A stretch of DNA of 64,000 bases, from positions 62,001-126,000 of the forward strand of contig JAOQAI010000016.1 in NCBI GenBank assembly GCA_025963645.1, in the 5' to 3' direction. The first letter of the stretch is position 1, and each line of letters opens with the position of its first letter. The notes under the pieces were generated by a model. The model saw only the letters and a list, made by a program, of their open reading frames with translations, was not told where the DNA came from and searched no databases. The position numbers were made by a program, and so were the translations under genes. The DNA is from Flaviaestuariibacter sp. Its GTDB lineage: Bacteria; Bacteroidota; Bacteroidia; Chitinophagales; Chitinophagaceae. Positions 1 to 64,000 of this stretch are shown piece after piece.

Positions 1-620
1 CTGGTAACGGTACCGGTAACGATCTCACCTGTTTTGTGGATTTCAACGATACGCTCCCAGGCACGGGTAACGCGGGCTTGCTTGCGGCTTAGGTTCAGGT
101 TACCATCGCGGTCTTCCTTATCCACTACCATTACTTCCACTTCGTCACCTACTTTCAAACCTTGCAGGTCGCGGAACTCGTTCAGCGAAACCAGACCGTC
201 GGATTTAAAACCAATGTTCAGAACAACGTCTGTTTTAGTGATACCTACTACTAAACCTTTGATCAGTTCGCCATCGTTCAGTTGAACAAAAGTGTTCTCG
301 TAAACATGGTCGTACTTGTCTTTTTCGGCTTGCGTGTAAGTAGCCACGTTGCGCTTGTCGATGCTCCAGTCGAAGTCATCATGAGCGGTAACGATGCGCT
401 CTTCTACTTGCGGGGTTACTTCTACATTGCTTTCTACTGCAGGAGCAGCTTCAGCAGTGGCTGTTTCAGTAGCCGTTTCTGGAGTACTTTCAGAAGCAGT
501 GGCTTCTGTTGCGTCAGGTGCATTTGTTGTCGCTGTAGTCGCGTCAGTTGTCTCTGTTTGAGCAACCGGTGCAGACTCCTGGCCTTCAGCGTTTGGGTTA
601 TTAATTTGATTCTCTTCCAT
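1..620 (-). CDS. rpsA: 30S ribosomal protein S1, N-terminal part (runs off the left edge)
   Basis: The reverse strand from the ATG at 620 is open to the window edge, about 206 codons. The first 75 or so residues are an acidic, Thr/Ala/Glu-rich low-complexity tail. They are followed by a linker and at least one S1/OB-fold repeat (core ELIKGLVVGITKTDVVLNIG, then SDGLVSLNEFRD). A second repeat begins near the edge (TGEIVTGTV). S1 binds mRNA on the 30S subunit and helps initiation, which matters in Bacteroidota because Shine-Dalgarno use is weak. The acidic N-terminal extension is a lineage feature and not part of the OB repeats. The 3' end lies outside the window. Confidence 0.93.
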   Translation of the reverse strand, partial: MEENQINNPNAEGQESAPVAQTETTDATTATTNAPDATEATASESTPETATETATAEAAPAVESNVEVTPQVEERIVTAHDDFDWSIDKRNVATYTQAEKDKYDHVYENTFVQLNDGELIKGLVVGITKTDVVLNIGFKSDGLVSLNEFRDLQGLKVGDEVEVMVVDKEDRDGNLNLSRKQARVTRAWERIVEIHKTGEIVTGTVT

Positions 621-648
621 AAAAATCCCGCTGTTTTATTCGGGGGTG

Positions 649-656
649 CAAAAATA
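649..656 (-). promoter_or_regulatory. -7 box (TATTTTTG) upstream of rpsA
   Basis: The minus strand reads TATTTTTG, matching the Bacteroidota TAnnTTTG -7 element, 28 nt before the rpsA ATG. No clear TTTG -33 element is present at the expected distance, so this is a partial match only. Confidence 0.45.
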
Positions 657-816
657 CGGGCTTTAAACGGGAATGAAGCGGGAAAGGGAAGCGTTTTTTA
701 AATTCCTTAGCAATCCGGTAAAGCGCTGGAGGAGCCGTTTAGCCTGTTATTGATTGCATTTCTATGGCAAACCTCCACAATCCTACTTATGTTTGATGCA
801 TCAGAACTTTAGCTTC

Positions 817-1896
817 ATGCAACACTTCTCCCGACTTCTTACTTCCCTCTTGCTTTTGCTTTGCCTGCAAGACCAACTATGGGCGCAACAGAAGTCGATC
901 TCCTTTGGAATGCAAGCACATTTGGGCTCCATCATAGCTTCCGAACCCGAAGCGGCCTATGTCCGCGACTCCTACACCTCTTTTATAGAAGCCAGCGTAC
1001 GCTGGCAAAAGGATGGCAGCCAACCCTGGCACCGGGCCAATAATTACCCGCAGCTGGGCATTGCGGCCTTTTACGGCAACCCGGGAAGCCGGCAGTATAT
1101 CGGGAAACTGGCAGGTGTACTTCCCTTTATTCATTTTCCGGTGGTTAGGGGTGAACGGTTTAAATCGGGTTTTCGTTTGGGAACAGGAGCCGCATGGATC
1201 GAAAAACCCTACCGGGTACATACAAATCATAAGAACACGCTTCTTGGGAGTAGCTTCAATTATTTTATCAGCCTGATGCTGGAGAACGAGGTGAAGATTT
1301 CAAAAGAATTGTCGCTGAGTGCCGGTGTTTCGTTCAGCCATCTTTCCAACAGCGATATCAAGATGCCGAATTTTGGACTAAACCTGCCGACCGTGAGTGT
1401 AGGCGCCCGGTGGAGCCCGCACGAAACCATATTGGAGAAAAAGACCCTGCCAAGGCAAGCAAGAAACTTGGACTGGCGGGTGTTTGCTACTGCCGGCACC
1501 AAGCAAACGCCCTGGGTGGGTAGTCCTCGCTATGTAGTGCCGGCATTGAATGCGGAAGTTGCAAAACCACTTGGCGCTAGTGGCGCCTGGGGTGTCGGTG
1601 CGGCTCTTCAATATGACAAGTCGCTAAACAGCGACCCCTCTGGTTATGCGTTAACAAAGAACGGCTCCAAAAATCTGCAAGCAGGGGTGCACTTTTTTTA
1701 TGAGCGAAAGCTGGGTGCCTTATCGTTGCCTTTGCAGTTAGGCGCTTATGTATTGAATCCTGAAAAGGGTCAAACTTTTTATCAAACCTTAGGCATTCGT
1801 TACCGGATAGGTAAGCATTGGTCGGCGGCGTTCAATCTGAAGGCACACGGGCTACAAGTGGATTATACACATGCCGGCTTTGGTTACCATTTTTAA
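817..1896 (+). CDS. PagL-like acyloxyacyl hydrolase (lipid A 3-O-deacylase family), outer membrane
   Basis: A secreted protein of about 359 residues. The ATG at 817 is preferred over an in-frame one at 754 because it places a typical signal peptide (MQHFSRLLTSLLLLLCLQ) at the N terminus. The central part carries the PagL-type signature SFSHLSNSDIKMPNFGLN, with the His-Ser pair expected of the catalytic site, followed by beta-barrel-like strands. PagL enzymes remove an acyl chain from lipid A in the outer membrane. The protein is longer than classical PagL (about 150 residues) and has a second beta-rich half (roughly residues 215-359) that may be a duplicated barrel or an accessory domain. A lipoprotein gene follows 6 bp downstream, so the two probably share a transcript. 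Family assignment is from motif recognition; activity is inferred. Confidence 0.7.
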   Translation: MQHFSRLLTSLLLLLCLQDQLWAQQKSISFGMQAHLGSIIASEPEAAYVRDSYTSFIEASVRWQKDGSQPWHRANNYPQLGIAAFYGNPGSRQYIGKLAGVLPFIHFPVVRGERFKSGFRLGTGAAWIEKPYRVHTNHKNTLLGSSFNYFISLMLENEVKISKELSLSAGVSFSHLSNSDIKMPNFGLNLPTVSVGARWSPHETILEKKTLPRQARNLDWRVFATAGTKQTPWVGSPRYVVPALNAEVAKPLGASGAWGVGAALQYDKSLNSDPSGYALTKNGSKNLQAGVHFFYERKLGALSLPLQLGAYVLNPEKGQTFYQTLGIRYRIGKHWSAAFNLKAHGLQVDYTHAGFGYHF

Positions 1897-1902
1897 ACTG
1901 CC

Positions 1903-2634
1903 ATGAAAAACAAGCTATTTCTACTTTCCCTCTTCTGCGCTTGCTTTTTAGCACAATGCAAAAAGCCGGGCTGCTTTACCGACACGGGCACTTTGGTTTC
2001 CATGCAGCGCCCTGTCGCGCCTTTCCACCAAATTGTTGTAGAAGATAATGTGCAGGTTATACTCACGCAGGATACGATAGAGCAGGTCCGCATTGAAGCC
2101 GGCCAAGGCTTGCAGGCTTCCATTACCGCCGACATTTCGGCCGGTGTTTTATCACTGAAAAATACGGCCTCCTGCACTTGGCTGCGGTCACCGTCGGAAA
2201 AAGTGGTAGCCTATGTATCGGTCAAAAACCTGGACCGGCTTACTTACGAAGGCAGTGGCGACATTACTACCACCAATACCTTACAGGCCGATGGCATTAC
2301 CTTCTATTCCAGCATCGGCGCCGGCAATATACATATTTCGCTGAATGCCAAACGCACCTATGCCTATCTCTATGGCAACAATACCGACATGGTGTTCACC
2401 GGCAAAAGCGATAGCTGCTATGCATACACCGGGCAACGAGGCACGATTGACTTCCGGAACTTTATAGTGAAGCATCAAACTGTTGGTTATGGCAGCATCC
2501 GGGATGGCTATGTACATGCTACGGAGTCCTTGCATGTGTTGCAATACTTTAAAGGAACGCTCTATTATAAAGGACGTCCACCAAGAGTTACAACCGAATA
2601 TTTCAGTACGGGTAAAGTGCTGCCGATAGATTAA
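1903..2634 (+). CDS. DUF2807-type lipoprotein (GIN head domain)
   Basis: 243 residues. The N terminus is a lipoprotein signal with the lipobox LAQC at about residues 16-19, predicting an outer-membrane or periplasmic lipoprotein. The body starts with FHQIVVEDNVQVILTQ and continues with repeated short beta strands (YVSVKNLDRLTYEGSGDITT), the right-handed beta-helix pattern of DUF2807/GIN domain proteins common in Bacteroidota. Function is unknown; the family is often called putative auto-transporter adhesin head. It lies 6 bp after the PagL-like gene and overlaps the convergent flavoprotein gene by 4 bp at its 3' end. Confidence 0.72.
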   Translation: MKNKLFLLSLFCACFLAQCKKPGCFTDTGTLVSMQRPVAPFHQIVVEDNVQVILTQDTIEQVRIEAGQGLQASITADISAGVLSLKNTASCTWLRSPSEKVVAYVSVKNLDRLTYEGSGDITTTNTLQADGITFYSSIGAGNIHISLNAKRTYAYLYGNNTDMVFTGKSDSCYAYTGQRGTIDFRNFIVKHQTVGYGSIRDGYVHATESLHVLQYFKGTLYYKGRPPRVTTEYFSTGKVLPID

Positions 2635-3914
2635 GCACTTTGCGCGGCTATTGTTTTGGCAGCTATCCAGCCGCTTGTCCAGGCGTGTTGAAAATTAAAG
2701 CCGCCGGTAATGCCATCCACATCTAAAATTTCACCGGCAAAAAACAGGTTTGGCGCTTTTCGGCTCATCATGGTATTCGCATCTACTTCACTAAGATTAA
2801 TACCACCAGCCGTAACAAATTCTTCTTTAAAAGTCGTTTTGCCTTTTACTTCCACTACGAAGTCGACCAGGTTCCGAATAAGGGCATTTTCAATCTTGGC
2901 AGGCAAATCAGCAAAGCGCATGTCTTCTTTTACTCCGGATTGCTCCAGCAAAAACAACCATAAGCGATTAGGCAAAGCACCAAGATTGTGGTTGGCTATT
3001 TTTTTAGATGAGACATTAGATCGCGCCTTTGTAAACCTTTCTTTCAGCGTTTGATCATTATAGTCCGGCAGCCAAGCTATATGCGCTTTGTATTCGTAAG
3101 CCCTTCCTGCTAATTCCCTTGCGCCCCACGCACTCAAACGCAATATAGCCGGACCGCTTAAGCCCCAATGCGTAATGAGAACCGGTCCTTCTTCTACCAG
3201 CTTGGTGCCTTCGATTTTTACTCTTGCTTTTATTACGCTGACTCCCATCAGTGAAGTGATCGGATGTTTGGGTAAATTGAAGGTGAATAAAGATGGCACA
3301 GGTTCGGCGATGGTATGACCTAACGACCGCAGCCAGTCGAACATTGAAGATTTTGGATAACCACCACTGGCGATGCATACATAATCGGTAAGTATATTCT
3401 GCCCATTAGCCAATGATAACTGCCATCGAGTCTCAATTAATTGCAGGCTTTTCACTTCTGTGCTAAGTTTTATTTCAACTCCATACCGAGTTGCTTCCTC
3501 CATTAAACAATCAATGATCGTTTCGGAAGAATCGGTAACGGGGAACATACGGCCATCCTTTTCTACCTTGAGCTTCACACCCCGTTCTTCAAACCACTTA
3601 ATTGTATCGGTAGTCGAAAATTGATGAAAGGTCTTCTTTACAAAATTCTGTCCTCGGGGATAGCGCTTGAATAGTTCGCCGATATCAAATAGTGCATGTG
3701 TTGTGTTGCAACGTCCACCTCCCGAAATGCGAACCTTTGAGAGAAGCTTGGTGGTCTTCTCCAGAATCGTGACTTGCAACGCAGGATTCATCCGTGCCGC
3801 ATTGATCGCGCAGAAAAAACCGGCTGCTCCGCCACCAATTACAACTAGCTTACCACCTACCCCCCTGAAGGGGGAACTTAGGTCAGACTTTTCTTTTTGG
3901 AGTTTATCAGCCAT
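2631..3914 (-). CDS. NAD(P)/FAD-dependent oxidoreductase, HI0933/YhiN (BaiN-like) family
   Basis: 427 residues. A dinucleotide-binding motif VVIGGGAAGFFCA starts near residue 24. It is followed by SKVRISGGGRCNTTH, the family hallmark, and near the C terminus by NLFFAGEILDVDGITGGFN and a final helix (AWTSGWIAAKTIA) that closes the FAD site. The substrate of most members is unknown. The first 20 or so residues are odd: codons for roughly residues 10-20 (SDLSSPFRGVGG) are written by a C/G palindromic intergenic repeat (3852-3880), so the N-terminal extension looks repeat-derived. No internal ATG lies near the Rossmann motif, so the ATG at 3914 is kept. The gene sits 36 bp after map and is probably co-transcribed with it. 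Confidence 0.85.
   Translation of the reverse strand: MADKLQKEKSDLSSPFRGVGGKLVVIGGGAAGFFCAINAARMNPALQVTILEKTTKLLSKVRISGGGRCNTTHALFDIGELFKRYPRGQNFVKKTFHQFSTTDTIKWFEERGVKLKVEKDGRMFPVTDSSETIIDCLMEEATRYGVEIKLSTEVKSLQLIETRWQLSLANGQNILTDYVCIASGGYPKSSMFDWLRSLGHTIAEPVPSLFTFNLPKHPITSLMGVSVIKARVKIEGTKLVEEGPVLITHWGLSGPAILRLSAWGARELAGRAYEYKAHIAWLPDYNDQTLKERFTKARSNVSSKKIANHNLGALPNRLWLFLLEQSGVKEDMRFADLPAKIENALIRNLVDFVVEVKGKTTFKEEFVTAGGINLSEVDANTMMSRKAPNLFFAGEILDVDGITGGFNFQHAWTSGWIAAKTIAAQSA
3852..3880. repeat. C/G-rich palindromic intergenic-type repeat inside a coding sequence
   Basis: Contains CCCCCT-GA-AGGGGG (3861-3874), a perfect 6-bp-arm hairpin, followed by AACTT and preceded by CCACCTAC. This looks like the short palindromic repeats usually found between genes in Bacteroidota. 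Here it is translated as the N-terminal extension of the flavoprotein. Confidence 0.6.
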
Positions 3915-3950
3915 GAAAGAAAAGTTTCAATTAAATTTAAAAAATTAGCA

Positions 3951-4751
3951 TTAATAGTCGGCGAATAAATTAGCATTCGCTTTCTCAGCTGCTTCGATAT
4001 GCGTATAGTCAGAGAGAATATCCGCTTTACCCTTCTTCACACACACATCATGCTCGAAATGCACGGATGGTTTGCCGTCTTTCGTACGAACCGTCCAGCC
4101 ATCGTCTTCTGTAAAAACATCCTTCTTACCCATATTGATCATCGGCTCAATAGCCAGCACCAGACCTTCTTTCAAAACAGGGCCCGTTCCACGTTTCCCA
4201 TAGTTGGGCATTTGCGGGTCTTCGTGCAGGCTTTTGCCTAAGCCATGACCCACCAACTCCCGCACCACACCATAACCGTTTTTCTTTTCGGTGTGTTCTT
4301 GTATGGCAAAAGCAATATCTCCAATACGGTTTCCTACAATGGCTTTCTCGATGCCTTTATAAAGAGATTCTTTTGTCACTTTCACCAGCTTTATCACCTC
4401 ATCGGCGGGTTTACCGATCATGAACGTATAAGCATGGTCGCCATGCCAGCCGTTAAGGACTACGCCTGTATCAACCGAAATAATATCGCCCTCTTTTAGG
4501 GCATGTTTGTTTGGAAATCCATGTACCACCACATCGTTTACTGAGATACAGGAGTTGAAAGGATAACCATTATAATTAAGAAAAGAAGGAACTGCCTTAT
4601 GATCACGGATAATGCTGCCAATAAGTTGGTCAATGGAAAGTGTCGTAATGCCTGCCTTTAGAATCTTTGCTACTTCGGTTAACGTCTTGCTTACCAGCAG
4701 GGCGCTTTGACGCATTAGCTCAATTTGCTGTTCGTTTTTATAATGGATCAT
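3951..4751 (-). CDS. map: Type I methionine aminopeptidase
   Basis: 266 residues. It removes the initiator Met from nascent proteins in the cytoplasm with a dinuclear metal centre. The metal ligands are all visible: Asp in ISVDTGVV, Asp in GWHGDHAYTF, His in GHGLGKSLHEDP, Glu in LAIEPMIN and Glu in VHFEHDVCV. In many Bacteroidota map follows secY and is followed by infA, rpmJ, rpsM and the rest of the alpha operon. Here it follows secY, but a strong terminator separates the two and an unrelated flavoprotein gene comes next. Expression probably comes from its own promoter at 4759-4766. Confidence 0.95.
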   Translation of the reverse strand: MIHYKNEQQIELMRQSALLVSKTLTEVAKILKAGITTLSIDQLIGSIIRDHKAVPSFLNYNGYPFNSCISVNDVVVHGFPNKHALKEGDIISVDTGVVLNGWHGDHAYTFMIGKPADEVIKLVKVTKESLYKGIEKAIVGNRIGDIAFAIQEHTEKKNGYGVVRELVGHGLGKSLHEDPQMPNYGKRGTGPVLKEGLVLAIEPMINMGKKDVFTEDDGWTVRTKDGKPSVHFEHDVCVKKGKADILSDYTHIEAAEKANANLFADY

Positions 4752-4758
4752 CGTTGCG

Positions 4759-4766
4759 CAAAAATA
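4759..4766 (-). promoter_or_regulatory. -7 box (TATTTTTG) just before map
   Basis: The minus strand reads TATTTTTG, which fits TAnnTTTG and ends 7 nt before the map ATG (next base after 4751). Transcription from here would give an almost leaderless mRNA. The box directly abuts the secY terminator stem, so its T tract may also serve as the terminator tail. No -33 element is evident. Confidence 0.45.
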
Positions 4767-4795
4767 AAACCCTGGTAAGCTCCTTACCAGGGTTT
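4767..4795 (-). terminator. Intrinsic terminator after secY
   Basis: Perfect 13-bp stem (AAACCCTGGTAAG at 4767-4779 against its complement at 4783-4795) with a 3-nt loop. On the minus strand it is followed by a T-rich tract. It lies between the secY stop (4818) and the map start (4751) and should end the S10-spc transcript. Confidence 0.85.
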
Positions 4796-4817
4796 ATCAA
4801 ATATTTCTAAACAAATA

Positions 4818-6158
4818 TTAATAAGAGGCTTGTGTCACGGTTTGCCGTCCCTGGATACGACCACTCTTCATCAGTCCATCGTACTGGCGCATCAACAACT
4901 GTGTTTCAATCTGCTGCAAGGTATCTAACACCACACCCACCAGGATCAGCAAGGACGTACCACCAAAGAAGGTAGAGAAGCCTTGCGTAACACCTAAGCG
5001 CTGTGCAATACCCGGAAGGATACCTACTAACGCTAACAAGATAGCGCCTGGCAATGTGATCTTATCCATGATGGAACCGATATAATCCGCGGTTGGCTGC
5101 CCAGGCTTTACACCCGGCACGAAACCATTATTTTGCTTCAGGTTGTCAGCGATCTGCTTCGGGTTAAAGATCAAGGCAGTGTAGAGGAAGGTAAATCCAA
5201 TAACCACAGTTGAATAAATAACCATGTACCAAACGTTCATATGATCGGAAAACACATCGGAGATGCCTTGACCTGTTGCTGTTTTTGTAAGGGAGAACAA
5301 GGTAGGCAGGAACATGATCGCCTGGGCAAAGATGATCGGCATTACACCTGCGCTGTTCACCTTGATAGGTAAGAACTGGCGGGCACCACCACCAAACTGG
5401 CGGTTGCCTACAATCTGCTTGGCGTAGTTCACCGGTATCTTACGAACACCTTGCACCAACAGGATACATCCCATGATGATAGCGATCAGGATAGCGATCT
5501 CAATGATGAAAACTAGGATCATACCGGTACGAACCGACTTGGCTGTCAACTCCTGTACAAATGATTGAGGGAGACGGGCAAGGATACCGACCATGATGAT
5601 CAGGGAAGTACCGTTACCTAAACCTTTATCGGTGATCTTCTCGCCCAACCACATTACGAATAAGGTACCGGCTGTTAAAACAATTACGGTTGATAACCAG
5701 AATACACTAGAATAACCAGCGATAATACCGCCGGACGTTCTTGTCATTTCCTCCAGGTATTTAACGTAAGCAGAAGCTTGAACCGCTGTAACCGCTACTG
5801 TAAGATAGCGTGTCCATTGGTTGATCTTTTTGCGACCACTTTCGCCATCCTTCTGCATCTTTTGAAATTGCGGAACCAGAACGGTCATCAACTGCATAAA
5901 GATGGAAGCAGAGATATAGGGCATGATACCCAATGCAAAGATGGAAGCCTGTGAAAAGGCGCCACCCGCAAAGGTGTCAATCAAACCGAGCATACCATTA
6001 CGGGAGCTTTCAAGGTCTAATTTAGTAGGATCGATTCCCGGCAGTACGATATGCGTACCCACACGATAAATGAAGATCAGAAGAAGCGTGAAAAGGATCT
6101 TTGCACGGAGTTCTTCGATGCTCCATATATTCTTTAACGTCTTAAATAAATTTTTCAC
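4818..6158 (-). CDS. secY: Preprotein translocase subunit SecY
   Basis: About 446 residues from a GTG at 6158. This start gives the usual N terminus KNLFKTLKNIWSIEELRAKI; an in-frame ATG at 6191 would add 11 atypical residues. SecY is the channel subunit of the inner-membrane Sec translocon. Ten hydrophobic segments are visible, with the plug region after TM1 (GIDPTKLDLESSRNGMLGLIDTFAGGAFSQASIFALGIMPYI) and the cytoplasmic loops between TM6-7 and TM8-9 (FNPKQIADNLKQNNGFVPGV). It lies 60 bp after rplO at the end of the spc cluster and is followed by a strong terminator. Confidence 0.96.
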   Translation of the reverse strand: MKNLFKTLKNIWSIEELRAKILFTLLLIFIYRVGTHIVLPGIDPTKLDLESSRNGMLGLIDTFAGGAFSQASIFALGIMPYISASIFMQLMTVLVPQFQKMQKDGESGRKKINQWTRYLTVAVTAVQASAYVKYLEEMTRTSGGIIAGYSSVFWLSTVIVLTAGTLFVMWLGEKITDKGLGNGTSLIIMVGILARLPQSFVQELTAKSVRTGMILVFIIEIAILIAIIMGCILLVQGVRKIPVNYAKQIVGNRQFGGGARQFLPIKVNSAGVMPIIFAQAIMFLPTLFSLTKTATGQGISDVFSDHMNVWYMVIYSTVVIGFTFLYTALIFNPKQIADNLKQNNGFVPGVKPGQPTADYIGSIMDKITLPGAILLALVGILPGIAQRLGVTQGFSTFFGGTSLLILVGVVLDTLQQIETQLLMRQYDGLMKSGRIQGRQTVTQASY

Positions 6159-6218
6159 AAGAGAAAGTTTGGAAACAAAAAAAAGACGCATTCCTGCGCC
6201 TGTGCAATTTAAGGAATA

Positions 6219-6668
6219 TTACTTCACAATCTCAACAGTTCCACCAGCCGCTTCGATAGAAGTCTTGGCTTTCTCGCTGATGGCATTGATTCGGAAGGTG
6301 ACCTTCGCTTTCAGTTCACCGTTAGCCAAAACTTTCACACGGTCTGTCTGGTTGATTAGGCCGTTAGTGTAAAGGTTTTCCAGGCTGAAATCGGTGATAC
6401 CGTATTTCTCTACTAGTTGATCGATCTGTCCAAGGTTGAATACTTTGTACTCGATGCGGTTGATATTCTTAAAGCCACGCTTTGGAACACGACGCTGGAT
6501 CGGCATCTGACCACCTTCGTGGGCCATTTTGCTCTTGTAACCGGCACGGCTTTGTCCACCTTTGTTACCTTTTGTGGACGTACCACCTTTACCACTCGCT
6601 TCACCGCGACCTAAACGTTTTTCTTTGTGCGTTGCTCCTTTTGCTGGGCGTAATTCGTGTAGTTTCAT
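6219..6668 (-). CDS. rplO: 50S ribosomal protein L15
   Basis: 149 residues, normal for the family. The N terminus MKLHELRPAKGATHKEKRLG and the Gly-rich basic loop (GRGEASGKGGTSTKGNKGGQ) are the classic L15 pattern. L15 is a late-assembly protein of the large subunit. It lies between rpmD and secY in the standard spc order. The gap to rpmD (about 115 bp) is AT-rich with short repeated AAATTTC/GAAATTT words. Confidence 0.96.
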   Translation of the reverse strand: MKLHELRPAKGATHKEKRLGRGEASGKGGTSTKGNKGGQSRAGYKSKMAHEGGQMPIQRRVPKRGFKNINRIEYKVFNLGQIDQLVEKYGITDFSLENLYTNGLINQTDRVKVLANGELKAKVTFRINAISEKAKTSIEAAGGTVEIVK

Positions 6669-6782
6669 AACTGCTTGATTTTTACTTAACGGGGTTTTTC
6701 TCCCCTCGCTTGTTTAGAAATAATAAATTTCAAAATCCCAAATCTATTAGGCTCCTGATGAATTCTTGAAATTGAAATTTTA

Positions 6783-7013
6783 TTAGGCAACTTCTACCGC
6801 TGTGATCATATGCTCCACTTTGCGGATCATACCGAGGATGGCTGGTGTGGCTTCCACTTCACGGGTCGCGTTCATCTTATTCAAACCCAAAGCCTGAAGC
6901 GTAAGTTTTTGACGCTCGGGGCGATCAATGGGGCTTTTTACCAAAGTGATTTTGAGTTTAGCTGGAGCACCTTCTTTTGCAGAAGCTCTATAATGTGTTA
7001 GAATCTTTTTCAT
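6783..7013 (-). CDS. rpmD: 50S ribosomal protein L30 with N-terminal extension
   Basis: 76 residues, where bacterial L30 is usually about 58-60. The L30 core begins at about residue 19 (KLKITLVKSPIDRPERQ) and continues with ALGLNKMNATREVEATPAIL. The first 18 residues (MKKILTHYRASAKEGAPA) are an extension not typical of the family. There is no ATG nearer to the core, so the extension is probably real unless a rare start codon is used. L30 binds 23S rRNA in the large subunit. The gene is followed and preceded by repeat-containing spacers. Confidence 0.92.
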   Translation of the reverse strand: MKKILTHYRASAKEGAPAKLKITLVKSPIDRPERQKLTLQALGLNKMNATREVEATPAILGMIRKVEHMITAVEVA

Positions 7014-7017
7014 TTTG

Positions 7018-7099
7018 AAAGGTTTAAAGTTTAAGGTTCAAAGTTTAAGGTTGTGATCGCTCTGGTAGAATTTTAAACCTTATGCTTTAAACTTTGAAC
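7018..7099. repeat. Inverted arrays of 7-nt repeats between rpsE and rpmD
   Basis: The stretch 7018-7052 is built of heptamers of the type GGTTTAA/AGTTTAA/GGTTCAA. The stretch 7071-7099 is the same motif inverted. Within them GTTCAAAGTTTAA (7036-7048) is perfectly complementary to 7087-7099, so the polycistronic mRNA can fold a 13-bp hairpin in this spacer. Confidence 0.75.
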
Positions 7100-7104
7100 A
7101 GGTA

Positions 7105-7623
7105 TTACCCGTTAAATACACGCTTAAGTGAAATTCTTCTTGTCTTGGAAACGGTGATCGGCTCACGCAACATAGCTAATGCTTTGAAGGTTGCTTTTAC
7201 CACGTTGTGCGGGTTAGCCGAACCAAGAGACTTTGCTAATACGTCAGTTAATCCAGCACTTTCCAATACAGCACGCATAGAGCCCCCGGCAAGTACACCG
7301 GTACCATGAGCAGCTGGTTTGATCAACACTTTCGCAGCGCCTTCTTTGGCTAACTGGTCGTGAGGGATTGTACCATGAAGGATCGGAACTTTGATTAGGT
7401 TCTTCTTAGCATCTTCGATGCCCTTCGTGATGGCTTCCTGAACTTCTTTGGCTTTGCCCAGACCATGTCCGACAACGCCTTGCTCATTACCAACCACCAC
7501 TAATGCAGAGAAAGAGAAGGTACGACCACCTTTGGTAGTTTTTACTACACGGTTAATGGAAACGACTTTGTCCTTCAGTTCCAGGTCGCCTGCTTTTACT
7601 CTGTTTAAAATAACTTTTGCCAT
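7105..7623 (-). CDS. rpsE: 30S ribosomal protein S5
   Basis: 172 residues. The double-stranded-RNA-binding N domain contains [20 protein letters not shown], and the C domain contains [19 protein letters not shown] and [19 protein letters not shown], both diagnostic for S5. S5 sits near the mRNA entry channel and contributes to decoding accuracy. Gene order rplR-rpsE-rpmD is standard. Confidence 0.97.
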
Positions 7624-7656
7624 TTTGTATTACTTAGTAATTACTTGAAATATTAT

Positions 7657-8016
7657 TTAGAATTGCAGACCACCTTCTCTTGCACCTTCTGCTACCGCTT
7701 TGATACGACCATGGTAAAGATTACCACCGCGATCAAACACCACTTTCTCCAGTCCCAGTTCTTTTGCTTTGCGGGCAATTGCTTGTCCAACAAATTTGCT
7801 GATCTCTACTTTAGGACCTTTTTGAGCGGCGATGTCCTTATCTCTTGAAGATGCAGCAGCCAGTGTTGCTCCATTTACATCATCAATCAGTTGACAATAG
7901 ATTTCTGCATTGCTGCGGAAAACCGACAAACGTGGCTTCTGAGCAGTTCCGGTAACTTTAGCCCGGATGCGGTAGCGGATGTTTTGCCGTCTTGATAATT
8001 TAGCGCTTGTTCTCAT
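7657..8016 (-). CDS. rplR: 50S ribosomal protein L18
   Basis: 119 residues, normal length. [20 protein letters not shown]-type strand (here [19 protein letters not shown]) and the C-terminal [23 protein letters not shown] are the L18 hallmarks. L18 binds 5S rRNA together with L5. It lies 33 bp upstream of rpsE in the minus-strand spc cluster. Confidence 0.97.
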
Positions 8017-8069
8017 TGTATTTCTATTTCAAGCCTTGATGCTGCCAAGGCTCATTCATTAGTTAATTA

Positions 8070-8624
8070 TTATTTACCAGCCGCTTTACCAGCTTTCTTA
8101 CGAACCACTTCACCAGCGTAACGAACACCTTTTCCTTTGTATGGCTCAGGCTTGCGCAGGCTGCGAATCTTAGCAGCTACCGCACCAATCAATTGACGGT
8201 CGATACCTTCTAAAGTGATGGTTGGGTTTTGACCTTTCAGCTGCTCGGTAGCCACTTTCAATTCCTTAGGAATTTCGAAAATGATATTGTGAGAATAACC
8301 TAAAGCCAGATCTAATGTATTACCGGTGTTAGAGGCTTTAAAACCTACACCCACTAATTCCATTTTCTTGGTATAGCCATCGGTAACACCTTTTACAAGG
8401 TTGTTTACCAACGCTCTTGACAAACCGTGCAATGCCCGGTGACGGATCTGGTCGGTAGGACGGGTAACATTGATGGTACCGTCCGCAAATTCAACCTTGA
8501 TATCGCGATCGATCGGCTGCTTTAATTCTCCTTTTGGACCCTTCACTGTTACCACGTTATCGCTTCCGATAGTGACCGTGACGCCACTTGGAACTGAGAT
8601 GGGTGCTTTACCTATACGAGACAT
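8070..8624 (-). CDS. rplF: 50S ribosomal protein L6
   Basis: 184 residues. MSRIGKAPISVPSGV at the N terminus and the C-terminal RKPEPYKGKGVRYAGEVVRKKAGK are characteristic. L6 has two tandem alpha/beta domains and lies near the sarcin-ricin loop. The spacer upstream (8625-8744) contains AATT-type heptamers (8634-8668) and inverted GCAGATAT-type octamers (about 8710-8740). Confidence 0.97.
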   Translation of the reverse strand: MSRIGKAPISVPSGVTVTIGSDNVVTVKGPKGELKQPIDRDIKVEFADGTINVTRPTDQIRHRALHGLSRALVNNLVKGVTDGYTKKMELVGVGFKASNTGNTLDLALGYSHNIIFEIPKELKVATEQLKGQNPTITLEGIDRQLIGAVAAKIRSLRKPEPYKGKGVRYAGEVVRKKAGKAAGK

Positions 8625-8633
8625 AATTTAATC

Positions 8634-8740
8634 TTTTAATTGTCAATTTTTAATTTCTAATTGTTGACCGGTCAGCTTAGTATAGTTTCAGCTTAATGTA
8701 TCAACAACCTCATCTGCATATCTGCACATTGGCAAATCTG
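8634..8740. repeat. Short 7- and 8-nt period repeats between rpsH and rplF
   Basis: 8634-8668 reads as near-perfect heptamers ending in AATT (TTTAATT, GTCAATT, TTTAATT, TCTAATT). On the opposite strand 8707-8740 reads as octamers around GCAGATAT. These resemble the spacer repeats at other ribosomal gene junctions in this window. Confidence 0.6.
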
Positions 8741-8744
8741 CATA

Positions 8745-9143
8745 TTAGTATATGTAGCAAAGTACTTCGCCACCAATGTTCTGCGTCTTCGCTTCTTTGT
8801 CAGTCAATACACCTTTTGATGTAGAGATGATAGCGATACCCAGTCCATTCTTTACACGACGGAAATCAGCAGGCTTAGCGTAGTTACGCAGACCCGGACG
8901 GCTTACTCTTTCCAAACTTTGAATAGCCGGCTGTTTCGTAGCAGCGTCATACTTCAAAGCGATCTTGATCAAGCCTTGCTTGTTGTCGTCTTCAAATTTG
9001 TACTTCAGGATATACCCTTGGTTGTACAGGATTTCAGTCATACGCTTTTTAAGGTTAGACGCTGGAATCTCAACGATTCTGTGCCCTGCCATTTGCGCAT
9101 TACGAATTCTTGTCAAAAAATCTGCGATAGGATCTGTTACCAT
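8745..9143 (-). CDS. rpsH: 30S ribosomal protein S8
   Basis: 132 residues. [18 protein letters not shown] near the N terminus and the C-terminal [18 protein letters not shown] are the S8 signatures. S8 binds the central domain of 16S rRNA and in some bacteria represses the spc operon by binding its mRNA. Whether that control exists here cannot be seen. Confidence 0.97.
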
Positions 9144-9185
9144 GTTTATGTTCCTCCTACACTCTGTTTATCCAGAGCAATTGGA

Positions 9186-9268
9186 TGTTTATTAAAATGT
9201 TGAATTGTTTAGCTGTTGAGTTGTTGATGGATTCGCCTAAACGACTAAACCTACAAACGCCTCAACGT
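9186..9268. repeat. Octamer-like inverted repeats between rpsN and rpsH
   Basis: 9199-9230 reads as TTGAATTG/TTTAGCTG/TTGAGTTG units with an 8-nt period. 9236-9268, read on the minus strand, is CGTTGAGG/CGTTTGTA/GGTTTAGT/CGTTTAGG, again 8-nt. The two halves are partly complementary. Confidence 0.5.
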
Positions 9269-9270
9269 TT

Positions 9271-9540
9271 TTACCAGCTTGCTTTTTTCAAACCTGGTAT
9301 CATACCATTCAAAGCCATGTCACGAAGTGCGATCCGCGAGATACCGAAGTGACGGCTATAACCTCTTGGACGACCTGTCATCTGGCAACGGTTTTTCAAA
9401 CGAACGGCAGATGAGTTTCTTGGTAAAGCATCTAATCCAGCGAAATCGCCGGCTGCTTTCAATGCCGCTCTTTTATCAGCGTATTGGGCTACCAATTTCT
9501 CTCTCTTGCGTTGTCTGGCCTTTACTGATTCTTTAGCCAT
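9271..9540 (-). CDS. rpsN: 30S ribosomal protein S14 (zinc-free type)
   Basis: 89 residues. No CxxC pairs are present, so this is the zinc-independent (C-) form. The C-terminal half [20 protein letters not shown] plus [19 protein letters not shown] is diagnostic. S14 assembles late into the 30S head. It sits between rplE and rpsH as expected. Confidence 0.97.
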
Positions 9541-9568
9541 GTTTTATTAGAGTTTTAAGTTGTACTAA

Positions 9569-10135
9569 TTATTTCTTGATGTTTTTGAAAGGCATACCGA
9601 GTTCTTTCAACAATTCGTATGCTTCTTCATCATTCTTAGCCGTTGTTACGAAAGTGATATCCATACCCGTGATACGAGCTACCTTGTCGATATCAATCTC
9701 CGGGAAGATGATCTGCTCTGTAACACCCATGGTATAGTTGCCACGACCGTCGAAAGATTTCTCGCTGATTCCTTTGAAGTCACGTACACGTGGTAACGCA
9801 ACCGCGATCATACGATCCAGGAATTCATACATTTTCTCACCACGTAAGGTAACACGGGCGCCAATTGGCATGTGCTTACGCAATTTGAAGTTAGAGATGT
9901 CTTTCTTAGACATTGTCGGAACTGCTTTCTGACCGGCAATAGTTGTGATCTCGTCAATCGCAACGTCGATCAGTTTCTTATCATTTACAGCGCCGTTCAC
10001 ACCACGGTTGATCGAGATCTTCGTGAGCTTTGGAACCTGCATTATCGATTTATATCCAAAACGTTTCATCAACGCAGGGATTACTTCGCCTGTATATTTT
10101 TCCTTTAATCTAGGAGTATTAGTTGCCGTTGCCAT
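9569..10135 (-). CDS. rplE: 50S ribosomal protein L5
   Basis: 188 residues. The family motifs [37 protein letters not shown] and the [19 protein letters not shown] terminus are visible. L5 binds 5S rRNA and contacts the P-site tRNA. Its ATG overlaps the rplX stop by one base (TAATG), suggesting translational coupling. Confidence 0.97.
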
Positions 10136-10470
10136 TATTTGATTACCTCCCCTGATTTTTTAGATGTACGAACTGTTTTACCTGCATCATCTTTTGTACG
10201 AGATACTTTAGATGCTTGCTTGCCATCCCACAACATAACGTTAGAGATCTGCATAGGCGCTTCCTGCTTTACAATACCACCTTTGGTATTTTGTGCAGAA
10301 GGCTTTGTATGCTTTGTAATGATGTTCACACCTTCCACAATCACTTTACCCGCATCTACCAATACTTCTTTTACAAGGCGTGGTTTCTTCAAGTCTTTAT
10401 CATCACCGGCGATCACAACTACCTGATCTCCTTTTCTGATATTGTACTTTGGTTTAAATCTTGTTTTCAT
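10135..10470 (-). CDS. rplX: 50S ribosomal protein L24
   Basis: 111 residues. The KOW motif is seen near the N terminus ([19 protein letters not shown]), followed by the [19 protein letters not shown] segment. L24 is an assembly initiator of the 50S subunit. It ends in a one-base overlap with rplE. Confidence 0.97.
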
Positions 10471-10574
10471 TTTAAATCGTTTTCCCTTTCGGGCTTTTAC
10501 CTCTCCTGATACTGCCAGGAAATTTATTTACAGAACTATGATGCTTCTTTAAACGTCACGCCAGAGGCGTGCAC

Positions 10575-10943
10575 CTACAGAACTTCCGGTGCCAGGGATA
10601 CAATCTTCATGTAACCTTTATCGCGAAGCTCACGAGCTACTGGTCCAAAAATGCGTGTGCCTCTTGGATCGTCAGCTGCATTCAGGATCACAACTGCGTT
10701 GTCATCAAAACGGATATAAGAACCGTCTTTACGACGCAGTTTGTTTTTAGTGCGAACGATAACCGCTTTTGCAACGGTACCTTTCTTTATACCACCGGCA
10801 GGAATAGCATCTTTGATCGTAACAACGATCTTATCTCCTACTCTTGCATAACGCTGACCACTGTTACCCAATACACGGATACAAAGCACTTCTTTAGCAC
10901 CGCTGTTATCCGCTACGTTCAAACGGGATTCTTGCTGGATCAT
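10575..10943 (-). CDS. rplN: 50S ribosomal protein L14
   Basis: 122 residues. [19 protein letters not shown] at the N terminus and the [20 protein letters not shown] segment identify L14. It contacts the 30S subunit and is the docking site of the silencing factor RsfS. Confidence 0.98.
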
Positions 10944-10948
10944 TTCTT

Positions 10949-11036
10949 AAAATTTTGAATTTTGAATTTTGAATTTTTGAATTACCTGCTTCTTTTCAGA
11001 AGCTCATTCATCATTCAGCACTCAACATTTATAATT
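10949..11036. repeat. ATTTTGA heptamer array and inverted partner between rpsQ and rplN
   Basis: 10951-10983 contains four ATTTTGA-type units, exact 7-nt period with one 8-nt step. 11003-11028 on the minus strand reads GTTGAGT/GCTGAAT/GATGAAT/GAGCTTC, another 7-nt phrasing. No coding potential is evident. Confidence 0.6.
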
Positions 11037-11039
11037 GAA

Positions 11040-11330
11040 TTACTTAACTTTCTCTACAATCTCCACTAATCTCCAACGCTTGGTCTTGCTCAGCGGGCGG
11101 GTTTCCATGATACGAACCACGTCGCCGATGCTGGCTTCGTTCTGCTCGTCATGCGCATGAAAACTAGTAGTCTTCTTTACGAACTTACCATAAAGCGGAT
11201 GCTTTACTTTACGCTCCACCTTAACCGTGATGGTCTTGGTCATTTTGTTGCTACTAACCACACCGATCCTGGTTTTCCGGAGGTTTCTTGCTTCAGTACT
11301 TTGTACTTCGGTATTTGTTGTTTCAGCCAT
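11040..11330 (-). CDS. rpsQ: 30S ribosomal protein S17
   Basis: 96 residues, slightly long because of a 16-residue N-terminal lead ([16 protein letters not shown]). The S17 OB-fold core follows: [40 protein letters not shown] and [18 protein letters not shown]. It binds helices 7 and 11 of 16S rRNA. Confidence 0.97.
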
Positions 11331-11378
11331 TTTTCAGCTTTTAATGGATTATTTAAAATCCTTGTTTATCCAAAAAGG

Positions 11379-11588
11379 TTAGATACCTATTTGCTTCTTC
11401 TGTAATTCAGTTTTCAAACGAGCCAGCTCTCTGCGCAGCGTCCGGATGCTTTGCGGATTTTCCAACGGGGAAAGCGCATGAGCGAATTCAAGTTTTTTCA
11501 AACGGGATTCATCTTCCTTAATGCGGGCAGACAAATCTTGTTCTTCTAAACCTTGAATGCTTTTTTTGAAATCTACTGTCTTTGACAT
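11379..11588 (-). CDS. rpmC: 50S ribosomal protein L29
   Basis: 69 residues in a helical hairpin. The C-terminal half ([19 protein letters not shown] then [15 protein letters not shown]) is typical of L29. L29 lies at the exit tunnel beside L23, where SRP and trigger factor dock. Confidence 0.95.
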
Positions 11589-11609
11589 GTTGATCAGTTT
11601 TTACTATTC

Positions 11610-12032
11610 TTATGCGCCAATAAGGTCTCGACGCGTCACAAATTTTGTTGCAATTGGCAATTTACCAGCTGCCAGTTTCAAAGCACCTTGTGCTACTTCT
11701 TCAGAAACACCATCCAGTTCGAAAATGATGCGTCCTGGCTTCACCACGGCAGCATAATACTCCAGATTACCTTTACCCTTACCCATCCGCACCTCTGCAG
11801 GCTTGTTGGTAATTGGTTTGTCAGGAAAAATACGGATCCACACATTTCCTTCACGCTTCATGTGACGGGTCAATGCCTGACGGGCTGCCTCGATCTGGCG
11901 GGCAGTGATCCAATGATCTTCCAAAGCTTTCAATGCATAGGAACCAAAAGAGATCGTAAACCCTCTTTTAGCATCGCCTCTCATGCGACCTTTCTGCATT
12001 TTCCTGTGCTTTGTTCTTTTCGGCTGTAACAT
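11610..12032 (-). CDS. rplP: 50S ribosomal protein L16
   Basis: 140 residues. [19 protein letters not shown] at the N terminus, then [20 protein letters not shown] and [20 protein letters not shown], are diagnostic. L16 helps shape the A-site region of the 50S. An array of TTTGAAG-type heptamers sits immediately upstream. Confidence 0.98.
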
Positions 12033-12037
12033 ATTTA

Positions 12038-12066
12038 GTTCGAAGTTTGAAGTTTGAAGTTTGAAA
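12038..12066. repeat. Four tandem GTTTGAA heptamers between rpsC and rplP
   Basis: GTTCGAA followed by three exact GTTTGAA copies (12038-12065). Period is exactly 7 nt. In the minus-strand frame after rpsC it would read as a FKLQTSN-type peptide, but there is no gene there. Confidence 0.8.
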
Positions 12067-12128
12067 TGATCTCGCTTATCAAACCAGTTATATTGTTATT
12101 TACAGTTCTTACTTTTCTTAAGTAGCGA

Positions 12129-12980
12129 TTATCTTCTACCGCCACCACCGCCTGCGCCGCCTTGACGTCCGCCACCAGCACCGGCTCCACCGCCACGGTT
12201 AAATCCACCGCCGCCGCCACCGGCTCTGCGATCACCGCCACGGTCTCCACCGCGACCACCAAAATCGCCACCACGTCCGCCATCTCTGCGGTCGCCCATT
12301 GCACCGGCTTTTTCACCACCTGCAATGAAGTTCGGATTCAGGTCACGCTTGGTAAGCACTTCACCTTTACAGATCCATACCTTGATACCGATCTTACCGT
12401 AAACCGTTTGCGCAAAAACGTTTGCATAATCGATATCCATACGGAAGGTATGAAGCGGCACACGTCCTTGCATGAACTTTTCGCTACGTGCGATCTCAGC
12501 GCCGTTCAAACGTCCGCTAAGCTGGATTTTGATACCTTCTGCACCCATACGAAGTGTAGAAGCGATCGCCATCTTAGTAGCTCTTTTGAAGTTGATACGG
12601 TTCTCGATCTGACGAGCGATGGTATCTCCTACGATCATCGCATCCATTTCAGGGCGACGGATCTCTAGGATATTAATCTGCACATCTTCGTTAGAAGTCA
12701 GCTTCTTCAATTCTTCTTTCACACGATCAACTTCGCCACCGCCTTTACCAATGATGATACCTGGCTTAGAGGTGTGAATTGTAATGATCAGTTTGCCGAG
12801 CGTTCTTTCGATAACGATCTTAGCAATACCGCCTTTGCTGATGCGGGCAGTTATATAGGTTCTGATCTTGTTGTCCTCGATCAGTTTTTTACCGTAGTCC
12901 TTCTTGTTGCTGTACCAGTTAGATTCCCATCCTCTTACGATGCCTAAACGGTTGCCAATTGGATTTGCTTTTTGACCCAT
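12129..12980 (-). CDS. rpsC: 30S ribosomal protein S3 with Arg/Gly-rich tail
   Basis: 283 residues. [18 protein letters not shown] at the N terminus, the KH-domain GxxG in [18 protein letters not shown] and the C domain [20 protein letters not shown]-type segment (here [19 protein letters not shown]) are unmistakable. The last 60 or so residues (about 222-283) are almost only Gly, Arg, Asp and Ala with RGG and GGR repeats, an extension that most S3 proteins lack. S3 forms the mRNA entry site and has helicase activity. An RGG tail could add RNA contacts, which is inference. Confidence 0.97.
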
Positions 12981-13003
12981 ACGTTTTGATTATCCGGCCC
13001 CCG

Positions 13004-13423
13004 TTAGGAAGCAAGAGTTTTAGAATTATTATTTACTTTGCTTGAGTACGTTTTCTTAGCCGCTGTTTTCTTCAGCTCTTTTGCCGTCGGCGTGTCATTT
13101 ACCATCAAGGTAACGTGGTTGCTACGCTTGCGGATCTTGTAACCACGACCTTGTGGTGCCGGACGCATACGCTTTAATGTACGTGCTCCGTCAACAAAGA
13201 TGGTTGTTACATATAAGCCTTCTGCATCGCCGCCTTCATTCTTCTGCTTCCAGTTAGAAATGGCGCTTAATAAAAGTTTGCGCACCGGCTCAGATGAATG
13301 CTTTGGATTGAATTCCAAAACCGCCAGGGCTTTATCTACCTTCATTCCACGGATAAGGTCTGCGATCAGACGCATTTTACGTGGTGATGTCGGGTAATTT
13401 CTCAGTTTTGCTACTGCTTCCAT
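13004..13423 (-). CDS. rplV: 50S ribosomal protein L22
   Basis: 139 residues. [20 protein letters not shown] near the N terminus and [20 protein letters not shown] near the tunnel-loop hairpin identify L22. The loop lines the exit tunnel and is a macrolide-resistance hot spot. A basic tail of about 25 residues ([20 protein letters not shown]) ends the protein. Confidence 0.97.
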
Positions 13424-13430
13424 TTTATAA

Positions 13431-13507
13431 GTTTGAGGTTTAAGGTTTGAGGTTTAAGGTTATCGTTGATTGCATCAACTTTCAACTTTAGACTTTAGAC
13501 TTTAAAC
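13431..13507. repeat. GTTTGAG/GTTTAAG heptamers and inverted partner between rpsS and rplV
   Basis: 13431-13461 is four alternating GTTTGAG and GTTTAAG units. 13478-13507 read on the minus strand is GTTTAAA/GTCTAAA/GTCTAAA/GTTGAAA. The inverted layout is the same as in the rpsE-rpmD spacer. Confidence 0.75.
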
Positions 13508-13514
13508 ATTTATA

Positions 13515-13784
13515 TTATCCTTTCTTATTAGAGTGACCTTTGAAGTTCCGTGTAGGGGCAAACTCTCCAAGCTTGTGTCCTACCATGAACTCTGTTACAT
13601 ACACAGGGATAAATTTGTTACCATTGTGTACCGCAAAAGTGTGACCTACAAAATCAGGAGTGATCGTCGAACGGCGGCTCCATGTTTTGATCACGCCTTT
13701 CTTGTTTTTACCGTCATTAATCGCCACCACTTTCTCTTCGAGGTGAGTGGCTACATAAGGACCTTTTTTAATTGAACGAGCCAT
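13515..13784 (-). CDS. rpsS: 30S ribosomal protein S19
   Basis: 89 residues. [19 protein letters not shown] and the core [20 protein letters not shown] with [12 protein letters not shown] are diagnostic. S19 binds the 16S 3' domain with S13. It lies between rplB and rplV as usual. Confidence 0.98.
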
Positions 13785-13816
13785 GCTTTATTTCTGTTTA
13801 AGAAGATTCGGTTTAA

Positions 13817-14656
13817 TTATTTCGCCAGTTTCTTACCGTTGCTGCGTTGGATGATCAGCTTATCGCTGCCCTTACCTTTTGTACGCGTCTTCAGACCACG
13901 AGAGTACATACCAGTACGGCTGCGAGGCTGTCCGCCGGAAGCACGACCTTCACCACCACCCATCGGATGATCGACTGGGTTCATTGCCACACCACGAACA
14001 CGTGGACGGATACCTTTCCAAACATTACGACCGGCTTTACCCATTGACTGCAATTGGTGATCGCTGTTAGAAGCGCTACCAACGGTTGCAAAGCAATTGA
14101 TCAACACCTTGCGCAATTCGCCGCTTGGCATTTTTAATACCGCGTATTTTTCTTCTTTGTTGGAAAGCTGGGCAGAGGCACCCGCAGAACGAGCGATCTT
14201 ACCACCTTGTCCAGGCTGCATTTCGATGTTATGAACCACGGTACCCAAAGGCATGTTTTTCAATTGCAATGCGTTACCCAAATCAGGAGTAGCCGTGTTA
14301 CCACTAACTACAGTCATTCCAACGGTTAAGCCTTGTGGAGCAAGGATATAACGCTTTTCTCCATCAACATAGTTCAACAAAGCGATGAACGTCGTACGGT
14401 TTGGATCGTATTCGATCGATGCAACTTTCGCAGGCACATCATGCTTATCGCGTTTGAAATCGATAATACGGTAAGCCTTCTTATGTCCGCCACCAATGTA
14501 GCGCATAGAGCGGCGTCCCTGGAAGTTACGACCACCCGTGCGGCCTTTAACTTCCAACAAAGACTTTTCAGGTTCGTTAGTCGTGATCTCTGCGTAAGCG
14601 TTACCGATTCTCCAACGAGTTCCGGCTGTAATAGGTTTATACTTCTTTAGTGCCAT
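13817..14656 (-). CDS. rplB: 50S ribosomal protein L2
   Basis: 279 residues. The C-terminal signature [20 protein letters not shown] contains the conserved His of the peptidyl-transferase region, and [19 protein letters not shown] lies in the N half. L2 is required for subunit association and peptide bond formation. Length and order are standard. Confidence 0.98.
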
Positions 14657-14739
14657 GATATATTTGCAAGGTTTGCGGTCTTGCGGACCATTCTTTTATT
14701 AATTTCTGATTTACAATTTCGAATTAGAAACCAGAGATT

Positions 14740-15039
14740 TTAAATGTTTGAATACAGGTCAATCGTTTCGCCTTCGGCTACAGTTACCATTGCTTTTTTA
14801 TAAGCCGGCTTCTGTCCTTTGGTATAACCTTTCTTCGTATAACGAGTCTTGTTTTTACCAGGTACAACGGAAGTGTTCACATCAACGATGCTCACACCAT
14901 AAAATTCTTCTACCGCTTTTTTGATCTCCAGCTTATTCGCCTGGCGAGCTACTTTAAAAGCAAAGCGACGCAGGCTTTCTTGCTGACCGTTTGCTTTCTC
15001 GGTTAAAATCGGCTTTATCAATACTTCAGAGAGTTTCAT
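14740..15039 (-). CDS. rplW: 50S ribosomal protein L23
   Basis: 99 residues. IKPILTEKANGQQESLRRFA, then FKVARQANKLEIKKAVEEFY and the basic GKNKTRYTKKGYTKGQKPAY loop fit L23. It binds trigger factor and SRP at the tunnel exit. Confidence 0.97.
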   Translation of the reverse strand: MKLSEVLIKPILTEKANGQQESLRRFAFKVARQANKLEIKKAVEEFYGVSIVDVNTSVVPGKNKTRYTKKGYTKGQKPAYKKAMVTVAEGETIDLYSNI

Positions 15040-15064
15040 CTGAGTTGTTTTAATTCTTTAATAA

Positions 15065-15706
15065 TTAAGCAGCTACTTCTGCCTCTTCTTCCGTTGCAAA
15101 AACCTTTGCAGCGCTTTCCGTTAACACCAATACTTCTGAGTTCATGATATCGTACGTGTTGATGTCGCTTAGTTGCACACCCAGAACAGATGGCACATTA
15201 CGCAGGCTCATGTACAGGTTATCATTGTATTCCGGAAGGATGAACATTAATTTCTTATCACCTACTTTCAGAGCATTCATGACATTCATGAATGTTTTTG
15301 TTTTAGGAGCATCCAGAGTGATGTCTTCTACAACAAAAATGGCGTTGGCTTGTGCCTTGTGCGTCAGCGCAGACATCTTAGCGAGATCCTTCACCTTACG
15401 ATTCAATTTGATATCGTACTTGTGTGGTTTTGGTCCGAAGATGGTACCACCACCCTTATACAAAGGGTTGCGAATATTACCTTTACGGGAACCACCGGTA
15501 CCTTTTTGCTTGTGCAGTTTGCGGCTGGAACCTTTTACTTCGGCACGTGTCTTTACTTTATGCGTTCCTTGGCGCTGTGCACCCAGGAATTGCTTTACAG
15601 CTAAGTAGATAGCGTGGTTATTTGGATCGATACCAAATATATCTTCAGGAAGTTCAACAGTTCTGCCTGTTTCCTGTCCTTGTATGTTTAATACGTTCAG
15701 TTGCAT
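15065..15706 (-). CDS. rplD: 50S ribosomal protein L4
   Basis: 213 residues. The tunnel loop KGSSRKLHKQKGTGGSRKGN and the GGTIFGPKPHKYDIKLNRKV segment are characteristic. L4 lines the exit tunnel and in gammaproteobacteria autoregulates the S10 operon; no equivalent leader was recognised here. Confidence 0.98.
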   Translation of the reverse strand: MQLNVLNIQGQETGRTVELPEDIFGIDPNNHAIYLAVKQFLGAQRQGTHKVKTRAEVKGSSRKLHKQKGTGGSRKGNIRNPLYKGGGTIFGPKPHKYDIKLNRKVKDLAKMSALTHKAQANAIFVVEDITLDAPKTKTFMNVMNALKVGDKKLMFILPEYNDNLYMSLRNVPSVLGVQLSDINTYDIMNSEVLVLTESAAKVFATEEEAEVAA

Positions 15707-15708
15707 GA

Positions 15709-16326
15709 TTACTTCTGGATTAAAACGATTGAACCAATATGGCCTGGAACAGAACCACTTAATAATATGTAGTTTTTGTCGGCAAAAACCTTAACGACTT
15801 TCAGACCTTTCATCTTTACACGGTCCTGACCCATACGACCAGCCATGCGCATGCCTTTGAATACACGGGCAGGATAAGAAGATCCACCGATAGAACCCGG
15901 CGCTCTTTGACGGTCATGCTGACCATGGGAAGCTTCACCCACACCAGAGAATCCGTGGCGTTTTACAACACCCTGGAAACCTTTACCTTTTGTTGTACCT
16001 ACTACTTCGACCTTATCGCCTTCAGCGAAAATGTCGACAGTAATGGTATCACCAATTGCTTTTTCTAAAGAAGAGTTGCGAAATTCTTTTACGAATTTCT
16101 TAGCCGAAGTGTTGGCTTTTGCGAAGTGAGCTTTTTCAGCACCGATAGTGTGCTTTTCTTTTTTGTCGCCATAAGCTACCTGCAGAGCGCTGTAGCCATC
16201 TGTTTCCTGCGTTTTAACCTGGGTAACTACGCAGGGACCAGCTTCGATGATCGTGCAGGCGGTTTGTTTTCCGGCTGCATCGAAGATGCTGGTCATCCCA
16301 ATTTTTTTACCAATGATTCCTTTCAT
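15709..16326 (-). CDS. rplC: 50S ribosomal protein L3
   Basis: 205 residues. [20 protein letters not shown] at the N terminus, and [20 protein letters not shown] with the Gln that is methylated in some bacteria, identify L3. It is an early-assembly protein near the peptidyl-transferase centre. A 316-bp gap, unusually long for an S10 operon, precedes it. Confidence 0.98.
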
Positions 16327-16642
16327 TTTCTTACGGTTTTTCCCGCAAGGTTATTCAAGACATTCTACGTCAGTTCTCAGTTATACTGAGCTTGACGAAG
16401 GGTCAATCCTGGTTCATCAACGACCTTTTCCGTGGTTCGACAAGCTCACCATGACAGTGAGAGCGGTGGAAGTACCGTTGACAAACAAACCTCGAAGGGC
16501 TTGTTTATATGTTGCCTCCAATTTTTTACGTTGGAGAATTTCTAAACTCAGAGCTCTTTTTTCATCCGGCTTGCACCGTAAGATTGAGAGATGACATATT
16601 TGATAAGAACTGTTTAACTTGAATGGCTTTCGCCGGCTCAGG
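16327..16642. repeat. 316-bp spacer between rpsJ and rplC with inverted-repeat element
   Basis: No gene is seen. The spacer contains TGAGCTTGACGAA (16387-16399) and its near-exact inverse TTCGACAAGCTCA (16436-16448), the pattern of a dispersed Bacteroidota intergenic palindrome. A single arm of the same element recurs near 38863-38875. A second symmetric stretch with TTGGAGGCAACAT-like complement occurs about 16510-16545. Open frames here are short and lack family features. Confidence 0.6.
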
Positions 16643-16948
16643 TTAGGCTTTGATTTCTACTTCTACACCGGAAGGCAGATCCAACTTTGAAAGCGCATCC
16701 ACTGTACGGGATGAAGACGTGTAGATATCCAGCAAACGCTTGTGCGTAGCTAACTGGAACTGCTCACGGCTCTTCTTGTTTACGTGTGGCGAACGCAAAA
16801 CGGTAAAGATCTTTCTACGGGTAGGAAGAGGAATTGGTCCTGTTACTACTGCTCCCGTGCTACGAACTGTTTTTACGATCTTCTCTGCAGATTTATCTAC
16901 CAGATTGTGATCGTAAGACTGTAATTTGATTCTAATTCTTTGTGACAT
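16643..16948 (-). CDS. rpsJ: 30S ribosomal protein S10
   Basis: 101 residues from the ATG at 16948, which gives the standard [20 protein letters not shown] start; an upstream in-frame ATG at 16981 would add 11 atypical residues and overlap the promoter. [20 protein letters not shown] and [18 protein letters not shown] are S10 motifs. S10 works in the 30S head and also with NusB in antitermination. It is the first gene after the S10 promoter. Confidence 0.97.
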
Positions 16949-16978
16949 AAGCCAGACCCATTTTTTACAATGGGAGTG

Positions 16979-17010
16979 CAAAGGTAACGGCCTTTAACTG
17001 AACAGACAAA
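16979..17010 (-). promoter_or_regulatory. S10 operon promoter (TTTG-N20-TACCTTTG)
   Basis: On the minus strand TTTG (17007-17010) is followed after 20 nt by TACCTTTG (16979-16986), an exact match to the Bacteroidota -33/-7 consensus. It ends 30 nt before the rpsJ ATG. It implies that rpsJ and the downstream genes are transcribed separately from fusA. Confidence 0.8.
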
Positions 17011-17144
17011 AGTTTGAGGTCTTTTTTTCTCAAATAATGCTTAAAAGCAGTAGTTTTTGCAACAAATTTTTGTTAAGGCATTAGCGCCTCTAACTATTTA
17101 TGACATTGATCGTAAGTGGAGAATGACTTTTCTAGGATTGAGCT
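17011..17144. other. Spacer between the AbrB-like gene and the S10 promoter
   Basis: 134 bp, AT-rich, no gene or hairpin recognised. Its lower end borders the promoter at 16979-17010. Confidence 0.4.
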
Positions 17145-17399
17145 TTACTCTTTGTCTAATTCATCTTTCAAAACATCGTCCCAATCGATAGAGTCAGCAT
17201 TTGACGCATCTGCTTGTGCAAAGAGCGTTTCCCAATCCTTCGGTTGTTTAGGCTGCGTTGCAGGCCTAATTAAAATGCCCTCTTCCTTCCATTCCAAAAC
17301 AACATTTTTTGTTGCTAGCAGTTCAAGGTACTCCTCAGGAATACACACTCCTCTAGCTTCGTCTATATCAATGATTTGTGTGGGATAACCGGGTGTCAT
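17145..17399 (-). CDS. Orphan AbrB/MazE-like antitoxin-type DNA-binding protein
   Basis: 84 residues. The N-terminal half (TQIIDIDEARGVCIPEEYLE, then LLATKNVVLEWKEEGILIRP) has the short beta strands and IP.. pattern of swapped-hairpin AbrB/MazE/SpoVT domains. The C-terminal half is acidic (DWETLFAQADASNADSIDWD, then DVLKDELDKE), as in MazE antitoxins that use this tail to grip a toxin. No toxin gene adjoins: fusA lies upstream and rpsJ downstream. It lies between the fusA terminator and the S10 promoter, so it is a single-gene insertion into a normally contiguous pair. It may be a free-standing antitoxin or transcription regulator. Family assignment is from fold-like pattern only. Confidence 0.65.
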   Translation of the reverse strand: MTPGYPTQIIDIDEARGVCIPEEYLELLATKNVVLEWKEEGILIRPATQPKQPKDWETLFAQADASNADSIDWDDVLKDELDKE

Positions 17400-17426
17400 A
17401 GCATGAATTTAAACCAAAACAAATAA

Positions 17427-17454
17427 AAATCCCGGCAATTTCTTACCGGGATTT
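17427..17454 (-). terminator. Intrinsic terminator after fusA
   Basis: AAATCCCGG (17427-17435) pairs with CCGGGATTT (17446-17454) around a 10-nt loop. On the minus strand the stem is followed by a T-rich tail. It lies between the fusA stop and the AbrB-like gene. Confidence 0.75.
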
Positions 17455-17477
17455 ATCACACTTAGCAATTTTTAATA

Positions 17478-19625
17478 TTAGTCAGCTTTCACTTTGCCTT
17501 TGCTCTTCGCTACCACTTCTTCAGCGATATTGTTCGGTGCTGGAGCATAATGAGAGAATTCCATGGTTGACGAAGCACGACCTGAAGAAAGGGAACGTAA
17601 CTGTGTTACATAACCAAACATTTCACTCAGCGGCACTTTTGCTTTGATCACCTGCACACCAGCACGGGTATCCATACCTTCCAGCATACCACGACGACGG
17701 TTCAAGTCACCCGTTACATCACCCATGTACTGGTCTGGCGTTAATACTTCGATACGCATGATCGGCTCTAGCAAAACGGGTTTTGCCTTGCGACCAGCTT
17801 CACGGAAACCTTGCTTAGCGCAAAGCTCGAAAGACATCGCATCGGAGTCAACCGCATGGAATGAACCATCAAACACACGAACCTTCAAATTATCTACCGG
17901 GTAAGATGCCAAAACACCTGTTCCCATTGAGTTCTCAAAGCCTTTTTGGATAGCCGGAACGAATTCACGAGGAATCGATCCACCAAACAGGTCATTCACA
18001 AATTGGTAATGCTTATCAGGATTTGCTTCTTTCCACTCAGCATCAACCGGACCTAAGTCAAATTGAATATCGGCGAACTTACCACGACCACCGGACTGCT
18101 TTTTCAATACTTCTCTATGCGTAACCGTGTTGTGGAAAGCCTCTTTGTAAGCTACCTGTGGCGCACCCTGGTTCACTTCTACTTTAAACTCGCGACGCAT
18201 ACGGTCAACAATGATCTCAAGATGCAACTCGCCCATTCCGGAAAGAATGGTCTGACCTGAATCTTCGTCAGTCTTTACACGAAGTGTTGGATCTTCTTCT
18301 ACCAGCTTAGAGATTGCCAGACCCATTTTATCAACGTCGGCCTGTGTTTTAGGTTCTACAGCTACAGAGATAACCGGTTCTGGAATGAACATATTCTCCA
18401 ACGTGATCGGATGATCTTCGTGGCAAAGGGTATCACCGGTTTTGATCTCTTTAAAACCAACCGCTGCACCAATATCACCGGCTTCGATAAAATCAATTGG
18501 ATTTTGCTTGTTAGCAAACATCTTCATAATACGGGAGATACGTTCTTTCTTACCACTTCTTACGTTCAACACGTAAGAACCTGCATCCAGCTTACCAGAG
18601 TAAACCCGGAAGAAGGCCAGACGACCTACGAAAGGATCGGTCATGATCTTAAATGCCAAGGCAGCAAATGGCTCTTTTGCATCCGGCTTACGGGTTTCTG
18701 TTTCACCAGTATCGGGGTTAAGACCGCTCACCGCCGCAATATCCATTGGAGAAGGCAGGTAACGGCAAACCGCATCCAGTGCAGTTTGAACACCTTTATT
18801 TTTGAAAGAAGAACCGCACATCATCGGAACGATAGAAAGATCGATCGTTGCCTTGCGGATCGCCTCGTGCAATTCATCTTCGGAAATAGAAGCTGGATCG
18901 TCGAAGAACTTTTCCATTAACCTGTCATCATATTCTGCAACAGCTTCTACAAGAGCAGCTCTCCACTCTTGGGCTTCTTCTAGCATATCGGCAGGCACTT
19001 CGATCTCATCGAAAGTCATACCTTCTGTTTCCATATGCCAGATGATACCTTTCATTTTGATAAGGTCAACAACGCCTTTGAAATCATCTTCAGCACCGAT
19101 CGGCAACTGCAGCGGAACGGCTTTCGAACCTAACATTTCACGCACCTGGTTAACTACCATCAGGAAGTCAGCACCAGAACGATCCATTTTATTTACGAAA
19201 CCGATACGCGGTACGTTGTAACGGTTCGCCTGGCGCCATACTGTCTCCGATTGAGGCTCTACGCCATCAACCGCAGAGAACAAAGCGATCAGACCATCCA
19301 ATACACGCATCGAACGCTCTACTTCTACCGTAAAGTCAACGTGACCTGGCGTATCGATGATATTGAAAGAATATTTTTTAGTGTTGGCATCAACCACACC
19401 TTTTACGGTTGGGAAGTTCCACTGGCAGCTTACAGCAGCAGATGTAATGGTGATACCTCTTTCTTTTTCCTGCTCCATCCAGTCAGTGGTTGCGGCGCCA
19501 TCATGTACTTCACCAATCTTGTGGATCATACCGGTGTAGCGCAGGATACGCTCTGTTGTGGTGGTTTTACCGGCATCGATGTGCGCAGCAATACCGAAGT
19601 TCCGTTGAAATCTTAAGTCTGCCAT
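17478..19625 (-). CDS. fusA: Translation elongation factor G
   Basis: 715 residues, somewhat longer than Escherichia coli EF-G (704). G1 AHIDAGKT (residues 14-21), effector-region [15 protein letters not shown]3 [11 protein letters not shown] and G4 NKMD are all present, followed by domains II-V. The domain [12 protein letters not shown] loop and the C-terminal [20 protein letters not shown] are visible. EF-G catalyses translocation and, with RRF, ribosome recycling. In most relatives it lies between rpsG and rpsJ; here both neighbours are displaced by other genes and it has its own -7 element and leader. Confidence 0.98.
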
Positions 19626-19695
19626 GATTATTAGAATTGAATAATTGTCTTTTTTGATTTAGTAACAAGCAGTTGTACACCATTCTTTCAGCCTA

Positions 19696-19711
19696 TTACG
19701 AAATTTCGTAA
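19696..19711. promoter_or_regulatory. Perfect 16-bp palindrome in the fusA leader
   Basis: TTACGAAATTTCGTAA is perfectly self-complementary. It lies between the -7 box (19730) and the fusA ATG (19625), in the untranslated leader. It could be a dyad operator or a hairpin; no regulator is known. Confidence 0.4.
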
Positions 19712-19729
19712 ACTAAAAAATTGGAGGCG

Positions 19730-19737
19730 CAAAGGTA
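19730..19737 (-). promoter_or_regulatory. -7 box (TACCTTTG) upstream of fusA
   Basis: Exact TAnnTTTG match on the minus strand, the same octamer as at the rpsL and rpsJ promoters. A TTTG lies 16 nt further upstream (19754-19757), shorter than the usual 19-21. The leader would be about 100 nt. Confidence 0.55.
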
Positions 19738-19923
19738 AGAAAATATAGAGCACCAAATGCAGGGCGATAAAACCTATTTGTTAAACCTAAATGCTATGAA
19801 AACCTCAGACAAATCGTTAGTAAAAATTTTTTTTATACCTGAGCATAATTTTTGCAAATCATTTGCATCTGTTATAATTTTAAAACAGAAAATTTATTAA
19901 CCCATTAAAACAAAACCAGCAAC

Positions 19924-21333
19924 ATGGCAACATCAACCAAGAAGGCCGCTGCAAAAAAAGGAACTTCCAAAAGTTCCGGCGGCAGTTCATCATCAAAAGG
20001 TGCAGCTAAAAAAGGCGCAAGCAAATCCTCATCCAGCCGCGGTGGCGCAGCATCCGGCGGTTCTTCTGGTCGTGGAGGCGGTGCATCAAAATCAGGTTCC
20101 AAAGGAGCGACTAAATCCTCTTCAAAAGGAGCTTCCAAGTCTTCTTCCAAATCAAGTACAAAGTCTTCTTCAAAAGGCGGTGCATCGAAGTCCTCTTCTA
20201 AGGGAACTTCAAAATCATCGTCAAAAGGGACTTCAAAAAGCACTTCCAAATCTGGCGCAAAAGGAAGTTCAAAAGGAGCCTCCGAATCAACATCAAAGTC
20301 GTCCGCATCTAACCGTGGCGGCGGCCAATCGTCATCTAAAGGCGGTGCCTCCAACCGTGGAGGAAGCAGCAGCAAAGGCGGATCAAAATTAAGTTCTAAA
20401 GGCGCTGCTTCATCAAAGGGTGGTTCTAAGAGTGCATCAAAAGGCGGCGCTTCTACATCTGGCTCTAAAGGTTCTGCTTCGAGTAAAGGCGGCATGATGT
20501 CGAGAGGTGGTTCTTCCAAAAACAGTTCCTCTTCAAAAGGCGGAGCAGCGAAAAAAGGTGGGTCATCCAGCAGTTCTAAAGGTGGATCGTCCTCTTCCAG
20601 AGGTGGTTCTTCTTCCAAGGGAGGTGCTTCTAAAAGCAGTTCTTCTAACCGCGGAGCCAGCACTTCTAACGCATCTTCTTCTAAAAGTTCTGCATCTGCA
20701 AATGGTGGATCCAAGAGTTCATCCAAAGGCTCCTCTTCTTCTAAAAGTTCTTCATCAAAAGGCGGTAACACTAACCGTGGCTTAGCATCTGCCAGCAAGG
20801 CTACCAAAACGGCTGTAGCTAAAAAAGGCGGACAAGCATCAAGTGGCGGTGGTAGCAGTGCTTCCCGTAGTGGTGGTTCTTCGGCGAGCCGTAGTGGCGG
20901 ATCAAGTGCTTCCAGAGGTTCGTCCTCTTCTAAAAGTGGTTCAAAATCATCTGTTTCTTCCAGCCGCGGCGGTTCATCTACTAGCCGCAGCAGAGGCGGC
21001 GGCGGCGACACCCGCAATAACAGCGGCAGCCGCGAAGACCAACGCAGTAATAGTGGTACAACAGGCCGCACTGGCGGACCAGGCGGGCATTTTAATACTG
21101 CCGAACAAACCCGTTCGGAGAATACTGATGGACTGGCAACCGATAGAGACCAAAGCCAATATGAAGGATCGAATGTTTCTACGGGCTCTCAAACACCGGA
21201 AAGCATTACCACTCCAACAACCGGCGGTGCAGAGAGCACACTGGGCGGTGATATGACCGGCAATAGCGGTGCGGGTGAAGACATTGGCGGCGGCGGCGGA
21301 AACAGTTCTTCCGACAACGAAGCAGCTTCTTAA
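19924..21333 (+). CDS. Ser/Gly/Lys-rich low-complexity protein, unknown function
   Basis: 469 residues. About the first 310 are a basic, almost repeat-only sequence of Ser, Gly, Lys, Arg and Ala with SSKGG, SKSSSKG and RGG units, beginning MATSTKKAAAKKGTSKSSGG. From about residue 345 the sequence becomes polar to acidic and Gly/Asn/Thr-rich, ending GGGGGNSSSDNEAAS. No signal peptide, membrane segment or fold is visible. The composition recalls histone H1-like or RGG nucleic-acid-binding tails, but that is only analogy. It is transcribed opposite to, and between, rpsG and fusA, and is followed by a clear terminator. The other-strand frame through it is open only because of codon composition. 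Confidence 0.7.
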   Translation: MATSTKKAAAKKGTSKSSGGSSSSKGAAKKGASKSSSSRGGAASGGSSGRGGGASKSGSKGATKSSSKGASKSSSKSSTKSSSKGGASKSSSKGTSKSSSKGTSKSTSKSGAKGSSKGASESTSKSSASNRGGGQSSSKGGASNRGGSSSKGGSKLSSKGAASSKGGSKSASKGGASTSGSKGSASSKGGMMSRGGSSKNSSSSKGGAAKKGGSSSSSKGGSSSSRGGSSSKGGASKSSSSNRGASTSNASSSKSSASANGGSKSSSKGSSSSKSSSSKGGNTNRGLASASKATKTAVAKKGGQASSGGGSSASRSGGSSASRSGGSSASRGSSSSKSGSKSSVSSSRGGSSTSRSRGGGGDTRNNSGSREDQRSNSGTTGRTGGPGGHFNTAEQTRSENTDGLATDRDQSQYEGSNVSTGSQTPESITTPTTGGAESTLGGDMTGNSGAGEDIGGGGGNSSSDNEAAS

Positions 21334-21349
21334 AGAAACAGTACTTCAA

Positions 21350-21381
21350 TAAAAAACCCTCTGCATGCAGAGGGTTTTTTA
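21350..21381. terminator. Bidirectional intrinsic terminator between the Ser/Gly-rich gene and rpsG
   Basis: AAAAAACCCTCTGCA and its inverse TGCAGAGGGTTTTTT form a perfect palindrome, with A and T runs on both sides. It serves the convergent plus-strand gene (stop 21333) and rpsG (minus, stop 21401). Confidence 0.88.
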
Positions 21382-21400
21382 TTATCCAAAAGAGTTGTAA

Positions 21401-21868
21401 TTATACTTTGAAATGCGCAAACGCTTTGTTCGCTTCTGCCATACGGTGGGTATCTTCTTTCTTTTTGAAAGCGGCACCTTCACCTTTAGAGGCAGCTACA
21501 ATCTCGTTCGCTAATTTATCAGACATGCTACGACCGTTTCTTTCACGGCTAAAACGTACCATCCATTTGATAGCTAATGAAATCTTACGATCCTGGCGAA
21601 CTTCAGCAGGGATCTGGAAGGTAGCACCACCAATACGACGGCTGCGTACTTCTACAGCAGGCGTAATATTTTGAAGGGCTCTTTTCCAAACTTCGTATCC
21701 ATCTTCGCCGGTTTGCTTGGCAACTTTTTCCATAGCATCGTAGAAAATATCAAAAGCAACGCTTTTTTTACCTTCCCACATAACGTTGTTTACAAAACGG
21801 GTAACGAGTTTATCGTTATAACGGGGATCGGGTGCTAACGGGAGTTTTTTCGCTTGTGCTTTACGCAT
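21401..21868 (-). CDS. rpsG: 30S ribosomal protein S7
   Basis: 155 residues. LVTRFVNNVMWEGKKSVAFD, NITPAVEVRSRRIGGATFQI and RNGRSMSDKLANEIVAASKG are S7 signatures. S7 starts assembly of the 30S head and in some bacteria represses the str operon. It is the last gene before the convergent terminator, so the str transcript ends here instead of continuing into fusA. Confidence 0.98.
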   Translation of the reverse strand: MRKAQAKKLPLAPDPRYNDKLVTRFVNNVMWEGKKSVAFDIFYDAMEKVAKQTGEDGYEVWKRALQNITPAVEVRSRRIGGATFQIPAEVRQDRKISLAIKWMVRFSRERNGRSMSDKLANEIVAASKGEGAAFKKKEDTHRMAEANKAFAHFKV

Positions 21869-21955
21869 TGAGTTTAATTTTTACGTCACCGCGGCGGCAG
21901 AATGTCTTCAAGTATTAAAACTTTACTCTGTACCGCGGTCAGTTTTTGGAATGAT

Positions 21956-22363
21956 TTATTTTTTCTTAGCCGGTGCTGCTGTTTTAGCGCCCGCTTTTTC
22001 TCTCTTCGTACCGTATTTAGAACGGCTTTGCTTACGGTCTTTTACACCGGCAGTATCGAGAGAACCGCGAACGATATGGTAACGTACGCCTGGCAAGTCT
22101 TTTACACGACCACCACGGATCAATACGATCGAGTGCTCCTGTAAGTTGTGACCTTCACCTGGGATGTAGGCAATAACTTCAATCTTATTGGTCAAACGAA
22201 CTTTGGCAACTTTACGAAGCGCAGAGTTTGGTTTCTTTGGAGTTGTCGTGTACACACGAGTACAAACGCCACGACGCTGTGGGCAAGCATCCAGTGCTCT
22301 TGACTTGCTCTTGGCACGGATGATCTCTCTTCCTTTACGAACTAATTGTTGAATAGTAGGCAT
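21956..22363 (-). CDS. rpsL: 30S ribosomal protein S12
   Basis: 135 residues. [15 protein letters not shown], then [20 protein letters not shown] with the streptomycin-region Lys, and [20 protein letters not shown] are diagnostic. The C-terminal tail ([17 protein letters not shown]) is basic. S12 is at the decoding centre. It is the first gene of the str operon. Confidence 0.98.
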
Positions 22364-22387
22364 TACAAACCTTTAATTTTTGGACGG

Positions 22388-22419
22388 CAAAGGTATATCC
22401 CTCAGCCTTACTAACCAAA
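22388..22419 (-). promoter_or_regulatory. str operon promoter (TTTG-N20-TACCTTTG)
   Basis: On the minus strand TTTG (22416-22419), 20 nt, TACCTTTG (22388-22395); the ATG of rpsL follows 24 nt later. Both elements match the Bacteroidota consensus exactly, with the same spacing as the rpsJ promoter. Confidence 0.82.
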
Positions 22420-22465
22420 AAATGAAAACCTAATTTCTAAAAAACTTCACAAAACGACATAAAAA

Positions 22466-22492
22466 ATCCCAAACCGGTTAAGGTTTGGGATT
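22466..22492 (-). terminator. Intrinsic terminator after ilvE
   Basis: AATCCCAAACC pairs with GGTTTGGGATT around a short loop. On the minus strand it is followed by TTTTTT. It ends the ilvE message and insulates the str promoter. Confidence 0.82.
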
Positions 22493-22510
22493 GATATAGA
22501 ACTATTTAAA

Positions 22511-23566
22511 TTAGCTAACCTGCATCATCCAGCCATATTTGTCTTCTCTTCTACCCTCGCGGATATCGGTAAGCCATTTTTTAATCGTAGGTGCCGTCTT
22601 CCATTCGTCTACATTGAAGGTCATTACAAAATCTTTGTAACGCAGCTCTTTAATCATTGAGATCGTAGCTGCCGTGCCTGTTCCAAATACTTCGTACAGG
22701 TAACCTGCTTTATAAGCTTCAATCAATTCGTCAATGGAAATAGAGCGCTCTTCAATCTCAAAACCAGCTTCCTGCAAAAGTGTCAAGGCACTATTGCGGG
22801 TAACACCTGCCAGGATCGTTCCGGCGCCCAAGTCCGGCGTTACCGCTTTATTACCAATAATGAAGATCACATTCATCGTACCGATCTCCTGCACATACTT
22901 ATGCTCGAAAGCGTCTGTCCAAAGCACTTGGTCGTAACCTTTTTTCTTGGCTTCGGCAGTAGCATACATGGCAGAACCGTAATTGCCTGCAGCTTTAGCA
23001 TAACCCACACCACCCGGCACAGCACGCACAAAATGCTCTTCTACATAAATACGCATCGGGGCATTGTAGTAAGGACCTGTTGGGCTCAGCAGGATCATGA
23101 ATTTATAGGTATCGGAAGGCTTGACACCAATCACTTCGTCGGTAGAGAACATGAACGGGCGGATATATAGCGAATGGTCTTCTTTCTGCGGGATCCAGCT
23201 GCTGTCCATCGCCACCAGTTGCTTCATGCCATCCATAAATATCTCTTCCGGAACGCTAGGCATTTGCATACGCTCTGCGGAAATATTGAAGCGGCGGAAA
23301 TTATCCTGCGGACGGAAGATAAAAGCGTTGCCTTCTTCATCCTTATAAGCCTTAATGCCTTCGAAAATAGCTTGCCCGTAGTGCAGCGCTGCTACCGATG
23401 GACTTAATAACAAAGGCTGGTAAGGCTTTATCTCAATGTTGGTCCATTCGCCGTTGATGTAATCGGCTTCCAGCATGTGGTCGGAGAAGAATTTTCCAAA
23501 GGAGAGATTTTCGAGGTTAAGGTCTTTCAGCTTTGAGCCTTCTGCCTTATTAATTGTAATGTCCAT
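22511..23566 (-). CDS. ilvE: Branched-chain amino acid aminotransferase
   Basis: About 351 residues from the ATG at 23566; an in-frame ATG at 23578 would add 4. This is a fold-type IV PLP enzyme that interconverts Leu/Ile/Val and their 2-oxo acids in the cytoplasm. The PLP lysine is in PGGVGYAKAAGNYG, and YLYEVFGTGTAATISMI marks the phosphate-binding end. LHYGQAIFEGIKAYKDEEGN near the N terminus is typical of class II BCATs. It is a single-gene unit ended by a terminator. Confidence 0.95.
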   Translation of the reverse strand: MDITINKAEGSKLKDLNLENLSFGKFFSDHMLEADYINGEWTNIEIKPYQPLLLSPSVAALHYGQAIFEGIKAYKDEEGNAFIFRPQDNFRRFNISAERMQMPSVPEEIFMDGMKQLVAMDSSWIPQKEDHSLYIRPFMFSTDEVIGVKPSDTYKFMILLSPTGPYYNAPMRIYVEEHFVRAVPGGVGYAKAAGNYGSAMYATAEAKKKGYDQVLWTDAFEHKYVQEIGTMNVIFIIGNKAVTPDLGAGTILAGVTRNSALTLLQEAGFEIEERSISIDELIEAYKAGYLYEVFGTGTAATISMIKELRYKDFVMTFNVDEWKTAPTIKKWLTDIREGRREDKYGWMMQVS

Positions 23567-23585
23567 AGTAGCAAGCATAATCGTT

Positions 23586-23593
23586 TATTTTTG
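23586..23593 (+). promoter_or_regulatory. -7 box (TATTTTTG) for the rdgB-sigma gene cluster
   Basis: A plus-strand TAnnTTTG match 55 nt before the ATG at 23649. No convincing -33 element is seen. It lies in the divergent ilvE/23649 intergenic space. Confidence 0.4.
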
Positions 23594-23648
23594 CGCAGCA
23601 AAGAAACGGAAAAGTATTCAGAACAATCGTTAAACCAACTCTTGCTTC

Positions 23649-24143
23649 ATGAGCTTAAATGGAATTCAGCTTTCTTCACAACAGTTGAGTGATCTATATG
23701 GATCGGTACTGGTAGAAACTAATGCAAAGCCTGTGCCCGCTAAACCAACGCTACCTGCAGTTTCTTACTTAGGCATGAAGGAAAAGAATATTCTGATTAT
23801 TACTTCCGAGCCTGAAGCGAAATATATTTCTGAAACAGAGCTAATATTTTTAACGACAGTTTTAGCTGCCTGCGGGTTAGGCTTGGCCGATGTAGCCATT
23901 GTTAATTGGTTAAATACCGAGAAAGACTATCTAAAAATCATGGATACCCTCCAGGTGAAAACAGTACTCCTATTCGATGTGGATCCGCTTTCTTTCGGTT
24001 TACCAATAAACTTCCCGATCTTCCAGATACAGGAATTTGACAAACGAACCTATATCCATGCGCCGTCTTTAAAAAAAGTGGAACAGGACGTAACACTTAA
24101 GAAGGGACTGTGGTCGGCACTAAAAAAAACCTTTTCGGTATAA
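23649..24143 (+). CDS. Hypothetical protein upstream of rdgB
   Basis: 164 residues. No known motif recognised. A variable N terminus (residues 1-40) is followed by an alternating beta/alpha pattern (KNILIITSEPEAKYISETEL, then FLTTVLAACGLGLADVAIVN and VKTVLLFDVDPLSFGL), resembling a small Rossmann-like domain, and a basic C terminus. The pattern is loosely like the DNA polymerase III psi fold, but this is speculative. Its stop overlaps the rdgB ATG by one base (TAATG), so translation is probably coupled. Confidence 0.7.
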   Translation: MSLNGIQLSSQQLSDLYGSVLVETNAKPVPAKPTLPAVSYLGMKEKNILIITSEPEAKYISETELIFLTTVLAACGLGLADVAIVNWLNTEKDYLKIMDTLQVKTVLLFDVDPLSFGLPINFPIFQIQEFDKRTYIHAPSLKKVEQDVTLKKGLWSALKKTFSV

Positions 24144-24730
24144 TGAAGATCATTTTTGCTACCAACAACAAGCATAAGGTTGATGAGATACGCTCTGTGC
24201 TGCCTGCCGCCCTGGAAATTATTACCCTAAAAGAAGCAGGAATCGATATTGACATACCCGAGCCACACGATACTTTGGAAGACAATGCCCGGGAAAAAGC
24301 AAGAACGATATATAGATTAAGTAAGGTGGATTGTTTTAGCGAGGATACTGGATTAGAAGTAGAAGCATTAAATGGCGAACCTGGCGTAAAAAGTGCCCGC
24401 TATGCAGGCGAAAACCGTTCCTTCTCAGCCAATATTGACAAGCTTTTGTACAACCTCCAGGGCAAAGAAAATCGCAATGCGCATTTTAGAACAGTGATAT
24501 GCTTACTTTTAAACGGTCAGGAGCAACTTTTTGAAGGCATCTGCACCGGAAAGATCATTGAAGCCCAACAGGGAACACAGGGCTTTGGATACGATCCGGT
24601 CTTCGTTCCGGATGGCAGCGACAGAACTTTTGCGCAGATGACAATGGAAGAAAAAAACCGCTTCAGCCACCGCCGCAAGGCTACGGATGGTCTGGTAGCA
24701 TTTTTGAATACTTTATATCTAAAACAATAA
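24143..24730 (+). CDS. rdgB: Non-canonical purine NTP pyrophosphatase (RdgB/HAM1)
   Basis: 195 residues from the ATG at 24143, chosen because it overlaps the preceding stop and gives the family start MKIIFATNNKHKVDEIR. SEDTGLEVEALNGEPGVKSA holds the catalytic Asp, and GFGYDPVFVPDG the base-recognition loop. The enzyme hydrolyses ITP, dITP and XTP to monophosphates, keeping deaminated purines out of nucleic acids. Confidence 0.95.
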   Translation: MKIIFATNNKHKVDEIRSVLPAALEIITLKEAGIDIDIPEPHDTLEDNAREKARTIYRLSKVDCFSEDTGLEVEALNGEPGVKSARYAGENRSFSANIDKLLYNLQGKENRNAHFRTVICLLLNGQEQLFEGICTGKIIEAQQGTQGFGYDPVFVPDGSDRTFAQMTMEEKNRFSHRRKATDGLVAFLNTLYLKQ

Positions 24731-24732
24731 TA

Positions 24733-25308
24733 TTGAGCGGTTTAAGCAACCAAATAGTTAACGATAGCGACTTGATTGAGGGATGTATCCGTGGCGAACG
24801 TAAGATGCAGCAGGAGTTGTATCAGCGCTTTGCACCCAAGATGTTTGGTGTATGCTTACGCTATGCCGGCAACACGGAAGAGGCTGAGGATATTTTGCAG
24901 GAAGGCTTTATCAAGATCTTTAAGAAGGTTGGTTCGTTCCGTAGCGAAGGTTCTTTTGAGGGTTGGGTGCGCCGGATCTTTGTTAATACCGCTATTGAGC
25001 ATTTCCGCCGCAAAACCTACCTGCAGCCGGTGACGGAGCGTGAAGAGGAAACCATTGAGGGAAGTTATTTGTCTGTACTGGATAGCCTGGCAGAAAAAGA
25101 CATTATCGCCTTGGTGCAGCAGTTATCACCCGGCTATCGCACGGTTTTTAATATGTATGTAGTGGAAGGCTACACGCATAAGCAGATCGCAGATATACTT
25201 GGCATCAGCGAAGGCACTTCGAAATCGCAATTGTCGCGGGCCAAGATCATCCTGCAGGAAATGGTTCGTAAAAATATTGATCAACAAAGCGGAAGAAAAT
25301 CAAAATGA
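24733..25308 (+). CDS. ECF-type RNA polymerase sigma factor
   Basis: 191 residues from a TTG at 24733, two bases after the rdgB stop. Sigma region 2 is seen in GNTEEAEDILQEGFIKIFKK with VGSFRSEGSFEGWVRRIFVN, and region 4 in YKTV-like LSPGYRTVFNMYVVEGYTH plus the HTH KQIADILGISEGTSKSQLSR. The region-4 ISEGTSKSQLSRAK pattern is typical of Bacteroidota ECF sigma factors. It overlaps the next gene, a likely anti-sigma factor, by 4 bp (ATGA). Confidence 0.92.
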   Translation: MSGLSNQIVNDSDLIEGCIRGERKMQQELYQRFAPKMFGVCLRYAGNTEEAEDILQEGFIKIFKKVGSFRSEGSFEGWVRRIFVNTAIEHFRRKTYLQPVTEREEETIEGSYLSVLDSLAEKDIIALVQQLSPGYRTVFNMYVVEGYTHKQIADILGISEGTSKSQLSRAKIILQEMVRKNIDQQSGRKSK

Positions 25309-25988
25309 GCAGCGAACTTCAACATAAACTTTTTCACTTCGAAGCAATGCCTTCCACAAAAGTGTGGGATGCCATTACTGCTCAATTAGATACAGAAACA
25401 CCGGATTTTTCACAGCGTTTATTTAACTACGAAGTAACAGCTCCGCAAGGGGCCTGGAAGCGGATCGAAGCGGGTTTGGATACAGATGCCACGCCTGCTA
25501 AACTCATTCCTTTTTATAAGAGACATAATAAGCTGATTCGCTTTGGCGGCATGGCCGCAGCAATATTGATAGCCGTCGTGGTGGTTAACCTATTTGGTGA
25601 AAAGGTAGAAACAGGCACTGGCACTCAAACGCAAACCGGGTCTTTTCAAAATCCGGATTCCGGGAAAGCTACCGCTCAAAAGCCAATTATCGCTTCCGGT
25701 GAAGACTTGCCGGTTGAAACCAATACTCCTGATAATCCGCGTGCTATTGCTTCTGCTAAAACGACTTCCAACCGCTACATGACGATGGCAAAGGACGATG
25801 GCAAAACCGTGCGTCTTTCAAAGAAGGTGTACCCGGTCATTGATTGTGCGGAAAAGACTGAAGAGTCCACCTGGTCGCGCTGCAAAGAAAATATACAAGC
25901 CTTGCAGGCGAAGATGTCTGCCTCCGTTGGAGCCGGTGATTTTGGTGGACTTATAGATATGATCAAAAACCTGGAAGAAAACGAGTAA
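25305..25988 (+). CDS. Putative membrane anti-sigma factor
   Basis: 227 residues. One transmembrane segment at about residues 80-97 (FGGMAAAILIAVVVVNLF) separates a cytoplasmic N part from a Ser/Thr-rich periplasmic part. The N part holds two similar motifs, at about 9-30 and 39-60, each of the form LF-aromatic-E..P...W..I.A.LDT. The 4-bp overlap with the sigma gene and the topology support an anti-sigma role. No zinc-binding HxxxCxxC motif is present, so it is not a ZAS-type anti-sigma. The C terminus has two Cys (VIDCAEKTEESTWSRCKEN). Confidence 0.68.
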   Translation: MSSELQHKLFHFEAMPSTKVWDAITAQLDTETPDFSQRLFNYEVTAPQGAWKRIEAGLDTDATPAKLIPFYKRHNKLIRFGGMAAAILIAVVVVNLFGEKVETGTGTQTQTGSFQNPDSGKATAQKPIIASGEDLPVETNTPDNPRAIASAKTTSNRYMTMAKDDGKTVRLSKKVYPVIDCAEKTEESTWSRCKENIQALQAKMSASVGAGDFGGLIDMIKNLEENE

Positions 25989-26045
25989 GTTTTTGCAGGC
26001 TTATTTTATATCGTAACAAACCAAAAAGTCTATTTATTTGCTGCA

Positions 26046-26321
26046 ATGAATCTCCCTCCAAACAATATTGATGGTGCGAAAGTTTTAAAGTGGGCTTGGT
26101 CAGGTTCTAAGCCTTTTGGGGTTGTAGCAAATGGAGACAGCTTAGAAAAACAGGAAATATATGGCCTTGCTATTTGTCAATATGAAGGTGAGAAAAATGT
26201 TTATCGATTTAGTTGTGATAAGGATTGGGAAACCATTCAAGACGCACCTCATGACACCGTTAAAGATGCGATAGACAATTTGCCAAGCCAATATAAAAAT
26301 GTCGAAGCAAAGTGGAATTAG
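26046..26321 (+). CDS. Small hypothetical protein
   Basis: 91 residues, soluble, Trp- and Asp-rich (KVLKWAWSGSKPFGVVANGD, then VYRFSCDKDWETIQDAPHDT). No family recognised. It is somewhat more AT-rich than its neighbours and stands 57 bp after the anti-sigma gene. A near-match to the -7 element (TTTATTTG) precedes the ATG by 5 nt. Confidence 0.55.
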   Translation: MNLPPNNIDGAKVLKWAWSGSKPFGVVANGDSLEKQEIYGLAICQYEGEKNVYRFSCDKDWETIQDAPHDTVKDAIDNLPSQYKNVEAKWN

Positions 26322-26394
26322 ACAAATGATTAATTACAACAAACCTAGCTAATCCACTTACTCTCTTCAGGTTCTACTACATAAAACTTTGCCG

Positions 26395-26820
26395 ATGCCA
26401 CGCGTCAAAATCGCTTTACCGGAAACCTTTTCTTTTTCAACCAAACTTACTGTTCGCATTACCGACCTTAACTATGGCGGGCATCTGGGCAACGATGCCG
26501 TACTTTCCTTTATTCACGAGGCCCGGATGCAATACTTAAAGAACCTTGGATTATCTGAATTAGAATTTGCAGGAGTAGGACTTATCATGAGCGATGTAGG
26601 TATCGAGTTTAAAAATGAAGCATTCTTTGGAGATGAGATCACGGCCTTTGTTGGGGCTGGTGAGTTCAGCCGGGTAGGCTTTGAACTATTTTACAAACTG
26701 GTTAAAGACGAAGATCAGGCTCCTGTAGCTTTTGCTAAAACAGGCATGGTTTGCTTTGATTATACAACAAGAAAAGTCGCTCCTATTCCTGCAGAAGCGT
26801 TAGCAAAGTTGAAAGGGTAA
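26395..26820 (+). CDS. Hotdog-fold acyl-CoA thioesterase (4HBT family)
   Basis: 141 residues from the ATG at 26395 (a TTG 6 bp upstream is an alternative). KLTVRITDLNYGGHLGNDAV and LSFIHEARMQYLKNLGLSEL give the 4HBT pattern with an Asn/His near the catalytic position. The enzymes hydrolyse acyl-CoA or acyl-ACP; substrate not predictable here. It converges on aroE. Confidence 0.82.
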   Translation: MPRVKIALPETFSFSTKLTVRITDLNYGGHLGNDAVLSFIHEARMQYLKNLGLSELEFAGVGLIMSDVGIEFKNEAFFGDEITAFVGAGEFSRVGFELFYKLVKDEDQAPVAFAKTGMVCFDYTTRKVAPIPAEALAKLKG

Positions 26821-26843
26821 GCCGCCTTCAACTAGTCATCCTT

Positions 26844-27584
26844 TCAACTTTTCAAACCATTCCAAATCCCCCAGCTTTCCTCTGCCTGCAATACCAGCAT
26901 TCCTTGCCCATTGCAGATTTGCGCACCCTGCGCTTCTCCCCTTTGCAGGAATCGCGTCTTTTCAGGGTTGTAGATCACATCATACAAAAAATGCTGCGGT
27001 GAAAGTTCTTCGTACGGAATGGGAGGATCATCGTCAACATTAGGATACATACCCAGCGGAGTGGTATTGATCAACAGATGATACTTTTCCAATACGACAT
27101 CATCAATGTCCTCATAACCCAATTGCCCTGCCACTTTCTTTCTCGATACCACCCGGTATTCAATTCCCAGTTCCTGCAAAGCAAAACATATTGCTTTGGA
27201 AGCCCCGCCGGAACCAAATACCAACGCGTACTGGTGATTGGTTTTTAATTGTGGCTTGATTGACGCCCTGAATCCGGCTGCGTCTGTATTATAACCGATT
27301 AATTTACCGTTGTCAATCTTTATGCAATTGCAGGCCCCTATCTTCTCCACTTCCGGGCTGATCTCGTCTAAATAAGGCATTACCATTTCCTTGTAAGGAA
27401 TGGTCACATTTAAACCACATAGCTCCGGATGCGATTGAATAAGCTGTGAGAAATCGGCAATGTTTGCCAATTCAAAGCTCTCATACACACAATCTGTAAT
27501 CCCTTCCGCTGCAAACTTCTTTGAAAAATAACTTTTGGAAAAAGAGTGCGACAGTGACTTACCGATCAGGCCATAAAGCCGCAT
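26844..27584 (-). CDS. aroE: Shikimate dehydrogenase
   Basis: 246 residues, shorter than E. coli AroE (272). The shikimate-binding SLSHSFSKSYFSKKF, NVTIPYKE with the catalytic Lys, GYNTDAAGFRASIK and the NADP-site GSGGASKAICFAL are present. It reduces 3-dehydroshikimate in aromatic amino-acid synthesis. Its ATG overlaps the preceding stop by one base (TAATG), coupling it to the ComA-like gene. Confidence 0.94.
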   Translation of the reverse strand: MRLYGLIGKSLSHSFSKSYFSKKFAAEGITDCVYESFELANIADFSQLIQSHPELCGLNVTIPYKEMVMPYLDEISPEVEKIGACNCIKIDNGKLIGYNTDAAGFRASIKPQLKTNHQYALVFGSGGASKAICFALQELGIEYRVVSRKKVAGQLGYEDIDDVVLEKYHLLINTTPLGMYPNVDDDPPIPYEELSPQHFLYDVIYNPEKTRFLQRGEAQGAQICNGQGMLVLQAEESWGIWNGLKS

Positions 27585-28354
27585 TACGCGTTGTCTTTGT
27601 TCAGGAAAAGCTCGAAGGTGTCGCCGCGCAAACCAATCCGCATGGTTTCGGTTGGGATGACTTCATTCGGCGCGATGTTTCCAAGATTCACATTGCAGCC
27701 TAAGAGTTCAATGAAATAAAGCTGCTGTGCTTTTTGCGGTGCCTCCCAGATGATCTTTTCACCCGGAATTTGCGTTAAGATCTCCTGCACCAATCCCTCC
27801 CGCACTTCCCCGCTACCGCGGTAGATACCAACGTTACCGGCTTCACGGGCTTCAGCGATGACATACGTTGAACCGGCTTCGAGTTCCGCTTTCATTAGCT
27901 CGATCCACTTATACGGAGGAATGATATGAGCGGCATCTTTACTGCCCACTTCGCTTAATACGATGCCGTGCTGTGTTAATTTTTCAATGTACCCGCATTT
28001 TTCGGCATGGGGGATGGTGATGGAACCATCACTGACCTCCATATAAGTAATGCCGTATTTTTTGCAGACAGCGATATAGTCTTCAAATTGGTTGCGGATC
28101 AGGAATGCTTCGAAAAGCGTACCTCCAAAATAAACAGGCATGCCGTACTCACGGTACACGTCAAGCTTTTTATCAAGGTTTGGTGTAACGAACGATGTTC
28201 CGAAGCCAAGCTTCACGATATCCGTATGCGGCCCGGCCACGCTTAAGAAATTCTTTGCTTCCTCCACGCTCAGACCTTTATCCATCACCATGGTAAGTCC
28301 TGAAGTACGTGGTTTTGCTGTCCTATCTGGAATTTGAGATAAATTAAAATTCAT
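27584..28354 (-). CDS. comA: Phosphosulfolactate synthase (ComA-like)
   Basis: 256 residues. TSGLTMVMDKGLSVEEAKNF, DIVKLGFGTSFV, VYFGGTLFEAFLIRNQFEDY and YMEVSDGSITIPHAEK are the ComA TIM-barrel signatures. The family adds sulfite to phosphoenolpyruvate to give (2R)-phospho-3-sulfolactate, known from coenzyme M synthesis in archaea. In this bacterium a role in sulfolactate or sulfonolipid metabolism is more likely, but no partner gene is nearby. It is coupled by a one-base overlap to aroE and has a -7 box upstream. Confidence 0.85.
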   Translation of the reverse strand: MNFNLSQIPDRTAKPRTSGLTMVMDKGLSVEEAKNFLSVAGPHTDIVKLGFGTSFVTPNLDKKLDVYREYGMPVYFGGTLFEAFLIRNQFEDYIAVCKKYGITYMEVSDGSITIPHAEKCGYIEKLTQHGIVLSEVGSKDAAHIIPPYKWIELMKAELEAGSTYVIAEAREAGNVGIYRGSGEVREGLVQEILTQIPGEKIIWEAPQKAQQLYFIELLGCNVNLGNIAPNEVIPTETMRIGLRGDTFELFLNKDNA

Positions 28355-28388
28355 TTTCAGTTAGTTTGAAAAGGTGGTTAAACGGGGG

Positions 28389-28396
28389 CAAAATTA
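28389..28396 (-). promoter_or_regulatory. -7 box (TAATTTTG) upstream of the comA-aroE pair
   Basis: Exact TAnnTTTG on the minus strand, 34 nt before the comA-like ATG. No -33 element recognised. Confidence 0.42.
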
Positions 28397-28407
28397 GGGA
28401 ACTGGAA

Positions 28408-29826
28408 TCACTTCTTGCGGCTTCGTTTGTTTCGTGCGATCACATCCACCACCTGTGTGTTTTGGAGAATACCGGGATTCAGGGCGATCAGTTTATTAAG
28501 CAGCCGCGGTGATGCTTCCATAGCTTTCTCCAATTGCAGTATGGCTTCTTTTGTTTTACCTAAAGCAAATAAAACAGCGCTGAGGTAGTAAATAAAAAGT
28601 GGTTTGTTGCCCGTATGTTCCAGTGCGGCCAATACTTGCTCGTGGGCTTCGGTATAATATTCAGCGCCGTATAAGCAGCGTATCAGCGCTTCCCAACCGG
28701 CCTTGCTTTTTGGCTTCACCCGCACCACGGTTGAAAAATAAACCACTGCTTCTTTTAATTGACCTAAGTGCAATTTACATTCGCCCATCAGGAGATTAAA
28801 ATCAGTATGCAGCCGGTTGATCTTTAGTGCCGTTTCCAATTGCTTGGCAGCACTGGCCCACTGCCCTTCGTGGAAATAAGTAGTTGCTATCTTGTAAAAG
28901 ATCCTGCCATTCTCTCCGTTCAGGTGCGAGGCTTTACGATAGTGAAAACGTGCCTGCGCAAAGTTCTTCAGCTTTTCATAGCAATGACCAATCGCCTCGT
29001 AAATAAGTTCTTCCGGCTTGGAAAGCTCTAACACTTTCTCCAACGATTCAATGGCCTCCTTGTATTTCCGCAACCGTATATAAGCATCACCCATATTGCG
29101 GTAGGCGTAATCAAACTTTTCGTCAATGGCCAATGCATATTGGTACGCATCAATGGCTTTCTCATACAATTTCAACCCCTGGTAAGCCGCAGCCAGGTTA
29201 AACCAGGCCAACTCGTTGAAAGGATAATCCTCGATGATAGCTAAGTGCAGCCGGATGCTCTCTTCATTCCTGCCGGTGAAGTCGGTCCAAAAGCAGATCT
29301 TATAAAGAGCTTCTTCGCTGGTGGGCTCTTCCTGCAGGATCATATAAAGGCAATCAAACACTTTTTCAAACTCCTCGTAATCATCATACACATCGGCCAG
29401 TTCAAACAGCAATTCGATCTTTTCCTCGCCCTCAAACTGGCGTACCGCCTGCTCCAGTATCTCTACCGCTTTTTCCTGCTGATCTAAAGCCAGGAAGATG
29501 TCCGTTTTTAAAATATAGAGATTGATGTCCGTAGCGTCCAGCAATTCGACCTTCTCCAATATCTCCAGCGCCTCCTCGTATTTGCGGGAGGAAAGCAGCA
29601 CATCAGCTTTGCGAAGCAAAAGCGCAGAGGAATAAGGGAAATATTCCAGGCTGATGTCGGACGCTTCCAGGGCTTTTGAAAACTCTTCCAGGTCATCGTA
29701 ATAGTCAATGATCTTTTCAAAGGCGTCCTCTTCTAAAAAGATGGCAGATTTTCCATTGCGGAGGTTCTCGTATTGCTTGAGTAATTCTTTGATCGTGTCT
29801 TTATCGTAGTAAGGATCAGTATTCAT
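28408..29826 (-). CDS. Tetratricopeptide-repeat protein
   Basis: 472 residues, composed of roughly a dozen TPR-like helical hairpins (for example FDYAYRNMGDAYIRLRKYKE, AWFNLAAAYQGLKLYEKAID). No signal peptide or membrane segment, so probably cytoplasmic. A basic C-terminal tail (ARNKRSRKK) follows. TPR proteins act as protein-protein scaffolds; the partner is unknown. It lies upstream of comA-aroE with 53 bp between. Confidence 0.88.
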   Translation of the reverse strand: MNTDPYYDKDTIKELLKQYENLRNGKSAIFLEEDAFEKIIDYYDDLEEFSKALEASDISLEYFPYSSALLLRKADVLLSSRKYEEALEILEKVELLDATDINLYILKTDIFLALDQQEKAVEILEQAVRQFEGEEKIELLFELADVYDDYEEFEKVFDCLYMILQEEPTSEEALYKICFWTDFTGRNEESIRLHLAIIEDYPFNELAWFNLAAAYQGLKLYEKAIDAYQYALAIDEKFDYAYRNMGDAYIRLRKYKEAIESLEKVLELSKPEELIYEAIGHCYEKLKNFAQARFHYRKASHLNGENGRIFYKIATTYFHEGQWASAAKQLETALKINRLHTDFNLLMGECKLHLGQLKEAVVYFSTVVRVKPKSKAGWEALIRCLYGAEYYTEAHEQVLAALEHTGNKPLFIYYLSAVLFALGKTKEAILQLEKAMEASPRLLNKLIALNPGILQNTQVVDVIARNKRSRKK

Positions 29827-29954
29827 TCATTCAGTTATCAGGTACAATATAATTCATAACTAAAAAGAGACCAAGTTTTAAGTCAGTATTCTAAATAAGC
29901 ATGAGTATGTAGAAAAAAATGCACAGGGATATTAATAATGTTAAAATTTATTCT

Positions 29955-29962
29955 TATCTTTG
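29955..29962 (+). promoter_or_regulatory. -7 box (TATCTTTG) just before the 29971 gene
   Basis: Exact TAnnTTTG match ending 8 nt before the preferred ATG at 29971. Transcription from it would give a leaderless or nearly leaderless mRNA. No clear -33. Confidence 0.45.
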
Positions 29963-29970
29963 CACCAGCA

Positions 29971-30333
29971 ATGTTATCAAAGAATTCTATAAGACGCCAT
30001 TTAAAAAGAAAGCTCGCAACGGCAGTATTGATTACTGTTTCCGCGGCTGCCTTTGCAACACTGGGCGATGGAAGTTCTAAAAAATTTAATGTAAGAACGG
30101 ATCATTCCAAATTGCTTTCGTACAAACCTGCACCGGCTTATAAGACGTTCTCTTTGAAATCGGGCTATAATTACCGGGGCAACAATATCCTGAGTAACAC
30201 AAGTACCAACCGGTTCATCATGCTGAACACCGTAGTAACCTATCAAAAAGGAAACGCTACGTATATCCTTCCCCTGAAGAAGAAAGTTTTCCTGGACAAA
30301 GTAAAATTCACCCCCACTCCCTCCCGCTATTAA
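29971..30333 (+). CDS. Small secreted hypothetical protein
   Basis: 120 residues from the ATG at 29971; an in-frame ATG at 29938 would place the -7 box inside the gene. A basic lead (MLSKNSIRRHLKRK) followed by LATAVLITVSAAAFATL is a plausible signal peptide. The mature part (LLSYKPAPAYKTFSLKSGYN, then FIMLNTVVTYQKGNATYILP) is beta-rich and basic. No family recognised. It ends at a shared bidirectional terminator. Confidence 0.65.
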   Translation: MLSKNSIRRHLKRKLATAVLITVSAAAFATLGDGSSKKFNVRTDHSKLLSYKPAPAYKTFSLKSGYNYRGNNILSNTSTNRFIMLNTVVTYQKGNATYILPLKKKVFLDKVKFTPTPSRY

Positions 30334-30345
30334 CAACTTAAAATA

Positions 30346-30372
30346 AAAAAGGAACACAATGTGTTCCTTTTT
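30346..30372. terminator. Bidirectional terminator
   Basis: AAAAAGGAACAC pairs with GTGTTCCTTTTT around a 3-nt loop, with A and T runs on either side. It separates the convergent genes ending at 30333 (plus) and 30394 (minus). Confidence 0.85.
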
Positions 30373-30393
30373 CGTTGTATCTCTTTTTAGAAA

Positions 30394-31047
30394 TTATTGT
30401 CCTTTGCTTTCATCGTAAGACAAGACGCGGAAGCCTGCTTTCGGCAAGTCGAACTTGGCAGCCGGCACCGGGCTCATATTGATCTTGGAGACCGTGTACG
30501 TTACCTTCAGATCCTTTCCCATATTGGATTCGTACTCCATTGCCAAACCTGGCAGGGAACGGTTCACGTATTGGAAATCGTTGTTCTCCGGGACAAGGTC
30601 CAGCGTATACCAGACGGTGAACGTAGTGCCATCGCTTAATTTACCGATGGCCTTCTTACACTTATAACCCAGGATCGTTTTGGTGTCATCCATGTAAGAG
30701 AACTGCACATCCTCAAATTTTCTATTGGCATCTTTCCAGTTGGCAGGCGTCATTTGAATGATGTATTTCTGCGGGCCGTATTCTTTCAATACCGCTACGC
30801 TTTTAGCGCCAAGGTCTATTAAAGTGGCTTGTGTGCCTAAGGAACTCACCATTTCAGTGCGGCTTTTTAATCCCTTTAGATAAACGGTGCTGGTTGCGCC
30901 ATCAAAGAAATCAGCGGCACGTGGCCGCTGCGAACCCGTATTGATAACAATATCATAAGAGATGGTCGCTTCCGTCAGTTTCTTCTGGGCAAAAGCACCC
31001 GAAGCCATCAGCAAGAAAGAACTAAGTATGGTAAAGATTCTTTTCAT
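30394..31047 (-). CDS. Secreted DUF4412/GLPGLI-like protein
   Basis: 217 residues with a signal peptide (MKRIFTILSSFLLMASGAFA). The mature part (TEATISYDIVINTG, TVYLKGLKSRTEMVSS, ILGYKCKKAIGKLSDGTTFT, FQYVNRSLPGLAMEYES) has the outer-membrane-lipoprotein-carrier-like strand order and the GYKCKKA and LPGL landmarks of DUF4412/GLPGLI families. Function unknown. It lies 169 bp downstream of yidC. Confidence 0.72.
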   Translation of the reverse strand: MKRIFTILSSFLLMASGAFAQKKLTEATISYDIVINTGSQRPRAADFFDGATSTVYLKGLKSRTEMVSSLGTQATLIDLGAKSVAVLKEYGPQKYIIQMTPANWKDANRKFEDVQFSYMDDTKTILGYKCKKAIGKLSDGTTFTVWYTLDLVPENNDFQYVNRSLPGLAMEYESNMGKDLKVTYTVSKINMSPVPAAKFDLPKAGFRVLSYDESKGQ

Positions 31048-31102
31048 ATTCCTGTTATCGCATTAGAGACGCACCAAATATCCTATTTAGTTGCGTAGAA
31101 AT

Positions 31103-31216
31103 GGTGAGTTGTGAGTAGTCAGTTATGAATAATGATGACTCTGGGTCTTTTAAAACATAACAACAGGGTCTTAACAACTCTCCATTCTCCTATTTTCAAT
31201 TCTCCATTTGCTCAAC
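31103..31216. repeat. Inverted heptamer-type repeats between yidC and the DUF4412 gene
   Basis: 31106-31140 reads GTGAGTT/GTGAGTA/GTCAGTT/ATGAATA/ATGATGA with a 7-nt period. 31174-31213 is the inverse type (CAACTCT/CCATTCT units). The flanks are partly complementary. Confidence 0.5.
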
Positions 31217-33043
31217 TTATCTCCCCTTCTTCTGCTGTTCCTGCATCTTCTTTTGCTGTTCCTGCATTTGCAGCATCTTCTCCTGCCATTTGCTCGTCTT
31301 TTTCGGCGCTTTGCGGTTGGCTTCGATCTTCGCCATCACCTTATCGTGGTCAATGATATAATTCGTGATCACAAACTGGATCAGCAAGGTAATGATATTC
31401 GATACGGTATAATACCAGGTCAACGCCGAAGGTAGTTTGTTAAAGATAAACAGCATGATGATCGGGAAGAAGTAAGGCATGTACTTCATCACCGGGTTGT
31501 CCTGCGCCGGGGCGGAACGCATGCTGTAAAGCGAGATCAGGAAAGAGGTAATAACCGCCGTAATGGTAAACAGGCTCAAATGACTGCCCAGCAGCGGTAT
31601 CTCGAATCCAAAATCCAGTATCGAATCATATTGCGACAAATCCTCTGCCCAAAGGAAGCGCTTGCCCCGCAGGTCCACGTTGGAGTTGAAGAAGCTATAC
31701 AAGGCAAAGAAGATCGGTATCTGCAGCAGCCCCGGCAAGCAACCGGCCAACTGGCTCACACCGGCCTCCCTCGTAAACTTCATTTGCTCCATGGCATAGG
31801 CCTGCTGGTCGGGGAATTTCTTTTTCAGCTCCGCCAGTTCCGGTTTCAGTATCCGCATCTTGGCAGACGTCAGGTAGCTGGGATACATCAGCGGCGAGGT
31901 AAGCAAACGGATGAACAAGGTCAGTAGAAGAATAACGATACCGAAATTGGAGGTCAGTGTCTTGAACAGGTCCCACACCGGCAGGATCACCCAGCGGTTG
32001 ATGTACTTGACAAAAGCAAAAATGCCGCTGCCAAGGTTCACCATATCCTCCATGTCGTTGCCATACTTCTTCAATATCTTATAATCGGTCGGGCCATAAT
32101 AGAAAGCCAGTGGCGCCACGCCATCCGCCGGGAGCTTCAACTTCAGATTAGCCGTGGCTTCTACCAAAGCCCCGCCCGGTGTGGTAGCAGCGGGCTGCGT
32201 CCACTCGATCTTGCCGGATGTGAAATTATTCTTGGCAATGAAAGCGGTATTAAAGAACTGCTGCTTCACGGCGATCCAGTTCACGGCTTCCGGGAAGTTC
32301 AGGTCCACGTCACCGGCAATGGCTTCGTCATCATAATCGCCATCCTCGCGGTAAGAGATGAAGGACTGCTGCACTTCATAATCGCGGTCGCGCTGTAGCT
32401 GCACGGCTTTATTCTGCCAGGTAAGATTCAATTCGTTATTCTGCAGCAGCCCCGCTGCACCCTGCACCTGGAGGTTGAAATCCACCATGTAGTCAGCCGG
32501 CTTCAGCACAAACTGGTGCACGATCGTGCCACCCTGCTGCGCACCTACCTGGAAAGTGACGGTCTGCGAGCCATCGGCCCCTTTCGTTACCGCTCCGCCC
32601 GTGAAGTAAAGGTCTTCGATCCGTGCGGTGCCCGAGCCGGACCTGATCTCGTAGGAGACCTTATCGAAAGCCGACGACGCCAGCTTTACATTAGTACTAT
32701 CCGGGCCTTTAAAGCCTTTCAGCTCCACCGACTTTGGCTGCCCGCCTTTGTTAGTAAACGTGATCTTCATCACGTCGTTCTCGATCGTTACGGGGCGCTC
32801 TGTAGCGGTAGTATCGCCGGTAAAACCGGTAACCGTTCCGGCACGCTTGAACGAATCGGCACGGATGGAATCGCGCAGGGCGAGGGTGGGATCGATCTTC
32901 GGCAGGGCGGCCTTCGCTATCGAATCCTGCTTGGCTTTATATTCCCGGTAAGCCTGCTGCTCTTTGTTGGTGTAAAGAAAATAGCCTAAAAAGAGAAGGG
33001 CTAAGGCGACAAAGCCGATAATGGTATTGCGGTCGAATTTCAT
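31217..33043 (-). CDS. yidC: Membrane protein insertase YidC
   Basis: 608 residues. TM1 is at residues 5-23 (NTIIGFVALALLFLGYF), followed by the large periplasmic beta-supersandwich domain and five C-terminal TMs. The conserved Oxa1 core SQLAGCLPGLLQIPIFFALY is present, as is a Lys/Gln-rich C-terminal tail (EKMLQMQEQQKKMQEQQKKG). YidC inserts inner-membrane proteins alone or with SecYEG. In many relatives pyrG is next to it; here pyrG lies about 10 kb away, on the other side of an accessory block. Confidence 0.96.
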   Translation of the reverse strand: MKFDRNTIIGFVALALLFLGYFLYTNKEQQAYREYKAKQDSIAKAALPKIDPTLALRDSIRADSFKRAGTVTGFTGDTTATERPVTIENDVMKITFTNKGGQPKSVELKGFKGPDSTNVKLASSAFDKVSYEIRSGSGTARIEDLYFTGGAVTKGADGSQTVTFQVGAQQGGTIVHQFVLKPADYMVDFNLQVQGAAGLLQNNELNLTWQNKAVQLQRDRDYEVQQSFISYREDGDYDDEAIAGDVDLNFPEAVNWIAVKQQFFNTAFIAKNNFTSGKIEWTQPAATTPGGALVEATANLKLKLPADGVAPLAFYYGPTDYKILKKYGNDMEDMVNLGSGIFAFVKYINRWVILPVWDLFKTLTSNFGIVILLLTLFIRLLTSPLMYPSYLTSAKMRILKPELAELKKKFPDQQAYAMEQMKFTREAGVSQLAGCLPGLLQIPIFFALYSFFNSNVDLRGKRFLWAEDLSQYDSILDFGFEIPLLGSHLSLFTITAVITSFLISLYSMRSAPAQDNPVMKYMPYFFPIIMLFIFNKLPSALTWYYTVSNIITLLIQFVITNYIIDHDKVMAKIEANRKAPKKTSKWQEKMLQMQEQQKKMQEQQKKGR

Positions 33044-33110
33044 CTGAACGTTTGTTTTTAGGGCGAAGGCAGCCGTTTTGGTAGCAGCTCCCCTCCGCTT
33101 TTGGAGGCGG

Positions 33111-33118
33111 CAAAGGTA
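33111..33118 (-). promoter_or_regulatory. -7 box (TACCTTTG) upstream of yidC
   Basis: Exact match, the same octamer as at the ribosomal promoters, 67 nt before the yidC ATG. No -33 recognised at the expected spacing. Confidence 0.5.
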
Positions 33119-33435
33119 AGGTGTGCGGGCATAGGGAACTGTGTTAATATGATGGTAAGGAAGGGAGAGGGGAGAATGGAGAATGGAGAATTGAGAATTG
33201 AAAATTTATAGCCGCTCTCTTCTTAGGCGCTCTCTTCATACTGAAAGAATACCCGGTCTTTTCCCTTCTCTTCACGACAGGCTTTACAGCGCCATCCACA
33301 GATCCCCTGCGGGGATGACAAGCGACAGGGTGTAGCGATAGCAGTTAGGATGTGATTATGAGAGAATGTAGAGGCACCAAGGCTAACCCCAAACTCCGAA
33401 CCCCAAACCTTATACTTCATTCCCCTCCTGCCAAC
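33119..33435. repeat. Repeat-rich spacer upstream of yidC
   Basis: No gene is supported. It holds GAGAATG/GAGAATT heptamers (about 33171-33204), a small hairpin ATCCCC-TGC-GGGGAT (33302-33316) followed by GACAAGC, matching the tail of the element at 35154-35289, and a short AACCCCAAAC-type run (about 33386-33408). Confidence 0.5.
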
Positions 33436-33464
33436 AAAAAAGCGCCCCTCTTCCGAAAAGGCGC
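33436..33464 (-). terminator. Terminator after the 33502 gene
   Basis: GCGCC (33442-33446) pairs with GGCGC (33460-33464). On the minus strand TTTTTTG follows. A run of CATAACT/CATAATT heptamers (33471-33496) lies between the terminator and the gene's stop. Confidence 0.6.
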
Positions 33465-33465
33465 C

Positions 33466-33499
33466 AACTCATAACTCATAATTCATAATTCATAACTCC
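33466..33499. repeat. CATAATT/CATAACT heptamer array
   Basis: Four exact 7-nt units (CATAACT, CATAATT, CATAATT, CATAACT) plus a degenerate fifth. It sits directly at the 3' end of the gene at 33502. Confidence 0.75.
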
Positions 33500-33501
33500 C
33501 C

Positions 33502-34404
33502 TCACCCCATCGGTGCCAGCTCCGCATCCACTTTCACCGCCTGCCCCAGCTTTACCCGCAGACCGATCACTTCTTTCCCGTCGAAGGCGTGGTGACGGAT
33601 GGTGAAGCTATGGGTGCCGGGCTCCAGCCGCATTACATAGGAGCCGTCCGCTCCTGTATCCACTGAAAGGTTGCTGCCGACCAGCGATACCTTTGCCTGG
33701 TAAATGGGGGTGCCGTCCGCCGCCGACACTACCACGCCTTTCAGCTCGGTGTGGTTTACCTTGGGGTCCACTATCTCGCGGGCCTGCTCATACTCGTAAT
33801 AGAAAGAGGGCTCGGAAGCCTGGAAACGCTTGATGAAGAGGTCGCCATTCGTTTTCAGCAGCTCCCTGATCTCTTTAATGAGCGGCTGTATCTGCTGGCC
33901 GATCGCCGCCCGCTCGTCCTTCGTTTCCCGCGGCAGGTCCTGCACATTGTTATAATCTTCAATGGCGGTCTTCAGCGTCACCAGCATAGCCGGCGTCACG
34001 CCATAATCCGCCAGCGGGTTGGCATTGTCGAAGGCCAGCTTATGCACCTGGTCGGCAATGGCGGCGATCCTGCCAACGGCGATCTTTTCCAATTTATTAA
34101 GCGTGTAATCTACCTTTCCCTTCAGCTCAATATTGTTGGTGTTGACTGCAAAAATGAACAGCGGTCCCGTGAGGTCGTAAATGGCGGCACAGAGGGCCTG
34201 CCGCTTCTCATTCTTCTCGCCACCGGCGTCGCCATCTTCAGCACCATATTGTGTAGCCAGTTCCTCGAGCTTTTTAAGTTTGGCACCGAAGGCGATAAGG
34301 AAAGCGGCAAAGGCAGGGATGGCGTTAATAAGGGGTTGAAACTTTAACAGCACGCCATACACATTGCGAAACATAGCGAGTGTTGCATAATCGATCTTGC
34401 TCAT
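33502..34404 (-). CDS. Helical protein with C-terminal carboxypeptidase-regulatory-like domain
   Basis: 300 residues. About residues 1-220 are alpha-helical with no signal peptide (MSKIDYATLAMFRNVYGVLL, KVDYTLNKLEKIAVGRIAAI). About 225-300 form a CarboxypepD_reg-like beta sandwich (ELKGVVVSAADGTPIYQAKV, DTGADGSYVMRLEPGTHSF). The family is not one I can name; similar unnamed proteins occur in Chitinophagaceae. It starts 18 bp after a coiled-coil gene made of perfect heptads, so the two are probably an operon. Function unknown. Confidence 0.72.
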   Translation of the reverse strand: MSKIDYATLAMFRNVYGVLLKFQPLINAIPAFAAFLIAFGAKLKKLEELATQYGAEDGDAGGEKNEKRQALCAAIYDLTGPLFIFAVNTNNIELKGKVDYTLNKLEKIAVGRIAAIADQVHKLAFDNANPLADYGVTPAMLVTLKTAIEDYNNVQDLPRETKDERAAIGQQIQPLIKEIRELLKTNGDLFIKRFQASEPSFYYEYEQAREIVDPKVNHTELKGVVVSAADGTPIYQAKVSLVGSNLSVDTGADGSYVMRLEPGTHSFTIRHHAFDGKEVIGLRVKLGQAVKVDAELAPMG

Positions 34405-34422
34405 ACATAAATGGTTTATAGT

Positions 34423-34815
34423 TTAAAAAATAAAAAACCATGTAGTTGCGATCCATTCCCCGGGCGCCTCCCCAGCTATCCCGTTCTGCCTCTTTCCTTC
34501 ATCGCTTTTAAGGATGGCGTTTTCTCCTTCAAGGATCGCGTTTTCTCCTTCAAGGATGCCATTTTCTTTCTTGAGGATGGCGTTTTCTCCTTCAAGGATG
34601 CCATTATCTTCTTCAAGGATGGCGTTTTCTCCTTCAAGGATGGCGTTTTCTCCTTCAAGGATGGCGTTTTCTTCCTTGAGGATGGCGTTTTCTTCCTTGA
34701 GGATGGCGTTTTCTTCCTTGAGGATGGCGTCCGCGACCGTCCTCCGCGCTTTGCCGGGCGTTGTTCCCCCTATTGCTTTCGCCAGGATAGCCGGTAATGG
34801 CAGCCATTCAACCAA
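34423..34815 (-). CDS. Perfect-heptad coiled-coil protein encoded by a 21-bp tandem repeat
   Basis: 130 residues. About residues 30-103 are ten to eleven copies of a heptad of the form E-N-A-I-L-K/E-E/G. With Asn at a and Leu at d, this reads as a dimeric leucine-zipper-like coil, though other registers are possible because Ile and Ala are adjacent. The flanks (MVEWLPLPAILAKAIGGTTP and GEWIATTWFFIF) are unrelated to it. The minus frame is favoured because several unit differences are synonymous in it (CTT/CTC, AAC/AAT, GCC/GCG) and because it ends 18 bp before the next gene on the same strand. Other frames are also open, so coding is not certain. Confidence 0.55.
   Translation of the reverse strand: MVEWLPLPAILAKAIGGTTPGKARRTVADAILKEENAILKEENAILKEENAILEGENAILEGENAILEEDNGILEGENAILKKENGILEGENAILEGENAILKSDEGKRQNGIAGEAPGEWIATTWFFIF
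34510..34740. repeat. 21-bp tandem repeat array (about 11 units)
   Basis: Units start at 34510, 34531, 34552, 34573, 34594, 34615, 34636, 34657, 34678, 34699 and, degenerate, 34720. The consensus is AAGGATGGCGTTTTCTCCTTC; unit junctions form TCCTT-C-AAGGA, a small palindrome. Period is exactly 21 bp, i.e. seven codons and about two helical turns. Confidence 0.9.
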
Positions 34816-34989
34816 TAAATTTCACTTTCACGGGATCGCAGCCGGTTTTAAACAGGTCAGCAGGGGTAGGTTTAGACTGAGTTTCCAGGGGGATGGGATT
34901 CCTACGCACAATTGCATTAGCCGCTATCCCAAATGTAAAAAAAAGGTTTTGAAACCGCAAAGCGCGGGGAGGGGTTTTTTTGGGAGGGA

Positions 34990-35114
34990 GGGGTTTGGGG
35001 TTGGGGGTTTGGGGTTTGGGGTTGGGGGTTTAAGGTTTAAGGTTGGAGGTTTAAGGTTGGAGGTTGGGGTTGGGGGTTTGGGGTTTGGGGTTTAAGGTTG
35101 GAGGTTTGGGGTTT
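34990..35114. repeat. G-rich heptamer repeat (GGGGTTT/GGGGTTG), G-quadruplex-prone
   Basis: About 125 bp of plus-strand units such as GGGGTTT, GGGGTTG, AAGGTTT and GAGGTTG with a 7-nt period. Many runs of four or five G make quadruplex formation plausible. The inverse (AACCCCAAACC units) occurs at 35361-35395. Confidence 0.8.
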
Positions 35115-35153
35115 CATCCCGTCGCTCTTCGATGAGATAATGAATGATTGTTT

Positions 35154-35289
35154 TGTCATCCCGACGAAGGAGGGACCTGTGAGTTGTGCTGTTAGAAAAG
35201 AACGAATGAATATGAGTTGACTGCTCGCTTGACTCCCTGCATCATTGTTAATTATGCGGTCCAAAGGTCCCTCCTTCGTCGGGATGACA
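35154..35289. repeat. 136-bp element with perfect 25-bp terminal inverted repeats
   Basis: 35154-35178 and 35265-35289 are exact reverse complements (ends TGTCATCCCGACGAAGG...). The 86-bp interior has no coding capacity. The arm recalls dispersed intergenic palindromes of Bacteroidota. It is nested between the G-rich and C-rich heptamer arrays. Confidence 0.8.
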
Positions 35290-35360
35290 AGCAGACGGGC
35301 CCACTGGTTGCCTGATGAAAGCAGGCGCCGGTTACGGTAAACCCTCGCTGTAGGGAAGTT

Positions 35361-35395
35361 ACAACCCCAAACCCCAAACCTCCAACCCCAAACTA
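35361..35395. repeat. C-rich heptamer repeat, inverse of the G-rich array
   Basis: CAACCCCAAACCCCAAACC-type units at a 7-nt period, abutting the stop codon of the restriction-modification gene. Confidence 0.7.
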
Positions 35396-38300
35396 CCCTC
35401 CCTCCACCACGGCCACTTCCGCCGCCGTGAGCCCGTAGAGGTTGTACACCAGCCGGTCTATCTCCGCGTCGGTGCGGCGAAGCGTGTCTTGCAGGGCAGC
35501 GGCTTTTTGGCGGTCCGCTTCAAAGAGCGCCACCCACTCCCGCTCCTGTGGCAGGGTGAGCGACAGCTTTGCTTTGGACAATTCTTTGAGGAAGGCATCC
35601 GGGGCGAGCGACGGCCAGTCCGCGAGCTTTTTGTTGACGGTGAGGGCGGGAAACTTGCCCGTGAGGAAATGCAGGAAATCTTGCTTTACCGCCTGCAGGC
35701 TGGCCGTGGTGGCGAGCATGGTATCGGCGAGGGTGATGAAGGGTTGCTGGTCTGTCACATTAGCTTCCGGCATCGGAAAGGTTTCAATATAAGCAGTCTT
35801 GAATCTGAAAAAGCCTCCTCTGAGAACAGTCCCGGTATTTTTTAAATAATACCACATCAAAGAAGAATTTAAAAGGCATAGAAGAAATTTATAATCCTCA
35901 CTTCTTTTTTCTTTCCTAATAAGACTATAGCCTTGAGTGTTGTGATAAAGATTCTTACTATCAATTGTCATGTTAGTTCCAAAAGAAGTTTCAGGAGTTA
36001 TGATCTTCTCTTGTTCAAACATTTTTATTTCCCTAGCTCTGTGTAAACTATACCAATGCTTTGGGTTTGTCTTATATCGAATTTTCTTATCAGATAATTC
36101 CTCTTTGAATTGCAACATGTAAGCATAACCTAAAGGATATTGATTTCTAAAATCAACTTCATCTAAAGGAATTGTTTTATTACCTATTTCAATGTGAGGA
36201 TAGATGGTGTAATAAGCAATTTGTAAAGGCGCATACTTCTTGATTTCATCACCTTTCAATAATGGTTTCATTAAGCTTGCTTCTACTTCAATTTGCTGTT
36301 TCAACCGCTCTGACCAACCAATAAACTTATCATTAATGAATTCACCCTTCATGATAAATATATCATCACCTACGCTTACAACACCTTGGCTTATATACTC
36401 AAAAACATCTTTTGCCTTCAATGGTTGTTTATTAAGTTTCTCAAAGAGGTTGTTACCCTCTTCGCCTTGCAAATTCCATTTTGCACTACTTAACTGATCG
36501 TAAGAAACTCTTTGAAAGCTTATATCATCAAACTGGGATTTAGGCTTTACTTCTTTAAAGTATACATACTCATTTGCCTTATTAAGATTGATGACACAAG
36601 TATAAGTTGAGGCGTCTGCGAATACCATCTCAGCACCAAAGCTTACAATACTTTTTACGGCTTTTTTATCTACAAGAAATTTTCTGATGCCTTCGCCAAA
36701 ATCGCTTATCATGAATTTATGAGGCAGGATGAAAGAGATAAGTCCGGTATCATTAATTAATCTATATGATTGCTCCATAAAGAGAACGTATATATCAAAC
36801 CTACCTGTTGCTGAATCAAATTGATGTTCATAGTACTTTGTTTCCTTTTCGAAGTTTTCCCGTAATCCTTGCACCCTTAAGTAAGGTGGGTTTCCAATCA
36901 CAATATCGAAGCCCCCTTTATTAAATACTTCCTTGTACTCCTCCTCCCACTTAAACGCCTTCGCACCCGCCACCGCAGGGTCGTCAATGAGGCTATTGCC
37001 GCATTTAATATTCGAGCTAAGGTTGGAGAGCTTGCGCTCCGGGCGGGCGGTGCGCAGCCACAGCGAGAGGCGGGCGATCTCCACGGCCTCGTCGTTAATG
37101 TCCACGCCATAAAGGTTGTGCTCCAAGATGTCGTTCGGCGTCCACCGCAGCTCCAGGGTGCCGGGCATCAGCTTGGTGGTCAGTTCGTCCACGTAGCTGT
37201 GTTCGGCAATGAGGAACTCCAGCGCCGTTGAGGAAAGCACCGGAGCCGCAGGCGGGGTCCAGTATGGTCAGCCCGAGCAGCCACCCGCGGTAGTCCACCA
37301 GCTTTTTCAACAACGCCTTCTCGTCCTTCTTTTTCTTTTGCGGCGCATAGTCTTCCTCCACCATGCCCAGGGCGGCCTTCTGCGCCGTGCACAGCGCCCC
37401 CACGGTGTTCTCCACGATGTAGCGGGTGATGTAGCGCGGGGTGTAGAAGACGCCTTCGCGTTTGCGGCGGGAAGCGCCCATCCCCGACCGAGCCCCCTCC
37501 GGCTCCCCCGGTGGGGGAGAGAAGCCCATCCCCGACCCTTCCCGGTGGGAAGGGCCACCATCGGCACTAGGCCCGCTTTGCGAAGTGTCTCCTGCAAATG
37601 CAGTCTCGTTGGAAAGCTGGCCTTGTGCATTGTTCTCTCCCCCACCGGGGGAGCCGGAGGGGGCTGTCTTTATCGCCTCGATCTCGTTCAGGCTGTGCTC
37701 GAAAATGTGCCCGAGGATGTTCACGTCCACCTCGCTCTCAAAGTCGTAGTTGCTCAGGGCCAGCGTGTGCTTATACAGCAGGTCGTCGGAGACCGTAACG
37801 GTGTCCAGCAGGTCGTCGGGAGAGAACAGCCCGCCGTTGTAGGCGAAGATGTCGTGGCGGGGGCTGCGGTAGCCGGTATTGATCCAGCTGAAATATTTCT
37901 TAAAGCGGCTGTAGAGAGGCACGTACTCGTCCATCGCCTTCAGTTCGGTCCACTCCTTTAACGTGTTGCGAACAGAGTTGGGCGGCAGCAGGGCGCGGTC
38001 CTCGGCAAAGAGCACAAAGAGGAAGCGGTCCAGCAGCTTCTGCGTCTTGCGGAAAAGCTCCACGCGGTCCTGCCCGGGGTTGCCCGCCACCAGGTCGGCA
38101 TAAAGGGCGGTCTTAAAGGCGCTGTAATCGGCATAGAGCTTCTTGGTCACGGCGTCTTCCTGCGCCACGCTCTGGGTCTTTAGCTGCAGGGGCAGGTCGG
38201 CAAGCAGGTTGCCGGCATGCAGCAGCAGGTAGAGCAATGCAAAGCGCTCCTTCGTGAGGGCGAAGAGGTGAAACTCCTCGTGCTCCGTGGCATCGCCGAT

Positions 38301-38726
38301 GTAGAGGCGCAGCTTCTCGAAGTTGGCGGTGATGGCGTAGGTGCAGCCCTTGTGGGCGGCGAGGTAGTTAAAGGCCTGGCTTTCTATTTTGGAGAGGTCG
38401 GTGGTGTCGGTGCCCTTCAGCTCTATCACCCCGCGAACGGCGCCGTCCTTCAGTATGGCGCCGTCGGCCTTCTTGCTGCCCTTCTCGTTCTTCTGCTCGG
38501 TAGTGAGGTTGAAGCCGGGCTGCGGGTTGAGGGTGTAGCCCAGCACGGTCACGAACAGGTCGCGGAGAAAGCCCTCCTGGTATTGCTCTTCTTTGAGGTG
38601 GCGGATATGCTGCTGCATGGCCGCGTTGCCGAAGTGGCTATGGAAGCGGTCCCACGCCGCGGCGAGGGCGGCGGCATCCAGCGCGGCGATATATTTTTTA
38701 AGAACGGACGGTTGAAAGAGGGGCAT
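35393..38726 (-). pseudogene. Type IIG restriction-modification enzyme (Eco57I-like), frameshifted
   Basis: Two reading frames make one gene of about 1100 codons. The N part starts at the ATG at 38726 (MPLFQPSVLKKYIAALDAAA) and carries a PD-(D/E)XK-like site (KKADGA at 86-90 and IELKG at 101-105). It then has FYTPRYITRYIVE and the methyltransferase motif LDPACGSGAFLN. Directly after this motif one extra base (around 37221-37229) shifts the frame. Removing it continues as ALEFLIAEHSYVDEL into the C part, which has VDINDEAVEIARLSLWLRT, the catalytic GNPPYLRVQG and a TaqI-like specificity region ending at 35393. Such enzymes methylate and cut the same asymmetric site. The shift may be a real inactivation or a sequence error. 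A 175-bp repeat element is inserted in frame. Confidence 0.85.
37491..37665. repeat. 175-bp palindromic element inserted in frame in the restriction-modification gene
   Basis: 37491-37521 and 37635-37665 are perfect 31-bp inverted repeats (AGCCCCCTCCGGCTCCCCCG...). Inside lies a small palindrome CCCTTCCC-GGT-GGGAAGGG (37536-37554). The direct repeat GCCCATCCCCGACC flanks the left arm (about 37477-37489 and 37524-37537). It adds about 60 Gly/Pro/Ser-rich residues between the nuclease part and FYTPRYI without breaking the frame. Confidence 0.85.
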
Positions 38727-38939
38727 GCTGAATGGGTTGGTTGTCAAATGTAAGGGGAGTAGGTTGATTAGTTGACAGGTTGATAGGCCAGGCGCTTCCC
38801 CTTGAGCATTGAACATTGATCATTGATCATTCTTCTTTCCATCCTTCAACATTTCATCCTGAGCTTGACGAACGACCTATTCCTTATTTTTCTTATTTGA
38901 TATTCCTTTATCTTGCAATCAGTTTTAAACCAAACTAAT
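38727..38939. repeat. Intergenic spacer with short repeats
   Basis: Contains GTTGATT/AGTTGAC units (38757-38788), ATTGATC heptamers (38815-38836) and one arm of the TGAGCTTGACGAA element (about 38863-38875), also found near 16387. No promoter of the TAnnTTTG type was found for either divergent gene. Confidence 0.45.
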
Positions 38940-41900
38940 ATGAGAAAAGCCGTACCCTTGTTCTTCCTCTTCCTGCTTGGCTGCCTGTCGGTGTATTCGC
39001 AATGCTCGATAAATGGCACTGTCACCACTACCAACCCCACCACTTGCGGTGGCACCAATGGGACCATTTTTTTGCCGGGCATCAACGGCGGCGGCACCTA
39101 TACCCAGGTTAGCTACCAACTTAATGGCGTAACCACGCCAGCCACCTTCACTGTGAACAGCAGCGGCATGACGATCACCAACCTTGGCGCCGGCAGCTAC
39201 ACGAATGTGGGCGCCGTTTATAATGGAGGTAGTTGTTCATTTAGCCTCGCCGGTCCGTTCCAAATAACCAGCACCCCCCTTGCCTCCATTAGCGGCGCTG
39301 CTACTATTTGTCAAAATGCTACTGCGCCCTTGATCACCTTTACCGGAAGCAACGGAACAGCACCTTATACCTTTACCTATAAGATAAATGGAGGCGCTGA
39401 TCTCACCGTCACCAGCACGGGGTCTACGGCCACGGTTGCGGCGGCTACTACAACGGCAGGGACTTTTGTTTATACCTTGGTCAGTGTTCGCGATGCGACT
39501 AACTGCCTGGGGACAGCTAGCGGTTCGGCAACGGTTACCGTCAACCCAACCCCCACGGTTACTGCGGTTTCTAACCAAACCCTTTGCAACGGCAGCGCTA
39601 CTGCTGCTGTCAACTTTACGGGCGGTGCTGCCGGTACGGTCTATAACTGGACAAATAGTAATCCTGCTATTGGAGTCGCTGCCAGCGGCACCGGCAATAT
39701 CGCTTCTTTTACAGCTACCAATAGTACTTCTGCGCCTATCACTTCTACTATTACCGTTACGCCGGTTACAAGAGGCACCGGCTTTGCTTATATAGCCAAT
39801 AACCTGGACGGCACTGTTTCTGTGATCAATTCGGCTACAAATGTGGTGACGGCTACCATACCCGCTGGTGTTTCACCTATTGGTGTAGCGGCGTCCGCTG
39901 ATGGCAGCAAAGTGTATGTAACGAATAACAGCTCCGGTTCCGGCTCCGTATCGGTCATCAATACAGCAACTAATACTGTTTCCGCTACTATACCCGTCGG
40001 CAGTTCGCCCTATGGTGTAGCGGTTTCAGCGGACGGCAGCAAGGTGTACGTGGCGAACTCCGGCTCCAATACCGTTTCGGTTATTAATACCTCCACCAAT
40101 ACCATAGCTGCAACCGTTACGGTCGGCACCCGTCCACGGGGCGTCGTCATCTCTCCTGATGGAAGCAAGGTGTATGTGACCAATGATATTTCAAACACTG
40201 TTTCTGTTATTGCAACGGCTACCAATACGGTCAGTGCTACCATTCCAGTTGGCACGGCTCCGTATGGTGTGACTGTTTCAACTGATGGCAGCAAGGTGTA
40301 TGTTGCAAATAATATTTCCAATACAGTCTCTCTTGTAAATACCGCCACCAATGCAGTGACGGCTACCATTTCAGTAGGATCCGGGGCTTATGGCGTAGGT
40401 CTTTCGCCGGATGAAAGTAAACTGTATGTAACCAATGCCCTTTCTCATAACGTATCTGTAGTATCCACTGCTACTAATACTGTGACGGCTACTATTGCGG
40501 TTGGTTTGTCGCCACGAGGCATTTCCTTTTCGCAGGATGGCACAAGGGCCTATACAGCGAACAGCAGTTCCAGCACTGTATCGGTTATTAATACAAGTAC
40601 AAATGCCGTAACGGCTACCATTGCTGTTGGAACGGCCCCTTTCTCTCTTGGTAATTTCATTGCTCCTGCACTTAGCTGCAGCGGAGCCCCAACGACATTT
40701 ACTATTACCGTTAATCCTACACCGACTGTAGCGGCAATACCCAACCAAACCCTTTGCTCCGGAGCGGGCACAACCGCTGTCAACTTTACCGGAACGGTCA
40801 CCGGCACTACTTTCACCTGGACAAACAGCAATGCGGCTATCGGTCTGGCTGCCAGTGGTAGCGGCAATATCGCGTCTTTTACAGCTACCAATAGTACTGC
40901 AAGTCCTATCACTTCTACCATTACTGTTACACCTAGTGCTAATGGCTGCACCGGCACTACGGTTACGTTTACGATCACGGTGAATCCTTCCACTGTTATT
41001 ACTACGCAGCCGGTGTCGCAAGTGGTTTGTGCGGGGGCTGCTGCTTCCTTCACGGTAGCTGCCAGCGGAACGGGTACGCTTACTTATCAATGGCGGAAAG
41101 GGGGGACAAATATCACCGGCGCCACTTCCGCCACTTATACTATTGCTTCCGCCACGGCAGCAGATGCAGCCAATTATGATGTGGTGGTTAGCGGCACCTG
41201 CGGTACGGTTACGTCTTCGGCGGTAACCCTGACCGTTAACCCCGAGCCATTAGCCGGCTTTACTACTACATCACCCGGTTGTCCCGGTTCACCTATTACC
41301 TTCATTAACACTTCTACCATCAGCAGCGGTACGATCAGTGGTTATGCCTGGAATTTTGGAGACGGGGGCACGAGCACCGCTACTAATCCAACACATGCCT
41401 ACACAACACCCGGCACCTACTCAGTGCAACTGGTAGCTACACCAGCAAATGGTTGTGCCACCAGTACGGTTACGCAATTAGTATTGGTACAAGCTTCTAC
41501 GCTTATCACCACGCAGCCGGCATCGCAAACGGTTTGTGCCGGAGCGGGTGCCACCTTCACCGTAGTGGCTACAGGTACCGGCACGCTTACTTATCAATGG
41601 AATAAAAATGGCAGCCCTATAACAGGCGCTACTGCCGCCACTTATACCATCGGCGCCACCACCGCGGCCGATGCGGGCAACTTTACCGTAACGGTTACGG
41701 GCACTTGCGGTGCGGTAACATCAAATGCGGCGAACCTGACTGTGAATGCGGCTACTGTCATAACGACCCAGCCCGCTGCTACGCAAGGGGTTTGCACCGG
41801 CGCACCGGCTACGTTTACCGTGACCGCAACGGGTGCCGGCACACTCACTTACCAATGGCGCAAAGGCGGAACGCCTATCACCGGCGCTACTGCTGCTACC

Positions 41901-42812
41901 TATACCATTGCCAGCGCTGGTGTGGCTGATGCTGCCACCTACACCGTAGTGGTGACGGGCACGTGCGGCAGCGTCACATCAGCCGATGCTGTTCTTGTTG
42001 TGAATACCGCAACAGCCATCACTACACAACCGGTTGCACAGAGTGCCTGCGCTGGCGGAACGGCAACATTCAGTGTAGCAGCTACAGGCAATGCACTTAC
42101 TTACCAGTGGCGTAAAGACGGGGTAGCCATTACGGGTGCTACATCCGCTACCTATACGATCAGCCCTGTTGCAACCACCAGTGCCGGTGCTTATAGCGTT
42201 GTGGTAACAGGTAGCTGCGGTACAGTAACCTCAAATGCGGTAACCCTTACCGTAAATGCAGTTACTGCTATCACCACACAGCCTGTAGCCCAAACCGTTT
42301 GTGCCGGGGCGTCCGCGTCCTTTACGGTGGCGGCAAGCGGAACGGGTACGCTTATGTATCAGTGGCGGAAAGGTGGTGTGGCCATCACCGGCGCTACCAG
42401 TACCACTTACTCCATTGTAAATGTGGTCCCGGCTGATGCTGCCCTGTATGATGTAGTGGTTACCGGCACCTGTGGTGCGGTAACCACTACGGCTGTAGCG
42501 CTGACCCTGCAGACAACCGGCTGCACCACCGCCGTACCAAGTATTACACAGGACGTGCAAAGCGCGGTGCTGATGCCAACTATTGCGAGAAACCAAACTA
42601 CGCTTCGCGTAGTCGTTCGCCGGACACTGCAGATCAATTGGACGGTGAGCGATGCCCAGGGAAAAGCGGTGCTGCATTTTTCCAGCCGGGCCCTTCCGGG
42701 AAGCAATAACGATGTGACCATTCCGCTTCACCAACTCTCCAGCGGCATCTACTACCTCAACGGCAGCAGTGCAAACGGAAGAGTGGAAACCCTGCGAATA
42801 GTAAAACCCTAA
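38940..42812 (+). CDS. Large secreted protein: YVTN seven-blade propeller, PKD and five Ig-like repeats, T9SS-type C terminus
   Basis: 1290 residues from the ATG at 38940, with signal peptide MRKAVPLFFLFLLGCLSVYS. About residues 281-573 hold seven YVTN-type blades (for example VSVINTATNTVSATIPVGSS and DGSKVYVTN), a complete propeller. It is inserted between TSTITVTP and SGAPTTFTITVNP of a PKD-like module; an uninterrupted copy of that module follows (about 590-680). Then come an Ig-like repeat, a PKD domain (YAWNFGDGGTSTATNPTHAY), four more Ig-like repeats starting with ITTQP, and a C-terminal domain (SSGIYYLNGSSANGRVETLR) resembling type IX secretion sorting signals. Surface adhesion or matrix role is inferred. 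It diverges from the restriction-modification gene. Confidence 0.88.
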   Translation: MRKAVPLFFLFLLGCLSVYSQCSINGTVTTTNPTTCGGTNGTIFLPGINGGGTYTQVSYQLNGVTTPATFTVNSSGMTITNLGAGSYTNVGAVYNGGSCSFSLAGPFQITSTPLASISGAATICQNATAPLITFTGSNGTAPYTFTYKINGGADLTVTSTGSTATVAAATTTAGTFVYTLVSVRDATNCLGTASGSATVTVNPTPTVTAVSNQTLCNGSATAAVNFTGGAAGTVYNWTNSNPAIGVAASGTGNIASFTATNSTSAPITSTITVTPVTRGTGFAYIANNLDGTVSVINSATNVVTATIPAGVSPIGVAASADGSKVYVTNNSSGSGSVSVINTATNTVSATIPVGSSPYGVAVSADGSKVYVANSGSNTVSVINTSTNTIAATVTVGTRPRGVVISPDGSKVYVTNDISNTVSVIATATNTVSATIPVGTAPYGVTVSTDGSKVYVANNISNTVSLVNTATNAVTATISVGSGAYGVGLSPDESKLYVTNALSHNVSVVSTATNTVTATIAVGLSPRGISFSQDGTRAYTANSSSSTVSVINTSTNAVTATIAVGTAPFSLGNFIAPALSCSGAPTTFTITVNPTPTVAAIPNQTLCSGAGTTAVNFTGTVTGTTFTWTNSNAAIGLAASGSGNIASFTATNSTASPITSTITVTPSANGCTGTTVTFTITVNPSTVITTQPVSQVVCAGAAASFTVAASGTGTLTYQWRKGGTNITGATSATYTIASATAADAANYDVVVSGTCGTVTSSAVTLTVNPEPLAGFTTTSPGCPGSPITFINTSTISSGTISGYAWNFGDGGTSTATNPTHAYTTPGTYSVQLVATPANGCATSTVTQLVLVQASTLITTQPASQTVCAGAGATFTVVATGTGTLTYQWNKNGSPITGATAATYTIGATTAADAGNFTVTVTGTCGAVTSNAANLTVNAATVITTQPAATQGVCTGAPATFTVTATGAGTLTYQWRKGGTPITGATAATYTIASAGVADAATYTVVVTGTCGSVTSADAVLVVNTATAITTQPVAQSACAGGTATFSVAATGNALTYQWRKDGVAITGATSATYTISPVATTSAGAYSVVVTGSCGTVTSNAVTLTVNAVTAITTQPVAQTVCAGASASFTVAASGTGTLMYQWRKGGVAITGATSTTYSIVNVVPADAALYDVVVTGTCGAVTTTAVALTLQTTGCTTAVPSITQDVQSAVLMPTIARNQTTLRVVVRRTLQINWTVSDAQGKAVLHFSSRALPGSNNDVTIPLHQLSSGIYYLNGSSANGRVETLRIVKP

Positions 42813-42830
42813 AACAAGAAGCCTTTTTAT

Positions 42831-42865
42831 AAATAAGAGCCGGTCCAATGGACCGGCTCTTATTT
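42831..42865. terminator. Bidirectional terminator with 16-bp stem
   Basis: AAATAAGAGCCGGTCC pairs perfectly with its complement around a 3-nt AAT loop. It lies between the convergent surface-protein gene (stop 42812) and pyrG (stop 42984). Confidence 0.88.
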
Positions 42866-42983
42866 ATTTATAGATCACACTAACAAGGCAAGAGTGCCCC
42901 CCGGTTGCCGCTTCTTATTCTTACGCTTACCGCGTTAATAAGCTTTAGAGAGGGAGGAAGCGGGAAAAGCGGGCAATCATTAA

Positions 42984-44636
<1,653 letters not shown>

Positions 44637-44690
44637 TTATTGAATGGTTGATTAAGTTGAATAGTTGATAAGTTGATGGGTTGAGACGGC
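44637..44690. repeat. GTTGATTA-type octamer run in the pyrG leader
   Basis: Units GTTGATTA, AGTTGAAT, AGTTGATA, AGTTGATG and GGTTGAGA follow with an 8-nt period, directly upstream of the pyrG ATG. Confidence 0.55.
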
Positions 44691-44950
44691 TGCCATAACA
44701 GAATTAGAACACAGATGACGCAGATATGATGATCAGCGAAATCGTAAAAATCATAATAACCAGCGTTCCCTTTCTTCAGCCATGACCGGCGTGCAAACCT
44801 ACGGCAATTTTTTGTGCCCCAAAAACGAAGCTTTGTAGCATGTATGACGACATGCTCTCCCACATCCTTAAACAAGAAAAAAAAGTTTTCGGAATCCAAG
44901 AACAATATCCTTTCGTTTATGTTGCTATAACAAATCAACTCATCAAATCT

Positions 44951-45550
44951 ATGTTCAAGAAAATCTCCGGGTTTGCTATAGCAGCAACTCTTTGCGCCTC
45001 TCTGACCGCATGTTCTGACAACAGCACGTCCACAACTTCCACAACTAATGACAGCACTACTACTGTCCCCGCCGACAGTATGGGCGCTACCAGTACAGAA
45101 GCGGGTGTGATGGTTGGCGGCGCCAACATGGTGCCTTCCAAAAATATCGTTGAAAATGCTGCCGGCTCTGCGGATCATACCACTTTGGTGGCGGCTGTTA
45201 CCGCTGCGGGCTTAGGCGAAACCTTGAGTGGCGCCGGTCCTTTCACCGTGTTCGCTCCAACAAACGAGGCATTCAAAAAGCTCCCGGCTGGCACCGTTGA
45301 CAACCTCTTAAAGCCCGAAATGAAGGCGGATTTAACAAGCGTATTGACGTATCATGTAGTACCAGGCGCCCTGCGTGCCGCTGACCTGAAAGATGGGCAG
45401 AAATTAAAGACCGTTCAAGGAAAAGAATTGACCGTGTCAATTAAAGATGGCAAGGTGATGATTGATGGCGCTACCGTAACCATCCCTGATGTGATCTCCA
45501 GCAATGGTGTTACCCACGTAATTGATGCCGTAGTGTTACCTAAAAAGTAG
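44951..45550 (+). CDS. Fasciclin-domain lipoprotein
   Basis: 199 residues from the ATG at 44951, which gives a lipoprotein signal MFKKISGFAIAATLCASLTAC; an upstream in-frame ATG at 44840 adds 37 residues that look untranslated. A Ser/Thr-rich linker follows, then one FAS1 domain: GPFTVFAPTNEAFKKLPAGT, LTSVLTYHVVPGALRAADL and SNGVTHVIDAVVLPK. FAS1 domains mediate adhesion or matrix contacts; this one is likely anchored in the periplasm or outer membrane. Confidence 0.9.
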   Translation: MFKKISGFAIAATLCASLTACSDNSTSTTSTTNDSTTTVPADSMGATSTEAGVMVGGANMVPSKNIVENAAGSADHTTLVAAVTAAGLGETLSGAGPFTVFAPTNEAFKKLPAGTVDNLLKPEMKADLTSVLTYHVVPGALRAADLKDGQKLKTVQGKELTVSIKDGKVMIDGATVTIPDVISSNGVTHVIDAVVLPKK

Positions 45551-45588
45551 GTTTTGGTTAGGAAGCGTGGTTTCCGCTTCCGCTAATT

Positions 45589-45616
45589 GAAAAGGACAAC
45601 GTGAGTTGTCCTTTTC
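45589..45616. terminator. Bidirectional terminator
   Basis: GAAAAGGACAAC pairs with GTTGTCCTTTTC around a GTGA loop. It is shared by the convergent fasciclin and purL genes. Confidence 0.85.
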
Positions 45617-45635
45617 TGGTTTTATAGTCTGCGTT

Positions 45636-47849
45636 TTAGTTTTTAGAAAGTTGCTTTTCAATAGCTGTATCGTACAATTCTTTCCATTCAACCGATCTGC
45701 CCCAATCTTCACCATTGATGATTATCTCGCCGCTTGTCACTTTTCCGAGTTCCGCATAAGCAATACCGGCACCTTTTACCGCATCCAGGAAAGCTGCAGA
45801 TTGGTGAGATGAGATTGACACCACTACCCGGCTTTGCGCTTCGCCAAACAGGAAGGCATCGGATCGGATTTCACTTCCTTCTTTCGTAATAGAAAAACCA
45901 AGGTCACGGTTGAAGGAGGATTCCATCAACGCAACGAACAGTCCACCTTCGCTGAGGTCGTGGGCACTTTGTATGGCCCCTTTTCCAATCAGGGAGGTAA
46001 CCGTTTGTTGCAGCAAGAATTCCTCTTCCAGATTGAAATAGGGCGCCGGGCTTAGGGCCACGCCTATGATCTTATGCAGGTATTCACTACAGTTAATATC
46101 GTTTTGCATAGCCCCCAAAACATAAATGACATCACCTGCCTCCTTAAAATCCAGCGTCATCTTCTTACCCAGGTCTTCCACCAGGCCCACCATACCGATC
46201 GTTGGCGTCGGGTACACCGGTCCATCCGGGTTTTGATTGTAAAAGCTCACGTTGCCTCCCGTTACCGGCGTATCGAATTTCAGGCAAGCCTCGCCCATGC
46301 CTTTAATGGCATTCACAAACTGGTAATACACTTCCGGATCGAAGGGGTTGCCGAAGTTGAGACAGTTGGTAACGCCCAGGGGCTTTCCGCCGCTGCAGAC
46401 AATATTCCGTGCCGCTTCGGAAACCGCTATCATCGTGCCTTTGTAAGGATCGGCATGCACATAGCGGCTGTTGCAATCCACCGTCATCGCTAATCCCCTG
46501 CCGGTTTCTTTTACTAAGACCACCGGCGCATCGGTAGGTGTGTTGGTAGAAGTATTGTTTGTACCCACCATACTGTCGTATTGGTTAAAAACCCAACGCT
46601 TGGAAGCAATAGACGGCAATTGAATCAGGCGTTGGGCAATGGCTTTCAGGTCAGCGGGCTCGGCAATAGCAGACGGATCAAAACTCTCTATTTCATCGAG
46701 GTAGGCAGGGCGCTTATACTCCCGGTCGTTTTGCGGTGCACCGCCGCCTAATACTAATTCGTGGGCCGGAATCTGTGCTTCGAGGTTATTATCTATATAA
46801 AAGCTGAGCAAGCCATCATCGGTCACTTCGCCTACTACAGCGCTTTCCAGGTCCCATTTATGAAAAACGGCATTTACTTCCGCTTCACGTCCCTTTTCAA
46901 CAACCAATAGCATGCGCTCCTGGCTTTCGCTTAACAGCAACTCCCAGGCCTTCATATCCTTTTGACGGGTTGGCACCTTATCCAAATCGATCCGCATCCC
47001 TACTTCACCTTTTGCACTCATTTCCGCGGTGGAACAGATGATACCTGCTGCGCCCATGTCCTGCATACCTACCACTGCTCCTGTGACGATCACTTCAAGG
47101 CAAGCTTCTAACAACTTCTTCTCCTGGAAGGGGTCACCTACTTGCACCGCGGGCAGCTCCTGTGCGCTTTCTGCATTGATATCGGCAGAAGCAAATGAAG
47201 CGCCACCAATCCCATCCTTTCCGGTAGCGCTACCCACGTACATCACCGGGTTGCCAGTGCCTAATGCGGTTGCCGAAACCGTCTCCCCTACTTTTACAAT
47301 GCCCACGCTCATCGCATTTACCAATGGATTGGTATGATAGCAGCTTTCAAAATAGATCTCACCGCCTACAGTAGGTACGCCGAAACAGTTGCCATAATGC
47401 CCGATGCCATGCACCACGCCTGCCAGCAGGTGTTGGGTCTTGGCTTCTTCCAAAGCCCCGAAACGCAAGGAGTTTAATGCGGCAATCGGTCGAGCGCCCA
47501 TGGTAAAAATATCGCGGTGAATGCCGCCAACGCCTGTTGCAGCGCCTTGAAAAGGTTCAATGGCAGAAGGGTGATTATGCGATTCAATTTTAAATACCAC
47601 ACCATATCCTTCGCCTATGTCCATCAGCCCGGCGTTTTCTTCACCGGCTTTTACCAGCATCCGGCCGCCTTCGCGGGGCAGTGTCTTTAACCATTTGATG
47701 GAGTTCTTGTAGCTGCAATGCTCGCTCCACATGCCTGAAAAAGCACACAGCTCATTGAAGTTGGGCGTTCTGCCCAGCTTTTGTTTTATAGACTCGAATT
47801 CTTCTTCTGTTAAACGAAGTTGCTGTGCCGTTTTTGCTGTGATCTCCAT
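45636..47849 (-). CDS. purL: Phosphoribosylformylglycinamidine synthase II (small PurL)
   Basis: 737 residues, the size of the PurL that works with separate PurS and PurQ. Landmarks are RTPNFNELCAFSGMWSEHCS, KSHN-type substrate site ESHNHPSAIEPFQGAATGVG and GMQDMGAAGIICSTAEMSAK. The enzyme makes FGAM in purine synthesis. The gene stands alone here; purS and purQ are not in the window. Confidence 0.95.
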   Translation of the reverse strand: MEITAKTAQQLRLTEEEFESIKQKLGRTPNFNELCAFSGMWSEHCSYKNSIKWLKTLPREGGRMLVKAGEENAGLMDIGEGYGVVFKIESHNHPSAIEPFQGAATGVGGIHRDIFTMGARPIAALNSLRFGALEEAKTQHLLAGVVHGIGHYGNCFGVPTVGGEIYFESCYHTNPLVNAMSVGIVKVGETVSATALGTGNPVMYVGSATGKDGIGGASFASADINAESAQELPAVQVGDPFQEKKLLEACLEVIVTGAVVGMQDMGAAGIICSTAEMSAKGEVGMRIDLDKVPTRQKDMKAWELLLSESQERMLLVVEKGREAEVNAVFHKWDLESAVVGEVTDDGLLSFYIDNNLEAQIPAHELVLGGGAPQNDREYKRPAYLDEIESFDPSAIAEPADLKAIAQRLIQLPSIASKRWVFNQYDSMVGTNNTSTNTPTDAPVVLVKETGRGLAMTVDCNSRYVHADPYKGTMIAVSEAARNIVCSGGKPLGVTNCLNFGNPFDPEVYYQFVNAIKGMGEACLKFDTPVTGGNVSFYNQNPDGPVYPTPTIGMVGLVEDLGKKMTLDFKEAGDVIYVLGAMQNDINCSEYLHKIIGVALSPAPYFNLEEEFLLQQTVTSLIGKGAIQSAHDLSEGGLFVALMESSFNRDLGFSITKEGSEIRSDAFLFGEAQSRVVVSISSHQSAAFLDAVKGAGIAYAELGKVTSGEIIINGEDWGRSVEWKELYDTAIEKQLSKN

Positions 47850-47866
47850 ATTAGAAAGGTGAGTTG

Positions 47867-47874
47867 CAAAACTA
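47867..47874 (-). promoter_or_regulatory. -7 box (TAGTTTTG) upstream of purL
   Basis: Exact TAnnTTTG on the minus strand, 17 nt before the purL ATG. No -33 recognised. Confidence 0.45.
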
Positions 47875-47955
47875 AAGGCTGCACGTGAGGACTTCTTTAA
47901 TTTTTATTCCGCCCTGTGGATATTCCGTTTATTTTGCGCTACAAACCGATCTTGC

Positions 47956-49218
47956 TTGGACTATCTCCTATTTATTGCTTACCTGGTTTTCTTTGGCTGG
48001 CTGGTGACACGCATCCCTTTTTTTAAGAACTCCGGCTTGGGAACAAATCTTTTACTCGCCCTTTTTTTGCTGAAGGTGATCGCTTCCATCATGTATGGAT
48101 GGCAGGGAATCCGTTACAGCTATTTAATTCAGATGGGCGATACCTGGCGCTGGCATTTTTACAGCATTGGCGAGCTTTCTATTTTAAAAAAAGACCCGCT
48201 TGCATTCTTCTCCGATCTTTCCAATAATTATGAACACGGCTATGGCAGGTTTCTATCCAGCCGGTCTTCCTGGTGGAACGACCTGCATAGAAACGCCTTC
48301 ACCAAACTGCTAACTATTTTTAATTTATTAAGCGCCAGCAGCTATTTTATCAATACTATTTTCTATTCTTTTCTAACCCTTTTCGGCTCCGTGGCATTCT
48401 TTAAAATGATGCAGGATGCTTTCCCCCGCAAGAAAGCCATACAGGTAATTTGCATATTTCTTCTGCCTTCTTTTTTGTATTGGTGCAGTGGCATACATAA
48501 AGACGGCCTGACTTTTTTAGGAATTGCTTTAGTAGTTTATCCTTGTTATTTTGGCTGGAGAAAACGCCGGTTATCTATTGGAGGCGTTGTAAGCATTCTT
48601 TTGGGACTATTGCTACTCTTACTTTACCGTAATTATCTTTTAGTTGTACTCTTCCCGGCCCTGCTTACCTGGATGATAGCTGAACGCTTTGGGAAGAAGC
48701 CTTTGCTTGTCTTTTCTGTTGCTTATCTTTTTTTTGCGTTTTTATTTTTTGGCTTACCCAAGGTTTTCCCCGGTATTGATTTGCCAAGAGCCGTAGTGGA
48801 AAAGCAGGAAGATTTCGCCACGCTGAAAGGCAGTTCTTTTGTACCGATAAAAAAACTGGAACCCAACTTTAAAAGCTTTCTCACAACCGCCCCTTATGCG
48901 TTGGAGTTAACGCTTTTGCGGCCATTTCCCACGGATGCCAAACATCTTTTTTCGTTAATCGCCGTTTTGGAAAACTTAGGAATACTTGTGCTAATTGGGC
49001 TGGCAGTTCTTTTTAGGCAAAAGCAAAATCCACCACCGGCTTTTTTTTGGTTTTGCCTATTCCTATCCCTTTCAATCTTATTAATTGTTGGCTATACCGT
49101 TAATTTTTTGGGTGCCATTGTCCGTTACAGAAGTATCGTTTTACCCATTTTGCTAACGCCGATACTTTGCCAGGTCAACTGGAAGCGATTAAAATATATA
49201 AAAAATAAATATGTTTAA
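47956..49218 (+). CDS. Polytopic membrane protein, unknown
   Basis: 420 residues from a TTG at 47956. About ten hydrophobic segments are visible (for example LLFIAYLVFFGWLV, VSILLGLLLLLLYRNYLLVV, LLVFSVAYLFFAFLFFGL). Polar loops contain HGYGRFLSSRSSWWNDLHRN and WCSGIHKDGLTFLGIALVV. The layout recalls polysaccharide polymerase or glycosyltransferase-associated membrane proteins, but no motif settles it. It lies alone between purL (divergent) and glnN. Confidence 0.7.
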   Translation: MDYLLFIAYLVFFGWLVTRIPFFKNSGLGTNLLLALFLLKVIASIMYGWQGIRYSYLIQMGDTWRWHFYSIGELSILKKDPLAFFSDLSNNYEHGYGRFLSSRSSWWNDLHRNAFTKLLTIFNLLSASSYFINTIFYSFLTLFGSVAFFKMMQDAFPRKKAIQVICIFLLPSFLYWCSGIHKDGLTFLGIALVVYPCYFGWRKRRLSIGGVVSILLGLLLLLLYRNYLLVVLFPALLTWMIAERFGKKPLLVFSVAYLFFAFLFFGLPKVFPGIDLPRAVVEKQEDFATLKGSSFVPIKKLEPNFKSFLTTAPYALELTLLRPFPTDAKHLFSLIAVLENLGILVLIGLAVLFRQKQNPPPAFFWFCLFLSLSILLIVGYTVNFLGAIVRYRSIVLPILLTPILCQVNWKRLKYIKNKYV

Positions 49219-49301
49219 TTATTTGGCATTATTCAGCAATATTTTAAAGTAACATTCCGATATGTACCTATTTTTTTCTTTCTTTGCTCAAAATTTTGAG
49301 C

Positions 49302-51488
49302 ATGTCATTACGATTTCAGGCCTTAAATAGCCTATCCGCCAAAAACTCTTCTAACGAATACTCCACCAAAATCACCGCCATTTTCGCGGAAAATGTCTTC
49401 ACTAGCCAGACGGCCCGCTCTTTTTTAAGTGATGAGGCGTACAAAAGCCTGATGGCATCCATCAAGTCGGCACAGAAGATCGACCGTTCCATGGCGGCAC
49501 AAATCGCCAATGGCTTACGTGCCTGGGCGGAAAGCAAAGGCGTGACGCATTTTACACATTGGTTTCAGCCACTCACCGGTACAACTGCTGAAAAGCACGA
49601 CTCCTTTTTTACCCTGAAAAGCGATGGCACACCTATCGAACAATTCGAAGGCGATGCATTAGTGCAACAAGAGCCTGACGCCTCGAGCTTTCCCAGCGGC
49701 GGCATCCGTGCTACTTTCGAAGCCCGTGGCTATACAGCCTGGGATCCCTCTTCGCCTGCGTTCATCATGGATATTGGCTATGGCAAAACGCTTTGCATTC
49801 CCACCATTTTTGTTTCCTACACCGGCGAATCGCTGGATTATAAGGCTCCCCTGCTGAAGGCTTTGGAAGCATTAAACAAATCTGCCGTAGACGTTTGCAA
49901 TTATTTCGACAAGAACATAACACGTGTCACCCCAACTTTAGGTTGGGAGCAGGAATATTTCGTGGTAGATGAAGGGTTGTTCAATGCCCGCCCAGACCTG
50001 GTGATGTGTGGCAGAACGGTATTTGGGCATAGCCCTGCGAAAGGACAACAACTGGAAGATCACTATTTCGGTTCAATTCCTGAAAGGGTGTATGCCTTTA
50101 TGCGGGATTATGAAAACGAATCTTATAAATTGGGCATCCCGCTTCGCACCCGCCATAATGAAGTAGCGCCGGCACAGTTTGAGTGCGCCCCCATTTTCGA
50201 AGAAGTGAACGTAGCGGTGGATCATAATACGCTGTTGATGGACGTGATGACACGTGTAGCGGCACGTCACGGACTACGGGTGTTGCTGCATGAAAAACCA
50301 TTTGCCGGCATCAACGGTAGTGGCAAGCACAATAACTGGAGCATGGCAACCGACACTGGCGTGAACTTATTAGCGCCAGGCAAAACGCCAAAGACCAACC
50401 TTATGTTCCTCACCTTTTTTGTGAACACCATCAAAGCCGTGCATGATTATGCAGACCTGCTGAGAGCATCCATTGCATCAGCCTCAAACGACTTCCGTTT
50501 GGGAGCTAATGAAGCACCACCGGCTATTATTTCCGTATTCATTGGTCAATACCTGACCAAGGTTTTACAGGATGTGAAGGAACGCGTTGGTGGCAAATTC
50601 GACGAGCAGGACGAGAGCATGCTGAAGATGGATATTCACCGGAGCATACCGGAACTGTTGATGGATAATACCGACCGCAACCGCACCTCGCCTTTTGCTT
50701 TTACCGGCAATAAGTTCGAGTTCCGTGCGGTAGGTTCTACGGCTAACTGTGCCAACCCAATGACGGTGCTGAATACAATCATGGCTGCAACACTGAAGCA
50801 ATTCAAAAAAGACGTAGATGGTTTGATTGAGAAAGGCGAGAAGAAAGAGATCGCTATTCTGCACACCATTCGGGAATACATTGTAGGCAGCGAGAAAGCG
50901 TTGTTTGAAGGTGATGGCTATAGCGCTGAGTGGGAGAAGGAAGCGGAGAGCCGCGGTTTGGCAAACGTAAAGACCACGCCATTAGCATTGGACGCGATGG
51001 TCACCGAAAAGTCTATGAAGTTGTTCACTGACAACAATATTTATTCACATGTAGAACTGGAAGCCCGGCACGAGATCGAGCTGGAAAAATACATTAAGAA
51101 AGTACAGATCGAAAGCCGCCTGATGGCAGAACTGGCTACCAGTCATATTTTACCGGCAGCTATCAAGCACCAGAATACGTTGATTGAAAATCTGAGAGGC
51201 TTGAAAGAAGCTGGCCTGGATAAGGAAGCCCTTGCCCGTCCGGCCGCCACTATTAAAAAGCTGTCCACACATATCAACGTAGTGAGCCAGCATGTGGAAG
51301 AGATGATTGAAGCCCGCAAGAAATGTAATAGCCTTACCGATACCCGCGAAATGGCACTTGCCTATTGCTCGGATGTGAAGGAGAAGCATTTTGATGAACT
51401 TCGTTATCATGTAGACAAGCTGGAGCAGCTGGTAGATGACAAAGAATGGTACCTGCCGAAATACAGAGAAATTCTGTTCTTACGTTAA
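49302..51488 (+). CDS. glnN: Glutamine synthetase type III
   Basis: 728 residues from the ATG at 49302 (a TTG at 49284 is in frame but gives an atypical lead). GS III is about 700 residues and unrelated in length to GlnA. WEQEYFVVDEGLFNARPDLV, ARHGLRVLLHEKPFAGINGS with GKHNNWSMATDTG, and NRTSPFAFTGNKFEFRAVGS are diagnostic. It makes glutamine from glutamate and ammonia. GS III is the usual form in Bacteroidota. Confidence 0.97.
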   Translation: MSLRFQALNSLSAKNSSNEYSTKITAIFAENVFTSQTARSFLSDEAYKSLMASIKSAQKIDRSMAAQIANGLRAWAESKGVTHFTHWFQPLTGTTAEKHDSFFTLKSDGTPIEQFEGDALVQQEPDASSFPSGGIRATFEARGYTAWDPSSPAFIMDIGYGKTLCIPTIFVSYTGESLDYKAPLLKALEALNKSAVDVCNYFDKNITRVTPTLGWEQEYFVVDEGLFNARPDLVMCGRTVFGHSPAKGQQLEDHYFGSIPERVYAFMRDYENESYKLGIPLRTRHNEVAPAQFECAPIFEEVNVAVDHNTLLMDVMTRVAARHGLRVLLHEKPFAGINGSGKHNNWSMATDTGVNLLAPGKTPKTNLMFLTFFVNTIKAVHDYADLLRASIASASNDFRLGANEAPPAIISVFIGQYLTKVLQDVKERVGGKFDEQDESMLKMDIHRSIPELLMDNTDRNRTSPFAFTGNKFEFRAVGSTANCANPMTVLNTIMAATLKQFKKDVDGLIEKGEKKEIAILHTIREYIVGSEKALFEGDGYSAEWEKEAESRGLANVKTTPLALDAMVTEKSMKLFTDNNIYSHVELEARHEIELEKYIKKVQIESRLMAELATSHILPAAIKHQNTLIENLRGLKEAGLDKEALARPAATIKKLSTHINVVSQHVEEMIEARKKCNSLTDTREMALAYCSDVKEKHFDELRYHVDKLEQLVDDKEWYLPKYREILFLR

Positions 51489-51491
51489 AGC

Positions 51492-51520
51492 AAAAGCCCC
51501 ACAGACCGTGGGGCTTTTTT
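51492..51520. terminator. Terminator after glnN
   Basis: AAAAGCCCCAC pairs with GTGGGGCTTTT around a 5-nt loop, with a T run after it. It also faces the convergent gene ending at 51520. Confidence 0.88.
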
Positions 51521-52368
51521 TATGAAAGTAGCGTTGGCTTCCGCTTCTTTCGCAATGCATTCAAGAAAATATGCTCGTAGGAGATCATAAAACTGCGTTT
51601 CGATAAACGATAAATATCGCTATCCAATTGGAAACGATAACCAATATTCAGTTTGCCGGTGCTCTTAAAGATTGCCTGGATAGAAGGCGCTAAATCAACA
51701 TAATAGCCCTCCCGGGAATAATTCAGGTTGCGGCTGCCCAATAGCTCCAGGTAAAGATTGACGTTTGTTTGATCATAGTTTTTATACGTAAGCGGGAACA
51801 CTAAAAAGCCTGCCGAAAGTGAGTATTGAAAAGCCCGAAACGCATACGGCGATGGCTCTATCTTTTGCCAGCGGCGCTTGTTCAAAACCTCAACCATACT
51901 TCCTGTTCCTGATACAGCCAGCTTGTTCCAAAGCTGCGTAGCGATCAAACCGTATTGCAGACCGCTTTGATCGCCCATCAGGTTCAGTTCGTTATGATCT
52001 AAATGATTGCGGCTATACGCTACCGCTCCAAAAGCAGCCATCCGAAAATGCTTGTGCACTTCATCTTTTGACAGGAAGCGGTACTTCGCATAGAACCTTG
52101 CTCCTTCCCATATAAACCCTTCCCCATGCATGTCGGAGAAATTAAGGCTGCCATGCACCATCCAATTTTTATTTAGCCCCAGCATCACCTCCGGCATGTG
52201 CCGCTGACGGATGGAAGGGGAATGAACCGTCCGCATGAACATCGTAGTATGCTTTAGACTCAATGATTTGGAAGGCATGTTGGACGCCGGCTCACTATAT
52301 GGATAAAGCTCCTGCCCCCTCGCTACCAATGCAGCGAAAATGAGTAAGAGACAAATACTCTTTTTCAT
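51520..52368 (-). CDS. Outer-membrane beta-barrel-like protein of the metal cluster
   Basis: 282 residues with a signal peptide (MKKSICLLLIFAALVARGQ). The mature part alternates aromatic and polar residues (KNWMVHGSLNFSDMHGEGFI, ARFYAKYRFLSKDEVHKHFR, LNIGYRFQLDSDIYRLSKRS), as in outer-membrane barrels. His and Met are frequent near the N terminus (HTTMFMRTVHSPSIRQRHMP). Its place directly downstream of two HMA-domain genes suggests a metal-related role, which is inference. Confidence 0.65.
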   Translation of the reverse strand: MKKSICLLLIFAALVARGQELYPYSEPASNMPSKSLSLKHTTMFMRTVHSPSIRQRHMPEVMLGLNKNWMVHGSLNFSDMHGEGFIWEGARFYAKYRFLSKDEVHKHFRMAAFGAVAYSRNHLDHNELNLMGDQSGLQYGLIATQLWNKLAVSGTGSMVEVLNKRRWQKIEPSPYAFRAFQYSLSAGFLVFPLTYKNYDQTNVNLYLELLGSRNLNYSREGYYVDLAPSIQAIFKSTGKLNIGYRFQLDSDIYRLSKRSFMISYEHIFLNALRKKRKPTLLS

Positions 52369-52376
52369 AAAATATT

Positions 52377-52406
52377 AAAAGCCTCCCGCAGCAGTGGGAG
52401 GCTTGG
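52377..52406 (-). terminator. Hairpin terminator between the HMA gene and the barrel gene
   Basis: AAGCCTCCC pairs with GGGAGGCTT around an 8-nt loop. On the minus strand TTTTAATATTTT follows. It may attenuate rather than fully block transcription into the barrel gene. Confidence 0.72.
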
Positions 52407-52409
52407 TGT

Positions 52410-52958
52410 TTAGATAACGACGTGATAAATGCGGGTGTCTGCTGCGGCGGCATCTTCCTTCGTGCAACAAGCCGCTGCCTTACCGGTTTTCACGCATTCC
52501 ATCTTTGTGGCAGCGCTCCATTTTTTATAATCTTTAGGAGACACAAACGACTTGTCTACGATATTAAAAACCGTCTCGCCACCCAACGATTTGTTGGCGC
52601 CGTTGAGAAAATGGAAGTATTGCGAACCGATCTTGATATGCTGGTCTTTCTTTGGCGTAACGGCATCCATTTGGGCGGTTACTTTTAAAGACGCCACCGA
52701 AAAGCCCGCATCTTCCACGGCTTTGCTCAGCGCATCAAAATCTACAAACATCCCTTCCCGGAACGAAAGATTGTATTCCTGCGTTTTAATGTTTACCTGC
52801 ACCTTTTCTATAAAGGGCACACCATCCAGCGCGGTCTTCACTGCCTTTGAGCACATGGAGCAAGTAAGCCCGCTGGCGGTAAGCGATGCTTTGGAAAACT
52901 GAGCCTGCGCGGTCATACCCACCAGAACAACCAGCATCGAAAAAAGAATCTTTTTCAT
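52410..52958 (-). CDS. Periplasmic heavy-metal-associated (HMA) domain protein
   Basis: 182 residues from the ATG at 52958, which gives the signal peptide MKKILFSMLVVLVGMTAQA; an upstream in-frame ATG at 53036 overlaps the previous gene. An HMA domain follows with the metal site LTCSMCSKAVKTALDG (CxxC), and VNIKTQEYNLSFREGMFVD. The second half (residues about 105-182) is unrelated to HMA and ends in CVKTGKAAACCTKED. Exported HMA proteins bind copper or a similar soft metal; the metal is not known. Confidence 0.82.
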   Translation of the reverse strand: MKKILFSMLVVLVGMTAQAQFSKASLTASGLTCSMCSKAVKTALDGVPFIEKVQVNIKTQEYNLSFREGMFVDFDALSKAVEDAGFSVASLKVTAQMDAVTPKKDQHIKIGSQYFHFLNGANKSLGGETVFNIVDKSFVSPKDYKKWSAATKMECVKTGKAAACCTKEDAAAADTRIYHVVI

Positions 52959-52977
52959 ACGAATTTGTTTTAAAGAG

Positions 52978-53448
52978 TTATGATTTTTTGCAGCAGTCTT
53001 TGGTATCGCAGCCGGCTTCTTTGCAGCAAGCCGCATCTTTGGAACAGGTACCCTCTTTCATGCAAGCGCTTTTGGTGCAGCTGGCATGATCGCAACAGGC
53101 TTTGGCAGCAGCTGTTTCCGCACGCTCATACTTGCAGCAGGCATGCAGCTTATCGTAAGCTTCATCGGTTGCTTTAAAGCCCGGCGTATCGTAGCCGGTT
53201 GCTGCAATAGCCTTTTGAATCTTTGCGGTATTGGAAGAAGTGCTGTTATATTTTACCGTTAGCACTTTAGAATCTTCGTTCCAAACGGCAGCGGAAGCGC
53301 CTGCTTTTTTAGCCGCTCCTTCGATCTTGCCTTTGCACATGCCGCACTCACCGGCTACTTTAAAAGTTTCGCTTTTTGTTTGAGCAAAGGTTAGCTGGGC
53401 AAAAAATAAGAACAGGGTAGATAAGATACTGATACGTAACGTTTTCAT
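52978..53448 (-). CDS. Exported HMA-domain protein with Cys-rich tail
   Basis: 156 residues. Signal peptide MKTLRISILSTLFLFFAQLT, then an HMA domain with metal site GECGMCKGKIEGAAKKAG (CxxC). From about residue 103 the tail is a run of Cys pairs (HACCKYERAETAAAKACCDH, then CTKSACMKEGTCSKDAACCK and CDTKDCCKKS), fourteen Cys in some fifty residues. This looks like a metallothionein-like metal sink fused to an HMA domain. It lies just upstream of the second HMA gene, 19 bp before its start. Confidence 0.82.
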   Translation of the reverse strand: MKTLRISILSTLFLFFAQLTFAQTKSETFKVAGECGMCKGKIEGAAKKAGASAAVWNEDSKVLTVKYNSTSSNTAKIQKAIAATGYDTPGFKATDEAYDKLHACCKYERAETAAAKACCDHASCTKSACMKEGTCSKDAACCKEAGCDTKDCCKKS

Positions 53449-53525
53449 TTTTACTAATTAAAAAGTTGACTAAATAGAATGACAAAGACCACCAGCAATG
53501 TTGGTAGTTGCTAAGTGAGTCAAAT

Positions 53526-53918
53526 CTATAGCCGGAAAACGCAGTTGCGGAGATAAGTATCACGCTTACTTATAAGCGGCGGACCGTGCGCCAGCGGCGA
53601 CACGTATTCTCTTTCCTCTGTGGAAGGAGCTATTGTAAAAATCTCGAAAGAATGCGCAGCGATAGCGGGAATGGAAAAATTGTAATCGATGGCAGTAGCA
53701 CCCACCGCATCCTGTTGCAGCTTCACCACCTTCACTTCGTTCTTGCAGCAGCCAGAAGACTTTTTCACCTTCATACCGCACTGGCCGCACTTTTCATTCT
53801 CACTATGCCCAATATCCCACGAAGAGAATTGGTTCATGCAATAGTGCAGGTTCACCGTAAAACCGGTGCTTACCGTAAAGTAAGCCAGGAGCACTATGGC
53901 GGCGAATGCTTTTTTCAT
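53526..53918 (-). CDS. HYC_CC_PP family protein
   Basis: 130 residues from the ATG at 53918 (an in-frame ATG at 54017 overlaps the porin gene). Signal-like MKKAFAAIVLLAYFTVSTG is followed by NLHYCMN, then CGQCGMKV, SSGCCKNE, and later LAHGPPL, the HYC, CC and PP landmarks that give the family its name. The pattern suggests a small exported metal-binding protein. It is upstream of the two HMA genes and has its own promoter. Confidence 0.85.
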   Translation of the reverse strand: MKKAFAAIVLLAYFTVSTGFTVNLHYCMNQFSSWDIGHSENEKCGQCGMKVKKSSGCCKNEVKVVKLQQDAVGATAIDYNFSIPAIAAHSFEIFTIAPSTEEREYVSPLAHGPPLISKRDTYLRNCVFRL

Positions 53919-53926
53919 GAACTCTA

Positions 53927-53958
53927 CAAAGATAGATTGTAAAAGCGGAAATAGCCAA
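53927..53958 (-). promoter_or_regulatory. Promoter of the metal-cluster genes (TTG-N21-TATCTTTG)
   Basis: TATCTTTG (53927-53934) on the minus strand ends 8 nt before the HYC_CC_PP ATG; TTG (53956-53958) lies 21 nt upstream. The mRNA would be nearly leaderless. Confidence 0.6.
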
Positions 53959-53988
53959 CACTGCAAAAAGCGGCGGGAAGATTGTGCC

Positions 53989-55977
53989 CTAGTTAACAAA
54001 GCTCCAAAAAATACCAAAGCGAGTAACTAGTCCGGGGTAAGGATAATCCGGTGCTGCTAAGTTATTTTGCGTAAAGCCTGCCGGGCTTTTGAAACGCAGG
54101 GTGTTCAGGTTCTCCACCCGAACGTAGGCTTTAAAACCCTTGATACGAAAGTTGAAGAACACATTAAAATCAGGTCGGTTCTTAATCAGCACGGTATCCT
54201 GGTAGGTGAACTGGTTGATGATGGGTGAATACTGATCAGCCTTATAAGGCGTATGGTAACGTATCTCCCCACCAAAAGCAACTGTCAGGTTTTTAAAGCC
54301 GAAGTTGCCGTCATACTGCACCCGGTTGCGGGTAAAAAATAGGGGCACCTGCACGGCGGCATTGCCGGCCTTTTGTTGCAGGTAAACTTCTGCGTGCCAG
54401 TTCCAGCGCTTGCCCAGGCGGATCGTCTTCAGGGCATTGATGCGCAGCAGGTTAAAGACATCGTTCTGGTTAGGCTTGTAATAGCCGGAGAAGTAGAGGT
54501 AGTTGGTAACCAGGTAATAATCCGCTCCCAACTGCACTTTGAACCGTGGATTGTAAACACCTGCAAAAACATGCGTGGTGTTTTCCTTTCCCAGAGAAGT
54601 TGACGTACTTCTATAAAACTGGCTGCGTTCGTTATAAACAAAAGAAGGCGAGCGGTTGATCGTTTCAAAGCCGGCTTGCAGGCTACCAAGCTTGCTGCTG
54701 ATCAAACGTTGCAGGCTGATATAGCCATGGTAATCGCCGGCGTTATAACCCGTAAGCCAGAGGCGTGCCCAGGCGTTCGCATCCCATTTCTGGTTGCGGG
54801 TGCGGTTGCGGTATTCGCCATGTACGGAGATATTATTGTACTGCACTTCTTCCCGCAATATGCCCTTGAGCCATTGGTATTCTACGCCCACTTTTATAAA
54901 CTGGTTCAGGTTCTTGGCATCGGGAAACTGGTAGATGGAAAAGTCATTCTTCAGCTCCTTCCAGGTATCCCGTTGCAGTATCGTGTCGTTCGGCTTATTT
55001 AAGGTGATGCCGTAATAGCCGGCATAAATGGTGGAGTCGGCATCGGTGTCGCGGAAGCGGTATTTGTATTCGCCATAGGTAAGGCTATGCTCGAAACGGA
55101 CGCGGGGGTAAAACAGGGGAATGACAGTGGAATCCGTCACTAAAGAATCCTTTCGGCCAAAATCATATTGCTGGCGAAGCATGCCATTGAACTCGTTGTG
55201 GAAAGAGCCGATCGGGATATTAACGCTAAACGGATTGTTGGAAAAAGAAACATCGTTTCCCAGCTTTGTTTCGATGGCAAAGCGATCAGGAATAGCAGGG
55301 TTGTACAGGTCAGACGTCCGCCGCAAGCCACCGTTCTCCGCTGTTTGCAGCTTATTGCCCAACAGCACAAAAAAGTTATTGTACCGTTTGTTGGGCGCCT
55401 GGTACCACGACGACAGCAGGTAGTTATTATGCACGGCTTTCTGGTTCTTAAAAAACCCGGGTGCCTGTATCAGGCGGTACTGCATCAGCATGTTCCAGTA
55501 AGGCTTCAGGTTTTGGGTGTGCATCACATCTACCATCAACTGTTGCGCAGAACCCAATACAAAACCCAACTCGGTATACGGACGGGTGGTATTGAAAAAG
55601 CGGACCTTATCAAGGCTCCATTTATACACGTCGAGGCTGTGAAAGCCGGGGTCCCAGCCGGCCCGGCCGCGGGGCTGGTAAAGAATGGACTGCGCGGGGT
55701 TGCCCACATTCCCTAAATAGTGATAGGTATAAGGAACGGGGAAGCGACGCCCCGGATCGCTGAGGGAAGAATCCAGGGTATAATTGCGGGTCGTGTCGAG
55801 GTAGCGGTAGGTGATGGTAATGCTGTCCTCGTTCTTATCGCGGCGCTTGAGGCTATCGCTGCCGCCACTGCCGGTGTTCGGTCGTGGAATGTTAGGAAGC
55901 GGCAAGCCACCGCCTTCGGTCAGGATCTTAGGGCGTTGTGCCATAGCGCCGATTGCCAGCAGGCAGGCACTTAACAA
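53989..55977 (-). CDS. Putative outer-membrane porin (Bacteroidota family)
   Basis: About 662 residues. After the signal region (LSACLLAIGAMAQRPK) and a Gly/Asp linker come long stretches of alternating beta strands with aromatic girdles (YWNMLMQYRLIQAPGFFKNQ, NNYLLSSWYQAPNKRYNNFF), ending in GLVTRFGIFWSFVN with a terminal aromatic, as in outer-membrane barrels. The family is known as putative porin. The start is uncertain: a TTG at 55977 gives too short a signal, while a CTG at 56004 gives MKPFRHIFLLLSACLLAIGA, a better one. It follows the PNP stop by about 10 to 37 bp. Confidence 0.82.
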   Translation of the reverse strand: MLSACLLAIGAMAQRPKILTEGGGLPLPNIPRPNTGSGGSDSLKRRDKNEDSITITYRYLDTTRNYTLDSSLSDPGRRFPVPYTYHYLGNVGNPAQSILYQPRGRAGWDPGFHSLDVYKWSLDKVRFFNTTRPYTELGFVLGSAQQLMVDVMHTQNLKPYWNMLMQYRLIQAPGFFKNQKAVHNNYLLSSWYQAPNKRYNNFFVLLGNKLQTAENGGLRRTSDLYNPAIPDRFAIETKLGNDVSFSNNPFSVNIPIGSFHNEFNGMLRQQYDFGRKDSLVTDSTVIPLFYPRVRFEHSLTYGEYKYRFRDTDADSTIYAGYYGITLNKPNDTILQRDTWKELKNDFSIYQFPDAKNLNQFIKVGVEYQWLKGILREEVQYNNISVHGEYRNRTRNQKWDANAWARLWLTGYNAGDYHGYISLQRLISSKLGSLQAGFETINRSPSFVYNERSQFYRSTSTSLGKENTTHVFAGVYNPRFKVQLGADYYLVTNYLYFSGYYKPNQNDVFNLLRINALKTIRLGKRWNWHAEVYLQQKAGNAAVQVPLFFTRNRVQYDGNFGFKNLTVAFGGEIRYHTPYKADQYSPIINQFTYQDTVLIKNRPDFNVFFNFRIKGFKAYVRVENLNTLRFKSPAGFTQNNLAAPDYPYPGLVTRFGIFWSFVN

Positions 55978-56014
55978 CAGAAAAATATGACGGAACGGTT
56001 TCAGGCAGTAAGGA

Positions 56015-56833
56015 TTAAAGGGTTCGAATGAGTTCGCGGAAAATGGTCGTGAACTTTGGTTCGGCTTCTTTAGCCGCTTTCAGCACATCGTCGTGGGTAA
56101 TGATATCGTCCTCGTCGCGGATGCCGATGTCGGTGATGACGCTCATCGCAAACACGTCCATCTTCATGTGGTTGGCGGCGATCACTTCCTGCACGGTACT
56201 CATTCCTACGGCATGGGCGCCGAGCAGCTGGATCATCTTGTATTCGGCACGGGTCTCGAACGTGGGACCGGTAACCCCGAAGTAAACGCCTTCCTGTAGT
56301 TTGATACCTTCCTGAGTAGCGATGGTTTTTGCTTTGGCAATGAGGTCTTTCCGATATGGCTCACTCATATCCGCGAAGCGTGGCCCAAAGCGCTCTTCGT
56401 TCTTACCGAGCAGTGGGTTCTTGGCAGCGAATGAAATATGATCGGTGATGATCATCAGGTCGCCGACCTTGAAGCCGGCACCTACGCCACCGGCAGCATT
56501 AGAAATAAATAGATTCTGCACACCGAGGAATTTCATCACACGGATGGGGAACACCACTTCTTCTGCCGAATAGCCTTCGTAGAAATGGAAGCGGCCCGCC
56601 ATAGCGATGATAGGCTTGCCAGCGATGGAGCCGAAGATCAATTTGCCGCCATGGCCTTCCACGGTGGACACCGGGAAGTGCGGGATCTCTTCGTAAGGGA
56701 TCTCTTTCGCTACTTCTATCTCTCCTACAAAATTGCCGAGGCCGCTACCGAGTACTACGCCAATAGTGGCGCCTGCTGTATTGTATGGCTGGAGGAAGGC
56801 GGTAGCTTCCTGTACCCTGTCGTAGATCTTCAT
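56015..56833 (-). CDS. Trimeric purine nucleoside phosphorylase
   Basis: 272 residues of the PNP/MTAP (trimeric) class. GVVLGSGLGNFVGEIE, HGGKLIFGSIAGKPIIAMAG, GRFHFYEGYSAEEVVFPIRV, ISNAAGGVGAGFKVGDLM and GPTFETRAEYKM are conserved. It splits purine nucleosides with phosphate. The base-recognition segment reads MSVITDIG where mammalian PNP has SLITNKV, i.e. Asp in place of the Asn that contacts the 6-oxopurine ring. Its -7 box lies only 5 nt from the ATG. Confidence 0.93.
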   Translation of the reverse strand: MKIYDRVQEATAFLQPYNTAGATIGVVLGSGLGNFVGEIEVAKEIPYEEIPHFPVSTVEGHGGKLIFGSIAGKPIIAMAGRFHFYEGYSAEEVVFPIRVMKFLGVQNLFISNAAGGVGAGFKVGDLMIITDHISFAAKNPLLGKNEERFGPRFADMSEPYRKDLIAKAKTIATQEGIKLQEGVYFGVTGPTFETRAEYKMIQLLGAHAVGMSTVQEVIAANHMKMDVFAMSVITDIGIRDEDDIITHDDVLKAAKEAEPKFTTIFRELIRTL

Positions 56834-56838
56834 CGGCG

Positions 56839-56846
56839 CAAAGATA
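56839..56846 (-). promoter_or_regulatory. -7 box (TATCTTTG) 5 nt before the PNP start
   Basis: Exact TAnnTTTG on the minus strand. The ATG follows after CGCCG, so the mRNA should be leaderless. No -33 recognised. Confidence 0.55.
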
Positions 56847-56929
56847 GCCGTGCTGTGGGAATGTGGGGATTTATGGAAATCATAATGTTGGAGGAGGTAC
56901 GTTGTGCAATCACAAATGCTTAATACTCT

Positions 56930-57610
56930 CTAAAGAACGATAATTGATAGCACCTCTGGAGGTGTTGTTGGTCCCTTCCAAAACAATAAAGCTAATGTAG
57001 GTTTCACATCGCCTTTATTTACACCAATATGAAAAGCAAACTCCCTAAACCCCTTTCCTGAAAAAATAGCCTTTGCATTATTACACTCAAAACCAAATAG
57101 CTTCGGAGAAAACCAGCTTTGTCCATGTTGCTTTATTTCCATTGTTAGTCTTGAATTAAGTAAATCTATTTCTTGTTTTTGCGTATTAATCTTTAGGTCA
57201 TTAAACTGGGTAGCTTTTTTATCAGCCTTAAATGATATCACACCATTTGCCTTTTTAATAGTTAGATTGAAAGTATCAATTGCAATGATGTCTTTGTCCT
57301 TAATGAATGCCTGCCGCAAATAATTAAATTCTTGTTGAGATAAGCCCATAGCGGATTCATAAGGCAGGTTTTTGTCTCCCTTTGCAATAATGTGAACAAG
57401 GTATTTTTCTGCCCACTCAGGATTGTTCTTAAGATTCGTAATCGCTTTTTCCTGTAGTTGCTTTACTTCCTTTGGATAGTCATATTTGATAGTAACTGCT
57501 TTGAAAGTTCCCACCTTAAGCAAGCTATCTGCCAATGTAGTTGCCCCTTTTGTTTGCGCATAAACAAAAGTTGTACATAGTAGGGCAAATGTTGTTATCA
57601 CTCTTTTCAT
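56930..57610 (-). CDS. Secreted hypothetical protein
   Basis: 226 residues from the ATG at 57610, which starts a signal peptide MKRVITTFALLCTTFVYAQ; the frame stays open upstream to 57751 only through a repeat element, so the longer version is rejected. The mature part (AVTIKYDYPKEVKQLQEKAI, FNLTIKKANGVISFKADKKA, ALLFWKGPTTPPEVLSIIVL) has no recognised domain. Codon use is AT-richer than its neighbours. Confidence 0.7.
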   Translation of the reverse strand: MKRVITTFALLCTTFVYAQTKGATTLADSLLKVGTFKAVTIKYDYPKEVKQLQEKAITNLKNNPEWAEKYLVHIIAKGDKNLPYESAMGLSQQEFNYLRQAFIKDKDIIAIDTFNLTIKKANGVISFKADKKATQFNDLKINTQKQEIDLLNSRLTMEIKQHGQSWFSPKLFGFECNNAKAIFSGKGFREFAFHIGVNKGDVKPTLALLFWKGPTTPPEVLSIIVL

Positions 57611-57664
57611 GGTATATCTATCCTTCCAGATTACAATATTAAACGAACTTTCCTCACGCCAAAG

Positions 57665-57770
57665 CAAAATCCCCTTCACCACTCTCCGCCAATCACCCCC
57701 TCCGCACTCCCCCTTTATAAAGGGGGATGGCAAAGACTCCGCATAAGTCAAGACTGCAAGGGGGATTTTG
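57665..57770. repeat. 106-bp MITE-like palindromic element
   Basis: Ends in the inverted repeat CAAAATCCCC (57665-57674) and GGGGATTTTG (57761-57770). Its centre holds CCCCCTTTATAAAGGGGG (57709-57726), a perfect 18-nt palindrome. It lies directly upstream of the 56930 gene and extends that frame artificially. Confidence 0.75.
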
Positions 57771-57815
57771 ATGACACAAGAAAAAGCAGGACCACAAACG
57801 AATTACCACCCCCAC

Positions 57816-57846
57816 AAAAAAGCCGCTCCCAAGAAAAAGGAGCGGC
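57816..57846 (-). terminator. Terminator after the DUF6261 gene
   Basis: GCCGCTCC (57822-57829) pairs with GGAGCGGC (57839-57846). On the minus strand TTTTTT follows. Confidence 0.8.
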
Positions 57847-57880
57847 GTTACTCTAAAACTATGTTTATGCCAACAAATCC

Positions 57881-58642
57881 TTAGGCCGGTTTTTCAGCAG
57901 CTTTCTTCGCTGCACTGGCAGCCGCCTTACCGGAGCGCACCGCCAGCATATCGGCATAGGTTTCGGTGAGGGCGTTCAGCGAGGCGGCCAGCCCCAGCCA
58001 CGGCTCGGCGCCTCCCGCCACTTCGTAATGGCCCCGCAGCTTATTGACCAGTGCGGTATAGGCCATACCAGCTTCCACCCGCTTCTCCCGCAAGGTATAG
58101 GGCAGTGTGGTAGTAGCCGTGGCGTCGTTGCGCTCTACAAATTTGCTATTAAAATCGGTGTTCGCAGCTTTCAGCGCATCGTTCCACACATCGAGACCAA
58201 GCAGCATGACCGCAGCCGACAGATCGGGCTTTACCACCCAGTCATTAATGATGTTGTTGATCGTTGCCGTTTCGGCATTGTGCGACTGCGACCAGATGGA
58301 AGCGCCGTACAGCTTCAGGTTGTGCTGCACCTGGATGGCGGCGTTCCGCATCTCCTCGAAGGGGTGATCGGTGAGGGCATCTACCAGTTTGGCTATCGCT
58401 TTCAGCAACCGGTCGCGCTTTGCGTCCAACTGCTGCAATTGCTCGGACAGCAGGGCGGCATTATCGTTGATAAAGGCTTGATTGGCCTGGTCCAAAAGCG
58501 TGGTCAATTGGGTTTTGAGTGCTGCCACTGCCACAGGCAGCGGCGTAGCGCCAAAGGCGGCGGTGAGTGCGGTGAGGAATTGAGTGAGGTACTGGATGAA
58601 CTCCGGGTTGCGGAGGTTGGAGAGGTTTACTTTGTTAATCAT
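57881..58642 (-). CDS. DUF6261 family helical protein
   Basis: 253 residues, no signal peptide or membrane segment. NKVNLSNLRNPEFIQYLTQF at the N terminus, LLSEQLQQLDAKRDRLLKAI, and FEEMRNAAIQVQHNLKLYGA with TLREKRVEAGMAYTALVN in the second half fit DUF6261, a mostly helical Bacteroidota family of unknown function. The last 16 residues are Ala/Lys-rich. An array of 20-bp palindromes with a 41-bp period lies 108 bp upstream of its start. It resembles the gene at 33502 in size class and in having a tandem array in front, but the two proteins do not look homologous. Confidence 0.82.
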   Translation of the reverse strand: MINKVNLSNLRNPEFIQYLTQFLTALTAAFGATPLPVAVAALKTQLTTLLDQANQAFINDNAALLSEQLQQLDAKRDRLLKAIAKLVDALTDHPFEEMRNAAIQVQHNLKLYGASIWSQSHNAETATINNIINDWVVKPDLSAAVMLLGLDVWNDALKAANTDFNSKFVERNDATATTTLPYTLREKRVEAGMAYTALVNKLRGHYEVAGGAEPWLGLAASLNALTETYADMLAVRSGKAAASAAKKAAEKPA

Positions 58643-58750
58643 GGTTGTAGGTTTTAAGAGTTAAGGTAAAAATTACTGCTGGGTTTGCAAAATTTTGCTG
58701 TGGTTTTCTTGCTTTGTTAGTGAAAGGGCAGGCAAAGGAATCAAAGACCG
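58643..58750. other. Leader of the DUF6261 gene
   Basis: 108 bp, AT-rich, between the array and the ATG. It contains TTGCAAAATTTTGC (about 58685-58698), a 14-nt palindrome, and a further decayed TTGC...AAAG unit (about 58709-58727), perhaps older array remnants. No TAnnTTTG box was found. Confidence 0.35.
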
Positions 58751-59017
58751 CTTCCTTCGCCCATGCAAATGTGGTTTTCTCAAAAAGCCGCTTGCATGGA
58801 GCCATGCAAATGCGATTTAGTGAAAAAATGCCTTGCATGGGACCATGCAAACTTGAATAGGCAAAAAAACGGCTTGCATGAGGCTATGGAAACCGGAATT
58901 GAAGAAAATGAGGCTTGCATGGTACCATGCAAGTGCGGGTTTGCAATTTTTTGGGTTTGCATGGTGCTATGCAATCGGTTCAGGAGGGATTTGGGACTTG
59001 CTTGGTATGAAGCAAGG
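58751..59017. repeat. Array of about seven 20-bp palindromes with a 41-bp period
   Basis: Units begin at 58751 (degenerate), 58791, 58832, 58873, 58914, 58956 and 58997; steps are 40, 41, 41, 41, 42 and 41 bp. The core is CTTGCATGG-NN-CCATGCAAG, best at 58914. The last unit reads CTTGCTT-GGTATG-AAGCAAG, both arms changed together, keeping the palindrome. Between cores lie about 21-bp A- or G-rich, non-identical stretches. No cas gene is near, and 41 is not a multiple of three. Confidence 0.9.
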
Positions 59018-59097
59018 TAAGTTTGGGAGTGGGTGGGCTCGCTAAGGACAGAGAAGCAGTAGTCTTTTGGTCTACCTTTAACAATAAACCAATTCGT

Positions 59098-59694
59098 ATG
59101 TCCTACATAATCCGTTTTCTTATCCTTTGGTTTTTAACAGCATCCTTTCTTTTTACTGAAGCACAGGAATCCCTTAAGCCGCTTCGGCAACGATTTGTGG
59201 TAAAGACTAATCTTTTAAGTTTAGTGGTAGCACAGCGCCCAACTTTATCGGTGGAGAAGGCGGTATCCGATAAAGTCAGTCTGGAGTTTTCATTTGTGCA
59301 GGGTGTGTTTACTAAAGTTTTGCTGACGGACCATTATGCTTATAGTGGGCTACTACTAAGAGCCAAAAAGTATTTTACTACAAACGAATATGGAAAAGCG
59401 GAACCTTACTGGGGTGCTTACTTGGGCAACCTGAATCGAAGAATTATAACCGGTTCCCACACCCAAGTCATTGGCTCCAATGGTTACGTAGGGGTAGGAT
59501 ATGGCTCACGGAATTTTATTGGTCAAGCATTTCGCGGTGGTGGTAGTTTCGGTCTTAGTCATGTAACGAAGAGCCGGATTGTGATTGATACCCAATTGAG
59601 TTTAGGCTATGGCTCTTACTATAAAAGCAACGAGCATAATGCTACTGGTCATCTGGATAGCCAATTATGGCTATCAGTGGGTTATTGCTTTTAG
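59098..59694 (+). CDS. DUF3575-like outer-membrane protein
   Basis: 198 residues from the ATG at 59098, giving the signal peptide MSYIIRFLILWFLTASFLFT; an upstream ATG at 59023 is in frame but lies in the array flank. KTNLLSLVVAQRPTLSVEKA near the N terminus is the DUF3575 pattern, and GYVGVGYGSRNFIGQAFRGG with LSLGYGSYYKSNEH are beta-barrel-like strands, ending in WLSVGYCF. Function unknown. Confidence 0.78.
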   Translation: MSYIIRFLILWFLTASFLFTEAQESLKPLRQRFVVKTNLLSLVVAQRPTLSVEKAVSDKVSLEFSFVQGVFTKVLLTDHYAYSGLLLRAKKYFTTNEYGKAEPYWGAYLGNLNRRIITGSHTQVIGSNGYVGVGYGSRNFIGQAFRGGGSFGLSHVTKSRIVIDTQLSLGYGSYYKSNEHNATGHLDSQLWLSVGYCF

Positions 59695-59768
59695 TATAGA
59701 AGCAGCTGCTTAATTCTCAATTCCCTTACGTTTATCTGAATAAAGTAAATTTGTAAAAAGCACTTCTC

Positions 59769-59990
59769 ATGGCGGCACCTTCTTTAGATAGCGAATTCAT
59801 GCAGTATTGGGCCCAATTAACGGTGGTTCAAAAAACATCATTGCTAAGTGTTATCAAATCATTTGTGCAGGAAGGCGAGTCTATTAGCCTGGAACAGTAC
59901 AACCGGGAAATAGATGAAGCGGTGGCGGATATGCAGAAAGGTGAAGTGGTGAGCCACGCAGACGTAATCCGGTTATCAAAAGAATGGTAA
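59769..59990 (+). CDS. Antitoxin of a RelE/ParE-type toxin-antitoxin pair
   Basis: 73 residues. A helical dimerisation-like N part (DSEFMQYWAQLTVVQKTSLL) is followed by SLEQYNREIDEAVADMQKGE and VVSHADVIRLSKEW, the form of short antitoxins paired with RelE/ParE toxins. It is overlapped by the toxin start (TAATG), the usual order antitoxin then toxin. Confidence 0.8.
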   Translation: MAAPSLDSEFMQYWAQLTVVQKTSLLSVIKSFVQEGESISLEQYNREIDEAVADMQKGEVVSHADVIRLSKEW

Positions 59991-60289
59991 TGGCCGAAAG
60001 AACTATTATCTGGACTAAAACCGCTCTCCGGCAATTTCAGGCATCCATAGAATACATTCGTGCAGACTCGGAGCAATCGGCAACAGAAGTAAAGGAGAAA
60101 CTTCTATCGGCTATTGAGCAGTTGCGAGTTGATGCTGCTATTCATCGGAAAGACCCTTATAAGTCGGATAATGATGGCAGCTTTCTCTATTTTGAATTGC
60201 TTAGGCACCGCATTGTCTATCATTTAATTGGGGACCAAGTATTTATTATCAGAATCAGACATACGAGTAGGGAACCTAGATCATATTAG
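59990..60289 (+). CDS. RelE/ParE-type toxin
   Basis: 99 residues from the ATG at 59990, which overlaps the antitoxin stop; an ATG 6 bp earlier is also in frame. IIWTKTALRQFQASIEYIRA at the N terminus, then ELLRHRIVYHLIGDQVFIIR and a terminal IRHTSREPRSY with the basic residues match the RelE/ParE fold. Such toxins cut mRNA on the ribosome (RelE) or poison gyrase (ParE); which applies is not clear. The RHTSREP ending is typical of the family. Confidence 0.85.
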   Translation: MAERTIIWTKTALRQFQASIEYIRADSEQSATEVKEKLLSAIEQLRVDAAIHRKDPYKSDNDGSFLYFELLRHRIVYHLIGDQVFIIRIRHTSREPRSY

Positions 60290-60314
60290 TAACGCAAGTA
60301 GCAAAACCCCGTTT

Positions 60315-60357
60315 TACATTCTCCATTCTCCACTTTCCCATTCTCCATTCCCTCCCC
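60315..60357. repeat. CATTCTC heptamer run upstream of sucC
   Basis: Units CATTCTC, CATTCTC, CACTTTC, CCATTCTC and CATTCCC, 7-nt period with one 8-nt step. It is the complement type of the GAGAATG repeats near 33171. Confidence 0.6.
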
Positions 60358-60390
60358 AAACTCTCCCACCCTTCCTAACCGCCTTCTCCT

Positions 60391-60398
60391 TATTTTTG
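60391..60398 (+). promoter_or_regulatory. -7 box (TATTTTTG) upstream of sucC
   Basis: Exact TAnnTTTG on the plus strand, 20 nt before the sucC ATG. No -33 recognised at the expected spacing. Confidence 0.45.
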
Positions 60399-60418
60399 CC
60401 CCCACAAAATTTGCACAC

Positions 60419-61630
60419 ATGAATTTGCACGAATACCAGGCAAAAGAACTCCTGAAAAAATACGACGTGAAAGTGCAGGAAGGCTTTGCCTGCAGCACCG
60501 TTCACGAAGCGGAAGACGCCTATCGCCAGATAAAGACGGCACACGGCAGCCCCTTTGCCGTAGTGAAAGCCCAGATACATGCGGGTGGCCGCGGTAAGGG
60601 CACCATCAAAGAAACCGGCATCAACGGGGTAAAGGTGGCCAAGTCGCTGGAAGACGTGACGGAATTTGCTACCAAGATCCTGAATGGTACGCTGGTCACT
60701 ATCCAAACCGGTGAAGCGGGTAAAGTGGTGAACAAGATCTACATCGCGCAGGACATGTATTATGATGGACCGGCAGAACGCAAAGAATTTTACCTCTCTA
60801 TATTATTGGATCGTGCTACCGGTAAGAACGTGATCATGTACAGCACCGAAGGCGGTATGGACATTGAAGAAGTAGCGCACAATACGCCTGAAAAGATCTT
60901 TAAAGAGTGGGTACACCCCGGTGGCGGACTGCAAGGCTTCCAGGCACGCAATATCGCTTTCAACCTCGGTCTGAAAGGCGATGCCTTTAAAGGCATGACC
61001 AAGTTTGTCACCAATCTTTACAATGCCTATCTCGGGTTGGATTGTGCGATGCTCGAGATAAACCCGCTTTTCAAAGCAGCTGACGACAAGATCATCGCGG
61101 TGGATTGCAAAATGGATATTGACGACAATTCACTCATGCGTCACCCTGACCTGGTAGCGCTTCGCGATGTGGCGGAAGAAGACCCAACGGAGGTAGAAGC
61201 CGGCAAATTCAACCTGAACTTTGTAAAGCTGGATGGCAACGTAGGCTGCATGGTAAATGGCGCCGGTCTGGCTATGGCGACGATGGATATGATCAAGCTG
61301 AGTGGCGGCGAACCCGCTAACTTCCTGGACGTAGGCGGCACGGCCAATGCGACAACCGTGGAAGCCGGTTTCCGCATCATCATGAAGGACCCGAAAGTAA
61401 AAGCGATACTGATCAACATCTTTGGTGGCATCGTTCGCTGCGACCGTGTAGCGCAGGGCGTTATTGATGCCTACAAGAATATGGGCACTATCAATATCCC
61501 GATCATTGTGCGCCTGCAAGGCACCAATGCGGTAGAAGCGAAGAAGCTGATCGATGAAAGCGGGCTGAAAGTGCAGTCGGCAATTCAATTGAGCGAAGCG
61601 GCGGAGTTGGTGAACCGGGCATTGTCTTGA
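60419..61630 (+). CDS. sucC: Succinyl-CoA synthetase (ADP-forming), beta subunit
   Basis: 403 residues. MNLHEYQAKELLKKYDVKVQ at the N terminus, QIHAGGRGKGTIKETG in the ATP-grasp domain, and VNGAGLAMATMDMIKLSGGE with ANFLDVGGTANATTVE identify SucC. It forms succinate and ATP from succinyl-CoA in the TCA cycle. sucD is not adjacent: a terminator follows at once, so the alpha subunit is encoded elsewhere. Confidence 0.96.
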   Translation: MNLHEYQAKELLKKYDVKVQEGFACSTVHEAEDAYRQIKTAHGSPFAVVKAQIHAGGRGKGTIKETGINGVKVAKSLEDVTEFATKILNGTLVTIQTGEAGKVVNKIYIAQDMYYDGPAERKEFYLSILLDRATGKNVIMYSTEGGMDIEEVAHNTPEKIFKEWVHPGGGLQGFQARNIAFNLGLKGDAFKGMTKFVTNLYNAYLGLDCAMLEINPLFKAADDKIIAVDCKMDIDDNSLMRHPDLVALRDVAEEDPTEVEAGKFNLNFVKLDGNVGCMVNGAGLAMATMDMIKLSGGEPANFLDVGGTANATTVEAGFRIIMKDPKVKAILINIFGGIVRCDRVAQGVIDAYKNMGTINIPIIVRLQGTNAVEAKKLIDESGLKVQSAIQLSEAAELVNRALS

Positions 61631-61777
61631 ACCTTGATTTGGGTGGATTAATAGATTAGCAGAAAATAAAGGAAAGCCTCCGACATCATCGGAGGCTTTC
61701 CTTTTGAATGGAATGACAATAGAAAATACTGGCACCCATTCCTCTTTATCCTTTCAATCCACCCAAATCAAGGTTCA
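61628..61777. repeat. 22-bp perfect inverted repeat around the sucC terminator
   Basis: 61628-61649 (starting at the sucC TGA) and 61756-61777 are exact reverse complements. The sequence between includes the terminator stem. The transcript can form a nested double hairpin. Confidence 0.8.
61667..61705. terminator. Strong terminator after sucC
   Basis: GGAAAGCCTCCGA (61671-61683) pairs with TCGGAGGCTTTCC (61689-61701) around a 5-nt loop, flanked by A and T runs on both sides. Confidence 0.88.
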
Positions 61778-61789
61778 GAAATCCGCGGT

Positions 61790-61990
61790 CAAAAAAATCC
61801 CCTCTTTCGAGGGGATAATCTTTTAGATAAGCGTGGAAGTTTGGATTGGTTTTTACATTAGGATTGGACGCTTACCGGTTTTTCATTGGATTGGTTGGAT
61901 TGGTCTTTCTTAGGATAATGTCTTTGGTATTTTAATCCGTTCATTGATATTGGTAGTGCAAATATGTATCGCTACGGATGAGCTGCAAAG
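61790..61990 (-). ncRNA. Possible orphan small RNA on the minus strand
   Basis: A hairpin ATCCCCTC-GAAA-GAGGGGAT (61797-61816) with seven T after it on the minus strand looks like an intrinsic terminator, but no gene on that strand ends here. About 145 nt upstream on the minus strand, TTTG (61986-61989), 19 nt, then CATATTTG (61959-61966, one mismatch to TAnnTTTG) could be its promoter. The putative transcript carries four CCAATCC motifs (61843, 61861, 61888, 61897), spaced by 18, 27 and 9 nt. Alternatively the hairpin is just another intergenic repeat. Confidence 0.4.
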
Positions 61991-62082
61991 AAAGCAGGAA
62001 GCTTATTTAACGGGCTACTCAATAATTTTAAATAGCCGTAGGAATTATCACTTATTTTGCCTGCTTAAGGCAAGAAAACAAC

Positions 62083-62589
62083 ATGCAGGAAGCTATTTCG
62101 TTAGAGCATATTACCATTCGTACGATAGAGTTGAAAGACAATGCCGCTATCGCGGCCGTCATCCGTAATACCCTAAAAGAGTTCGGCGCCAATCATCCCG
62201 GTACCGTGTATTATGATGAAGCAACCGATCATTTGTACGAGTCATTCAGCACCACGCCGCGATCTATTTATCATGTGGCGGAATGGAATGGTGAAATCGT
62301 TGGTGGCGGCGGCATCTTTCCTACATCAGGATTACCGGAGGATACCTGCGAGCTGGTAAAAATGTATTTGCTGCCACAAGTAAGAAGCATTGGATTGGGA
62401 CGCTTGCTCATCCAAAAGAGCATTGATTTTGCGAAGGATGCCGGCTATAAACAGATCTACCTGGAAACCATGCCGGAACTGAAACAGGCTTTGAACACCT
62501 ACGCCAAGTTTGGGTTTGAATACATCAATCACCCGATGGGTAATACCGGGCATTTTGGGTGTGATCTGTGGATGCTAAAACAATTATGA
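62083..62589 (+). CDS. GNAT-family N-acetyltransferase
   Basis: 168 residues. After a short lead (MQEAISLEHITIRTIELKDN) the acetyl-CoA binding loop is seen in LLPQVRSIGLGRLLIQKSID (Q/RxxGxG/A form), then YKQIYLETMPELKQALNTYA and KFGFEYINHPMGNTGH. The substrate is not predictable. Its last codon lies in the arm of an inverted repeat shared with the next gene. Confidence 0.85.
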   Translation: MQEAISLEHITIRTIELKDNAAIAAVIRNTLKEFGANHPGTVYYDEATDHLYESFSTTPRSIYHVAEWNGEIVGGGGIFPTSGLPEDTCELVKMYLLPQVRSIGLGRLLIQKSIDFAKDAGYKQIYLETMPELKQALNTYAKFGFEYINHPMGNTGHFGCDLWMLKQL

Positions 62590-62670
62590 GTTATGAATGA
62601 TGAATTATGAGTATCGTGCTATTTCTGGATAATGTCCTTAATTCATAACTATAATTCATCATTCATAACT
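62589..62670. repeat. 20-bp perfect inverted repeat between the GNAT and SprT-like genes
   Basis: 62589-62608 (AGTTATGAATGATGAATTAT) and 62651-62670 are exact complements, with heptamer phrasing (ATGAATG/ATGAATT). The left arm starts at the GNAT stop; the right arm encodes the last residues (VMNDEL) of the SprT-like protein. It can act as a terminator-like hairpin for both. Confidence 0.82.
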
Positions 62671-63281
62671 TGCTCCACCTCGTACACCGGGCTGAAAAGG
62701 TACAGCCGGCCCGTTGCCACCTCCACTCCTTTATACCGCTTCCGCACTTTAGGTCCGCGCTGAAAGATGCGACCATCCGCCGTTTTAAAGAGGTTGCCTT
62801 CGGCAATGGCATCAATAAACACGAGGTGACTTTGTTCTTTGTCGTAAGTCTTTAGCGTTCGTAAGAGTGTTTCGTCGGCACAACTGGAGGCTGCCGGATT
62901 AGTCAATGAACGTAACAAAGCGGTCTTTATATCCTCCGGGAAAACGTTGTGTTGAACAAATTGCGCCAGCAATTGCCCAAAGATCTTTTTCCATTCGGCG
63001 CCATGTGCCTGTACGCGGTTGCTATAATGCTCGAAGGTGAGAAGATGCGCCAGCTCGTGCAGGAGTGTAATAAGAAAAGAGTATTGATTGAGATTCCCAT
63101 TTACAGAGATGCGGTGCGTTTGGCTACCATGCCGGTGGCGGTAATCGCCCAGTATGCTTTTCCGTTCCCGAGCGACTGTCAGGTGCACTTTATAATGCTG
63201 CAGGTATTGCAGCACCGGCTCATAAGTATTGGGCGGCAAGAAATCCTGCAGTGTGGAAATGGGCGCTTCTTTCTTAGCCAT
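62649..63281 (-). CDS. SprT-like zinc metalloprotease domain protein
   Basis: 210 residues from the ATG at 63281; an in-frame ATG at 63323 overlaps the previous gene more deeply. TLLHELAHLLTFEHYSNR holds HExxH, with HGAEWKKIFGQLL supplying the third His, the SprT/Spartan arrangement. The zinc-ribbon of longer members is not seen. The C terminus (RLYLFSPVYEVEQVMNDEL) is partly written by the repeat arm. Substrate unknown; SPRTN proteins cut DNA-protein crosslinks. Confidence 0.82.
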   Translation of the reverse strand: MAKKEAPISTLQDFLPPNTYEPVLQYLQHYKVHLTVARERKSILGDYRHRHGSQTHRISVNGNLNQYSFLITLLHELAHLLTFEHYSNRVQAHGAEWKKIFGQLLAQFVQHNVFPEDIKTALLRSLTNPAASSCADETLLRTLKTYDKEQSHLVFIDAIAEGNLFKTADGRIFQRGPKVRKRYKGVEVATGRLYLFSPVYEVEQVMNDEL

Positions 63282-63675
63282 CTGCCGGTTTCCGTAAAAG
63301 CTTGGTGAGGCTGGCGACTTCAACGAATGTGTAAACGAGGTAGAGTCCCATGAGTGTAAAGAAAGCCGGCTTATTCAGGTCTTTTCCCTTCATGGAGATA
63401 TAGATGAAAGCCCCGATGGCAAAAGCGAACATCTTTAGGATCATGCTGGAAAAAATGCCGCGGGTAAATGCATGGGGGTTGCTGCTTTTCAGGTTCTTCA
63501 TTGCCAAATAAAAGGACAACAGCGTAACGGCGAATAGCACAAGGTTGCCGATGATCAGCACACCCTGGTCGGCGCCCAATCGCTCTAGAACAGATTTGCC
63601 AACTACAAAAAGAGCATTGAGTACAACAAAGAGAATCAGTATCGGCGTGACGGGCTTTCGCTTGTTAGTTGGCAT
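63274..63675 (-). CDS. Four-TM membrane protein next to AtpZ
   Basis: 133 residues. Four hydrophobic segments (VTPILILFVVLNALFVVG, VLIIGNLVLFAVTLLSFYLA, MILKMFAFAIGAFIYISM, FFTLMGLYLVYTFVEVASL). Such small membrane proteins often sit between AtpZ and atpB in Bacteroidota. Function unknown. It overlaps both neighbours (11 bp with AtpZ, 8 bp with the SprT-like gene). Confidence 0.75.
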   Translation of the reverse strand: MPTNKRKPVTPILILFVVLNALFVVGKSVLERLGADQGVLIIGNLVLFAVTLLSFYLAMKNLKSSNPHAFTRGIFSSMILKMFAFAIGAFIYISMKGKDLNKPAFFTLMGLYLVYTFVEVASLTKLLRKPADG

Positions 63676-63895
63676 TGGTGTTTTTTCTTTTTGACGTGTC
63701 TTTTACCAGTTTATAGATCATTACGATAAGCACCGCCAGCGGCAGCGCCCATACCAGCAAAGGTAGGGAAGTATGCAGCCAGCCATCTGCTTTGTAGCCA
63801 ATGAAAACCGCAATGCCCAGGGAAGCGAATATCTGTGCGCCTAAGCCGGCATAGCGGGCTATTTCCGAGGTATTACTGCGCGGCTTTGAGCTCAT
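63665..63895 (-). CDS. atpZ: AtpZ/AtpI-like F0F1-ATPase accessory protein
   Basis: 76 residues with two TM segments (LGAQIFASLGIAVFIGYKAD, LPLLVWALPLAVLIVMIYKL) and a YAGLGAQI...GYKADGWL pattern typical of AtpZ. AtpZ/AtpI help assemble or supply ions to the ATP synthase. Its ATG lies inside the end of the bactofilin gene. No atpB follows in this window. Confidence 0.82.
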   Translation of the reverse strand: MSSKPRSNTSEIARYAGLGAQIFASLGIAVFIGYKADGWLHTSLPLLVWALPLAVLIVMIYKLVKDTSKRKNTNAN

Positions 63896-64000
63896 GCCTT
63901 ACCTCTTTTACCACTGTTTCAATAACACCCATCTGGCATTGGCCATTGAAAGTTGCCGTTGGCTCGATCTGCAATTTATCCGCAGCGATATTGCCCTGTA
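63873..64000 (-). CDS. Bactofilin, C-terminal end (runs off the right edge)
   Basis: About 42 codons visible, reading GNIAADKLQIEPTATFNGQC then QMGVIETVVKEVRHELKAAQ. The GNI.A.KLQIEPTATFNG strand is the bactofilin beta-helix signature. Bactofilins polymerise into cytoskeletal fibres. The 5' end is outside the window. It overlaps atpZ by 23 bp. Confidence 0.82.
   Translation of the reverse strand, partial: QGNIAADKLQIEPTATFNGQCQMGVIETVVKEVRHELKAAQ

Follow-up and report, generated by a model that had tools for sequence, protein, structure and literature searches.

DUF6261, a protein family without known function, is in our reading (probability about 70%) a sequence-specific DNA-binding protein that reads its own private, iteron-like array of palindromic sites by means of an N-terminal arm; the family would thereby gain a testable function, binding sites and candidate specificity residues. 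A protein dimer would occupy each dyad, with each half-site read by the N-terminal arm (residues about 4–12). With about two or four turns of the helix between successive sites, the bound dimers would line up on one face of the DNA and could pack there cooperatively, in the manner of plasmid Rep proteins on iterons. Site and reader would change together across paralogues, so that the paralogues of one genome would have different addresses.

The reading draws on the array and its period, on the linkage of such arrays to DUF6261 across the phylum, on their dyad symmetry, on the confinement of one motif to one protein clade and on the joint switching, within that clade, of residue 8 and an inner base of the dyad. 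Binding is probably direct, dimeric and to duplex DNA; the geometry of the arm is suggested by the coevolution of site and protein sequences.

A phased array upstream of a DUF6261 gene

The window is a stretch of 64,000 nucleotides from Flaviaestuariibacter sp. (genome G000). Re-reading it and scanning it for repeats confirmed the predicted array at 58751–59017, which lies upstream of the start of a DUF6261 gene:

58751..59017, no strand: helically phased array of about seven dyads, 40–42 bp apart (repeat and palindrome inspection of the window)
58751..58770, no strand: dyad unit 1, left arm degenerate, keeps the right arm only
58791..58810, no strand: dyad unit 2, perfect 18-bp core TTGCATGG-NN-CCATGCAA
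58832..58851, no strand: dyad unit 3, perfect 18-bp core TTGCATGG-NN-CCATGCAA
58873..58892, no strand: dyad unit 4, imperfect in both arms
58914..58933, no strand: dyad unit 5, perfect 20-bp palindrome, including the perfect 18-bp core TTGCATGG-NN-CCATGCAA
58956..58975, no strand: dyad unit 6, core with one change
58997..59016, no strand: dyad unit 7, compensated arms CTTGCTT/AAGCAAG
57881..58642, minus strand: DUF6261 gene, 253 aa (PF19775, E = 3.2e-28), candidate reader of the array beside it, by its N-terminal arm (residues 1–12)
58661..58692, minus strand: putative promoter-like elements of the DUF6261 gene (TTTTGC, 18 bp, TACCTTAA), between array and gene, read from the sequence against the Bacteroidota promoter consensus

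The original prediction gave the array an exact 41-bp period. The period is about 41 bp, and "exact" is slightly too strong: steps run from 40 to 42 bp, the first step of the prediction itself being 40, and the dyads between 58789 and 59015 are spaced by 41, 41, 41, 42 and 41 bp. The core CTTGCATGG-NN-CCATGCAAG, which had been ascribed to every unit, is present in its full 20-bp form only in the unit at 58914; the perfect 18-bp core occurs in three of the seven units, one of these being the perfect 20-bp palindrome. The compensated arm change in the unit at 58997 is real, and the two ideas put forward with it, selection for dyad symmetry and dyads facing about one side of the helix, both hold. 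Spacers described as unlike turn out not to be unrelated, since the 41-mers that include them align with one another at 61–73%. A CRISPR array, a likeness raised and set aside at the outset, is rejected here too: the repeats vary and the 41-mers resemble each other along their length, so that these are not near-identical repeats with unrelated spacers. No cas family was found among the five neighbouring ORFs scanned.

The window motif is almost private to its own array within its genome. With up to two mismatches allowed, the core recurs at four places within the array and at two single places elsewhere, one of which is another array of about 41 bp.

The adjacent gene is a member of its family by a wide score (99 bits against PF19775, curated cut-off 27), and DUF6261 is the sole Pfam family above cut-off in its product. 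An AlphaFold2 model of the protein is all-helical, without strands (mean pLDDT 89, pTM 0.65), and predicts a helix bundle with a short N-terminal arm. A Foldseek search with the model gave no clear known fold (0 of 882 matches at E≤0.001), and one query each of IMG/VR and PLSDB returned no relatives. Of 5.39 million open-access papers one names DUF6261, as a table entry in a Streptococcus paper, and the parts consulted of papers on iteron-like repeats, palindromic arrays, 21-bp repeats and repeats of Chryseobacterium contained nothing recognised as these arrays. Elsewhere in the window is a ParE-type toxin gene (59769–60289, plus strand; PF05016, E = 3e-12), and the short ORF just upstream of it may be an antitoxin.

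Period and placement of arrays across Bacteroidota

The window's genome contains three DUF6261 genes. The family is present in five of the 58 genomes of a set of kin, all five within its 18 same-genus genomes, and in 12 of 395 genomes of a phylum-wide draw (11 over the curated score), with up to 14 paralogues per genome; 55 loci were taken with organism names. We compared 97 distinct upstream regions, scanning direct-repeat lags between 28 and 67 bp. Duplicates (L012, L015, L058, L095), truncated or partial genes (L040, L046, L105, L110), one gene below cut-off (L047) and three G011 genes without a locus were excluded.

The best lag lies at 41–43 bp in 87 of the 97 upstream regions and outside that range in the other ten. 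Control stretches of the same loci give 9 of 95 (downstream), 7 of 97 (coding) and 6 of 94 (far upstream). The enrichment of periodic palindromes upstream of other DUF6261 genes, which had been proposed as a check, is thus strongly positive, and the link to DUF6261 holds. Autocorrelation of dyad centres over the upstream regions peaks at 42, 21, 84, 41 and 63 bp, and the periods of 21, 42, 63 and 84 bp are about whole helical turns; such pooled scores ignore relatedness, nine Pedobacter loci being close kin. In a stricter test, which asks for four palindromes in a chain, the real sequence outscored every one of 20 shuffles at just 15 of 30 same-genus loci; locus by locus, repeats thus give a stronger signal than dyads. 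In many arrays two palindromes alternate at a distance of about 21 bp, and the palindrome sequences differ between loci. Nine of the 97 arrays go undetected at the array-detection threshold; L026, one of these, shows an array by eye.

The distance from array end to ATG is 8–60 bp in many Weeksellaceae and Pedobacter loci and mostly 70–170 bp in the window's relatives; because of this difference between groups, no single promoter–operator geometry serves for all loci. DUF6261 proteins are acidic (median pI 5.4, n = 98), which, like the lack of a clear fold match, counts against DNA binding; their loci lie in chromosomal contigs, five of them, for example, within a single 4.0-Mb contig of G361.

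Three apparently identical copies (L008, L012, L015) were considered as a sign of mobility. This was rejected: L282 and L283 are overlapping contig ends (an overlap also exists between C39 and C47 of G011), and L281 is set apart by an indel of about 740 bp. The indel itself (L281:1643–2382, genome G010) carries a 177-aa ORF directly upstream of the DUF6261 array, and occurs in one contig but not in its near-identical counterpart.

Dyad type, protein clade and residues of the N-terminal arm

A particular type of dyad is restricted to a single clade of DUF6261 proteins, irrespective of the genome. In a tree built from 94 proteins, loci were labelled by the presence of two or more TTTC-N10-GAAA dyads upstream; 26 of the 94 carry the label, and the same count downstream is 0 of 94. 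All 26 fall inside a single 41-row clade (support 86/94, short of the level that the tool stars) with members from Weeksellaceae, Flavobacteriaceae, Prolixibacteraceae and Chitinophagaceae. Outside the clade the label is found in none of 53 rows, which include paralogues from the same genomes (L056 and L057 of G361; L050 and L055 of G068): paralogues within one genome have different dyads. The label requires 14 changes on the tree, against a mean of 23 when shuffled, and none of 500 shuffles was as low. General k-mer likeness of the arrays also rises with protein identity, more so upstream than downstream, a trend confounded by base composition.

The dyad of the clade is TTTC-NNN-N4-NNN-GAAA. 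Its three inner bases vary, with both arms changing together, and the variants include GGG, CGG, TTG, TAT, TCT and TCA. Classes were assigned by the first inner base where it was clear and the locus had four or more half-sites (G, n = 14; C, n = 9), the mixed loci L081, L083 and L098 being left out of the counts. In the numbering of L075, where residue 8 is equivalent to residue 9 of the window protein, residue 8 is K in 14 of 14 G-class and 0 of 9 C-class loci, and residue 7 is K, R, Q or W in 9 of 9 C-class and 0 of 14 G-class loci. No other column separates the classes fully, the next reaching 0.86. When each of 222 variable columns is scored by agreement of its majority residue with class, residue 8 stands at 1.00 (23/23), residue 5 at 0.91 (21/23) and the next at 0.70, in a screen made after inspection of the motif and not on an independent sample.

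The base class has switched four times on the tree, and residue 8 switched with it in all four independent pairs (sign test, p = 0.125, the lowest value that four pairs allow). L064 (CGG) and L075 (GGG) share 228 of 244 residues, yet they belong to different classes and differ at residues 7 and 8; natural homologues of this kind are ready-made swaps, the two proteins having just 16 differences in 244. Five unambiguous loci with only two half-sites agree with the rule: L061 and L088 (G, K) and L038, L069 and L108 (C, L). L103, whose inner bases are TCA (T class), also has K, and K at residue 8 is therefore not exclusive to G. At residue 5, H goes with C as the second inner base (L069, L073, L103); E also goes with C, in three loci. 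The centre of the TTTC dyad is polar (A 119, T 46 over 61 dyads), which counts against a symmetric dimer, since such a dimer does not need polarity.

The coevolution is seen in a clade other than that of the window protein, which presumably works likewise. Other clades have dyads with other outer arms, for example TTGCA or GCACT (upstream regions of L060 and L090), and these may allow the same residue–base test.

A different protein might use these sites, the array being the multi-site operator of another regulator, for example the product of the helix-turn-helix gene that lies directly upstream in some Chryseobacterium loci. The upstream gene looks XRE-like in at least six of the 47 loci with enough flank (L080, L083, L085, L094, L095, L104), and the five of these that were scanned (L080, L083, L085, L094, L104) match HTH_3 above cut-off. 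We consider this quite unlikely: no neighbour gene is common to all 47 flanked loci, the dyad type is restricted to one DUF6261 clade and switches with residues 5 and 8 of DUF6261 itself, and paralogues of one genome have different dyads. As a separate observation, the HTH_3 genes of some Chryseobacterium loci (L080, L083, L085, L094, L104) have a coiled-coil tail and end directly before the DUF6261 array.

Further array families and known systems

The window holds a second case, in which the gene belongs to a different family (fam2):

33502..34404, minus strand: fam2 gene, 300 aa, with a C-terminal CarboxypepD_reg domain
34510..34730, no strand: array of 21-bp period upstream of the fam2 gene, 10.5 copies, 87% matches

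The N-terminal domain of this gene's product (about 215 aa) has no Pfam or NCBIfam match over cut-off. Among fam2 kin, leaving aside one contig-edge duplicate and matches confined to the common C-terminal domain (as is the match in G001), the best lag is 21 in 15 of 16 examined. In the phylum, 20 of 390 genomes match, and the best lag of full-length loci is 21 or 42 in 15 of 17, two of these weakly. A third family (fam3; 18 matches, two pieces of one broken gene excluded) has upstream arrays with a best lag of 42 (ten) or 43 (six) in 16 of 16 loci. In a fourth (fam4; 12 matches, one fragment excluded) a lag of 21/42 (five) or 22 (two) is found in 7 of 10 loci downstream of the gene, and 0 of 11 have an array upstream. 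A Pfam scan of one fam3, one fam4 and seven fam2 members gave no family over cut-off for the shared domain. Within the 18 same-genus genomes the four families occur only in G000, G008, G010, G011 and G016, and not every family in each.

Common ancestry of the four families is not established: profile comparison gave a probability of 41% for fam2 and fam3 (E = 2.8e-4), 11–32% with an offset for DUF6261 and fam2 (another DUF6261 alignment gave nothing) and under 7% for the remaining pairs. The fam2 proteins are basic (median pI 9.2, n = 17), in contrast to acidic DUF6261. Nor do the arrays appear to be coding. Across 15 fam2 arrays no frame was consistently richest in synonymous change (0.10–0.41 over all frames, no formal test), and periods of 41 and 43 bp, not being multiples of three, speak against a coding reading.

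The families have in common not hairpins but sites that recur every two or four helical turns or so; at 10.5 bp per turn, periods of 41, 43 and 22 bp depart slightly from this. This bears on the possibility that the array acts as RNA, as a chain of hairpins in the mRNA leader or trailer that is bound by the encoded protein or by itself affects translation or stability. Where arrays end 8–60 bp before the ATG they may be transcribed. DUF6261 arrays fold better than shuffled sequence (median z −3.4 sense, −2.9 antisense, with the sense value the lower one in 61 of 97, p = 0.006) and also better than their controls from downstream (−2.3, −2.0; n = 95), fam3 arrays too fold better than shuffled sequence (−3.8/−3.7, n = 16) and fam4 arrays weakly so, and the A-rich, polar centre of the TTTC-clade dyad would also suit RNA. 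Against this, non-Watson–Crick pairs in the dyads are about balanced (G.T 68 versus A.C 53, p = 0.20), that is, about strand-symmetric; in absolute folding energy the sense strand is the lower of the two in just 27 of 97; fam2 arrays fold no better than shuffled sequence (median z −0.26, n = 33); fam4 arrays lie downstream of the gene; and spacing by whole helical turns is not expected of RNA hairpins. The RNA-hairpin option of the original prediction is thus disfavoured: as an account of the DUF6261 arrays it is unlikely, and so are RNA hairpins as the common principle of the families.

Stretches of four genomes show how closely arrays follow these genes; those of G000, G361 and G011 are not random, some having been chosen for known loci, and those of G003 lie on an even grid. 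In 464 kb of G000, including the window, the strictest threshold gives eight arrays at 41 ± 1 and five at 43 ± 1 bp (both include lag 42). Thirteen other periods give none or one each, with none at 11 of the 13. A looser threshold gives ten rows: three DUF6261, two fam2, one simple repeat and four rows to which no partner gene could be assigned (L123, L125 and two in L127). The seven arrays in 400 kb of G011 comprise three DUF6261, one each of fam2, fam3 and fam4, and one without a recognised partner, and 399 kb of G361 hold four DUF6261 arrays and three weak rows. The original prediction had named the same array at random sites in related genomes as evidence against it. This is borne out in part, by arrays beside three other families and the four partnerless arrays in 464 kb of G000. 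In 400 kb of G003, a complete same-genus genome that lacks these genes, there are zero such arrays.

Several items from these scans are recorded in their own right: arrays with the same period for which no partner gene was recognised (L123:12945–13311, L127:9741–10075, L125:7912–8084, L209:10530–10821); a 42-bp dyad array that falls within an ORF of 258 aa whose winged-helix tail is weakly MarR-like (L127:17664–18440); an AT-rich array of 21-bp period without a recognised partner (L139:19193–19361, G361); and a simple GGTTTGG-type repeat in the window (34990–35114), unrelated to the arrays.

The arrays could instead be by-products of single-strand transposases (Y1, IS200-like or REP-associated) or of slippage, the neighbouring gene having no role. 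Of the genes of the four families, 4 of 7 in G011, 2 of 4 in G010 and 1 of 5 in G361 have a Y1_Tnp match no more than 0.9 kb away, an apparent excess; the matches near L057/L134 and L063 are over the Pfam cut-off, and those near L061, L088 and L129 below it. However, only a handful of the 47 flanked loci have a Y1 neighbour, the window motif is private and not dispersed, and slippage leaves unexplained a period near two or four turns across unrelated sequences, the compensated dyads and the matching residues. We regard this origin as very improbable.

If DUF6261 does read its own array, the likeliest outcome is that it regulates its own gene and/or forms a nucleoprotein filament at its home locus, a step of which we are less confident than of binding; the multi-site operator was the nearest of the options originally offered. 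Autoregulation would be the simplest outcome where the array adjoins the promoter, and because fam4 arrays lie downstream, a filament or tether may be the more general role. We give even odds to a wider generalisation, that Bacteroidota contain self-addressed loci of at least four families, with several paralogues per genome, private arrays phased to about two or four turns and N-terminal-arm residues re-specified together with the array. Such loci would constitute a natural, fast-changing DNA-recognition code, with locus-specific filaments, tethers and mutual exclusion between paralogues as candidate roles. Should the other families obey the same rule, a large phylum would hold an unrecognised kind of protein–DNA locus and a new N-terminal-arm recognition code.

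Known systems share some of these features. Type III toxin–antitoxin loci have a locus-specific tandem repeat array, the source of a repeat RNA, upstream of a gene, and DUF6261 arrays likewise are tandem, upstream and different at each locus; however, the DUF6261 gene has no ToxN, CptN or TenpN match in Pfam, its product is modelled as all-helical, the fam4 array is downstream and fam2 arrays do not fold. In the ribbon-helix-helix repressors MetJ and Arc the N-terminal arm of a dimer reads palindromic half-sites, and tandem sites are bound cooperatively. The arm proposed for DUF6261 would act similarly, although the protein is about 245 aa, helical and without a ribbon-helix-helix match in Pfam. 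Centromere-like arrays (parS/parC, with ParB/ParR) are phased repeats beside the gene of their binder, as DUF6261 arrays would be, but there is no partner gene common to the 47 flanked loci, and private arrays are many per chromosome. REPs are dispersed, usually in over 100 copies per genome, according to PMC2817692. DUF6261 arrays resemble the REP/RAYT system as palindromic intergenic repeats with Y1 transposases recurring nearby; the window palindrome, in contrast, is confined essentially to one array.

A close parallel lies in plasmid iterons, which usually adjoin the rep gene. According to PMC4980987, iterons are tandem sites about two turns apart (17–22 bp), bound cooperatively and sequence-specifically by winged-helix Rep proteins, and displacement by half a helical turn abolishes cooperative binding. 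DUF6261 arrays share tandem sites at about whole helical turns beside the gene of the presumed reader. They differ in that the sites are dyads, that the loci are chromosomal, with many private arrays and up to 14 paralogues per genome, and that DUF6261 is predicted to be an all-helical bundle and not a winged-helix protein. We therefore propose, by analogy, that DUF6261 arrays work like iteron–Rep binding and yet are not members of the iteron class.
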